Origin: Sitta carolinensis
Taxonomy: Eukaryota > Chordata > Aves > Passeriformes > Sittidae
Assembly (NCBI GenBank): GCA_032173965.1
Contig: CM063283.1
Span: forward strand, 79,982,743-80,046,742
Direction: 5' to 3'
DNA: 64,000 nt
The notes under the pieces are model-generated. The model saw nothing but the letters and a program-made list of their open reading frames with translations, was not told the DNA's origin and searched no databases. A program made the translations under genes and the position numbers. Below are positions 1 through 64,000 of the stretch, piece by piece; positions within the stretch are counted from its first letter, which is position 1, and each line of letters starts with the position of its first letter.

Positions 1-3000
1 GGCAGCTTGTACATTCATTTGTCTGTAACAAATAAGTGGATTTGAAATAAAGGTTAAATGAATTATCATATTTATCTGGGCCTATGAGCTGTTATCAAAC
101 CTCCCACAGGCTGGAACTGCACTTAGAAATGAATATTTCAAAGTAAAAGGTTAAGGATTTTATATAGAATGAAAAATAATCAAGTAATTGGCCAATTGTT
201 TTGTTAAGTCAGGTGATAAAGACACTTTATCCCTAAGTGTGAGGACAGATGTAACATGGCTTGAAAAATCGTTTATGAAACTCAGAAACACTGAGCATTT
301 TCTTCAAAACTTCATCTTTCAGTGGGAAATGCAATTCAGCTTAATAAGGTAATACATATATGCTTATGAATTACCTTATTTTTGTTTTACAGTGATATCA
401 AATATTCTGACATAAGACTAGAACTAAGTACAATAGAAAGCAGACAAGGATTCTTGGTAGAAAATCAGCAAATTTTGGAACTTAGTTCACATTTGCAAGT
501 ACTCAAGTATGGATTTCACTTCAGGAAATACAGCATACAATTACAATATAACCATACAAACATTACTCCTGTATTGCAACCGTATTTCATTCCCCCATTA
601 TGGATGATTTCTGAAAAAAAGTTTGAAAGCTGTATTTTAGAAATGGCTTCATTCCAAGTCAGTCATTCTGTAGTGGATATTACTGAATATAATACAACCC
701 AGTTACTGCTGAAAATGAAATGGCTATTATTAATGTATTTGCTGTGGCAAGCTTGCCCTAAATTTGTGGTTAAACAAAGCAAAACTTGGTGTGTGATGCA
801 AGAAAAAAACTGAGATAATTACTTATCTAAAGCTTATATGCTTTAGTGATAATAAAATGCTTTTATTCACATTTACAGAGGCTCCACCTTACTGCTTAAA
901 TTTAAAGCAATATTTTGAGGGCATAATTGTAGCAGTGCTCATTAGACAGAAGCAGAGTCATCCTTCATCCTGTTCTACCTGAGCAAAGCTTGTAAAAATG
1001 AACTGTAACTAGAGAAAAAAAAAAAAAAAAAGTTGCAACCTGTCAAAGTCTAGGTATACAGACCTTCTTGTAGAGTGTGAATGCATAATACGAAGAATAT
1101 ATAATAGGCTGCTTGGGTTTACTAGTCTTAAATATTCTGCATGCTTTTTATAAATGGTTATTGTTCCAAAAAAGAGCAGTAGTTACATATTAACCACCTT
1201 TTTTTGCCCAAGTATTGCTTTAATAAGTATTAATTAAATAGAAGCATCTGAAGATTACAGGAGTGTGGACATGAAAGTACATACTGCAGCACATACATGT
1301 GTACTCATTACTTTTGGGACAGGTCAGTACACCTGTAAGTGAAAGATAAGGTCTAATTTGAGGGTTCTAATTTCCATCTAATTTGAGATTAAAACCAACA
1401 AAGAAATGAAACCTTAGTTAGGGTAAAATTAAGTACACTTTCTGGACCAAGCTATGTTTTCCTCTCCAGCAATCCACAATGTTTCACAGGGACAAGAATT
1501 AACAATGTCAGCCATGTGCAATAGATGAGAATGGCTGAATCAGTATTTCTCAATGTTAGCGATTATGTGCTATGGGAGCTTATTTGAGTTAATTACGATT
1601 TTGCATCAAAAAGTAGCAATTTTAAGTCTTCCAAGTAAAACTTTCCAGAGTTCTTCTACAGGAATCCCATCCTCATTATTACTGGTGTTTTTTGACAGGC
1701 CCATTGTGTGAAGCAGACTTATCGTTTCATTACTCCAGGACATTAAATTGCTCAGTGGAGTGAGCACATTGCCCTCTTGGTGTGTTTGAATCATGCAGTG
1801 TCTATGCAGGGTTTGCAAAATTCCTTTATCTCCAGTAACCTTTGTGACCCATCCCAATGACTGACTGGCACCCTCACTGTGGGGTTAGGATACCTCCAGG
1901 CTTTCACTTGGAGGAGCTTTTGTAAACCATTCTTTTAAAAGCTGACCAAGGTCTTCACATTTATGAAGTACTCCAGGAACCTCTCCTGCCTAAATTCTTG
2001 CACAGGAGCCTAGTGTCAGTGAAGCCTAAATGAGTGCCTAAATGAGCTCTTCTACAAAGAGATACAAACATTGACATTGTGGTGTTTAAACTGACCTGTG
2101 ATTACTTGAATTGAATCTAACCCAGATATGCTCCATGCTAAAACTTCCAGTGTCCACTAGCAGATTACTTAAACCCTGGCAATGCAATAAACATTTTCAT
2201 TTTAATTGTATCAAAAAGATGACCCGGTTCAAATCTTCCCATTTTCATCATCTAAGTTAGAAACATTGACTGATAATGTTGTCAGTAAAATCAGCTGTCC
2301 TAGCCAGAAAGCAGATAGCCCTGAGCAATGGTGCCTTCTCTGAATTAGCACTTTGCAAGCAAAGTCAGCCCATGAGTAAATTGGCATGAAAGCTCGTTGA
2401 GCTAAATCAGATGAGACTGAACAGTCAAACATGTAAAAGAGATGGTATTTATCCTGACCAATCTGCAAAAAATAAACTGAAAAAACGTTGCATTTTTTTA
2501 TTTTTTGGTTCCTTGTGGTTTGTTTTTTTTTTTTTCTGAAAATCAGTAGTACAACAATCTGTCTAAAAATTCTGCCTCAGGGTAAAGGTATATGCACAAC
2601 GGCACAGACTTGATTAGTTTGAATTTGATTTTTTGACACAAATGTTCAAATACAAATAAGAAGAGGAAAAAAAATATATTCCACTATCTAATCTTTGGCT
2701 ATGCATGAAGTTTAAAATGAGATGTAGATGAAGTTACTTATTTTTCAATTAATTCTTTTATTTATTTCCTTCTGAAATTACATAGTATTTTATATTGTAA
2801 GGACATTTAAAAAATGAAGAGAAAAAAGGAAGATAGTGGTTCCATGCCTATCCACAGCAGTTATTTTTTGCCTTAAGAAAATGGAGAGAAGCTGGAAAAA
2901 AAAACAAAACCCAGCAGTCACAATCCTCTGGCAAGATGCAAGGTAAGCCTACAGCCACAAAGCACTGAAGGGCTTTTGAATCACATGATTATTCTTGTGG

Positions 3001-6000
3001 CAATGTAAATATGTTTCCTTGAAACAAGGTGGCACTAATATAGACTTCTGTGAAATTTTTGATTTAATTAAAAAAAAAAAAGTTATGGAAAATACATTAA
3101 AAATTTTTGATAGATTAGCAACAAAATAGTTGATCTGTTGTATACCAGCTATATATACTACTACAAAACAAGTAAGAAATCAAACGTAGCTAACAAAGCA
3201 GTTCTGCTTTCCACTTTTCCAGCACCCTGGATCTTAGTGGTCAAAATCTTCAGAATATTTCTGATTAGCTGAGACTAGTTTTTAATGTTTGTGCCAGACT
3301 CTGTGAAGAGCCATGCTGATTTCAAGCTGCCTGTACAGGGAATAGGGAACTGAATGGATTTCTGCAGAGCATTGCTCCCTGCCTACCGGCATTCCCTTCT
3401 GCATTTTTCTTGCAGGATCTGTACATTACTGCCCTCACTTGCTAAATCCACCCCAGTCTTGCTTCCTGTCCTTCTTGAGGAATCCCTGCCCTCTGCACAA
3501 GCAGCTCCTCAAACTCCTGATCTCCTGATGAAACTGTTTCTTGCCAAGCACTGTGCTGTGAAAACTGATGATGAGATAGGTGTCAGGTGGGACTGGATTT
3601 CTGAATTCTGTTTCTTTTCCTGAGGCTGCAATGGATGGAAAAATCAAACTGGTTGTCATGGCCTAATTCCCTATAAATACAAATTTTGTGTCTAAGATTA
3701 ACAGAAAGTTATAGTTTATATTTGATGTCTCTACAAAAAGGGCTTTTATGTTTGGTGATTGTGTTGTTTATTTTTTTTAATGGCCAGCAAAAGACACTTT
3801 GCATAGACTCAGTAGCATTTAGGGGTGGTATTTCCAAGAAACATTTACACTTAAAATGGTACAGTATTTTTCCTTATTTTGTTAGTCATTATACTCCTCT
3901 CATTTACCTTCTGAACTTTTTTTTTCTAGACGCCTCCTCGAAGGCAGCCAAGTATGCAAGTTGCCTTTTATTTCTTAATTCCAAAAGGGAATATGCTAAG
4001 TGCCTGCTCTGCTCTTTATTAATGCATAGTTTACAGTGGAGATAATCCACATGATCCAAGGAACAAAAACACACACTCCATGCAGGTGTGTCGGCATGGC
4101 TGAGTTTCACTGTGGTGCCATAAATTTAACACAGGCCTTGAGATTTATTCACACTGGATAAATATGCAATCCTTCAAGTGATTTTGCATCCAATATATCA
4201 CTAATTTATAAACATAAATAAATAAACAAAAAGCTGGCACTTGCCTCTTGACAGAATCTTTGAAAAGCCTTGGTACTTTCATTATTTATTTTGCTTAATG
4301 AGGGGAAAATAATGCCTAGTATACAGTTGTTAACACTTCCTATAAACCACTAAAACAATTTTTTTTTGCTCAGTGACAAGAGATCTTCACAGGTTTTTAT
4401 ACAAAATCTGTAAGCAGCTATCCAAGAACTGCAGGTTTTTTCCTCCAGCATTCTTCCTCCTTCTGTTTGCTATTCTACTTGGCTCTGCTCTTATGTGTTA
4501 GTAAGAGGTGCCATTCTAAACCAAAAAAAGTTTAATCAAAAGCATATAAATTTGCTGATGTGATGGTATATCAAATACAACGGCTGCTAGAGTAGGCTTT
4601 AAAGAAAACCTACTACATTCTGTAACACATTGCACTGGATGCCATGTGTGCTTCGTTATGGCATCTCAAGAAACAAATCCTCCACATCTTGACATGATGA
4701 GAAATTAAAAAATGGGGAAATAATAAACAAAAAACCCAGGAGTAATCAAGGCTTGTTTCCTGATTTGACCTTCATGGTACTGTCTCTGCACCTACTCCTG
4801 GTTGCCTGCTGCTCTGGTGCGTGTTCAGGTGGAGCAGAGTGTGGGCATAGAGGCCACTGAGTACTTGTGGGGTTTTTTTCCACCTCTATCTGTGCCTTAC
4901 CTAGCAAGCCCTCTCATAGCCAGAATGCTAATCTTGGGTAAAGGCTGTTGAAATGCAACTTTATTGTTTCTGGACAACTATTTCAAGTATGCATGCCACA
5001 CCAAACGTAATCTATTAAGTATGGCTAGAGCTATGTTTCTTTTATGGAATCATACCTGGCTTTACCTCACGGCTGTAGTCTGACTGACATGTTTGACTGC
5101 ACTTACTAAGATCCCAAAACAAGGATTACTCTCACTTCATTAGACCTGACCATGTGTGTACACAGTACACGGGAAGGAGAGACTAGTGACTGTCAGTAGC
5201 CAGTATTCCTGAACTCCTAATTCACAAAGCAACACCGTATCCTTTGACACTGCTCTTTCTCACCTTCAAATGAAAAGTGTTGGAAAGAAAACTTCTACCC
5301 TTTAATTTTAATCCATTTTAATCTCGAACTTTGCCACACTTACTTAGGCTTACTCCACAAGTCCTCCCATTGATTTTATTAACATGTCAGCATAGAGTGA
5401 TCAGGCTACTTTGAAGACCCTTACTGAAAAAAAAATGGAGCAATTTTATACATTTTATGCATTTTATCATCTCATGCAGATTAAAAAAGCCTCCTCAAAC
5501 AAATGCCCAATAGAACAGGTATCAGAAGAATTTATGTGGGCAGATAATTATGTTAATTTGTTGTCATTTTTATTATTGCCTTTTATTATTACTAAACTGT
5601 TTCCTATTGAAACAGATAAGTAATTTCCCTTCACAAAAATGAAATAATCTTTATGCTAATACATTTCTAAAATAAAGGTACTCACAATACAAGCAACATT
5701 GTGAGCAATACAATGATTATGTTTTGGCTCATAACAGAAATGAGTATCTGGAGGTCACAAGGAGTGCCTGCAAAACTGAAGGCTTTGGTAAGGTGCAGAA
5801 CGATGTGTGGGAGCACATTGGACAACTGGGAAAGGTTTTTTTGTGTAAGATATGTGTCTAGCAGTATATAGGTTCATGATGTTTTTTTGTAACACTCCTC
5901 CATCTTTTACTGTTTACAATTCTCCATTGCTGTATCACATTTCTCATCAGAGTGCATTACTTTTGAGTCTGGCTTGTGTCTAGCTGATACATCTCAAAGG

Positions 6001-9000
6001 CATCAATGATATTACAGGGGTGTCATAAGCACGTATTTTTAATCCTTTATTCTTTCTAGTCGTGCTCCCATTTCTGTTTATTAACTGCCACTCTTTAGAA
6101 ATCCTGGTCTTGATGAAGACTTGCCACCTCCCTGTTTCTTTCTGTTGTTGTATGCTGCCTTCAATTTAAGCAACTAAATTAAGTCAGTGGCACCCAGCTT
6201 CTCTCTCAGGGTTTTCACCTGCTGCTTCTAGGCAGAAAAAAGAGTTGTTCTCCCCAGTCTGCAGCTGTAGGCTAATTATCTCTGGTCTGTCAGCAGAAAA
6301 TTTAAAGAAATACACACTTCTACTCGTTTTTGTTTTGTTTTTTTTTTATTTTTCTTTCAAGTAAACCACAGGCCAAGTGTTCTCCAAGTAATTTTTAATT
6401 TAACACTACTGGCTTCAAAATAGATGTATTTAATACATAATAGATGAATTTAGCTGTGTAGGTCATGATTCACCTAACTCTTCCCCCCAGGCGTCTGGTG
6501 GAGAATTCATGCACCATTTAGGTTTTGGATTCCACAGCAGAAGTCAGACACCTAAAATTTAGGTTTGAGCATTGCAATGCTCACAAGCCTTTCTGCATTT
6601 GGGGCACAGAAATGTAACTCAGCGCTGCCTGAGGCTGCTTGACCCTCCCCCACCCCTTCGAACTGCGGTTTCCTACCCCACCTTAGTAAATAAATGAATG
6701 AAGGGCATTAAAGACAGAAAGCCAGAGTGTCTCTTTCACTCAGATTATAAGTGTTTAGGACTGTGCCTCTGATTTTAGGGGAAATTCAGCCTCATTTCTG
6801 GGGTGCAGATTTTTTCTAAAAGGAGGATAAATTTGCTAAGAACTCTAGATGTATCAACAGGATAACAATATTACTATTCCTCTTCAGAGTAGAAGGAAGG
6901 AATTAAAAAACAATTAGTTTAATATGTGACAGTTTCCTTTAATGACCCACTTAAATATTAAATAAATAAGGTCAATCAAAGTTTACACCTGCGCTTTTTG
7001 AACACCACTAAAAGAAGCATGTTGAACAATGCTGAATTATCTGCTGACCTAGCAGTAATTTTTTCATGTTGCCAGCAGGAATACACTGCTTATTAATTAA
7101 TTTACTCATCCTTAATATTTTTTGCATTAGTTTATAAATAGACATTTAGAGATTAAATCAATCATTTGTCAAAGATCTGACGGGTCAGCCATGTCCTTGC
7201 CAGAGAAACTGGTTAACACTGCATTTAGCAGCTAAAAATTGTCTCTGCTAATGGAAGAGAAATAGGAATCTGTCCAAATCTCACGGAACTAATTCTAAAA
7301 TAACAAGACAAACCAGCAAGGCCTTCTTCTCCACCTGACAGTGGAACTGAAAGCAGTTGCAGATACCTAAGAAACTGAAGCGCATGGCAAAGACATATGG
7401 CATAGGATCCATCATGTGACTGCCTGGATGCAAAAAACTGAAGGCATCTGAAAATGTCATCTGTGAATCTTGACTGTTGGTGGGAACATCCCTCACCCAG
7501 AGTTAAGCTTTTTGAAGTGCAAGGCCTCAGCTGTTTCCTTGGCACTTCCTGCTGACATCCTTGTCTTTGATGCCAGCATCAGTTCTGCCTCTTTTAGCAT
7601 AAAGTATTTGTCTTTAACATGAGGATAGATTTTTACCTAAATCTTAAATGATTTTTAACTCTTTCTCTGTTTTCCTCACAGTCTTTAATGTCATTTGGCT
7701 TAATAAATTTGGAGCTGTGACTGTTACAATGTGCCCCAAATGCTCCAGTGAAATGGTATTTTCTGCAGTTGTTGTACCCTTTGCAAAAATTGTCCCTGCT
7801 GCCTGGCCATTCAGTACAAGACAGCTTGTTCTGGCTCTTAGTGGTAGAAAATGCACAAGTAAGTTAATTTCATAGATATGTTTACAATGTTGTTCCTTTC
7901 TGCCTTTTTTTTTTTTTTTTTTTTTCTTTTCTGAAAGAAAGGCCACTGATTTCCCATTTATTTTCCACTGTTCGGATTTAAGCCCTTTGTAGTTATATGA
8001 ACATCGGGGACACCTGAAACCACAGTGCTGAAAGAGTTAAGCAGGTTTTAAGCAAAGAAAATATGTGTCCAGACTTGTCGAATCTTTTAAATTGCCATCT
8101 AAAAATCAGTGTAGAGGAGTCAGCACTGGCTCTGCCACTGAACATAGAAAGCAGTACTTTGCAAAGAGCACTTTCTTGTTCAAGTACTCTAAAAGTGTAT
8201 TTTTAAACATCTGGAGCTGTGAAAGCTGTTCAGCTGAGACTGTTTGTTACAGGAGGAGGCAGGGATGGCAAGCAGCCATGGAATCAACAACACAACACCT
8301 GGTTTCTGACCTAAAGTGGCTAAGAAACTGAACATCTCATCATTGGCAGCCACAGCTTCCCTGCAACATGATCTCTTCTATGATATATTTGTGTAGTGCT
8401 CTCTTTAGGCCTCCTGTAGGCTTTCGCTCCAGAAAGAAAAAAAAAAAAAAAAAACAAAAAAACAACCCTCTGAATTCTTTCTTTCCTTGTAGAAACTGGC
8501 AGAGAGACAAAAAGCAGAGTATGAAAGACAGTAAATGGATCTCAGCAGGAGGAGCCCTGTTCCCCTTATAATGACCAGCCAGCATGTCTGTTGCTCCAGT
8601 GCAGAAATTCAAGTTTTGCCTTTAAAATCACCAGGCATCTTCTAGACCTCATGGATTCCCTAATTTTATCTCCAGTTCCATATTATAGCATTCACGCTTC
8701 CTGCTACAGGGGTCTAACCGTATCAAATGTTGCCCAGTCTGCCAGAAGGATTCCTTACAAGCACTGTGTATTTGTTTCGGTCCTATGTACTTCCATACAT
8801 TTTTTTGGTATAGACGTGTAAGAAGTCAGTGGGAATTATGCCTGCATAGGGCAGAGCTGAATGCAGCCCCAGATTTACTGTGTCTTCCAGAATTTGTAAC
8901 ACAATAGCATTTGTCAAAGTGCCAGTGTGAAGTGCATGTGGATTTCACACAGCTGTAGTGCAGCCATATGCTGCCCTTTGGTTAAGCCATGACTTAAAGT

Positions 9001-10849
9001 TCAGCTTCCCATTTAGAGCAAAAATTGACAGATTCATCTTTTTTGGATCTTCAGAAGCAGTCATGCTCTTTGTTGTGCATTTTCTCTTCTAAGTCTGTCT
9101 GATTGGTGCTGCTGACACCTCTCCCTGGCATTGGCCCCAGACTGTGCCTTGATTTCTGAAAAAAGAAACCTCCTGAAGGAGTCCACTGTCCACCTTTAGG
9201 GAAGTGTTTTGGATCTCAGCCCAAGCCAAAAGCTCAGAGGAGGGTGCATTGCCAGTAAGACCCAATCTCCCCCTTTAGGATGTGGCAAATAGGGACAATG
9301 TGAGGGTCAGAGACCCCAAACAAGATTTAAGCTGTGCAAATGGGCTTGCAGTCTCTTCTAAGACATGAACCATGCCCTCCATATTAAAGGGGAACTTCCT
9401 AAATGTCTGGTTTCGGGATAACCTTGATCCACCTCTCTCCCTGGACAACAATAGGATAATGCCTCTCCCCCTGACTGGTGAGCAGTGTTGCAGCCTGACT
9501 CCCTAGACTGCTGGTTCACGAATTTCAGTCTTTTCTGAGCAATAGCTGTTTCATCTAGCAAAAGTGATAAAACTCCAACAGAAAATACCTGACAGGGCAC
9601 TAACCTGAAATCATATAACCATATCTCTGTTCTGAGTCACGCTAGCAGCGTATTTCAACTCCACATCCCTGGTGAATGACCTAAACTGCATGTTTTCAGA
9701 GGTCATGGAGATGGTGACAGTCTGTTTGCTAGCAGGGACTTTTAGTACATGGGAAAGGACCCAGACTTAGCTCAGGGTGTGGTCTGTCTAAAAAAGATGG
9801 ATTGAGAAATGAGGCAAATTGTTAGTACATGTGTGATTCATGTGGTTTGTGAGGAAAAAAAAATGGATTAAGAGGCCTATTGAGAAAGGAGCTTTATGCA
9901 TCTGGTTGGAAGATACAAAACCAGAGAAATATTCAGAGAAATATTTCCTGTTAATGTATTATAAAGGAAATATCCTGATTTTGCTATAGAGAAACATAGG
10001 TAGAAACTTCTTAAGCTTTGCAACTGCAGCCAAAAATATAATCCTCTCTTTCTGGATAGGATAGCTAAGAGGTGCTGAGCAGTTTCAAATCCTACTACTA
10101 TTAATGCAAGCTTAAGGTGCTTTATCACAATCCAGGATGTTTTACAGGAGCAGTTTCCTAAAATGCTGTGGACACAATAACTGGCCAGGATGGCACCCAG
10201 ACTGATTCTCACGCAGCTCCTCCTCAGCTTTTCTACAGTTATACAATAGGAAAGAGACAGGCAATTTTGACTAGTAAACTATATATTCCTTCTCTCTTTC
10301 TTTTTAAGGGACGAAGCAGAACTAAGGGAGAGTTCAAAGTACAGGAAAAAAAGTGTTTGGAGCATGGAAAATTCACTAAATAGAAATAGACAAGGAAGGA
10401 TGGGTACCACAAGAAAGAGAATGAGATGAATGAATTTTAGATTTTCTTTAAGGTAGAAATATGCTAACAAGTGATAGAAGTTAGGAGTTGATTTTCCTGT
10501 CTCAGAAGAAAGGAATAGAGAGATTCAAAAGTGGAAAGCTAAAAATTGATCAAAGAAAACACTCTTTCATATGATGTGTGACTGAACTGTAAAACTCACC
10601 TCCACAGAAAGCCACACAGGCCTGGAATTCAGGGAGATTTAAAAAAAAAAAAAAACAACAGAATTTCAACACCCATTAAGAGTGCTCAGAGTTCAGATTT
10701 TTCACTGCCCCTAAAGAACTTAGTACATTTAACAATTATGTTTATCTTAGAATAGCTGGCAATTGATAGGATATTTCCAAGAGCCAGTATTTCTAAGGGA
10801 CTTAGAAATGTTACTGAATGGGTCTTATATTTTATAGGGATTTAATTGC
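1..10849. other. intergenic region downstream of EFNB2, nothing recognised
   Basis: AT-rich sequence with short A or T runs (1014-1031, 3071-3081, 8432-8452). Open frames are all under 145 codons, many lack an ATG, and none resembles a known protein. No tRNA-like, CR1 or LTR sequence was recognised. In mammals the DNA downstream of EFNB2 is also gene-poor, which would fit. Confidence 0.6.
7905..7925 (+). repeat. T homopolymer (about 21 bases)
   Basis: Simple low-complexity run in the intergenic region. Confidence 0.85.
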
Positions 10850-11029
10850 CACGTTGCAACTGGCAATGCCTGTCGTGGTCGGTAATCAGGGGTCAAATTC
10901 TTCAGGGCACCGAAATCAGTCGGCTGCATCAACGCGAAATTTCCCTTAATGCTTAAGAAATCAGGTTTGGGTCAGGAGCCGGCAGCAATGTTAAGTGGAG
11001 CCGTCAAACAGTAAGTAGAAAGTGTAACC

Positions 11030-11575
11030 CCGCACAGATCTCCGTCTGCGCCCCAGAAACAGCCTCTCCAGAGACGGCGGTGCCGGCCTGCGGCTCTGCA
11101 GAACACACTGCCGCGGCAGCCGCAGCTGGCTAGCCCCGCATCCCTGAGGCTCAGCACCCGTGACGCTGCCGAGCGTTTAATTAAGGCGAGTCCCTCTCAC
11201 TGCTCCTCGCAAGGCGCGTCTGACGGAGCGGCGCAGCAGATGAGCTACGGCAGCCAAAGCCCGGGATCGGCCCCCACGTGCCTCCTTCACAGGCTCAGCC
11301 CGTTTCCCAGGGATCTTTTGAATTCCAAGCGGTCGCTGTCACGGCCGTGCACAGAAAGCTGAGCGGCTGAGCCGCGTCAGTCGCGGCTTCAGCGCCGCGT
11401 CTGCTCCGCTCGGTGCCACGGCGAGAGCGGCGCGAACCGCCTGCCTTGTGCGATGGGGAGCGGCTCCTCCCTCTGCCGAGGGCCGTTCAAAGCGCTGGGG
11501 AGGGTGGCACTGCGCCGCCTCGCCTCCCCGCGAAGGCCCGAGCAGCCCCTGACGGTGACTGAAAGAGAAAATAAA
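11030..11575. promoter_or_regulatory. isolated intergenic CpG island
   Basis: CpG count rises to about 5-11 per 60 bases, against nearly none in the surrounding AT-rich DNA, and a weaker shoulder extends to about 10850. It includes an E-box CACGTG (11275-11280) and GC boxes. It lies more than 6 kb beyond the EFNB2 3' end, with no recognised gene beside it. Short open frames (for example a 66-codon frame from the ATG at 11453) are not recognised. It could be the promoter of an unannotated non-coding RNA or a distal regulatory element. Confidence 0.6.
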
Positions 11576-11599
11576 ACCAGTCCGTCTGACTTTCACCAG

Positions 11600-14500
11600 C
11601 AGGGATGGGGCCTCTCTGGGGTAAAGCGTGTTGGTTTCTCAATCCATCAGTAGCGTGGCACAGCTGAAATGCAGCCGTGAAATACCTCTCAAAGACCTGG
11701 TGCAAAAATGGGTCTCCCCAATCTGGGCGCTTGTAGGCACCCGTCTATTAATGGTGTCCTGTGTAAAGAAGATGCTGTGGAAACGTTGCAAGCAGCCAGC
11801 TACACAGGGAGACAAAAGTGTTGTATAAGTTGATAAATATAGTTCTGATACTATCTTTGAAATATTTAGGCTGAGTAAAAATCCAAAGCAAAAACATCTG
11901 TTGTTTTAAAATCCAGCACTGGAACAGAGTGGAGGGGAGCTGGCAAAAAGGATTTATGTCTCTTCTGCAGGAACAATGTCTTAGTATAAATCTCTTGTAT
12001 TGTGTGTAATCACATAGGTTACACCTTTCGGTGGCCAAAGCATCCAGAATTTGTTTTTATCACTGCTCGTCCTAAGAGACTGAAAGGACAAAGCTACGTA
12101 AAGAAGCTGGCTGCCCCCAGACTGGTGCACTGACAGTAAAACCAAGAACACTTTCTCCTCTCCAGTTTTGAGCTGGCTTAAGGAAACAAACCAAAACCAA
12201 ATCCAAATATTGGTTATTGCCAAAAGTCATTCTGTCTTTTTCAAATATGCTCACTCACTCAGTTTTGCACTGCACATCAATAACTGCTCCTTAATTCTGC
12301 TCAAATTATTCTTTCCAAAGTGAACTGCTTGCACTTTTCTGAGAAGAAATTATATTTGATAATTTTTCTTAAATTACAAGAAGCAAGACAAAGCAATCTG
12401 ATATATTTTTAGCTTAATTTATTGATGAATGGAAATGTAAAACCAAGCAGACTGAAACAAGCTATGCTTAAATTGTATTTAGGAATTTTACTGCATGCTA
12501 TTTTCCTTCAGAGGCAACTGAATAAATACAAAAAGAAGAGATAAAGCCATATAAAAATTCAAACTAAAGCTGATTGAAAAATAAGGGGCTTATAAGAAAA
12601 CACACTCTTGGTACAGGGATGGTTCCTGTGTTCCATCAGAACCTTATTTTTTTCAGGAAATGTCACCAGCCGAAATCCACAGACAGGCATATAAAGGGTA
12701 GAAAGTCTAGGGCAACACTTGAAAAGAAACTTTCAGGGTGAATAACAAAAGCTTTGTCCAGCAATTAAACCTTATTTGGGAATATGTGAAGCCCCAGCGA
12801 GGGCTGGTGGATGGGCAGGGCTGGTGTGATGAGCAGGTGGACAGGGCATGGTGCTTGGGTGTGCAATAAGCAGGCTGAAGGAAAGCAGCCAGCATTTATT
12901 CAAGAGTGGGAATTCAAGAAAATACCTACAGACTGAAACACATGAATCTCTACAGCTTGGACAGTTTTGAGGCCTGAAAATTCAGATATGCTTTGTTGCT
13001 TATGTACGAAAACATAACACATAATGAAGGGACAGTGTGAAGCAAAGGCAGCACATGCATGATTCTTAACTCTTTCATCATCATTTGGATTTTCCCAAAC
13101 CTCGAGATCTTTTAGTGTGACAAACAAAGGGCTCTTTTGGCCTCCTGGCCTCACATCCTCCATTTCTCATCACAATGAAAACTGAAGTGCTATTGATTCT
13201 GAAAAATTACTAAATTATTCATGTGGTCATACGCTTCCAAGAGCTGAGTTTAAAGACAGTCAAAATTAGGTATGTTGAACGAATTATGAGGTTTGGAAAG
13301 ACTAGAAACATAGCATGTGGGCATGAACAGATAATGTAATAACATTGCACAGCTGACCCTGCCTGTTATGCATAAGGAAGAGAGTTGAATGTGGGAGTAG
13401 GAAGGAATGAGTTTAAATATTAAAGAGAGGCCAAAAAGACTCATTAAAACGTGAACAATTTTTATTACACATTTGCTAGTAATCCAACTTAGTTTTAATG
13501 AACAGATAGAGCAAATTGCTGACAATGTTCAGTAAAATACAAAATACAATTTTTATGGCATCGACAGCAGTCTTTTATAAAAGCAAGTCACTGTTGGTAT
13601 GTTTTTGAGTACAATCTTCATAATATTCAGAACAACACTCTTATAAAGCATTTTCTCATTGCTGAGGGCTATAATAAAATCTGTATGAGTATTGCTTATG
13701 CATGTGCAATTCTGAACTGTGATAAGTAGGATCAGATATCAAACTGAACTATGCTAATTTATAGCCACTGAAGGTCTAATCTAGAAGCAACTATCTTACC
13801 ACCCTCAACAAATTCCCCATATTATTAATTAAATAATTGCACTTCTTCAGCAGTCTAAGCATGTGAGGGCCTTTCAAGACACTTATGAAAACACAAGTCC
13901 TATTCCAGGGACTCTGACAGCTGTGCACAAGGTTCTCTGCTTTTTGGAGTTTGATTAGTCTTACAGTAACTCAATTCTTGTAGAACCTTGATGTCTTTTT
14001 CACAGGATCCCAGGCTGCAGAAAGCACTGAATTCTGGCCTGGGTTCTCCACCCATTTAGGCTCAGTCTCTTCTCGGTGTCTAGCAGAACAACCTGTCCGG
14101 ATCTCCTCACCTTCCTGAAACAACAACCAATACTTATCAAACACTACGCTTGCCTTTCATCTGTCAACATTTTTCTTCTGCTTGCTATTACGTGTTTTCC
14201 ACCAAAGCTTTTCCCAGAGCTGTGAAGACCCTGTTTCTCTAGACCCACAGCTGCCACTTTGCTCTTATTTCTCCCTGGATTTTGTTGTTACAGATCCCCC
14301 AGAGCCTCCTCCTCAGAGAGTAACTGCTCTCTCACACACTTTCCCTCTCTTGCCTCCTCCTGCTTTTCCACAGGCCTTTCTCCAGAAGCAGCCACCAGCA
14401 GCTCCACCTCCTCATCCTCTCTGTGTATGGGCAGGCTCTTGGCTCTCCTTCTCGAGAGGGTTTCCTATGGATTGCATTATGCCTTAATTACGCATCGAAG

Positions 14501-15620
14501 TATTTGCATGAATCATGTGAAAGACGGGTATTATTTTGTTTCATAGACGATAGCTCAGTCAGCTGAATCCAGCACCATTTGGATTATGAATAGCACAATC
14601 ATTAATACACTGTGGCATACGCTCCAACATTCATCTTTTTCCAAAATAAATATTACTTGATTTCTGGTCTGATGCTTCATGTAATGACATACCAATTGTA
14701 TAAGGAGTTTGTTTGGTGTTTTTAAACCCTGGGAATTTTCCCCACCAAAATTTGTATTGTGGCTGTGAAGATGGAGAGTGGCAATCAGGAAGACTGAATT
14801 TTCATTGTCTTTTACTTTGCTAACCACTACAAAATTTTAAGCTTTTCTGCAAAAAGAAAATTTATGGTGCCCATAGAATCAAAACGAGCGTGTTGCTGAC
14901 TGAGTGAGCATTTGATCAATGCATCACAGCAAAACTAAAGAGACAGGCTGAATAAGAGGTACGTTTTAAACCAAGGTAGTAACACTGTTATGCTTACTTT
15001 GTGAGTCACTATTTTATGTAACAGATCCTAATTCCACTTAGATGGATAACTACTGTGAATTATAATTTTATTTTCCACTTAGTGGAGCCTATTGACTTGG
15101 ACTAGCTCTTGCCAGAGAACCAGTTTTGTAATAAAGGCAGTAAATTCTGATTTTGTGCTTGTTTGATAATTAATAGTGAAGTGTCAGCAGCAGGAAAACA
15201 TGATTTTTTTTTTTTTCTTCCGCAAGTTATAAAAGATGGGTTATAAGACAATAACTTTATTCTGAGTATCTAAGGCATCTTTTACTAAAAGGAATTCAGC
15301 AACTTAGTGGACGTTCTGCTCTGTTTGGGAAGGTATGCGTGCAAGGCACTCCTGTTAACCAAGCATCCTTGGCCCAGGCATAAATATACAGACAGTTATT
15401 ACAACTGGCTAGGATTTTTCCCTCACAGTGGAGATACAATTTATAGCAACACCTATTTTCCCTTATTGCTAAGGCACTGGCAAAAATAGGTGTCCATGGA
15501 TGTCAGTATACATGATAGTTATAAATACGTTTATTATTCTTGGGAAAAAGAGGCACAGTAATGCAAATGGCATGTGTACTTGACACTATTGAAGTATTTG
15601 TTTATCAACATCTTCCAGTA
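11600..15620. other. intergenic region, no gene recognised
   Basis: AT-rich. Contains a pyrimidine-rich block at 14.22-14.46 kb that keeps proline-rich frames open on the plus strand, and a compact stretch at 14.46-14.52 kb with TTAATTA and an ATTTGCAT octamer. Confidence 0.6.
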
Positions 15621-15626
15621 TTTAAC
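15621..15626. repeat. target-site duplication, left copy (TTTAAC)
   Basis: Directly abuts the U5 end of the complete LTR and is identical to 16433-16438. Confidence 0.8.
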
Positions 15627-16214
15627 TGAAGTGCTGTCGCTTCAGCAAACCTTGCAAGTGACCCACAGGTGCAGAGTCCAAAACACACTTGCTAAAATAG
15701 CTAACGACAGAGGCAAAACACGGGTCTCAATGTGGAGATCCAAGAGCACTTTACTGACCTCAGGCAAATCCAGGGAAAAAGACAAGGGGAGAGGGGAGAA
15801 CACGGGGCTTTATATGGGAATGAGGGGGTGGGTCTGAGGGTCAAGGGCCAATGGGGGCAGGTAGAAGTGGTGTAGAGGAGGGGCGACCCTCCTCTACATT
15901 CAATGGGTTAGCGGGGGCAGAGCAAGGGGTGGAGTAATGCGGCAAACTGGGACCAAAGGGGTTCAGGGAAGGGGAGAACATTCTAGGGGAGGTACATATA
16001 AGGCAACTGGGGGTTGAACTAGGGTGAACAGGGCTGAACCAAGGCACTTTGAGTAGCACCAACTATGACAACCAATAAGATCCAACACATAAGCTTGTGC
16101 TTACAGAGACCTCATGGTAGAAGGCACTTCCCACTCCAGTCTCAGAGCGGTGTTCCTCCTGGTTTGATTTTTTCTTTCCAGTGCTGAACCATTTTTGCCT
16201 TTTGGTCTCCTACA
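15627..16214 (-). repeat. complete LTR (588 bp) of the chimeric insertion
   Basis: TG...CA termini, a TATA motif (CATATAAAG, minus strand, 15816-15808) and a poly(A) signal variant AGTAAA (15755-15750) about 55 bp further on give the expected U3-R-U5 layout. The plus strand at 15816-15840 has four closely spaced G runs. No family name can be assigned without a repeat library. Confidence 0.85.
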
Positions 16215-16242
16215 TCTCCCCCTTTTTTATTTACTAAAAAGG

Positions 16243-16404
16243 CTTTTGGCGCATGCCTGTAGTCCCAGCTGCCGGGGAGGCTGAGCCTGGCGGATCACTT
16301 GAGCCCAGAGTTCTGGGCTGCCATGTGCTGATGGCTGCTAAGGCTGCCATCAATATGGTGACTCACAGGGAGCTGTGGGACACCAGGTTGACTGTGGAGG
16401 GCTA
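16243..16404 (+). pseudogene. truncated 7SL (SRP) RNA pseudogene inside the LTR element
   Basis: The plus strand reads GCATGCCTGTAGTCCCAGCT, then GAGGCTGAGCCTGGCGGATC, TTGAGCCCAG, AGTTCTGGGCTG, ATCAATATGGTGA and CACCAGGTTG, in 7SL order. Coverage runs from near nucleotide 10 to about 190 of the roughly 300-nt RNA, with a gap in the central part. It thus includes the 5' Alu-domain arm and part of the S domain and lacks the 3' third. It is not a working SRP RNA gene. It lies between a retroviral polypurine tract and a copy of the LTR start, antisense to the retrovirus. Confidence 0.88.
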
Positions 16405-16432
16405 AACCATTTTTGCCTTTTGGTCTCCTAAA

Positions 16433-16438
16433 TTTAAC
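16433..16438. repeat. target-site duplication, right copy (TTTAAC)
   Basis: Directly abuts the 28-bp LTR-start stub on the far side of the 7SL segment. It shows that the whole chimera was integrated in one event. Confidence 0.8.
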
Positions 16439-17850
16439 AAGGATTAAAATAAAAACAATAGCCTTGGCCTTAACAAAGCTAGAGCCACAGCTCTAACAGA
16501 TGGCTGTGCCAGACAAGCTTTCAGCACAGACCAGACCTGAGCACCTCACAGCAGATGACGACGTGGGAGCCCTCATGACAACCCACTGAGATCAGCAAGT
16601 GGAATTGCCTGTGTGCAACCATGAAGCAGGGAGTGAAAACACAATCCAGCCAAGTATCTGTGTGCTCAGAGAATACAAGGCTATCTCCATTGAAGTGACT
16701 TACAGACACAAATAGAGGATTAGGCCCAAGATTTTCTGCGATGCCAGAGGATGCTCACATGTTTCACTCTTATACCTTCTGCTGGACCAAATTCCCCAAG
16801 GTCATCTGTACCAGAGCCAGGAGGTGAACCTAAGTGCCACTGTGTGACTTTGCCTTTAAGATCAATTTACAGCATAGATTCTGTAAATTGGATCTCTAAA
16901 ATGAGCTACAACTGCTAGAAGTCATACTAGTTCAACCATCTCCCAGTCCGGGGGTTTCAGTATGTCCCATTTCAGAGTACTTGTGCCACTGTGACACGCT
17001 AGGTGTCTTTGCCATACAGTTATTTTTCTCATATTATTCAGAAAATAATAAATTGAAAAATGGGAATTGCACGACCCATACTGCAAATAGTTAACTGCTT
17101 TTTTCAGTGAAATTTCTAAGGCTAATTGGCATCTGTTGTTAAAGTGACAAATGCATACTTGCCCTCTTGTAGACCTTCCCACCTGTTACGGCATGGATCA
17201 TCATACCATTTATGTGCTGCTAACAAATGCAAAGGTATTTCAGGGTGATTTGGCTTTGTCAGAAAATTAAGATATTATTTATTTAATTGTTACCCTTGTG
17301 AAAATTAGGGCAGCAGAACCACAGATCTTGTATTAAGGCTTGTGCTACATGCATGATGACCCCCATTTCCCCTAGGCTGCAGTAAAAGAACCGAGAAGAG
17401 ATGTCTCAACTTTGCAGCACTTCCACTCCTTTGTCATCCTCCCAGTGTCTTCCATCTCCTGTCCCTTGCTCAGTCCTGTCACCCCAGGCTCACTGCCTCC
17501 CCTCCTCAGGAGAAACAGTGCCCAGAAGCCTTCAGGTTGTTTTTTTTTTTTTTTCTCTGATTCTGCCCACAGAATCCCATAAGGTCTGGGAATTATTTAT
17601 GTGGTTATATTCTCAACTCCAAGATCATCCAAGAAACCTGGTTACTACATCTGACTGCCGTTCACTGACTTCCAAGGACATAAGATGCCCAGGTGTTTTG
17701 TGAAATCTGCTGATATATGGAAGAGAGAATTTGAAAGAAATAGGTTAACAGAAGTCAGTGTACTCTAAGGAGATTTCCTATAAACCTCTAACAATCAGGT
17801 TGGAAAGAAGGGGGAGAGGAGGATGGGAGAGACATGAGGGAGGGAGGGAC
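16439..17850. other. intergenic region between the LTR-7SL element and the EFNB2 3' end
   Basis: No gene or repeat family recognised. A T run is present at 17538-17554. Confidence 0.6.
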
Positions 17851-17872
17851 GCAGACAGGCCAGCTTGGTGGC

Positions 17873-17882
17873 TTTATTTATT
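17873..17882 (-). terminator. EFNB2: distal poly(A) signal candidate (overlapping AATAAA pair)
   Basis: On the minus strand AATAAATAAAGCC is followed within about 40 nt by a GC- and T-rich stretch (CTGTCTGCGTCCC) that could act as the downstream element. If used, the 3' UTR is about 3.6 kb. This is the last strong tandem signal before the intergenic region. Confidence 0.4.
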
Positions 17883-18106
17883 TTAACCTTTTAAAAAAAA
17901 GAAAATTAATTGCAAAACTAAAGGAGAGAATACTTAGAAGGCAAGGTTTCCATAGGAAAAAAATATTTTATTTTTTTAAGAACAAATTCAGTTTGAAACA
18001 GACGTGGAATGTGATTTTCATAATTTTCATTTTCTGGGAACTAATTGCAATGTGGAACTAAAGCAGATTTCAAACTTATGACCGGCTAGTTTTAATACAG
18101 GATGAA

Positions 18107-18178
18107 ACAAACAAACAAACAAAACAAAAAAATAAAATTAAAAAAAAAAAAAAAAAAGAAAGAAAAAAAAAAAGAAAT
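18107..18178 (+). repeat. CAAA repeat and poly-A tract at the end of the EFNB2 3' UTR
   Basis: Four to five ACAA units followed by long A runs with single T or G breaks. On the transcript strand this is a U-rich stretch between the two possible 3' ends. Confidence 0.85.
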
Positions 18179-18978
18179 TATTTATAACTCAAGCATAATA
18201 CTGTGTTACTCACAAACTGGACAAAAAAAAATCTTAAATAAATATTCATGGTACACAATTTCAGCACAAATATGCGGCAATTTGGCAACCTTTTATATAT
18301 TTTTTTCCTCAATACAGTGCAAAGGGGAATGACACTGCCTTTAAACAAGCTGTAGCTAAATACATTGCAAAATTCAAATTTTATACAAAACATCTTGCTC
18401 AGACTTTATAAAAAACCAACATTGCTCTATATACACAATCTGGTTAAGAAAAGCTTTTTTTATCTTGTTTTCATGTGGGTTTTTTAATTATTTAAAAATG
18501 TGAATAAGGCTACTGTAACACCCCAAATCCATATACAGTAAATCTGAACCTATTTACAGCATCTTCACTTAGACATGATGGTGCAAATTCCAATTCGGGT
18601 GACTAGGGATGATCATACAAGCAAGGCATTTACAGTAACTTTTCAAAGCTGGACCAACGTCAAAGAAAGGAACAGTTGGTAGATTGTCATAATTCTGCAC
18701 CAGACACAAAACAGACGCACAGTACATTTTTTTTTGTTTGTTTCAATTGGTTGCAGGTTGCTCTTGAGCAATTAGTCTGATTTTTTTTCACAGTTTAATA
18801 TATAACTAGAATGTAGCCAACTTATGAAGCATAGATATGATTTAATAAAAATAAGGATCAGTAAGCCCATCTTTTCCTCGCCCAAAATAAAATCTTAATG
18901 ACTTACAAGAGAACCTTGTATGGATGGATTCATAGAAAAGAAGGGTTGTTGAAAAGAATTACATATGTACTGTAGTTA

Positions 18979-18992
18979 GTCACCATGGTAAC
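18979..18992. promoter_or_regulatory. RFX-type X-box palindrome in the 3' UTR
   Basis: GTCACCATGGTAAC is a full two-half-site match to the RFX-family X-box (GTNRCC, 2-bp spacer, RGYAAC-like). A second copy lies 241 bp away. Binding is inferred from the motif only. Confidence 0.4.
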
Positions 18993-19219
18993 CTTCCACA
19001 GAACCATGGGATGAATTTTTTTTTGTTGTTTTTTGTTTCTTTTTGACCAACATCCCAACATTATCTTCAGGTTCAGAAAACAAAGAGAGTGATCATTTCT
19101 ATGACAGATATTTTTCTTATCTTTTTTTTCTTTTTTTTTTTTCTTGCAGGTGCTCACCAGAGGTCTGAGAACCCTAAAATGCTGTTGCTACATTTTCTTT
19201 CCAAATCAGAAAGCGAAGT

Positions 19220-19233
19220 GTTACCATAGTAAC
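19220..19233. promoter_or_regulatory. second RFX-type X-box palindrome in the 3' UTR
   Basis: GTTACCATAGTAAC is a near-perfect palindrome that fits the X-box consensus on both half sites. It may instead act in RNA as a short stem, since it lies in transcribed sequence. Confidence 0.4.
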
Positions 19234-19640
19234 ATGACTATGTTAGAAATGTCTATTTGCATAGCACATATAAAAGTAGAGTTTTTTTTTTTAATTTCCT
19301 CCCTAGGGTGGGAGTTTTAGGGGAATAGCCATGCTAAAGAGAAAACTTTAACCTGAAACCCCCCTCTACAAACCTCAACAAAATCTACAGAACACATCAG
19401 CCTGTAAGGCAAGGGAAAAGACAACACAGAAAATAAATGCCGGCACATCTCGCTGTTGTTAAATATGTGATGCAAAAACACTGAATTCCTGATGTTTTGG
19501 ACTTTATATTTTCTACTTTTCTCTTACAAGATGCTTTGGAATTTTTTATATTTTTTTTAACTATGCTACCACTGGTGGTTTTGGATAGCTGATTTTTTTT
19601 TTCCAGAAGTATTTTATTTTTTTAAAAAATGTGCTTATAT

Positions 19641-19735
19641 GCATACATATATATATATATATACACACACATACATATGCATATATAGATTTATATATGT
19701 GTGTATATACATAGACACACACACACACATACATG
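19641..19735. repeat. TA/CA dinucleotide microsatellite with an inverted repeat, in the EFNB2 3' UTR
   Basis: TA repeats grade into CA, then TG/TA, then CA again. The segments near 19656-19671 and 19694-19710 are nearly perfect reverse complements, so the transcript could fold into a hairpin here. Confidence 0.85.
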
Positions 19736-19951
19736 TAAAATGATGACAAGTTAAGACTATGTAATTGCCGCAAATGAATTTCACATCTTCTGGTGTAGAT
19801 TCTGTGCAATCTCAAAATATATATTAGTAAAAAAATCCAAACCAAAAGTAAGAAAGAATGAACAAAAGAAAAATTCTCACTTTATATCCCTTGTGTTCTA
19901 TACACCTATTATAAATAAGACATATTTTCCTTCTCCATCTCAGTGTCATAA

Positions 19952-19957
19952 TTTATT
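19952..19957 (-). terminator. EFNB2: alternative poly(A) signal candidate (AATAAA)
   Basis: On the minus strand the context is AGTAAAATAAATTATG, about 1.5 kb after the stop. Nothing else in the sequence decides whether it is used. Confidence 0.25.
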
Positions 19958-20367
19958 TTACTCTTTACAGACTGCCAGAGGTTTGCCATATGTGCTTTAA
20001 CTTTGCAACAGAGCACCAATGAACTGCTGTGTCAGTCAGTACCTACACTCACCGTGCAGGGACAGTACTACAATAAACCAAAGTGCCAAAAGGGTCAGTT
20101 CACAAAGAAATTCTGCCTTACTTTCAGAAATGAGCAAGGTTTTGTGGTTTGTTGTCTTGTTCGGGTTTTTTGCCCCCACAGCTTTATCAGTGATAGAATT
20201 GAAGCTCATTTGACCCACTGGCTTATAATCATCTTGGTCACTTGGTTCTCAGTTGTTTTTTTAAATGCTTTCCCTGTGTTTAGTATAATGTGATAGTATA
20301 GCAGCTGAGTCTGCTTAGAAGTCATCCAAAGCAGACTACGTTTTTGCTACAGCTTCAAAGCTGTGTA

Positions 20368-20373
20368 TTTTAT
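20368..20373 (-). terminator. EFNB2: proximal poly(A) signal candidate (AATAAA)
   Basis: On the minus strand the context is GGCAATAAAATACAC, about 1.07 kb after the stop codon. Use of this site would give a short 3' UTR without the X-box palindromes and the AU-rich element. Confidence 0.35.
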
Positions 20374-21443
20374 TGCCAGTACCACAACAGCCCTGCCCTA
20401 ATATATCCTCAGCGGCCTGCTATTGTCTTGTCTTCTCCAGGCTTGTTCACTTACTAACAATACCCCTTTGTTCTACTGTATTGAAGGTACTATTTTTTTC
20501 TGCACACTGGTATTTGATAACCATGAATTCCTTCAAATGCAGCCTTAATCCACTGCACATGTTATTGTGTTTCCTTGCCTCTTAAAACTTAGCATACCAA
20601 AGTGCTGTGCTACCTAAATGCGTTTTGTTTTTTTTCTTCCCAGCTTCTATTTTTGAGGCAGCAATATTCAATTGCAACTTCAATCAGCCCTTCCCTCCAC
20701 CACCCAGTCCTGCTCTTGACTTTGTTGACAGCCTAACTTTTTGGCTGGAAGGCTCCTTACTATCAAACACAATTTTTGTAAATGCATTACCCATTCGAGT
20801 GAGGCTGCTGTAGCAGATGGATGGAGTGCGGATCTCCAAACATTAATGTTCCATTAGTGATTCAGGAGGTGGAGTGAAAGGAAATCTTATGTGAAGGATG
20901 GCAGAGCCCCGGTAACAGAAACAAATGGAACAGTGACGGACTAAAAGCAAGAGAACTTTAACAAGTCTTACTTAGACACCAATGTCTGTGTGACAAATCC
21001 AGTACGCACTGAGAGAGACACACAAAAGTCAGAAGATTGCATTTCAAGCTTGATATATCCTAGAGCACCTTCCCAGGATGCCTAGAGCTATTAACATCCA
21101 TGGATTGCTCCATCTTCCCTTGGCTTTTGTACATGCCTGAATGCCCACAGCACATGGCTTTGAGGATGATGAATGTAACAAGAGTACAGCAATCAGAATG
21201 GGCATCTTCTACATAAAAGTCTTCCAGCTTTTAGTGAATACTTATTCACTCAGATAGGAATTCTACAGACTAGGTAAGCTGTCCGGCTCGCGTCGGTTCC
21301 TGGAGAAAGAGCTGTTGCCTTCTCCCCTCTGTGCTTAAGTCAATGCTAGCGCACAAGGCGTCATCACAAACCCCAACAGAAAGCATTTGACCAGTGAGTT
21401 TCCTCTACGACTCAACTGTACCAGAGAGCTGGTTGTGTGTTTC

Positions 21444-21825
21444 TCAGACCTTGTAATAAATGTTTGCTGGACTCTGAGGAGGCATCTCTTGAACTATGTA
21501 CACCGGATGTCCATAGTCGCCGCTGACCTTTTCATAGTGGGGACAAAAGACACTGTCTGCAGTCCTTAGAGGAATGATAATGTCACTGGGCTCAGAACCA
21601 TTGTTGTTGCCACTGCGTTTTGGGGTGGCTAATGTACTAAGTGATAGAGTTGTCGTGTGTTGCGGGAATGCTTCCTGTGTCTTCTCCGGTACTTCAACAA
21701 AAGAACCACCAAAGTGATGATGATGACGATGAAAATGATGCACCCTGATGCAATCCCTGCAAATAAGGCCACCTCTGAACCCAGTATACTCGAATGCCCA
21801 GCCTTACTGCCATCTGTGCTAGATC
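21444..21825 (-). CDS. EFNB2: EFNB2 coding exon 5: transmembrane helix and cytoplasmic tail, with a 1-base deletion
   Basis: The acceptor TTTCCAG|G at 21827-21826 opens an exon encoding GSSTDG, then the transmembrane helix ([20 protein letters not shown], about residues 228-247) and the basic stop-transfer [10 protein letters not shown]. At 21664-21666 (GGG on the plus strand) the coding strand has CCC where the conserved Ser-Pro codons need CCCC. The written frame therefore ends after 11 aberrant residues at 21629. The other frame continues perfectly from Pro261 through the conserved tail tyrosines to the PDZ-binding end YYKV and the TGA at 21446-21444. Total length with one base restored is 333 residues. 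The strong conservation of the downstream frame argues against an old pseudogene. Confidence 0.95.
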
Positions 21826-24800
21826 CTGGAAAGAATGGAAATACAACAGACAAAAGTTATTGCCATCCTGTGACCCATTTACGTTGCTTAAAAATGTGTA
21901 GAGTAAGCAAGACTGGAAGAATTAACTGACAGCTAAACTTTGACAAACCAATTACCCTGTTAGATAGCTAAATGCAAACAGCCGAAGTCAGCAATCAATA
22001 TAAAGCAAGACTTTGTGTCTGTTGGTCTCACTTTTGTGTTGCTCCCAAACCACCCTGTTTCATACATCATCATCCATCAGCAGCGAGAGCTGTCACTGAC
22101 AAGGCAGCCTTTGATGCACATGGCATCTTTTAACAAATGCAGGCCAGCCCCAGGCACAAGAGAGGGGTGGGACAGGACTGGAAGGGAAAATAAAACAGGG
22201 AAATAATTCTCAGAACAACTGGTACTGGTCAGTGCCACACTGCTCCTCTGCTATTTTATCTTCTGCATATTGATTTAAGTTAAACCATCCTTAGTGCGTC
22301 TTTACATGGACTCCTCTTGTTTGGAAATGAAACTAAGGAGGTTCAAGGCAGCATGGGAGACAGACAGAATGGCTATGGCATGTCTGTTGGTATTAACTTA
22401 CATTTACTTAAAAGAAAACAATACCATGCATTTGGTAGTCAGGAAATGCTCACATGCTGAACAGCCTGTTGAATATTTCCTGCTCATCACACCATCATAT
22501 TATTTGTCACAAAAATTACATGAATGCTCATTAACACTTTTTCACTTCTATGTTTGAACCTATTTCTCTCTCTTGATGCTCACTCACAATGGAAAAATTA
22601 CAGAGATGCTATTCACTTGACTGTAAACTCTTCCTGCAAAAGCTTCTGCAGGGATCAGCTGAAGCCACTCACAATATCAAAGATACATTAGCCCAGTAAC
22701 TAAAGACAGAGCTGTCAAAGAAAACTTGCGACCTTTTATGGGAAACCCAGAATCACCTGTCAGCGAAGTTTTGCTTTGTAGCATTACTAATTAGTGAATT
22801 TTCTTCTGGACAGCTTAAGAGTTAGGTTTTCTCTTTTACACTCTACCTATGAGTGAAACGCATCCTGAAGATAGTTGTTTTGAATCACCTATTTATTTGT
22901 TTAGATCATTATTTTTAAGAAAACAAAACCAAAAATCCAAAACGTTACATTTAGTAAAAGACCAGCCATCCATGTCTAGACTTTATATGGTCATCTATAA
23001 GATCAGGACATTAATTATAGATGCCCTGAAATAAACTTTATAAATGGCTGTCGAGAACCGCTTGATAATGTATTACGCAGGAAGAAAGAGACCTGTTCAT
23101 CTGCCAGAGTACTAAATGCAAGGCAGCACTGACCACTGTAAAGCTGCTTAGCAAATGTCCTATCAAAAAATTTTCTTGTAAATGAGAGACACTGTCACAA
23201 GATGTAATTAACTTCTACAACAGAGTGAAAGAGGGGAGAGAGAAGCTGTTGCCGAAACTTGCAGCTCCCACACACGATCCACCGGAGCAATGAGAACCGG
23301 ATTTTGCTTCATCTCACGATGAAAACATTTGCTTTTCTGGCACATGAATGGTAAAATAAAGCACATTTGGGGACAAAGGAGGAGAAGACGTTCCAGGGCA
23401 AAGTCCCACCACACCTACCTGAGTGGTCCTTCACAAAGGGGCTGGTGGTGGAACTCTTCCCGTTGGTGCCAGCTTCCTGCTCAGGGCGCTTCGTGGGATC
23501 TGTGTGCCGGGGCTGCCCTGCCGAGTTGGGATCTGGGGGAGAGAAAGACAACTCATGCAGCTTTGGCACTTGATGGTATGGAGCCTTACAAGCTGGCTCT
23601 AGGTACCTCGTGAGACACAAATGGTTTAACAGGAGAACCTTTATGCAAAAGACTGGGAGACAGATATAAGAACGTCATTTTCCTTTTAAAGCAAAATGGT
23701 TATATTAGTTATTTCAGATTTAAATTGTGAGGCCATCTGCAGAAACTATAGGGTCTCCTGTAACTGGCAAGAAAAGCTTTGCAGATGACATTTCAGTTTA
23801 ACTGAGGAAGCTGATTGACTACTAAACAAACTTCTGCTTAGAAGAATAATTCTTTCTTCCTGCACAATAGGTTATCTATATGTGAAAAAGAGACAATGAA
23901 CAAAAACCTCTCTGTAATCAGAATTCATAACAAGCAAACTATAGAAATATTAGCTTCCCTCTTTTCATGTATTTTAAATAATTCTGAGTAGCAGAGTTGT
24001 AGCTTTTGTTTTTAAAATAAAAATAAAAATGACTGAAACACACTACTCCCCGGTGACCTTTCCTTCTAGGGATCTCTCCAATGAAAAGATCTTATTACAC
24101 TAACCCTCCTTCTGTAGAAATCTGTCAGTAGCCAAGGAAGAGAAAATAGGTTTTGCTTTCAGACTATAGGGGAGGAATGACCACACTAGACTTGACTGGC
24201 TCTCTGCTCTACGCTGCTAAAAGAAGCCTGAAAACTAAAAAGGACATTGAGACCGATCAAAGTGATTTCATGAAACAGCAGATGGTCTTTACCTTGTCCA
24301 ACTTTCATGAGGATCTTCATGGTTTTTGTCTGGCACACCCCTCCCTCCTGGTTATCCAGGCCCTCCAAAGACCCATTTGATGTTGCTGATTAAAAATAAA
24401 AGAAAAATAAATAAAAATAAAAATAAATAAAAATCAGGAAATCAACAGTCAAAGTGATGTGAACATGAGTGTCTGAAAGCAGGGATCTTTTAATCTACCA
24501 GGACCTGTTCTTGTTGCTCAGGCTGACCTATGGAAAGTTGTGAAATGTTGAAAGCCAAAGGAATGAATACACGGGTAAGCTGTACAATATATACAAATGA
24601 AGGAATGTGTTATCAAGGTTTCAAATTTATCCAGCAGACTTTTATTTTCCTATAAACAACTGACTGACTGACTGACTGACTTGGACAAAAACACACCATC
24701 TTGCTAAAAAGGTGATGGAGTCAGCTGAAAAGGAAGCTCTGGCAGGCTGAGAGGAGAAAAGCAATGAAAAATCACCCTTTTTTTTCCCCTTCCAACAATA

Positions 24801-27800
24801 TCTTTATAATCACCATGTTACACCTGCTTCCTCTATTACAAATCTCCTGCTGGAAGAAGTGAACGCATACAAAAGACCCAGGTGAAAGCTAAGATTCTGA
24901 ATTGACTGGAAAACCATTTAATATTTTTAAGTACAATCTCACTTTTCTCAGCATTGAGGACCCTCTGTGGGGGTGGGTGGCAAAGGGGAATATGCTCTGT
25001 TCTCAGGGAAACCTTTTAGCTCATACAAACAACAGGGTGCTTTCCCCCGTGTTGATATTGTTCTTGCTTGTCGAGGTGCCAGCTGGAGCCACGCGATCCG
25101 GGCACGGGCTGACACGGCTGTGCGATGTGAGCGCGAAGCACCACTCCCCTGGAGAATCCACAGCACTGAATCACAGAGCATGGGTGTGCCGCTGCTGCCC
25201 CAGCCAGCTGTTGGTTGCAAAACAGCTGCTGGAAAACGATTTGGGAGCTCCTCGGCAGTAGGTATTGCAGCCACTGCACTGCACTGGCCACTGGCCATCA
25301 TGAGCAGGGCACAACTGCAAACGGTGGGCTCTGGATTCACTGTGCAGGGAATGCACCGGGGGTTTTCCTACCGTGGTTGTCCTGGGGATAGAAATTTCCT
25401 GTCATTTCTTGTAGCTGTTTATCTTGAGGCCCAAAATGAACTTATGAGAGGGTGCACAGGCACCAGCACTGGGCCACCAGCTGGAGAAAACAAATGGAAA
25501 ATGGGATGCCAGGGAGCTCACTGCTTGCCGTGGCGGTGGTGAACTGCTTAAGGAGCACATGCCTCCCTCTGCCCCTCTCTTTCAGCTTGTGGGCTTTACA
25601 CTCTTCAGGTCTTTGTTTTTAATTCTCGCTCCTTCTCTTTCACCTTCCTTGGGGATTTTCTTTCAAATGCAGTCTATGTATATTTCCTTTTTCCTTCACA
25701 ATGTCTTCCTACCCCCATGGCAGTATTTTTCTTGCTCTAATCTTCTCTCTAGCCGTAAAGATATAAACCCCATACTGCTGAACCCTGCTTCCTAGCCTTT
25801 GATCTTTGTCTTGTTTTTTGTTCCACTTCTGACTCTTTTGTGACCAACTCGAATTACAGCCACCATACAAACTTCCCAAACTGTGCTTTCTTTTCCTAAA
25901 ATTCCCTTCTCCTAATACATGGTCCCTCCCAGTTCCTCCTCTTGTTCCCTCCCCCCTGTAAAAACATGACAACAGCTGTATGGCAAAAAGACTTTTCAAA
26001 ATACAAAAGAGCATGTTGAGTAATTTAAGATAAAAGCTGATCTGAAATGTGTCACTGCATTGCTAGGCTTGAAAAATAATGGAGACATATAGTTTTGTTT
26101 TCTTTTGTGGTTTTTTTTCCAGAGGGGGAAAAAAAAATCAATACCAAGAACCCATCCTGGACATACATCAAACGTGTCTTTGCTGAAAGCGTTTTTTATG
26201 ATCTATTTGCCAATGTACCAGCACAAGGACACAGAGAAAAAATGCAGTAAATAGAAATACCAAAGCTGAGCAACAATTGAACTTACAAATAATAAACACT
26301 GACTTTGTCTTGTGGTTTTGTTATTTGATTTTTTAATCAAGCCGTAGGGAATCACATCTCCTTAAACACCTTCTACTTGATTTTAATTGAATAGAATGCT
26401 GCTTCTTCTGAACATCAATGCATCTTTATTCTTTAAAGACCTATGCACTTAACCCATGGGGCAGGATACCTCAACAGGATGCAGAGGACAAAGTCTGACC
26501 TCAGTACAGAATATGAAAATAAGATGGCAAAAAGAATGCAAAATTACTTCAAATACTGTCTCCAAAAGGGAAGACCCAGATGTACAATGAGTCTGGTTGT
26601 GTGCCTACGCCAGCGCAATCGGCCTTGCTTGCTTGCTAAAAGAATACTTTCATAGCTTTGATGTCAGATGAATGAATTTGCAGAAGTATTCGCTTTTTCC
26701 ACAGTTCTTCAAGGGATTTTAGGAAAGCCTATGTTGTAGCTCAGAGAACAGACTGCTACGTCCTGAGGAATAGGGAATTTTCAAAGAGAAGCATTTCAGT
26801 GACAAAGCAAAGTTTCCTTCTCAGCTTTTCCTGTAATTAAACTGACAATTACCCAAGGCCACTGGAGGAAATTATTTTTTGAAATTCATTAAGACTATCG
26901 AAATACAACCTTGCGTATCCCTAGTGTACCAGGAAGAAAGTAGGTAGCTTTAAACACATCATTTTAAGCTTTGAAAGGCTGCACAGAGAAAAAGAAGCAA
27001 TCTGGGACAGCAGAGAAAACAGTTTCATGCTGCTAATGCCCCTTGACAGTGCAGTGTGCAGAAGTTAAACAAGGGATCGAGCACAAAATATTCCTCTAAC
27101 ACTTGCTGCAGCCTTTCTATATTATCTCCAAATGAAAATTACACCTACTGTCATTTTAGCTCCTCCACTGCACTCACACCTCTGTGGGAAAGTGACCCAG
27201 CACCTGCAGCTCTGCTCACACTGAAAGGATATTTAAAAAAAGGGCCCTGATAGGAGTTTTGGATTTAAACACAAATGTAACACAAGTTTCTGGTATCCAA
27301 AATGGAAGTATTATCCTCCAGTGTGTTTATATAATCAGATTTTACACTTTCCATCCAATTTATTCTTATATATATACAAAAAAGAACAGGTTTTTTTTTA
27401 CATTTAGGTCAAAATATGTATATAATTTTAAAGTCAATTATTTAGATGAGCTACCATACAAAGTCCTCTGCTAAGAGGACTAAATACTTAAATATTAATA
27501 TTAATCAACATAACTAATGAATAATATGAAGTTTCTCATTAGAATTAGTACGTTCTCAGGATCCCACACTTCACTTTGTGTTAATACAGCAATATATAGG
27601 AACCTAGAAGTAAGTAAAATGTTGCTAAACAGGTAGCAAAATATTTTTATTTCTTTTGATGGTTAAATACCTCTGATTTTCTGAGACCTGTCCTGCTCCA
27701 CTTGTCAACTGCAAAACTAATAATTTCAGTCAAAACTACATTAAATTATTCATCAGTTTGTCCACACCTAAAAATAAACATATAATTGTGCTCAAATATT

Positions 27801-30800
27801 TTAAGACTTTCTAACAAAATTTTAATAACTTATAGGCCATTTTTACAGTAGTTTATCAGACACTGTCTGCATTCCTTGAATACAACAGCAGCTGCCATTT
27901 TATAAGGAATGCAAATTTAGCTTTTCAACGTTCAGAAAACACTTCTCTGTTATGAAATTATGGTTAAGAGTCTTGCTGATACATACTTTAGAGAAGCTAG
28001 TGTACATTTGCAGGTTCATAACACACTACTTTAACATATCCTCCTCTATACACAAGGGAGAAATTAAATTATTCAGACCAAAGAACCTTTGCCTTTTCCT
28101 CTTTGAAATATATGAATTGTATAAGACCAAACAAAACCCCCAACAAAACAAACAAACAAACAAAAAAGGCTGGAACTCATGTAAATCAATGTATAATGTT
28201 TTACATTTATTTGCTTTTAAAACTCCACAAGTGCTGTTTATTGCACAAAGTGCATTAGTCATAAATGCAGAGGCAGGGAGTCAGTGAACATAGCAGAGTC
28301 AGCTGACAAGAATAGTTCCTGGCTATGATTCTTATACAGTCCCCATGGAGAGGAAGTAATATTACATTTTAATATGTCTTCATTTGATTGTTATTACTCT
28401 GCCTCCCAGGAGGCTACGCCACTGCATGGATCATGGCTGTTTTCAGCCTACCAGGTTGGTAACATTGCTCTAATCAGATGGAGAATTAAGCTGCTGGATT
28501 TGTGCCTGTGTATAGCTTTTCATTCACAAAGAGATTAGAAATGAAGGCAGAGTCACAAAAATTTAACTTCCTTCACTCCTAAAACACACGTTACGAAATG
28601 AAAAAATGCCATCGCAATTACTTAAAACACCAGCAGACAAAAATCTCAGCCTTTTAATTCTGCTACACTTATTACCCACAGTTTCATGTTTTAGGATTAT
28701 GAAAAACATTACCTATTTGCAAATTAAATGACATATGCTTTGAACCAACACAAGTTTAAAATACATTTATTACTAGAGCTTGAACATAAAATGGACTACA
28801 TAGCTGATGAGAGAAAGGATGATCATCAGATTTAATTTTCCTTTGAAAACTAAATGGACCTTAAACCACAGACTAGAGGAATGAGTGATGTCAACTGATG
28901 GGCAAGGGAAAAATTGATTTTGTCCTTCGTTAGTGTGCTGGACAATAAAAGTCATTTGGCAATATATTAAAGACACATCATTGATGAGGTCATGAAGAAT
29001 TAATTGTTGCTGACGTGGATCTGTTAATAGCAAATTGAGAATTACAGGGTTTTTAGGGGCAGATCAGTACTATCCAATAGTACTGATTTTCACCGTTTTT
29101 GTTCATTAAATACTGCTTGAATACTGTATCAGAAAATAGATTTTTCAAAATCAGAATAAAATAAAATCAAGTAACACTACCCATTTCCACTTTTCCCCTT
29201 CTGTGCTTAGAAAGCAAAAATCCACATAAGCTTTAGATCCAACAGTAGTAAGAAGTCATTCTTAAGGCAAAGCTGCTTTTTAACTGGATCTCACATGCAC
29301 TCTCAAGATTACTAAGTACATGTAAAGTTTTTGAGAGTTTTTTATTTTATCAAGTAACAGAACAATATTTTGGTAAGTGATAATTGTTTGTCCTCTGACT
29401 GCTTTCATCTGCTTTTGGTCTTTTAATGATCCTCTTAGTAAAGCATTGAATAAATAATAATTCTTTTCCATAAATTTAGATAATTTATGGGAGAGGTTTA
29501 AGAACACCAGAAATCACAAACTGCAAAACCACAAATCACTGATCACAACGGAGAGGTTGTTTCTAAACTAGTTGTGGACAAAAGAAAAAGATAGCTGAGA
29601 TAACAGAAATCGAGTGTTTTAAGTAAATGAAATTAAATTCTGTCCCCTAGTAACAATGACAGAACTGCACGGAGATCTGAAACAACAACAACAAAAAATT
29701 GTTCAGGCCTCTAACCAAAGAACGGTTTGGCACACATTATGCTGGGTAAGCTGAAGAATCTTTAGAGAGAAAAGAAATACGCTAAGTTCAAATACTAGCA
29801 ACTAATGGCTTTCCTTTTCTTGTAGTGACTAAAAATAAGACTGACACTGAAACCTTTGCTTTTTTAAGAAAATTAAATTGTCTTCTGAAATTTAACCATC
29901 AGCAGTCCCAAACCCGGACTGTAAGTACCAAAAATGTAAATGCATTATAAATAGTTGAATGGAGTACTGTTATTTGTTGACTGTGTTTTTAATCAACAGA
30001 CAATCAAATCAAAACTTTCTACAGATCTTTTAGACACAAAGAAATTATTCTAAAAAAACCCCAACAAACCAACAAATAAAAAAACCTGCTGAATTTGCTC
30101 AATATAATTTAGGGCACCAAGACTATAACGAAAAATGTATAAAAGCAGCTTACCAATAATTTTGCTTTTTTCTAATGTCTGTTTTCTTATTTGCCCTACT
30201 TGCAAAGTCAAGGTAGCAGGAGAATTTTGAGGAGTTTCTTAGCCTAAAAACCATTAAAAAATCTCTCATTCTACCTTATTCCACACATTTTTTCAAATTA
30301 ATGTAGATTTTTTCCTTAAACTAAGGCTCATGGAGTGTTTATAAATACTCCTGATGCCAGCCTTTTTTACCCTCTATCCATATGTGAGGCAGAACTTCAT
30401 TGAGAGGGAAAGGACAAGAATTCTCTATTCTTTTTCACTTTGCATTCTTCTTTTTAAATTAAGTCCTATACTGCATGTCTCAGGATTGATATATAAACAG
30501 GATCTACAAATTATATTCTCTACAGCAACTAAGCAGTGATGCCCTCTCCAGTCAAGTTAAAACCAGAACAAAATAAAGTAAAATAAAAAGAGGCTTCTTT
30601 TTCCAGTAAGAAGCAAAGGCTCTGCAGTATAACTTTGTAATTCACTTTTCTAACCACTGCTCTAAAATATATCTTCTCTGACTGTGAATAGCGTGACTTG
30701 CGGTGCTTAGATGAGACTCATGATACAATGGTATTTATATAATTCCCCATAAAAGTCTCCACTTGTATTCATATGTCAAGAGAGGGACAGATTCTATGAC

Positions 30801-33800
30801 TGTTTCAATGTTTTTTTGAGGGTGCAATGTGGAGGACACAATCAAGAAAGAGCCAATCAGTTTTGTACTGTAATATACTTTGGTATATACCAGCTGTTAT
30901 CATTCCAGGGACATCTCTGGAAATCCACAGATTCGCCTTCCCACATCTCGTGTTAGCACAAAACAGGGAGAGAGTTGTAAAGTTTCCTACATTCAGAATG
31001 ATTTTATTAATTCCAGGGAGGCATGGCACCAAATAAGAAAAATATACGTGGTTAAAAAAAAAAAAAAAAGAAAGCTGTTTATGTCAACAAAATCTTTCCA
31101 TAAAGGGAAAAAGAGACAGTGAGAGAGCTGGAAAATATAAAAAAAAAAAAAAGCTGTGAATTCTGACAGGATTACTGCTGCCTATCATTTTAAAAACACC
31201 ATCACTTTCTCACTGGGTTAAGGAATACCACAGGTGAAGTGTACTGAACAGTAAACTACTTGCTGAATTATTATCCATTACTGAAGGTCACAGGTTCCTC
31301 CCACCCACAACAAAATCTACTTGCTTCACTGCTGTCAAGTGCAGTACCCCTTTACAAAATTCCCTGGGAACGATTTAGAGATTATATAAAAACAAACCAG
31401 AAAAGTATCTCAATACTGTATCACTATCAAGTATGAGTCTTTCACTAAAGAGCTAAGCATCTCTAAAAGAATTTCAGTTCTATATTTCACATACTCTGAG
31501 AAATGTTGTCATATAATGAACCACTGCACACATGGTTGCTTCTAGTTTACATAAACAAATTATATATTTGTGAGTACTGAAGTAACTGTGGCAGATGTAT
31601 GCCCACTAATTATGATGTATTTAGCGTAAACCCAAAAGTATGCATCTAAAACAGATTACTAGTTAGTTGACTTCACCATTCACAAACAGGTATTTTATGC
31701 AAATTTATCCTCTCTCCCAGCACGCTACTGACAAAAGCCTCTCATGGATAGGGAGAAGTGTCTCCCACTACCACAGCAAGCTTTGCTTAACAGTTCAGCT
31801 GAACAGAACTAATAGAATTAGTTAGCATTCAATTACACTGATTGTTGCTAATGACAAGAGGGCTTGCTGAAAACAAAAGCAGAAACTTTAACATTAAATG
31901 AGGACCCACTTTCTGTATCACACAAATTCAACTTCCCTCTACAAGGATATTCATCTGCCGTGAAAATCTCTGGTTTTTGTCTGTGGCACTTGGGTAAGAA
32001 AGGGTTATAGTGAAAGTTCATATTAAATAAATAACAAACCTCTTGCTCATTCTACTGTCACTAATTGCATGCAATGATATTAATGACCCAGTAATTGCTA
32101 TACGGGTAGCACTGAAGTGGAAAACATCATTTTGAGGCAGAGTTCATCACTAGGTGGTAGGACTTCACCAGTGACTGAGTTAATGCCAGTGACATTTTAG
32201 AATATAACACTATAGATGAGAAAATGTGCCAGTCTCATGGTTATAACAGTTTAGATGGACATGATGTTATTTGCTTTGACCACACAGAGTCTAGGAGTAA
32301 CCCCAATAAAGTGCCACAGTCAGACTTTGCCCTGTAGATGAACCTCATTCCTTTCAGGGGAGATTCTCTGTACTATAACAATCTAGAGCAATTTTCCACA
32401 TGTTTGCTTCGATAAAAGAATACCTTCATCTCCTGCTTTTACATGTAGCACAACAAAAGTGTGCTTTATTGCAAAACACAAAAAGCTATTTACATCATCT
32501 AACTATCCTTCAGCAACATAGAGTTTGGCACCTTAGTACTGAGATCAATTATGATACTATTGGATGACTGTACACTTGGCAAAGATGATCAGAAGTTAAG
32601 TACTGTTTTGACTGCAGTATGCTTATGTTTGTGTTTAGAGCTGTAAAATACCCACAAAGTAAACCTTAATGAGGGAACATTGCAGAAATAAAGCAATCTG
32701 AATTTCCGTGGTTCTACAGGACCTCCTGTTCAAATACTTGCCCATTAAGAAATTAAGAAGTTTAGCTTCTTTAGAAATTTTAGTTGTTTATTTTCCTGTT
32801 GCAATGGAAATTATTTTGTTAATGTCTTGATTCTGCTACTGAACCTGCTGTGGCATCATCTGGATGGCATGCGGAATCAATGTTCAGCACAGGCTGGGGC
32901 CAAACACATGGAAAGCAACTCTGCAAAAAAGCCCTGAGGGCCCTGGTGGACACCAAGTTGAGCATGGAGCAGCAGCAACGTGCCCTCGCAGCAAAGGAGG
33001 CAAACAGCTCTTGGGCTTGATCTGTCAGCACTGCGGCAGCCGGTTTGGGGAGGTGATCCTTCCACACCACTCTGAACTGGCCAGGCCACACCTGCAGTGC
33101 TGGGTGCACTCACAGGCTCCTCAAGACAGACATGGACTTCTAGGAGCAAGTGCAGTAAAAGCTCATGGAGATGATGAGGGAACTGGAGCACCTGCATAGG
33201 AGGAGGGGCTGTATCCTTGGCGATACTCAAAACTCAGGTGGACACAGTTCTGGGCAGCTGGCTGCAGGTGGGCCTGCTTGAGCAGGGGACCAGATGACCT
33301 CCAGAGGTGCTGTCCAAACCTATCCGTTCTGGGATTCTGCAATCAGCTGGGCTGTTGTGGTAAAACACATTTATGTGCTATCATGAAATACTTGAAAAAC
33401 AAATAGTTTTAAGTTTTCCTGGCAGGATTTGGAGTCAGAACTGTTGCTCTCACAGCAGCCCTGTGAGCACACAAGGACTACTCTGCTGCTGCAGTTTAGT
33501 GATTTTTGCTGTCTTCATCTACCAAACAGAAAACACATAAATCATGCTAACAAAGATCTGAATATGCTTTTAAATCCAGCCTTATCAGCTTAAGATGGAC
33601 TCTTCTCCAAGAACAGCTAAAACTACCTTAAGCCTAATCCTGCTTTTACTTCCAGACATATTTGCATGATTTCCTTGGGACTGAAAAAAAAGGAACTGGA
33701 AGACTGCCCATTAGGGCTTAGCTTTACGGTCTGATTTATCAGAAATAAATCCTGAAATATTCTTCATCCAAGGTTACCAGGATTGACTGAAGTCAGGAAA

Positions 33801-36800
33801 GATAATCCAAATTGACATTTAACCCTGGCTTTCAACTATTCCAACCTTTTGTTTTAACTAACGCAGTTCTCAGACAAAAGTACATTTCCCTCCATTCGAG
33901 CTATGTAAAGACTTTAATGAGGCAAACAATTTCAAGTCTTTAAAATGAGTTTCATTAAAGTCATGAATCCTTATGCAGCTCCTCATCTTTTATTTTAGGA
34001 CTTTAAATAATGCAATATGTAACACATATGATACAAGCAACTGTATAAAGTAAAGACTAAACATCCCACTTTATGATCTAAATGATCATCACTGAACTTA
34101 AGTACAAAATAGAAGTTAAATGTGTTTCAGTGTGGTAGTGCACTCTCGAATTTCAGTTTAGACAGATACTTTATTTATGCTTTCCTCATAGCATGGCACA
34201 TCTTTCCAATACACACCCCCTTGATTTAAACAGTTACTCATATTGTGAATATAAAGGATAAAATATACACTCAGCGAATTCTTCTTCTGCATGTAGTTCT
34301 GTTAAGAGTGTTTATGCAAATCTAAGAACGTACACATTTTGAAGAAAATCATGGTTTAAGCTTTTTTTTTTGCAAAGCACTGTGAATACTACATACATAA
34401 AGACTTGCGAATGTATTATATTTCCCATATTTATAAACTGTTTCTGAGGAACTATAAAAGCAAGATATAAAAACAGCGACTAGAACTATTAAACAGCTTC
34501 CTATGCAATTTAAAAACCTGTTCGATTCATGAGTATTTCCTGAATAATTTTTTCCTCCAGTCTGAACAATTATTCTTCATTTTCATGTGATTCTGTATCT
34601 ATCTGGAATACTTGCAGGGCTGTGGGGGAAGATAACTGTATTTTTTTCACAACATGCCATCAATTAACAAACTGAGCATTCCTATCTTTCATTTCCTTCC
34701 CTTAGGAATAGAGACATAATAACAGATTTCCTGCTGAACTATCTCTGTCTACTTTAAAGGAGATAAACGATTGGTATTGCCCAGTTAATGGCATCGAATA
34801 TGAACAAAGTCCATCAATATAAAATAGCCTTATTCTCTTACAAGACCTGTGTGGTCTGGGACAAAACCCCAAAAGACCATGACTCCATTAATCCTGCAGG
34901 TCTTAGACTCTGTTAGAAATCTGAAGCTTCATAGACAGTGATTTTTCTCTCTAATAATATTATTTGTATAATCTGTATTTATATTACATTCAACAAGAGC
35001 TAAGTGGTATTGCTGATACTTCCCTTAAAAGACTCTTCAGCAAAGTCAAAGACTGACCTCCAGATATCATTTTACACTAAGGAGAAATTATTTTTTATAA
35101 TTATATCTATATTTATATTTATTATATCTAATTTTCTGAGGAAGGAGAAGGAGAAAGAAAAGGAAAAAAGTGACTTTGTACAAATGGAATCAGAGTGACT
35201 ATTATCATACTGGCTTTCATTAACACCATCACCACCACCACCACAAAATAAAAACCCCAAACCAGTAGATTTCTGGACCACAGAGTCTTTAACAGAAACC
35301 GAGAAAAATGTCTTTGTTGCAAAAGTAAAGGCATTGAATTTCTGATAAGTGTATTTGTTCCCGTTTTGGCTAGTTTGGCATTAACAAAGGAAAACCTGTT
35401 TATTGTTTCCTTTTGGGCAGCTTTCACTAGGTGATTTGAAGGTTATGGGGGGCTGGAGACTGAAATCTGCCTCAGAACATTTTCTGTATGCCCAGCCAGA
35501 CAGATTAGCCAGCGTTTAAACTGGTCAGAATGCTAAAATAACATTTAATGTAAATCTATTTGGCCATGCAAAGAGATTTATTCTTCCCAGCTGGGCCATA
35601 TTTCAGGGCACAATCTATATTGTCCTTTAATATGTTCTTCCTCAGACAGTTATTGCCCTTTAATTGTAACAGAATGACAAAGTGAAAACATAAAAAGCCT
35701 TGTGATTTTTTCCAAACACAGCTAATGCTAAAGTTTCAGAATGACTGTTTTGATTTTAAAAGCCACAGTACTATTAAAGCAGTTATCCAAAATATAGTGC
35801 TACTAGCCAGTATAAACCTTTAAATCAGTCAGGGATCATACATATATAAATATATGTTATTTAATTTAAGCCAGAAGCCAATTATGTAAGTGGGTCACTT
35901 GAAAAAAAGTTGACAAAAAAACATTTAAGGAAAGCTGCATATTCAATTTTGCAAACGTCAAAGCCAATGAGCATCATTAGCTTGGCAAGCTCGGCTAATG
36001 AGGTCCAGGCAGAGCAAGCCTTATAGAGGAATCTTTCAGAGAACCACACACTGTAGCTCCCTCCCAAGTCCCAAGCCAGCCTATTACAAATTTGGAACAG
36101 GTGAAGATTTCATTGCAGGTGACTTATTTTTTAATGTTGATGATGTCAGCACATAAACTTCATTTATGCAAAAGAAGAGATGGCATGAAATATGTGCTTG
36201 CTTGGGCAAGCTACCTAAGGAGCTTGATGGTGGCTTGGAGGCAGGCAGCATTGCTGCCTTCCCTCTGGCATAGCTTCCCACAGGCTTCCCCCGAGCTCCC
36301 TCAGCACAAACCCAAGTGTATCACCAGGCTCTCTAGGCCCTCTGACTAAAGGCCAAGTTTACTGGGAAGGGTTCAGGATGATTCCTGTTCACCAAGGGTA
36401 AACATCTTTGGTATGTGAAATGCACTTGAACTATGCTAATGTGTCTCTTGCACAAACAAGAAGGATCTGCATCTGAGAGGGGTACTGAAGCAAAGACACC
36501 ATGACCCAAGTACTTGCAGATCAAGTACTGAGTATCTCCTCAGTAGCGAGAATATGCTCATTGCTTGTTCTGAGCAATTCACAGCAGCAGAAAATTATTC
36601 CCTAACCATGCAAAGACATAAAAAGACTTTTTAATGCAAACATCAGAGCTGCGAATCTTCACACCCTTCTGCCCAAATCTGCCCTGCACATAGATATTTA
36701 TGTTGTTGGGCATGATGTATCTTCCTTCATGCATTTGATTAAGGATTTCCTTAGAGACTTATGATATGTTAGCTAAATGGTCACATATTTTAGGATAATC

Positions 36801-37867
36801 AAACATTAATACTTCTGAGATCTCAAGTACATTTGACCTTCTCCAGTTCTGCTGAAAAGAAATCAGGTAACTGTAGGAAAATTAATCTATTCATTTTCCA
36901 GGAAGGAAAAAGTGATGATAGCAAAGAAGAGAAAAGCAAGGACAGTATAACATCATTTATTCACTTTCACAATACCATTCAGTATCGTCTTTCCAATTAT
37001 TGCTGTTCATAGAATTAACTCTTTGGATACCGATAGTCATATTAAGGAATATGTTGCCAAGAAATGGGTTACTTTTTATTTATTAAAGTACTATTAAATG
37101 TTAAAACAGATACAAGAAACTTACCCACACTTTTACTCCTTAAAAAATTGGGAATTGTGAAACAAGATTTTATATGCTTAGGCTTAGGGAAGCACTGAAT
37201 AGAAAAGAACTTCTTCTGCTATACCTATCATGAATACATCTGGATGATATAAAAATTATGGCTTGAAGAATTCCTGTGCAATCACATGTCTCTGAAGGGC
37301 TCAGGAAGCTGCTTCATCCTGTGTTGCAATTCCTCATCCCAAAGTGACTAACCCCCTAACATGAATATAGATTTTACTGTTTAATACAGCTCCACAAACC
37401 ACATACTATTACCTTAGAAAAACAAACTCTGTTTTCAAATAATGGCAAGATGATAAAGGTGCATGATGGTGCACAAAACATTTAAAGGGCTGACAACAGC
37501 CTGCCAGCATAAATAGCGTGAGATTAAGCTGCAGGCACAGCCACAGCAAGCGCTGCAAAGATGCTGAGCTCAGTGAGCTCTTGTGTTAGGTTTGTTTGAT
37601 GCCACTTAGTTGAGGGAATGCAAGATCCTACAATACTTCAAAATCAAAAACTGGCACATAAAATGCATTATTGCCTCCATTTCACAGGTTTCCTACCCCG
37701 AAAAAACGGAAGGAAGGAAGGGAAGGGAAGGGAGGAAGGAAAGGAGGCAGGCAGGCAAGCAGGCAGCAGAGGCAGGCAGGAAGGCAGGCAGGAAGGCAGG
37801 CAGCAGGAAGGCAGGCAGGCAGGAAGGCAGGCAGGAAGGCAGGCAGGCAGGAAGGAAGGCAGGAAGG

Positions 37868-37898
<31 letters not shown>

Positions 37899-40800
37899 CA
37901 GGCAGGAAGAAGGCAGGCAGGAAGGAAGGCAGGCAGGAAGGAAGCAGGCAGGAAGGAAGGCAGGCAGGAAGGCAGGCAGGCAGGAAGGCAGGCAGGCAGG
38001 CAGGAAGGAAATTACTGGATTGTGAATAGGAATTCATGCAAACAATTGAAAGCCTGATTTGCATACATGACTAAGATGACTAAGATCTTATTATAAAAAT
38101 GACAGCCAATGTCCCAACAACCAAAACTTGCACTGACAAGGCTGTGTCATGAGCTTTTGAATACAAACTGTTAAAACCCTATCTAGCTCCAGTACTCTAA
38201 AATGGTGTCCTAGCTGAGCAGTGGCCTAGTTTTCTATGCCTCTTAGTGCTTCTGAGACCAACATCACTGAGTTTATTGTTTTCTCCTTGAATGACAGAAA
38301 AAGTGAGGGTTTTAGCTTCAGGATGGCTGGGTTTTCAAGGGTGGGGTGCTTTTTTGTCCAGCCTATTAAAATGAATGGGTACCTTCAGTCAGTACACTAG
38401 CAACAGAGTGATAAGTTAGCCATTTGTTTATACCACAATGAGTAGGAAAAGTAATACCCTGGGGCACTCCGATATTACTGCTAGGCCATGTGATTTTTGA
38501 GGCATTAGACTGAAGGCTGAGTAAGTTCTTTCAACCAAGTTATGCAGTAATCTTCCAGGAAATGCAATGTCTATTATGTCTTATTGCTATAATGAAATAA
38601 TTATACAAAACTAATGAAAATGAGACGTACTTAATAATTCTCTGGGTAAATCCATGACATAGATATGACAGAACTGACAGTGCATCAGAAAGCTCCATTT
38701 GTGCCCATAATTTTCAGGTAATAATTGCAACACAGCCATTTGTTCCACTACAATTGGTCTTCTGTGGATGTTTTTAAAAGCAGCACTAAATAATGAGCAC
38801 ATTTCCTCATTTAAGCCGAATATTTAAGCACGGTCATTTTTATGCTACACATTTTCACTGGAGTTACAAATAACTATCTTTCAACACATAATTTCATCAC
38901 TTTCACCATGGTAATATCTCACTGATTTCAGTGAGAAGTTTGTCAAAGTTAATATTGTTTAAGTGGGATTGCATTTTTATACATTGCCTAGCAAAACAGA
39001 GAAAGTGCCTATATTAAGCAATCTTTAAAACCAAAAATATCGTGGTTGGTATCTCCTGTAACTCTTACTTATATTTTCTAAAACTACTAATTAATATTAA
39101 TAATGCAGTGAATTCTTACTTAAGCTTCTGTGACCTACAACCTGTTTTATACACTACCATGTACCATAAAACTGGGAAGTGAGCATTAATTTATATTGGA
39201 TAAATTTCCATTTGCATTTTAAAAGTATTTGATCAGAGCATTTTTAAAACTGCCAGTATTTTAAAATCAGAAATTAAGAAATAATTACACTGGCAGACAT
39301 TACATGAAACAGTTATCAATCCTCCAGTTTTCAAGGAGGTGGCAGAAACATGTACAGGGACTAATCTTTTATCAGGACCTGTTGTGACAGGACGTGGGTT
39401 AATGGTCTTAAACTACAGAGCGTAGATTTAGACCAGGTATAGTGAATAAATGTTTTACAATGGGTGTTGTGAAACACTGGAATACAATGCCTAGAGAGGT
39501 GGTAGATGCTCCATACCTGGGAACAGAGGTCTGAGCAACCTGATCTAGTTCAAGATGTCCCAGCACACAGAATGGGGCTTGGACTAGATGAGCCTTAGAG
39601 GTCCCTTCCAACCCAATTATTCTATGATTCTGTGAAATAAGAAACACAAGCATCTAACTTCCTTGTAACTGAAGAAAAGCCAGCTATTTGCAGAATTTGT
39701 TCTATCACCTAATAACTGTGGATACTTGCTCGAGACTTCCGAAGTGCCCACGAGGCTAAATGAGATCCACAGGGCATAATATCACAATGACAAAACCTAA
39801 ACTAATGTAAATTGTTGTTACACTGCTGAGGTCTCAGCTTATTCTAACTGCTGATTCACATCGATTAACTTTACACATCATAAGTAATTTGAATCACTGA
39901 ACACAGTGGCTACCTCCAGATTTGCTTTCAGCCATAAAGCCCCCATCAGAAACTCACACAAACTTTGCACTGCTGCACAGAGGACTGCACAATGCACATT
40001 TGTTTTGCAAGCCAGGACCATGAAAAAGGATAAAATTCAAGACCATGCTAGTCTAGGTTTTACCAAAGAACTCTCCTAGCTACTGTATGGACATAGTAGG
40101 TATGTTTTCAGGAAAGGCATGTTTCACTTACAGGCCCTTACAGTAACCCCTGTGAGGAAACTACACTGACAAAACTAGCACCAAAGTGGCCAAAAGATGC
40201 TTCCTGTGAGAGTCCCTGGACCACCTGGAGCAACAGCTAGCCACGTCACACAGGATGCCTCATCTGCATCTGAGAACAGCTGTGTCACTGTACTCCTACT
40301 CCTGGCATAAGAAAACCCAAGGACAAGGACAACAGCACAGCACACCATCAGGGCTGGGAGCAGGAAACGCACCACAGTTTAGCTGCATGCAACTTCTAAT
40401 GGAAATACAGGACATGATACCGTGCACAAAAAAAGTGCCTTTTACAGGCACAGAATTACAATCAATGTGGTTTACACAAACCAAGGAAAAAAGAGACAGA
40501 GACCCTTTGGAAATCAGGAACAATGTTGAAAATATGTCGGAAAGAAATAATTCTCAGATAAAAATATACAAACCCATTCATATTCCTCTTAGTTTGCTTA
40601 TAATGTACAAGACAGCATGCAAAATAACGAACAATTATATTTAAAACAATGAATAACTGAAAGTTTGAACTTACATATGACGTAATAATCTTTGTTCTTC
40701 TGAAATTCCAGGCCCCAGAGATTAGGACTGAACTCTTGAAACTTGATGGTAAACTTAACATCTTGATCTGGCTTGGCACAGTTAAGTAGAGGTGTATTGT

Positions 40801-43800
40801 CCTTTTTAATAGCACAGCTATCTGCTTGGTCTTTATCAACCATGTAGACCTTATAATATTCATACTGGCCAATAGTTTTAGAGTCCACCTTTGGGCATAT
40901 AATATCCAGTTTGTCTCCTATCTGTGGATATAGTACCAATCCTTGTCCAGGAAGGAATCTAAAAGGAAGGAAAAAAACAGGGGGGATAGGGGAAGAGAAG
41001 AAAAGGTAAAATTTCAGACAATGAAATCTCATGCAGAAAAGTAGCAACTGCAGTGAACAGACAGGAATAAACACAGTTTCCAAAACCAAAATGACAGACT
41101 GAGCAAACGGAATATTAATAGTTTGGGCTTGTTTCAATATCAACAAGATGTTTATTTAGATCTTGGAAATTATAGATGGATTGAGCCATTTAGTCCTTAT
41201 CCCAGTTTTGGACACTGGCAGATTTTACACCTCCCTCTGGCAGGCACTGCTGTTTCTTGCACTGCATTTAGTCATGCAGAGCAGCTAATACAATACCTGG
41301 TGAGTTATTATTCTATTTTTCTGTTTTGCTAATATTTCTACCACTCTTGCACATTTCTTGCTAATTTTGGACATGGGAGAATGACAAAAATAACCTTTCA
41401 ACTCCCTTAACAGCCATGCGGGACAGGAAAAACTTAAGACTTTTAACAATATATTAACATGCTGATTGATATTTGTGCAACACAAAGGACCATCAGTCAC
41501 TCCAACTAAGACCATGCTTAGAGACCTGTGATGGACAGAGATCTACCTGATCCATGGACCACACATGCTTCTGGGAAAAATACTTATATCCAAGACAGTT
41601 GTGACCATTCCACTACAATGACTTCTCTTCACAAATTCCACCACTACTGTCATTATTTCAGCTCTTTTTTGATTTTGGTGCTAGTAGTTAAAGACAGGTG
41701 TGCTTTTTCCTTACACAACCTGGCAGTAAGATTTAAAATCTGAAGTTAGACATAGTATTTTGTCTTCCCTACTCATATTAATTAACAGGCAAACAAGACC
41801 ACTTCTTCATGGAAGAAAAATATAAATAATTACTTTTAGTATTGATTCACCCACAAAATGAGGAGTCATGTCCTCACAAGGACAAAAGCCAGAGCAGATT
41901 TGTTTGTTTCTCTCTCCATTAAGACATATTTGTTTCAATTAAGGCCAAGAAGTGCATGTTTTAGAACAGTAGCCAGAAACACAACCAATGTACTCAAATC
42001 CACAGACTTAAAAGACTGACTTTCTTTCCTCTTTTTTCCTGCCTGCCAGCATTTTCCAAAGATCTTCCTTACTGGAGAATCAGCTTGAAAAACCAAGTGA
42101 AACAATTCCTGCCTAATGAACACCCTTCTCCAAGTGCTAATATTTAAACAGCACACGTAGTAAATCTAGCTTATTCACAGGCAGACTTCCTGGAAACTTT
42201 AAATTAGAGTATCAAGGCCCACACAGAACAAAGCTGTAGACCTCGGTGACCTCCAACCTCTCGCTTGGCGAAAGGAGCCACCAGCATGAAGTACTGGTGG
42301 GGGAGAACTCACTAAATTAAAGGATGATGCAACGCCCCAAATATCAAATCCATCATTTACAACTGCTTGCTCCACACAGTTCAAGTTTATGATCTGTGCT
42401 AATTGAGCACGATTATTTTCACTCACAAAGCCAATGTAAGAATTATATTTGTTATGAAGCAGCACGTAGCAGGACAAAGACATGTAATTACAGATTTAGG
42501 GAACTAGAACAATGAAATGTTATGGCAAGAAAAGCGACTGTTGATGTATAAATCACTGTGCTCTTTTGTGCTGTGCAGTGTAATTTCCAGACTGCAGAAA
42601 CTGGGCTTGGCCACGGCTGTTCAAACTGAGATTGAAGTAGAGATGGGGCTGCACCTCAAAGCTGCACCACAAAGCTGCACCTCCTCCTCCAGTTTTCAGA
42701 CATGCCAAAGGAATTCAGTGACTACCACCTCCTGAAAGCTGAACTGGTCACAAAAATGGAAAGGTATGAATGCAACCTCAGAGTTACCAGCCTGGTGAAG
42801 GACAACCAGATGTGTGTGTAGATATGGCACCTAGGGATGTGGTTTAGTAGTGAACACAGCAGCACAGGGTTTACAGCTGGACTTGAATGATCTTACAGGT
42901 CTATTCCAACCTGAACGATTCTACAATTCCATGATTGAAGGAAAGGCTAGTTCTGCAAGGGTACAAAGAAAAGGCAGGGAGGAGGATCCCAGACAGCAAA
43001 TATTCCCAAGGGAGCAGCATGTATTGTGATTTTGGCTCTCCTTGGGGTTTAACTCTGACCAGGCAAAAGAAAGGGACAGAGTTTCCAAGCCAATCTGCAT
43101 CACCTGTGAGTGACTTTTCTACCTTGATGACCACTGTCCCATTTTAACTTTGTTCCTGTGCAGCACTGCTGTGTCAGGAAGATGACAATCACTCATATTC
43201 TCCCATCTGCATGCCAGGACAAAGGGGACAAAGGCTGGTCACTGTATGATCCCACTGCTGCAAATACTTCTCCTTGCCAGCAATTCTTCTTCTCATAACA
43301 GGACTGTGTAATAGGAAACACATGAGATTTCAAAGGACTGAATCTTTGCTTGTAAGTTAATCAATTTAGTTTCCCGTACATAACAATTCTTAAGGTTAGA
43401 TAAATGTACCTGTCCATCATTATCAATAATATAACCTAAAATCTGCCCTGATAAACAAAAGACACTCATTCTAATTTTAGACTTCGCATATATACATGGA
43501 AGAACCACAGTACATGTCCTCCATGCAAACTCTGAGCACAAACAGGATGGGTTTGGAAATAGTATGCCAGGCAATCCTCAGAAACAGCTGCAGGAGAGAA
43601 GGCACACTTGTGAGCCTTAGTTTCAGCCAGCAATTGTCCCATAAAAGGTAGAGGACAGAACCGTCCCCGACAGACAGTTAAAACTACATTTTATAAGAGC
43701 TTTAAACCAATGCACTTGTTAGACTTTATGGCAGGGAATATTCTCGCTATGACTCTGAAGTCTGTACAGTTTTAGAACTAAACTCAGTAAATCTCCTTCC

Positions 43801-46800
43801 ACTTGAGTGTCTGAACTTGTAGGATCTAGTGCTGATGGGATTAGAGAAGAAAAAAAGGCTTAAAAATGCAAGGATTAATCTGAGAACTTGATTGTATTGA
43901 AATTTTTTCCACACTTTGCAGTTTTGATCACGACCTTTGCTAGGAGAGATATTTTTCCAATTTACTTTCCTTATTTTCTTACAACAACAAAGCCCAAATA
44001 TGGATAGAGATAATAAAAAAGTTTCACCTCATGCATTTCAGTTCAACCACGAAACTTACAGTGGCTGATTAGTTGTAGGCATGATTACTATCCTTGCATT
44101 TGTGTAATACTTTTGTTATTGTACTTTTTATAAAGACTTTACATCATTTTCTGGGTACTAAGCATTTTCTGAAACTATTTATGAAATGTCAGAAGGATTA
44201 AGACTACTGTTTTATGATCCTATTTTTGAAGACCTATTTGGGAGGAAAAAAAAAAAAAGAAAAAAAAAAAAAAAAGAAAAAGAAAAAAAGAAAGGACAAT
44301 GTACATTTAGCCTTGGTGGAGGTTAAAAAAACATCAGGATTAATCCTGAGTCTTCATTTCTTCGAGTGATGTTGCCTTAAGTATTCCAAAGTAGCATCAA
44401 GACCGATGAAATGTTTGCAGGACGGTGTCTCTAAAAATTAAGCTAATAAAATGGCTTTAGAAGTCTGATCAAAATGTGCCTTCAACTAATTAGAAAGCTT
44501 TTTTTTTTCCTCATCAAAACAGAAATATAATAAAGACAAAGCAAGGTGTTTCCAGAATCCTGTGACTGATCCTATGGAGGCTGTTATTCCAGTGGTAGCT
44601 TGGGATAGTGACATGCTCTCCAAGTAGTCAGGACAGTGACAGCACCTGAACCATTGCTTTCTATAAAAAGCCTTCTAACTTCCTGCATTTCAGCTCTAAG
44701 TATGATGTACTGCAAAACTTAAATAGTGACACAGGTCCCTGTACCCCAACAGAAACTTAAGAGAAAAGCTTAGCAAGCTTCCCAACTCATTTCTGTCAGC
44801 AGTCAGATACAGAGAGCCTCTTGGAGCATCTGAAAAATCCTGCTCACAATAAATAATCCTGGTGCCTGCTGTGAGAAAGCACAGAAAAGTATATTAAGTA
44901 CCATATAAGCTGTATGATGAAATTCATGCACTTTCTGTCTGGCACTTTTCGATACAGATGGCATTTTTACTGTCAGCCCAAAACTGGTGTATTGTGGGCG
45001 ACATTTGACATCTGTGCAAAAACCCATGGATGTGAATCCCTCCCACATGTCCAACTAGTCATGCAGCTCATCAAATAATAACAACTTGCAGAGTTCCCAA
45101 ACCTATTTTAAAATAATTATTGTAATTGACCAAAAAGTCACATGACACACAAACAGAAATTACGAACACAGTAGTTCATTCTCCACTCACACCAATGATT
45201 CAATGATTTTATCTACCCCACGTAAATTTAAGTCTCAGCAGCAGTTCCTGGCACTAATGCAACCTTACTTGTCAAAGTCCTCAAGAAGTTAAATTTGATT
45301 ATTAAATTTTATAAAAGAATAAAATATATATTACTTTCCAATTAATTTCTTAAGAATTTACTTATTATTTAGTGAAACTTAGCACATTCAACCATATTAA
45401 ATCACAAAGGAATTTTGCTTAATGATAGCAAATCAAACCTGCCTAACCTCATAATAGCAAATTCTCAAAAAAAACAAAAGTAGAATTTAACCTGCCCACA
45501 CTCTCATTCACTGTGAATATTCTACCATTTCTTAATATGTAGAAATATCTGAAACTGTAGAATTATCAACAGGAAAAATTCTTAGAGAAATAAATTCTTA
45601 AAGAGATTTTGTTAATCAGTATGGAGTGATGTAACCAAGTGTTTTGTCGAAGTTTTTCCAACTTACAAAACTATATTCATACATATATGTACACATACTA
45701 TGCATATACATGCACACTTAGCTTTAACTATATTCTAGTAATTATAAAATAAATATGATTTTAGAAAGCATGTTAGTACTTGATGCAAGAAGTGTATATT
45801 TAAATGGCAATGCAGTGCCAAATTTCTGTGCTTTAATAACTTACCCAAACTAATTGGTGTAGGCAGTTAGCTTTAAATTAACGTCACAAAAATAATCCTA
45901 AAAATGTGAACAATCAAGACACTTCTTAAAATGCAGCCTGAAACCTAATGCTGGGGAATCCTACCCACTTAACTTCATGAAGTTTTAACTATGAGCCTGA
46001 CTATAAAGTTATTAATTGGAAAGTTTTATTAAGGAAATATCATGAATACTAATAACACGGTATGTTACTCCGTTACTTGTAAAACTGCAAACTGAAACAG
46101 AATACAGAATTACATTCTATGTATGAGTTCTTACTGTCTAAAAAGAATGGTTATTAAATAGTGTATGTATTAATCATCTGACTTCTGAGAAAATAACAAT
46201 ATTCATATTTCAAATATCACTTTGTCCATAGGAGAAATATTTAAGCAAGGCAAAAGTCCTACCAGCTTGATGCAAAGCAAATAGAAGTTTCAGGTAAAAG
46301 ATTTCAGTGAAGTAGCAGAAAATCAGTTTTCCCCAAACCACTGCTCTGATTCCCAAAAACACTACACTGCATAAAATCCAAGAACACAGACCAGAGCTCT
46401 TTGCAAAAGCTCTACACAGAACTTTCACTTTAGTTTTTGTCATATTCAATACCATGTACAAAAATATGCAATGTGCATATAAGATCTACACACCCAGCTA
46501 TAAATGCTTTTTTTGTGCAGAAGCAGCGATTTTATAGGACTCATCTCACTCCAGTTCAAAGAGATTAACTGAACATGAATTCAATGAGAACAGGACCAGT
46601 AACTGATGTGGACAGACGCTAAAACAAGCTTAATCAAAAAAAGATTAATGTGGAGTCCGTCTCAAAATGGATACATAATTTTATGAAGAAAAAAGGCATT
46701 ATGCTTACATTAAATCTTTGCAAGAAAATATACCATAGTGTGACACAGCAAGATGACAGACTGGCTTTATACACAGACTAGCAAGCGAAACTTTGAGAGC

Positions 46801-49800
46801 AAAAGAAGTATAGCATTCCATATGATTAAAATTCTTTAAAGTGAATTTTGGAAGCTATTTTTCTTTACCAGTGCAGTCTTATTAAATCATTTTAATACTA
46901 CAAGAAAGTTTTACACAACATGCTAAACAGGGATGTTTTTTAAATTTAAATAAAATTTAAGAAGTTTAATCTGCTAACCTTTATTTATATGTAACATTTT
47001 TCCACACAGTTAATGAAACAATTTATGCAAGGAATGGTTACTAGCATTGCAGGCTAGAAACTAAATGGAGTTCAAACAAATAAATAAATATATTCATGCT
47101 CATTCCTTATGATCTTTAATGGCAAGTACCACATTATACAAAGCCGAATTATAAAATATTGTAACACAAGTTGGTAAAGCAGCAAGTCCTGTATTTCTCA
47201 CTTCTACTGCAAGGGAAAAACCTATGCTCAGGCTCCCCTGAAATAAACCTCTGCAGTAAGCTTGTAAGTGCTTTGAAACATTCCCCTGAAACCATAGCTG
47301 ATCCCCTCCAAGGATCTGGGATACCTTATTCTCCTCACTCTTCCTCACCTCTAAAGGAGCCACCTTCTTTAAGACTACCTGGGGCAAATGTGTGCAGCGC
47401 ACTGAGAAAGGGAATGTTAAAGATTTTATGTTGTTTTAATCACAACACTGGACACAGCACGCCAGTGGTGCCACCATTTCATTTGCTGCAAGTACCAATG
47501 CAAATGGGCAGAGTTCTTGGTGCCTTTTCCTGGAACTACACTTATTGACATCGGTTTCAAGATTTCCATTGACTTCAGTATGGCAAAACAATGCAGTATG
47601 TTTGCAACTGAAATCTTAATAACGTACCAAGAATGATTCTGTAGCATCATTATGTCTTCTCAAGATTTTCAGTGGACAGGGAATTAGGAACACGTATGAA
47701 ATTTTAGCCATTTCATTTAACCATTCATTGCACTACCTCTAGCAAAATACTAGAGGAAAGCATTTAAAATACAATAAGGGATTTCTAATACGTGTAAACC
47801 AAGGATGGGCTTAGAGTGCATATGCTTATATGCTTCTCACCAAAGGAAATATTCTTTTGCATGGACCTGCTGGATTTGACAGTCAAATTGTGCCATCATG
47901 TCACAGTTCTAAAGGCACAGGAGCTTCTACTGTACAGAGACACCCACAGACACCATTTGTCTCCAAACACATCAGAAAATGCCCTAGCTGGTCTCCTAGA
48001 AAGATCTGTCACAAGTTTCCTTCAACAAACAACTCATGACTACTGCTGTTGCAGAAATACAGACACTTTTTCATTCCAGTCAGCTTAGAATTGTCACAAG
48101 TCTAAAGGTGCCTTGCACTTGAGAGAGCACAAACCCTACAGCCAAGATGTGGTGTTTGGCAAAACCATACCTGTTACTGTGACGTAGACAGGAACACACA
48201 GTAACACACACAACAGGGGTTCAGGCAGAGAAGAAAAAAAGAACTCTCTCATTTATTGTTGACCTCGTATATATAAGTTTCTGGACAGTCACCAGAGATT
48301 GGACAGAGAAGTTACAACTTCTCCTCTCCACTGGTCACTTGAGAAGTCCATCAGGCGGTATCTTTTCACAAAGGAATGCAAACATGATTCTTGTTTATCA
48401 TACAGTTCATGAGAACTGACTCCATTATACTAAAACAAATCAGAAAACTTACTTTCAAAAGCAACGCATACCCCTTTCACACTTCACATATATGGAGTAT
48501 CACCTGCAACCCATCACTGAGCACATCCTATTGGAGACTCTCAAAGAGAAAATCTGTTTCTTTAAAAGCTGTCATGTATATGGTTACAGATGTGATCTCA
48601 TTCGTCACAAAAAGTAAGCCAAAGCAAATGCCACAGACTCCCCTTCAAGGCTACCCCAACCCTGGGCTCCAGCAGAGGCAGGTCACTTAGCAGTTCCTCT
48701 CTAGGGAATCACGTCATCTCAGGCTGGGATCGTGGCATCTTGGAGTGACCACAATCGCAGGGGCACCGAGAGTCCCCTCTCCCCAGCCCACCACGAGGAG
48801 CCAAGGCAGCATCCTGCCTTCAGCCGCCTGGTGTGCAGCTGCCAGAAGGGTTTTGCTGTTAGCGTATCTGTTTCAATGGGATGTCGTCTCCGCCTGCGAG
48901 AGGTGGTTCAGTTTTGCTGGAAAGCTGCCCTTTCCCTTGCTGCTTTGGTTCTCACTTGCAGAAAAAAAGCAAAAAACCCACTTATGTAACTAAAACCTTT
49001 AAACCAACTTGTGTTTTACCCCTCCACCACCATTAAATCCAGAGTGCAAATGTTTGGTTTTTTCCCAGGTAAAAGCCAGTCATGTTTCTCCCGCCTTAAA
49101 AAACTTCTGAGAGCAATCACTTACCTGTCTTTTCCTGTGCAATAGGGCTTTTGCACAAGAATGTGAAATCTGGCTCAGAATATTTACCACAAGGGTAAGG
49201 CCTGAAACATTGAAAAGATACACAACCCAATCTTTTACTAAATCTAATGATTTTTTTTTTTTAAAAAAAAGGGTTTATATTCTATTTTCATACATGACCT
49301 CCACACAAGGCACTATTAATAGCAATTAACTTTTTGTATTATATGCAGAAAGCCATTACTGGTTTGCTTAAAGTACTTAAAGCACTAGAGAATTCTGATC
49401 CATTTACTAAATCAATTCCTGTTACCACAAAAGAACCACTAATGTGCTTCACGACAGTCTTTTAAGTAAGGAGCAAAAAAAAAAAAAGGATGAGTATGAC
49501 CAATGTTCTATTTTAAAGTGTATTATATTAACATTTCATCAGCATTTACAGAAATATGAACCTCACAACAGTGCTGGACTTATTCAGCTTCAGCAAATGG
49601 AATCATTGCTCACTTACTCTCATGCACAAGCACAGAAACACACAGGCACATTCTCCTTTTAATTTAATTTCATTTCAGCAGAAATGTGCTTTCTGTGTAG
49701 AGCTTAAAAACTGCAAGTGGCTGCAGTGGAAAGTAGCAGCTAGTCTGTATAAATGGCTTACTCTGAGAAATTTCCGAAAGGAAAAACACTCGGTAGGTAC

Positions 49801-52800
49801 ATTGTAATTAGTTGCTCTTTCTAGTTACCTCTTGACAAATGATGCATGCGGGTCTGGATGAGTGCCCAACTCTTGACCCATGCCACCACTACACACTTTA
49901 GTACTTTCAAGCAGAAACCCCTAGCCTCAACATTCTCTTCATTTTGCTTTTTCCAGAAATGTGATGCTAAGTAATGCACAACATGAGAATCAGAGATGAT
50001 TAGCAAAGTTGAAATTCTTTCAGAAGTGCTTCATACAGCTACATGCTAAATATAACTGAGCAAACTTTCCTGCCTTTGATTCCTTCCAGATATGTAGCAT
50101 GTTTCAGGGCTCCATTCAAGGACATTAGTACAAGGAAATACACAGGACAAACATTACTTCCACAACACTTAATGATACACTTTGGCAACATTTGCAAGCC
50201 TTTCAAACAGAAGATATTCTTGTGATCTTTACTTAAATAAGGGCTATTATAAGCCTATTGAGAAATGCAACTTTTGCCACAAAAAGTACCCATAAAAATA
50301 AACATTTTTTTTTTGGATAGCACTTTACTGCCCCCTTTTGCACTTTAACATTAGAACAGGTTTCAGTGTGAACGTACATCTGAGGAATAGTGTGAAGATA
50401 TGGGGTAAAACAACAGGGCATCATGTTTAGTCACTAATACACTATCAGGCACTGCTTTAGGGATATCTTCCACTTGCCTACACTGCAAACAAATGAAACA
50501 TGTAGCTTTCATTGTCCTTAATCTTCCATGGAAGAGATCAGTAATGAATGGTTTAAACCTGCTGCCTTCCATCCCAAACTGAATGTTTAAGGGCAACTGG
50601 AAAAGAGAGGGATATTGCTCATTAACACTAGCTGTCTCTAGCATAATTTTCTGAAGCAAAGATGATCTGCAAGTTGAATTTGGTTTATTCATCAGGATGA
50701 CAAAAGGCTTCCCAGTCTGAGGCCATGCATATGTTAGCAATGCCTGAACTAAAAGGATGGGTGTATCCTTCAGAACAAAACTGTCAGGCGAGAATATTTT
50801 CATGAAAGGTGAAGACAAGAAGCCTAGACATTTAAATACCCTGAAAGCCTACAGGCATGAACCCGTTCTGCAACTCCACACTGTAATTACAGTCAGTACA
50901 GAATCGATGTATGTCTGTGTGTGTCCACATAGATCTGCAAAAGGTAATAAATCTATAGTCTAGTGGTCAGTTATTTACAAAATACTAATTCACTATGACA
51001 GAGCCAGAGGGGGACCCATCCTCTACCAACCTTCAGCTTCCATTTGACAAAGTCCATGTGCTGCTGTGTACACTTACGTTTAAACTTAATCCATTTTCCT
51101 CTGTCATCCTACAATTACAATACAAGTCACAATAATATTAAATTTCAGTGCCTACAGCATTGCACAATTGAACCATTACTGTAATGAAAACTGACTCCCT
51201 TTGATATTAACACTGGTTTTTCTCTCATTCGCTCGCCATGAAATACAGGAAGAGACCAATGTTGTTTTAATTAAAGAACTGTTGTTCAAAATATGCTACT
51301 GGGAATATTAAAGTAGTTCTTTGCTCTCATGGCAAAGATAATCAGGCATTTATATGGTTTGAATTTTGGAAAAAAAAAAAGTAAAATAAAAAAATCTGTG
51401 CCATGAATTCAGTGTAACACAAAACTATGGCGCTACTTGACTTGTGCTCACAGAGGCAGGGTGTGCCAAACCCAAGAGATGGCACTTTACTGAAAAGATG
51501 AAGAGCAGTAGTTAGCATGGAAAAGAAAGTCAAACCAAACCATGTGTGTTTCTTACAAAAGTTGCTAAAGCCTTTGCTTTTAGAAAGCTAACAGAGAGCA
51601 GCTGGCATTTGCTGAAGAACTACTTTTTGAAAAGTGCAAACCAGATTGTTCTATTGCTGTGCTATTCTGCGCTCTTCTCTACCATTCCTGATAGAAAAAC
51701 AAACATCTTATGTCAGCCACAATATAAGGATGCCAACCAAAGTTTGCAGTCTTCCTTCTCTTAACTACAGTTTGCTCACACCTGTACAGTCTTGTTTCAA
51801 GAACATGCTCCAAGCAAAGTCTATAAAAGAGGGCGGGGACTGTCTTGTTAGTTGATGAGACATTAATAATTGGTGATTGTATCTCCAATTCAAAGACAAA
51901 ATTTCATCTACTTTGCAGTTGTTAGAAAATGTATTATTGCATACCATTTGCCTGAGCAAGTAAACGCTGGAAGTAGAACAAATTGTTAACTCACAACTTT
52001 CAGGAAAAGTTATGCCAAATCAGTAATGGAATTGTATAACAAACAGCCCTATTTTGTCAAACTGTTTTTATGCCAGAGAAAATGACCTTTAGCAGAAATC
52101 CAAATGGAAGACCTATGATCAGTCTGCACTTGCTTCTTACATTAAACCCAAGATTCAGCCACTCGCAAGAACAAAGATCCTATGTTCTTACATGAAATAC
52201 CAATTCTTCCAAGGTTTGACTGATGTGCAGAAGCAGAATAAAACCAGGTGGTCACAGCCAAGGCAGTAGTAATATCTGACCTATGAAGAAGATTTTGGCC
52301 TAGTACAATATCTGAGCCTCTGAAATGAAGGCTTTTTTTCAAACAGAAGATATTCTTGTGATTTTGGCCCACTACAATATCTGAGCCTCTGAAATGAAGG
52401 TAAACTGACAACAGAGTAGTTAAAAAAATTCTGTAAACATCCAAAATGTGCATTTGACACAACTGACATCCCTGCCCCAGATGGAAGAGTCCACTGGAGG
52501 GGGTCGGCAGAAAGCTGGGGATAACAGGAGATCCAGCCACTCAGTTTTAACCCATTGCCTTCCACTCACGAGACACTGACATTTGGTTCAGCCCCTACTG
52601 TGGGGAGGCTCAGCCAGTGCACCCCTTACAAACCAGGCCCTCTCTTGCATGCCCTGGGCTCTCGGGTCACTCTCAGTGATCAGTTGTGGCAAAATGTGCT
52701 GCTGGCATTACACCAAACAGTAAGCTAAAAAAAGCAGAGAAAACTCAGAGAGCTACTACCTGTGCAGCCAGACTCCAGAGACACAGCTGATAGACCCTCT

Positions 52801-55800
52801 TGAGATCCCAGCTGGCACAAGGGACACACTGACTACTGGCAAGCTATATTATCTCTTTCCAAATGCACACAGGGATGTAGCTTTTGACATCACTTTCTGA
52901 TTTAAAAAAAAAAAAAAGCAATGAAGCTTTGGAGAGATCTGTATTTGTCCAACCCAAAAAACCTCTTCACACTGGCCTTGGTTCAAGACAGCTCACGCTT
53001 AATTCGTCCTGCTTCAGCAAAAATATTCAGCATTCAGCACATGCTCGACATGCGCTTTTCTGAATAAGGACAGTCTCCCAAGTCAGGCTGTAGGAGCATA
53101 GTGCAATCCTGCTAGCCTTGGTGTCACATACTGATCCAACAGAACAGAAGACTACAATACACTATATATAGATCTAAGATGTGGCTTTCGATTTTCTTCA
53201 AAAAGTGCCTGAAAACTGTCTGATATAAAGAATGATTACCACTAAAACCCATCTTTTAAAATACTTTTTTTAGGCAGTGAAGTAATCTGTCCACCAACAT
53301 GACCTTCCCTGTTCAGGTAATCTATATAGATCAGAAATACCCTGGAAAAAGAAACCCCCAAAAACCCAAAGGTAAAGTGCTGTGCAGCGATGAAACTAGA
53401 CTGCTTCTGAACTAAACTGAAATTAATTACACATGAAGAACGCAACTGAAGTGTGGACAGAGAATGCTATGGGACTGCAAATCCTCAAAAGGAGTCAAGA
53501 TGTTCCCAACTCCGAATTTACACTTTCATCCAGTCAGGTATAGAAACCAACTGCTGCTCAGGCGGTAGGTAAGCAGATGGCAAGCACCAAGCAAAAATGA
53601 AACTGTGAAATGATGCACCACTGACGAGGAGTCAGAAGAAGCGCAGTTATGTGTGCTTCTACCAGTGCTCGCTGCATAGGTTCCTTAAACAAACTGCTTC
53701 AAACTTGCAGAACATCAAAAGCCAGATGGGTCTTCCTGAATGAATCCGCAGGCAAGGAGCCAGGATTCCCGTTTGCTGCAGAAATAGGCCTGGACTTGAT
53801 TTGAGTCTTCTTAGCTCTGACAGGCTGGAGTCTGGCAGAACTCCCAATCCAAAATAAAACAGCATTCAAGTGAGACTGGGCTTTAACTAACAATAATAAT
53901 AATGATAATAAAATTTCAAATCATTCTTACTAGTTTTAAAATGCATTTCTCTTTATAGTGCAGTGTTCACCTTTCCCACTGCTGTTCTCTGGTTTGGGTA
54001 TATAAATAAATGCCCTATTCAAACTAAAGCTAAGGAAACAGTGAGAAGCAATTTGCAGCATCACAAATTTTTCAACCTAACATCATTTCATCATCTAACC
54101 TATCCTGCTGTGTAAAACAAGCCAAATAATTTCTTGTTTTCCACTGACACATGTAAAACTTGACTTTCCTTTAAAGCATACAATGCTCTGATCCTACCAA
54201 ATAAAGTTTTGTAAATCCTATTTTAGCCATCACCCATGAGACGTTTTAAAAGAACACTACAGGTAGGAAACCCATCTTACAGTTATGTACATGTCATACA
54301 TCAGAAACTATTAACATAGCAACACAATCCTCTACCAACCTTTATCTTTTTTGGCTTGGAACTTATGTTTAAAACCAGAAGAAAGCACAGACTATTACAC
54401 CAAAGTTTAAATCAGTTGCATTATAATTATCATGCTGATACCTCAATAAACACTGGGTGTTGGCTGGCCAGGATTGCCAAAAAAGATAGAAGTCCTGCCC
54501 TTATTTGCTGTCTTTGACAATTTATATAATCACATCAAAGGAAAGTTGTCTGCATCACACCTAACAGAAAAAAAAAATCTGTATGTTCTCTCTTTCCTAG
54601 AGTAAAGTGGTAGATTTTTTTCGTAACAAGAAAATTTAAATTTTGCCTATAATAAAAAACAATTGTAATGTAAAGCCCTTTCAGGCTTGCAGTACTCACT
54701 GAAATCCCTGGACGTATTTTCATGAAGTTGAACAGGAACAAGATAGGGTAAGATGAAACCTGAATTTACAAGGACAAAAATGACTCCAAGAGGACCAAAA
54801 CTCCAAGTCAGATAACTGAAATTGACACTGAAAACATTTCAAGTTTAGGAAATTTCTGTGTGCACATTTTATCTTTTTGGGTCTTAAGATCTATCAGGGG
54901 GTTGAGGAGAAATGCTAAACTGTTTTTTGTTTTACCATTTGGTTTTCACACTTGGCTTCCAGAAACGTTCTGGGGTCAATGTACATGCTTTCTCAAAGCC
55001 TGTCCACTCTTCAGTGTTGGGTTTTTTTTCCCGTTTAGGGAACAGTAGTGAAAATTGCAAAATCACTGTTCTAAACACACGTTCGAGTTTCTATCAGTGA
55101 AAACTCCTTAAGGTGAGGGGAACCTGGAGGGGAAAAGACTCTGGATGCAGGGAGAGCTGGGGTCCACTGTCCAGGATGCTCTCCGCAGATGATTCCTCAT
55201 TTCTCCCTGTGTCCTGCCAAACCTGTCCAGCCTCATCTGGGACATTTCTGAAATGTGACACACAGGTAGGTTCGAAAGCTAAACGTTGGATAATGGTAGG
55301 TAAACAAAGGACATCGGTTTTGGCATTATTTCTTTAATTAGTTTAACCCTTGTTCGAACAGAAAGCATAAGGCCAGAGTAATTCAGCTTCCCCCTTTGTC
55401 ATTTGCCTGCCATAAATATGCACCAGTCTGCATTTGAAAAGCTGAAGGAGGCTGCAAGCTTGCTGGACATTTATCATGCTCTGTTCCCTGTTAACAAGCA
55501 AATACTTTAGCTGAATGGCCCATTAGCAATCATTGTCAAATGCAGAATGCAAGGTGCTTGAATGTGACCGGCCTGTAAATTAGATGAGGTTGCCCCTGTG
55601 ATTTGGAGAATTTCAGCAAATGAACTGGCTCTTTTGCCATAGATTTGTGAAGGTTAAGTTTCAAGACAGGAAACCAATCTTAGTCCATATATAGGACTTT
55701 AGGTCCTGTATATTCTGCCAATCGGTCCATCTCCCTATATGAATTTGTTTATTTTTCAAATCACATCAGCATCATCAGTTTGACGGTTTGGCGTCCGGAG

Positions 55801-58800
55801 TTCCCTTTCGTCAGAATTGTGAAGACTTCCAGCATACTATGGGATAGGGTAAGAATGATAAATTCAAGCATGTAATTAACTTCTTTATAGTAAAAAACCC
55901 CACGGAATAATCAACCAAAACAAAACAACAAAAAAAAATATACCGAAAAACCAATCCACTTTAAAAAGTGTCCAAGCCACTGCCAAACAAACAGCATGAA
56001 TTCCATTTTGCCGAGCTCATCCCAGGCTCATTCCCAGTAAAGAAAGACACAACTGTTATTGTAGGCTTCGGTGTATTTTCCCCTTGTGTCTAGACTGCGC
56101 TTAACAAATGCAGTGTTTCTTCTCCCCCCCTTCGCAGACAAATGAACAGGCGATATAGTAGATATTTCTCATTTGAATCGTACCCCTGATTTGCAATGTA
56201 ATGCTGACTTTAAGTTGTGGGCGTTCAGGGTTGTCAGTCGGGTAGAAAAAAGCAAGTATTAACTAATATAAAGGCTCTTTAAGACAAAAAGCAAGAGAAA
56301 ACACCCAAGTAGCTGTACTAGGAGAGGTGTTTTACCTTTACAGCTGCAGATCACTTAAAAATAAATGATGAAACAATAGCTATATTGTCTGCTGGCTAAA
56401 CTCAAGGGGCAGACAGCAAACTCATCCCAGTGATTGTAAATTGGCCGGGGAGGAGGAGAATGGGGGAAGGCAGATGCTTATCTCATTCATTTCTAGATTT
56501 CAGCCAGCCTTTCGGAAATAAACACCACCTAGAGACTGAGCCAGACACATTTGGTTATCTGCAGTTTGACTGGTAAATAGGAATGGATGCTGGTTTGTTT
56601 GTGATTGTTCGGTTTTTTTGGTTTTTTTTTTTTCTTTTATATTTTTGTAGGATGGGAAACACAAGAGATGCTGAAGTATCACCTGGCTTAAGCACAGACA
56701 ATGCAGCATGTTTATCTTTGCTGCTCCCATGGAGTGTGAGATGGAGACCACAAACTAAAACACAGCTGAAATCAAAAAGCTCTCTGTTTTCCTTCCAGAT
56801 AACCCCAAATACTACCTCTCCCCTCTGTTCTCTGTGCCTTGCCAGCATGCTCCTGCCCGAAGCCCAAATAGATTAAGCCAACAAATCCCAAGCACAGCCC
56901 ATTCTTCAGAAAGGCCGCTGCTAGGGCAGGAGTTAAAAAGAAGAATCTTCCACACCTCACAATTGCATCCACCTCGAGTTTTAATCGGCCCCCATCTCGG
57001 CAAAAAGCAATAAATGAAATCTATCTTTACCATATTATACACCACCAATGAGCAAGAACTGAGCAGCTTTTCTTCACCGCTCCAACCACCTCAAGCCACA
57101 AGTAGGCCTTTCATAGTTCCTAATCCCGGCCCCCAAGTTTTGTGCGGTTCTCACATAATACCTTACAGCCCGGAGCAAGGCCCTTAGTTTATAACACCCC
57201 TTTCAGAGACGTGTCATTTCTAACATCAAGCTAATCTATATGTTGCCATGGCATCACCCTTTATCTGCCTTTACATCTTATGAACTGCATGGATTTACCA
57301 CATTATTTTTATCTGAAAGACAGAAAATGGTGGTTTTATTGCCATACAATCAGATTACTGCTGCTAGTTTCTCTATGCCTTTTTACCATACTTCAATCAA
57401 AAGGGATCAGTTTCTTTATACTCTGCCCTTGATTTACATTACATCTGTAAAGACCTAGTCTGGGTTGTAATCCCCTTATTAACTATGACCAGGGTTGATT
57501 TGCCTAAAAATAAAAGCAAATTGTGTCAGACCTTTTCACTTTGTTTTTAATTCGGAACTACAAAATGGATTACTGAAGAAATCTTCAGAGTTCACACGGC
57601 TGGTATAGTACTGAATTTAAAACGAGAATTAAACAAGTTAAACATGGGAGCTGTGTCAACGGTTTACATTTTCCATCATGGGAGAAAGGCTGAACTGCAT
57701 TTGTCTTTGTGTTCTCTGGCTTTAAGGAGACAATGAAGCCACAGGAGTTTTTTCCAAGCTCTTCTAACACTGTCCATTTGCCATCCTCCCTTCCTCTGCT
57801 TTTTCAAGCGACTCCCCCACAAACTCTTCACTCTTGCTGCTCTCATCCCCACCCCCCAAAAAAAAACTTCCCCTCCCTCAAAACAACAGTGTGTAAGTTA
57901 AAAGTCTACGTACTGTGGCACTCAGTATTTTAATCAAAATATTTCAAGCAGTTTAACATTCCTATGTAAGTTTCCACAACGCCTCACAAAGAATGAGCTC
58001 ATAAGCAAATCCATGTAGATGTATGATAAATGACCAGAAAAACAGGTTTCTTTATGTCAGCAGCCAAGGCAGACCGACATTAGGCACACATGAATAACAT
58101 TTTAATCACTATTTTTTTCTCAGAAGAACACTTTCTAGTCGTTTGCAACAAGCAATTTCAAGTACTGCAGGTTTGCACGATGCATGAAGACCAGATCATA
58201 AAGAAAAAAAGGTCCCCAAAGAAGCCTGCCTGTGGCTGCTGCGCAGGGCTGAAAGGCCTGTCACTGCCAGCATGTCAGAGCAATCACCTCAGCTCCTCCG
58301 CTCCTGATTTCCCATGCCAGGAACCCTGGCCGAATTTAAAAGGATCCAGAGTATCACACCTCAAGCAATGTTATCTCCTTACAATAAAACAGGGAAGAGG
58401 GAAAAAAAAAAAGGAAAAAGAAAAAAAAAAAAGGAGAGGAAGGCATCATCCTCCTGTGGGAAGAAGGAGAACTTAAGTGATTTTAGCATGACTTTTAGTC
58501 ACTGCCTTTCTAAAGGCAATTACTTCATTACACAAAGTGAAATAACGTAGCACAGCTTACAGATAACATGCTTTAAGACAGTTACTATAAATAATATAGC
58601 AATTATACTCTACATATAAAATAACCGGCTCAAGAAACCGGCCTTCAGTTTATTCTGAATTCATTTCACTAATTCACTTGTGCTTCAGAGACCTGGCTAC
58701 AAATGCTAGAACTACCAAAAGGACTGATTGGAAGCCACTACTCGCTCCATCTATTAGCACGCCAAGTGTCAACAGCTATGTTTTGGGTACAATTTAGGAC

Positions 58801-61270
58801 CATGTGTTTAAACCATTTTAACCTTCCACTCCTGTTTCTTCAGCTTGAAGCTGTAATTGCTTAGGTTAGAAAATGTAGTCCCACAGCACAGGACTCCCAA
58901 ATAAATTCTTGTCTAGCTGAGAGCCTCCCAAACATGTTGTGAGATATCGTTTTAGCAAGCTCTTTGTGTTCTGGCTGGCTTGCCTGTCCTGTGAAACAAG
59001 GGCTGTCCATTACCTGCAGTTTATCATCCTGACAAAATGTGAGGAATGTGGATGTGAAAGCACTAACAATTCCACCCCTGGTGCTTTCTCCTTTTTTTCC
59101 CCTCTGTATTAAAACCGACAAGATTAACCCAAATGCAAACTGCAGAGCATAGTTCAAGGGGCTATTCAATCAGTACTGAATGTGCATTTGTTTACCTACA
59201 AAAATAAGAATTTCGGATACAATGAGAAGCAGACTAGTCTATATGCTACTGAATAGAACATTTAACAGGGTCATCAATTGCAGTTTATTTTATCAGTTTC
59301 TGACATGTTAGCATTCATTCAGAGCCAGGCTGTGAAATATCCCATATATAACTGGTTATCAGAGGGAGAGAAAAACAGCCATATAATCTAACTTAATCAG
59401 TGTCAAAGGCACCACTTATGAGGATAACCTTCCACATGTCACTAAGGAGACCCGCCTTGCTCGCTGGCCTATAGCGCACAGGGAAATGGTGACGCTCAGA
59501 CATAAGTGATGCTTTTTTCAATGAGATTCTCTACTGCTTCACTAAAAGACGCCCCATAATATTATGTGTGGTCCTGCATGTCAAAGGCAGTGCTGAGCCC
59601 TTGTGAGGTGAAACTGAGTTAATTCATGCTATCTGCATACATTGCTTGTCTTGGCAGAAACAGCACAAGCAGAGTCTCCCGTTAAAAAGTGTCAACAGGA
59701 GTTAAATATAGAGTAATTTTCCTCTGTGTTTTCGAGATCAGGCGATCTAAAGTTTTTCAGATGATAGGTCTATAAAGTCTGCCAAGACCATCTACAGCAA
59801 TGATGTTTAACCTCCCAAGCAATAAAGTCACAGGTATAATTATTTTATGGAGGTCACTTCAACCTCATGATTTGGTCAAGGCAATAAAGCAGATCTCTAA
59901 AAAGGCGAAGGGGAAACAGGGACGGGAGGTCTATGTTCAAATAGCTACCGTGTGCTCTCCATCCCAGCCACCTGCTAGAAATTATAACCTCTAGACTTCA
60001 GTGCAAAACCAATTCAGTTTATATGTTCACCTTAACCTAAAATTTATTATTTCATACTTTATATTAACCTAACAACTTCTCCCATTTTAATTGCCGACCT
60101 GTTCAGCAGATTTATGTCTTGAGACTTTCAATAGAGTTAAATGCACAGCTTCCCTGAATAAATTAACCAGCAAAGACGGTTATTATTTCAAACCTAGAAA
60201 GGAGCTTTATTATTATACCATGCCAAGATCTATTCAACAGCTTTACTTCCCAAGCTAACACTCAGCTTGAATCCAGAGTGAGGACAACCTTATCTAAGGA
60301 GAAATTATTCAGGAACCTTAAGGCAAACAAGTGTGAGAAGAATTAGTAAGAAATTCTGCTTGGAGAAGTAGAGCTGCCTCACCAGCAGCAGTATCAGGAA
60401 TGCATTTGCAAGCCTCCTCAAACTCCGGGCCTCCAAGAGGCCTATAAATCACTAGCCCCAGCAATTGAAAAGACTAATTTTAATAGTGTACTTCTTCGCT
60501 GTGGTGATTAAGCCTCAATGAATCACTCAAGAAAATTCAATTACATCAGCAACACAACCTATTTTTAAGCGAGCATTTAAGTTGAAAAAGTAATTAGATA
60601 TTATCATTAGATCTACCATTAACAACATTCAAACCTTTTTTGTAATCAAACAGTTTAGAATTAACTAAATGGAAACACAAATCGTGTTTGACAAAAGAAG
60701 CATATCCCCAGGCTCTGTGAGATGGGCTGAATTCAGCAGCACGGATGCTTTCGTTTCACTGATGGCTAATAAAAGCGATCAAGGTAAGTTAAAAAAAAAA
60801 GCGAAAGCAGGTTGGGGCTGGCAGAGGAGAGGACCGAGCAGCCGGCTCTTCTGCTTTGGAAGAGTGACCTCTGTAGGCATAAACCCAGCGAGGGCTGGGA
60901 TGCAAAAGCATTCCCCTTCTCCTAGGCCGAGCCAAGGTTGTTTTCCACCAGCACAGCAGGCCCACTCCTGCAATGCAACCCCGGCTCTCAGCCTCTGCCT
61001 TTCGAGAGCCTAAACAGCCTTATAAAGCCCGCTTCATGACCGGCCAGGCCTCTTTATCCCCTGATGCGATGCAGTGCCTTTCTTAAGCCAAAGACAGGCT
61101 TTAGCTATGCAGCATCATGGAAGTGCTGAGCCAGTGACTGGAGGTAAATTATAACAGGCTTCCCACCTGGTGCATATATACGAAATAAGCATTTGTCAAT
61201 CGACATTACAAATAAAAGACTCTGAATTAAGCAGTCCGCCGCGTTTTGGGCAGTTTCTTTTTTTTTAATT

Positions 61271-61307
<37 letters not shown>

Positions 61308-62819
61308 TTCTTTAAGAAAGACCAGTAAACTTCTCAGTAAAGAGAAACAGAGCAAGTACTAAAAATAATACAGGAAGAAATCTATAGTGATTTTTTTCTT
61401 TAGTGAAAGCAACAGTAGATGATGACTGTAAAGCGAGATTACTTGGTAAACTTGAAATGCTACTCCTAACTCAAACTTTGAAATCTTCACCAAACTTCTA
61501 GAGATCCTGCCACCTGCACAGGATTAATCCCTGATCCAGGAAATACTCCATTCATACTTGTCTCACCACCACCTAACATTTCCTCTACAAACTCCCCCGG
61601 GAAAACAGGACATGTACTTACTGGAGTTAATGGGAAACGGTAAATTCAATTAACACATTGCATATGATTTAATTTTAAATATATATAACTGAAGATGGAG
61701 CATGCATATAAAAATATTTTTTAACCCATTTCTGCTTTAAAATTCCCTTAACTCATTAGAATCTACTGTCGTGACTTTTGTTCTCCAAACTTGTGATTCT
61801 AATCACAAAAGTTTAGAGGCTCTCACAAGTGAACAAAGCCAACTTCCATTTTGTATGTCAAAAACCCAAGGAGACAAAAGAGAAGCATAAGTAGCTTTAC
61901 ACTACTGCCACAGACTTTTCTTTAGAAGTACAGCCCACTTTTCAAAAAGTTCCTCTTTCTAGCAGCAATAATTTGGTACGTTTAAGTAAAGAGGTTGCTG
62001 CTTTGTTCTTTTTTTCTTTTTTTAAAATAACGCATCTCTTTTAAGAGTAAGCTTTAAAAATGAGGTCCTGGGAACGCATGTACATTTTTGCTTGTGTTTG
62101 TTAATGAAGAATGACACTAAATGGTTGCGTGATGGGTAATGCTTAGTTCATTACTCACTGACATGTGCCTCGATACCATCAACTCCACAACCAAATTTAG
62201 CCCTGTTATAAGTAGATGTAACTTCGCTGGAGTCAATGGGATGAGTTTGCATCTGCAGACGGAGAAGTTGGAGAGTATCACCCTTTCCTGGCAACTCAGC
62301 GCAGCCCGGCTCCTCCGCTGCTCCAGCCCGGGCGAGCCCGGACCTTGCCCGCGGGTTTTATCCTGCTACCGCCGCACCACTCCCAGGCCCGCTCCCGGTC
62401 CGCCGCCCCGGTCCGGTCCGGCCCTGCCTCCCCTCCCTCCCCACTCCCGCCGGGGGCAAGGGACGGCGGAGCAGCTCCGCCGTCACAGGGAACACCCGCC
62501 CCGGGAAGCGCCGGATCCCGCTGCCAGCCACGGCCGGAGCGCCCGCCGCTCACCGCTAGTGCACTCCGCCCCGTCCCCGCGTCCGCCGGCGGCCGCGGCC
62601 GACCTGCAGCACCGTCCCGTCCCTCCCCCGCGCACGGAGGACAGCGCCGGTCCCCGGGGAGACGGCGGGCGGGAGCGGGATGGAAACTTACTTGGGGTTA
62701 GAGGAATTCCAATATATGGGCTCTAAAACGATGGACCGCGCCAGTGCAGTTCTGCATAAAACCATCACGGCTCCCCAGCAGTACTTCCAGGCGGAGGCAT
62801 CTCGCCTCCGCGCTGCCAT
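21444..62819 (-). CDS. EFNB2: ephrin-B2 gene, five coding exons (spliced; frameshift in the last exon as written)
   Basis: Ephrin-B2 is a single-pass membrane ligand of EphB receptors and EphA4. It signals in both directions in artery-vein specification, axon guidance and tissue boundary formation. The coding segments are 62692-62819, 40675-40958, 24293-24385, 23419-23532 and 21444-21825, all on the minus strand. Each intron has GT...AG ends and every codon split between exons resolves to the expected residue. The predicted order is signal peptide (about residues 1-28), Eph-binding domain (about 30-168), linker (169-222), transmembrane helix (about 225-250) and cytoplasmic tail. The coding length is 1001 nt, one short of a multiple of three. 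One missing base in exon 5 accounts for this, and adding it back gives 333 residues, the same as human ephrin-B2. As written, the frame stops after 271 residues. Identification rests on close similarity along the whole length to the vertebrate family, recalled from knowledge and not searched. Confidence 0.97.
21826..23418 (-). other. EFNB2: EFNB2 intron 4 (1.6 kb)
   Basis: An intron with GTAGGT donor and TTTCCAG acceptor. No repeat or gene is recognised inside. Confidence 0.93.
23419..23532 (-). CDS. EFNB2: EFNB2 coding exon 4: juxtamembrane linker
   Basis: This 114-nt exon encodes residues 169-206 plus one base of codon 207. It is the flexible, poorly conserved linker between the receptor-binding domain and the membrane. 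The family motifs [16 protein letters not shown] are clear, while the residues before them ([16 protein letters not shown]) differ more from mammals, as expected of a linker. The acceptor is CCCCCAG|AT after a clean pyrimidine tract. The donor is CTCAG|GTAGGT, with the intron starting at 23418. Confidence 0.94.
23533..24292 (-). other. EFNB2: EFNB2 intron 3 (760 bp)
   Basis: A short AT-rich intron with GTAAAG donor and CCCCCAG acceptor. Nothing else is recognised inside. Confidence 0.93.
24293..24385 (-). CDS. EFNB2: EFNB2 coding exon 3: end of the Eph-binding domain
   Basis: This 93-nt exon encodes residues 138-168 plus one base of codon 169. It begins with the rest of a serine codon and continues [15 protein letters not shown], which contains the second N-glycosylation site (N141 in NGS). 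It then supplies the fourth conserved cysteine (C155 in GGVCQT) and ends in MKVGQ. The acceptor is AATCAG|CA, with a very T-rich tract upstream made of TTTTTA repeats. The donor is CAAG|GTAAAG, with the intron starting at 24292. Confidence 0.96.
32860..33342 (+). mobile_element. CR1 LINE, 5'-truncated 3' fragment
   Basis: The 3' end carries the CR1 signature: GCCTGCTTGAGCAGGGGACC, AGATGACCTCCAGAGGTG and a degraded TTCTGGGATTCTG. Upstream parts include the CR1-like GGTGGACACCAAGTTGAGCA. All open frames over it on both strands are fragments without a reverse transcriptase. The element is old and diverged; its left boundary is approximate. Confidence 0.85.
37708..38010 (+). repeat. compound tetranucleotide tract (GGAA)n / (GGCA)n, about 300 bp
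   Basis: The plus strand alternates GGAA and GGCA units with a few single-base slips. Because the period is four and no unit creates a stop, three plus frames and one minus frame stay open for over 120 codons. None is a gene. It lies in EFNB2 intron 2 and is purine-rich on the plus strand. Confidence 0.97.
39378..39640 (+). mobile_element. CR1 LINE, 5'-truncated 3' end
   Basis: Canonical CR1 3' sequence: GTAGATTTAGACCAGGTATA, CCTAGAGAGGTGGTAGATGC, then GGACTAGATGAGCCTTAGAG, CCCTTCCAACCCAATTATTC and TATGATTCTGTGA. This is the clearest CR1 in the window and the best sign of an avian or other sauropsid genome. Confidence 0.93.
40675..40958 (-). CDS. EFNB2: EFNB2 coding exon 2: Eph receptor-binding domain
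   Basis: This 284-nt exon encodes residues 43-137, most of the cupredoxin-like Eph-binding domain. Cysteines fall at about 64, 91 and 103. With C155 in exon 3 they give the two disulfides expected of ephrins (64-103 and 91-155). The G-H loop that inserts into the Eph receptor pocket is visible as [10 protein letters not shown] at about residues 119-128. The acceptor is TTTTAG|A, preceded by a pyrimidine-rich run. The donor is AT|GTAAGT, with the intron starting at 40674. Exonic sequence is near-identical to the mammalian protein apart from conservative changes. The longer open frame around the exon simply reads into both introns. Confidence 0.97.
42815..42937 (+). mobile_element. CR1 LINE, short 3' remnant of a different subfamily
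   Basis: GATATGGCACCTAGGGATGT, GGTTTAGTAGTGAACACAGC, then ATGATCTTACAGGTCTATTC, CAACCTGAACGATTCTACAA match the 3' end of the CR1 subfamilies that carry the 'gcacttagggacatggtttag' block. It is diverged. Confidence 0.85.
44249..44295 (+). repeat. A-rich (A/G) simple tract
   Basis: About 45 bases of A with scattered G in EFNB2 intron 1. The stretch is low complexity and shows no retrocopy upstream of it. Confidence 0.9.
48172..48466 (-). mobile_element. solo LTR of an endogenous retrovirus (295 bp) with 6-bp target duplication
   Basis: CATACC flanks the element at 48166-48171 and 48467-48472. On the minus strand the LTR begins CGTTGC (expected TGTTGC, one transition) and ends GTAACA, so the termini form a short inverted repeat. 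A TATA motif (TTATATATACG, near 48277-48267) and AATAAA (48257-48252) are close together, and a T-rich U5 follows. No internal viral sequence is present, consistent with recombination between two LTRs. It is a different family from the LTR at 15.6 kb. Confidence 0.82.
50201..50226 (+). repeat. source (or partner) of the 26-bp filler at 52337
   Basis: A 26-bp segment shared exactly with 52337-52362 and diverging immediately at both sides. A match of this length is not expected by chance within 64 kb. Confidence 0.9.
52291..52400 (+). repeat. 41-bp direct duplication with a 28-bp filler copied from 2.1 kb away
   Basis: Copies at 52291-52331 and 52360-52400 match at 39 of 41 positions. The spacer and its edge (52337-52362) are identical over 26 bp to 50201-50226 in the same orientation. 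This pattern fits replication template switching. It lies in EFNB2 intron 1. Confidence 0.9.
61273..61315 (+). repeat. 43-base T homopolymer
   Basis: Uninterrupted T run in EFNB2 intron 1 (a poly-A on the transcript strand), preceded by more T-rich sequence. No insertion boundary or target duplication is evident. The length may be inaccurate in an assembly. Confidence 0.9.
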
Positions 62820-62935
62820 GGTCGCAGGCGGCACCGAGTCCCTCCCCGGAGCCTCGCCAACTCCGCCGTGCGCCTTCCCACGCACCTGAGCGGCAACAGC
62901 AGGGTGGGTGCCCGGTATCCCAACAGCCGGGATGA
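62282..62935 (-). promoter_or_regulatory. EFNB2: CpG island over EFNB2 exon 1
   Basis: The GC content and CpG density jump from the AT-rich intron 1 background at about 62282 and fall again at about 62935. The island covers coding exon 1, its immediate 5' flank and the first 400 bp of intron 1, with many GC boxes. No TATA box is obvious just upstream of the start codon on the minus strand, so a dispersed CpG-type start is likely. The exact transcription start cannot be read from the sequence. Confidence 0.7.
62692..62819 (-). CDS. EFNB2: EFNB2 coding exon 1: signal peptide and first strand of the ectodomain
   Basis: This exon encodes residues 1-42 plus two bases of codon 43. The start ATG (62819-62817) lies in ACCATGG, a strong Kozak context, and matches the family start. 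Basic residues come first, then a hydrophobic signal-peptide core (WGAVMVLC). The mature N-terminus follows with [11 protein letters not shown], the hallmark start of B-type ephrins. N38 in NSS is a likely N-glycosylation site, equivalent to the first one in mammals. The donor reads CCCCAA|GTAAGT, with the intron starting at 62691. The leftover AA joins the first A of exon 2 to give Lys43. The frame stays open upstream to a GTG at 62885 but has no in-frame ATG there. Confidence 0.95.
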
Positions 62936-63329
62936 TTAATAGGGAAAAAAAGATTAATAAAAAAAAAATTAAAAAAAATCACACAGTAAGGATCGACGAT
63001 GCACTTGGCGAGAGCTGCAAGCAGATCTACTGAGTCATGTATGCCGCTCGCATGTAGGAATATCTCCTGTGAGGTCAGATCCAAGCAACCTTCCAAGTAA
63101 CAGCAGTAGCAAAAAGAAAAATATATAAAAATGCAAACGCCTCAGTCCTTCCTCTTAGTGGGGGTCTCCTGGCTGCCTTGGAAGATGCCACTCAAACTGC
63201 CAACTCCCATTTGGATCCAGAGCGCCATACGCGTTCACAGTGTCTTAAGGCCCGCGTGAAAAGGAGTAGAACAAAAAATAAATTAAAAAAAGGTAAAATA
63301 AAGGGTGGCCGGAGAAAGAAAAGGGTCGG
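62886..63329 (-). other. AT-rich gap between CpG islands; possible 5' UTR intron end
   Basis: No gene is seen. On the minus strand, 62983-62942 is a run of T-rich tracts with TATTAAT, followed by a pyrimidine-rich stretch that ends in GCTCAG at 62886. This looks like a branch point and acceptor serving coding exon 1. The rest (63000-63330) is unremarkable AT-rich sequence. Confidence 0.35.
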
Positions 63330-64000
63330 GGGGAAAGGACACAGCTTCGGCGGGCGGCTCCTCTTGTAAGTCTCTCACTGCTCCTCGCAGTTTGCAATCC
63401 GTACGGGCACCAGCCCGGGCTGTTTCGAGCAGCTCGGAAGCAACCGCGAGTCAATAAATCCACTCCGAGTCAGCTCCCCCAGTCCCGGGGAGGCGCATCC
63501 GCAGGGCTCCGGCTTCCCCGAGGGGCACTGCTGTCCTTGTCGCCGGCAAAGACCACGGAGCGGAGCAAGAAAAGAAACAGGGTGGGCAACAGTAATTACA
63601 AAAACAAAAATAAAATAAATCAAAACGGGGTGCGGGGGGGGGTCGCAGCGTCAAATCGTCCCTCTCCCGTTGCGCGATCTGCAGTGCGCGCCGCGGCGGC
63701 CGCCTGAGGAGGAACGCCGGGCGCGGGACTTGCGCCGACGCGCAGCCCACCGCGGCGGAGAAGGAACGGGGCGAGGGAAGAGGAGCGGCACCAGCCACTG
63801 TCGTTCCCACCGCGGCGCTTCCAACCCCCGATGCCACCACTACGAGTCCCCGGCGCAGGAGCGCGGCCGGCGGCAGCGCGCTGCCGTAGCCATATAAGCG
63901 CGGCCCCGCTGCCCCGCCGCCGCCGCTCATAGGGCCGCCGGCGGGCCGCCGCGCTGGTTGGGCGCCGCGCCTGTCACTTACCGCCGAGCGGCGGGCGGGG
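63330..64000 (-). promoter_or_regulatory. second CpG-rich block upstream of EFNB2, reaching the window edge
   Basis: This dense CpG sequence is separated from the exon-1 island by an AT-rich gap. On the minus strand it contains a consensus splice donor, GGCG|GTAAGT, with the intron starting at 63981. On the plus strand it holds CCATATAAGC, one base from a CArG/SRF box (63890-63899). Open frames of up to 159 codons here are explained by GC-rich composition and resemble nothing known. The block probably holds the promoter, a non-coding first exon, or both. Confidence 0.55.

Follow-up and report, generated by a model that had tools for sequence, protein, structure and literature searches.

An antisense 7SL RNA segment enclosed with a retroviral LTR in the Sitta carolinensis genome: a probable accident of plus-strand synthesis

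How did a piece of a host RNA come to lie in antisense next to a retroviral LTR, inside one and the same target-site duplication? This question is raised by an element found in a 64,000-nt stretch of the 1.03-Gb genome of Sitta carolinensis, which was analysed as a whole and which we will call the window (C1:79982743-80046742). The element lies at 15.6-16.4 kb of the window, on the 3' side of an ephrin-B2 exon that is carried by the minus strand at 40598-41146 (Pfam Ephrin, with a PDB match to Ephrin-B2). The window also contains an AGGC/AGGA tandem repeat of about 300 bp, at 37708-38010.

Anatomy of the element and its junctions

In its viral orientation, which is that of the minus strand, the element starts with the beginning of an LTR, continues with antisense 7SL and with 33 nt of viral interior that include the polypurine tract (PPT), and ends with a complete 588-bp LTR (Table 1). 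Together, these parts fill 806 bp between a single pair of exact 6-bp TTTAAC duplications, as read from the sequence. The initial annotation had listed a complete LTR, a PPT, an antisense 7SL, the TTTAAC pair and a 26-bp block common to the full LTR and the LTR-start fragment; all of them are in the sequence, and the block is identical at 16187-16212 and 16405-16430. The second LTR copy, which had been given as 28 bp, is longer: diagnostic bases give it 31 nt, and the overlap allows up to 35. This LTR-start fragment runs from 16432 down to 16402 (or 16398), the 7SL then from 16401 to 16247, and the last 33 nt of the viral interior, with the PPT, from 16247 to 16215.

Both viral tips lie inside the one exact 6-bp duplication, which bears out the retroviral integration that had been annotated, and, with the LTR ends fixing the sites, such an exact duplication has a chance of 1 in 4096. 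This one integrase duplication encloses sequence of the host RNA together with that of the virus. The LTR is of the TG...CA type, and the far left terminus of the element reads TT, formerly TG; the TGTAG start is found in 38 of 40 printed LTR starts, in a count made by a script that searched for that motif. At LTR nt 33, a private change (1/40 LTR starts) sits in the full LTR and not in the fragment. The solo LTR of a betaretrovirus-like endogenous retrovirus (ERV) also consists of a single complete LTR with a 6-bp duplication, but there the LTR stands directly between the duplications, whereas here an additional left extension of 218 bp (16215-16432) separates the two. Neither interior sequence upstream of the 33 nt nor a primer-binding site is found in the element as read.

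Table 1. Features of the element (positions in the window) and of the 7SL-bearing LTRs found elsewhere in the genome (positions on the contig named)
Feature	Position	Strand	Basis or content
Target-site duplication TTTAAC, U5 side	15621..15626	.	Sequence reading
Complete 588-bp LTR, TGTAGG...ACTTCA	15627..16214	-	Sequence and 39 relatives
Polypurine tract AAAAAAGGGGGAGA, immediately before U3	16215..16228	-	Same tract in L009-L013, altered in L014
Proviral sequence upstream of the PPT, to the 7SL switch	16229..16247	-	Comparison with L009-L014
7SL RNA nt 12 to 176-179, antisense to provirus	16247..16401	+	Rfam, host-gene alignment
Junction overlap, LTR relatives against 7SL 10/11	16398..16408	.	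Alignments
Partial LTR-start copy, nt 1-31 (at most 35 by overlap)	16402..16432	-	LTR comparison
Target-site duplication TTTAAC, U3 side	16433..16438	.	Sequence reading
7SL-bearing LTR L054	C1:9942809		7SL within nt 1-104
7SL-bearing LTR L055	C8:26590993		7SL within nt 1-104, some of first 20 nt missing
7SL-bearing LTR L056	C7:20015804		7SL within nt 1-104
7SL-bearing LTR L057	C1:45031620		7SL within nt 1-104
7SL-bearing LTR L070	C11:31149630-31150400		7SL nt 43-108, first 42 nt missing

The source of the host segment is the 7SL RNA of this genome. The Rfam model Metazoa_SRP matches 16247 to about 16401 with 48.2 bits (E 4e-11), under the gathering score of 70 bits, at which there is no Rfam match anywhere in the whole window; the segment is only a part of the RNA, nt 12 to 176-179. 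In the genome itself, three 7SL loci on C11 score above gathering, at 228-239 bits, the highest being L002 (239 bits), which differs from L003 by one base across the aligned stretch. The element follows the L002 type and is identical to that gene at 137 of 153 aligned positions, apart from a 1-nt gap and a net 12-nt gap. Among the 16 differences, 11 are transitions at CpG sites, which leaves 5 differing positions in 124 non-CpG sites (4.0%). The alignment to the host gene thus agrees with the proposal that 7SL RNA served as template. The 7SL is cut at both ends, where it is joined to U3-tip and PPT sequence, and since its coverage starts at nt 12, copying ended 11 nt before the 5' end of the RNA.

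At the first junction, the LTR side reads GGTTCAGCCCT in 26 of the 40 LTR starts and 7SL has GGTTCACCCCT, the two being identical at 10 of 11 positions, while the chimera has GGTTTAGCCCT. The base after GGTTYA comes from the LTR and the two after CCCT come from 7SL, so the switch occurred within CCCT (16398-16401). A microhomology of TGAACC had been annotated at this point; a short similarity does mark the first switch, but it extends to 10/11 and the chimera carries TAAACC. Similarity of this grade is found at 4 of 167,620 position pairs between 7SL and the window LTR, and at 6 of 166,460, 7 of 164,140 and 3 of 161,240 for L009, L014 and L013, that is, at a rate of 2-4e-5 of the position pairs. 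Each LTR thus offers 3 to 7 equally similar pairs, and by similarity nt 31-35 do not stand out among them. The junction 11-mer GGTTCAGCCCT (LTR strand) also recurs in the LTR at about nt 175 (window 16029-16041 and 16179-16191).

At the second junction, where 7SL is left at nt 12, the overlap is of 1 nt, at 16247. The sequence then follows the pre-PPT stretch of the relatives, with a few transitions by eye, and the likeness to the PPT stretch of L009-L014 stops where 7SL starts. The 33 nt before U3 match these relatives, as anticipated from a return just upstream of the PPT.

The LTR family, its copy number and the age of the insertion

The LTR was searched in its own genome and the best 40 of 217 candidates were scored, the window copy included. 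The other 39 are 81-87% identical to it, and many span the whole LTR. With one mismatch allowed, a 6-bp duplication flanks 24 of the 40 (18 exact), in a count which favours matches since it took, for each copy, the LTR end with the fewest mismatches; solo LTRs are thus common in the family. The PPT stands in front of the LTR in 6 of these 40 copies, our element being one of them. The relatives L009-L014 have the PPT stretch in common, five of them with more interior and L009 with only about 52 nt, and they confirm both the PPT and the sequence that precedes it. L013 has an LTR at both ends (97.5% alike) with an ATTACA duplication, and it carries, broken and in separate pieces, matches to Pfam RVP, zf-CCHC, RVT_1 and integrase, 2 of 7 pieces being without a family. 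Its integrase piece has 7usf/3jca as best PDB match, which we take to be mouse mammary tumour virus. L011 and L013 have a primer-site-like stretch after the 5' LTR, presumably tRNA-Lys-like. The relatives therefore combine a PPT at U3 with a primer site, protease, reverse transcriptase and integrase, and we favour the reading of the element as the remnant of an avian betaretrovirus-like (ERVK-type) ERV integration. A 22-base LTR pattern had no match in viral contigs, and there was none in phage records.

Two other members of the family deserve a mention of their own. L009 (C3:41848001-41857900), which consists of about 52 nt including the PPT and of one LTR, has 51-bp repeats, 96% alike, at 342-392 and 1027-1077 in place of the 6-bp duplication, and it might be a one-ended integration. 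The LTR copies L035 (C4:16257337) and L040 (C4:16195162) lie 62 kb apart with identical printed flanks, and probably stem from a segmental duplication in which the LTR was included.

A query made of the junctions spans both of them at only 1 of 14 matched places in the genome, the window itself, and just 1 of the 40 scored copies, again the window's own, has another LTR start in the upstream stretch of about 1-1.2 kb. The DNA search scores the best candidates only and skips very common words, which makes the single spanning copy a strong result, not an absolute one. A normal repeat uniting LTR and 7SL was rejected on these two counts, and of the two outcomes foreseen in the initial annotation, a one-off event or a repeated family, the single spanning copy speaks for the former and against the latter.

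The LTR is closest to L014 among the 8 LTRs compared (88.0% identity). At sites outside CpG/TpG/CpA the two differ by 7.6%, about 3.8% a side, against the 4.0% of the 7SL, for which the mask was narrower (CpG) and the changes few. The similar decay of the two parts means that they probably arrived together, and the LTR and the 7SL seem, from these sequence comparisons, about equally old. At an assumed rate of 2-4e-9 substitutions per site and year, 4.0% would date the insertion to about 10-20 million years. The element looks like a one-off fossil that is not spreading.

The uptake of 7SL and its alternatives

Plus-strand synthesis sets out from the PPT, and U3 is its first product. The LTR-start fragment begins at LTR nt 1, which is the plus-strand start site, in agreement with the annotated start at the PPT. 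Had the minus strand switched to 7SL RNA, the captured piece would lie in sense to the virus; the antisense found here indicates that the switch took place during plus-strand synthesis. We propose that the plus strand, once primed at the PPT, was extended over LTR nt 1-31/35, and that its 3' end then annealed to a packaged 7SL RNA through the GGTTCA.CCCT similarity. On this template, reverse transcriptase would have travelled from about nt 176 to nt 12, close to the 5' end of 7SL, before a return to the viral minus strand 33 nt before U3, from where it would have gone on through PPT, U3, R and U5 to the primer site. The resulting over-long plus-strand strong-stop DNA could make the ordinary second transfer, and copying would yield a linear DNA with normal U3 and U5 tips and, before the 5' LTR, the extra U3 tip, antisense 7SL and PPT. 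Integrase would then have inserted this extended provirus with a 6-bp duplication, and the interior would later have been lost by LTR-LTR recombination, so that a solo LTR with the extension remained. We give this whole route, from the plus-strand capture of 7SL to the extended provirus and the formation of the solo LTR, a probability of roughly 60%. A full provirus with such an extension was not seen among the 40 scored copies (best 40 of 217 candidates).

The proposed route has consequences for the fate of the captured sequence. Transcription of the genomic RNA begins in R of the 5' LTR, so a block upstream of this LTR is not transcribed, is not inherited by new proviruses and founds no family. 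The copy number obtained with the junction query agrees with this inability to spread. The earlier suggestions of a small mobile unit and of the founder of a non-autonomous family therefore find no support, the block being outside the genomic RNA and the junctions being spanned at a single place.

MLV, HIV, RSV and others are listed with about 12 packaged 7SL copies per virion (PMC4997597). Reverse transcription has two obligatory transfers, a strand-displacement model has been put forward for plus-strand recombination, and avian retroviruses have a discontinuous plus strand (PMC3187697). The element is accounted for by known enzymology in an unusual arrangement. Hajjar and Linial (1993, cited in PMC4997597) described an experimental retroviral recombinant patched with 7SL, in which, like here, 7SL was copied into a retroviral product by reverse transcription; theirs is an experimental recombinant, whereas the window element is a germline fossil. 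In LTR-mediated retroposition (Tan and co-workers), reported also for chicken, a host RNA is joined to the cDNA of an LTR element at short similarities and integrated, a likeness to our element, but there an mRNA enters the growing cDNA, the first strand in our reading (PMC5408686), whereas the antisense 7SL outside the 5' LTR points to the plus strand. Among the matches listed in a literature search that covered few subscription journals, and apart from the works named here, no germline junction between 7SL and an ERV or LTR is reported in the text accessible to us; PMC4992247 and PMC2169234 name 7SL, and the parts available have no bearing on such junctions.

The same parts and junctions, and the same end product, could also result if the aberrant plus-strand product had been made double-stranded and inserted directly as a molecule of about 0.8 kb, so that a full provirus never existed at this site. 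The element as read, with no interior beyond 33 nt and no primer-binding site, suits this direct integration, but we reason that the opposite strand of the 7SL and of the U3 tip would then need a separate synthesis without the second transfer, whereas solo-LTR formation, its alternative, is common in the family (24 of 40 scored copies). Direct integration is thus possible, and in our opinion rather unlikely.

Break repair offers another path to the same structure. A provirus would have lost everything from nt 31-35 of its 5' LTR to the PPT region of its 3' LTR, the gap being patched by 7SL cDNA or DNA; short similarity also marks break repair. However, two breaks placed at random in a 7-kb provirus would both fall within 35 nt of the U3 starts with a probability of about 5e-5 (computed post hoc), and the similar decay of 7SL and LTR demands that the patch came soon after the insertion, which makes repair improbable. 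Finally, a 7SL retropseudogene made by a LINE, adjoining or inside a solo LTR, was rejected and is hardly conceivable: the 7SL query of the genome does find 9 places, which are the 3 genes, the window element and 5 other fragments, but the U3 tip beyond the 7SL already contradicts it, the 7SL is cut and joined to viral sequence at both ends, one outer 6-bp duplication encloses everything, and neither a target duplication nor an A-tail of its own was seen around the 7SL.

An older LTR lineage with 7SL in sense

Another LTR of this genome, of which at least 5 old copies were found, carries, in sense and inside the LTR, roughly the first 100 nt of 7SL (L054-L057 and L070; Table 1). The non-7SL sequence on both sides is common to L054-L057 (62-71% alike), and no likeness among them was found beyond these shared flanks. 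The 7SL insert has the same junctions in the five copies. It is located about 43 nt from the LTR start, flanked by ACAGTAGCC-like and GGGGCATGGCC-like sequence, and by eye both of its edges bear some likeness to 7SL. A query with the L057 LTR, for which the best 40 of 412 candidates were scored, gave 42 matched stretches, nearly all of them after the 7SL. Five stretches were taken from these matches (L068-L072): besides L070, the related LTRs L071 and L072 share the LTR start and what follows it but lack the 7SL insert, and L068 and L069 have neither 7SL nor the LTR start. Rfam (E up to 0.1) recognises SRP RNA in 1 of 5 fragments, L054, at 28.3 bits and thus below gathering; the 7SL label of L053 and L055-L057 rests on BLAST (E 1e-9 to 1e-26). 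In a scan of L054-L057 for 5-bp duplications, with 0.26 matches per locus expected by chance, L054 and L055 each yielded a single match, both with one mismatch and an identical LTR end motif, L057 gave a likely chance match, and L056 gave nothing. Separately, L053 (C8:121285-121445) has 7SL nt 5-167 at 79% in GC-rich surroundings, and by eye it resembles L006, the divergent third 7SL locus.

By its start motif, we take the LTR of the L054-L057 lineage to be ERVL-like. In our reading, an old LTR of this type acquired the 5' portion of 7SL in sense, perhaps while the minus strand was being made within U3, and handed it down to its descendants. On balance we think that the ERVs of this genome captured 7SL at least twice, once through the plus strand, in a dead end that left the extension seen in the window, and once earlier, in the U3 of an unrelated LTR, where it was inherited. 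TRIMp3 elements (Cassandra, Helenus, Ajax) also have small-RNA gene sequence joined to LTRs, as in the window element, but theirs lies inside the LTRs and is transmitted, whereas the window 7SL is outside its LTR; the same source mentions a TRIM family with 7SL sequence as a matter for speculation, none having been found so far (PMC10886601). The window element does not belong to such a 7SL-bearing LTR family, given the position of its 7SL and its single spanning copy. If our reading is true, L054-L057 and L070 would be the first 7SL-bearing LTR lineage.

The antisense orientation of the 7SL in the window and the break positions indicate which strand was growing when the template was switched, and make the element a readable accident of reverse transcription. 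It suggests that 7SL packaged in virions has reached the germ line through a retrovirus, and the same reasoning shows why captures of this kind are lost unless the transmitted part contains them.
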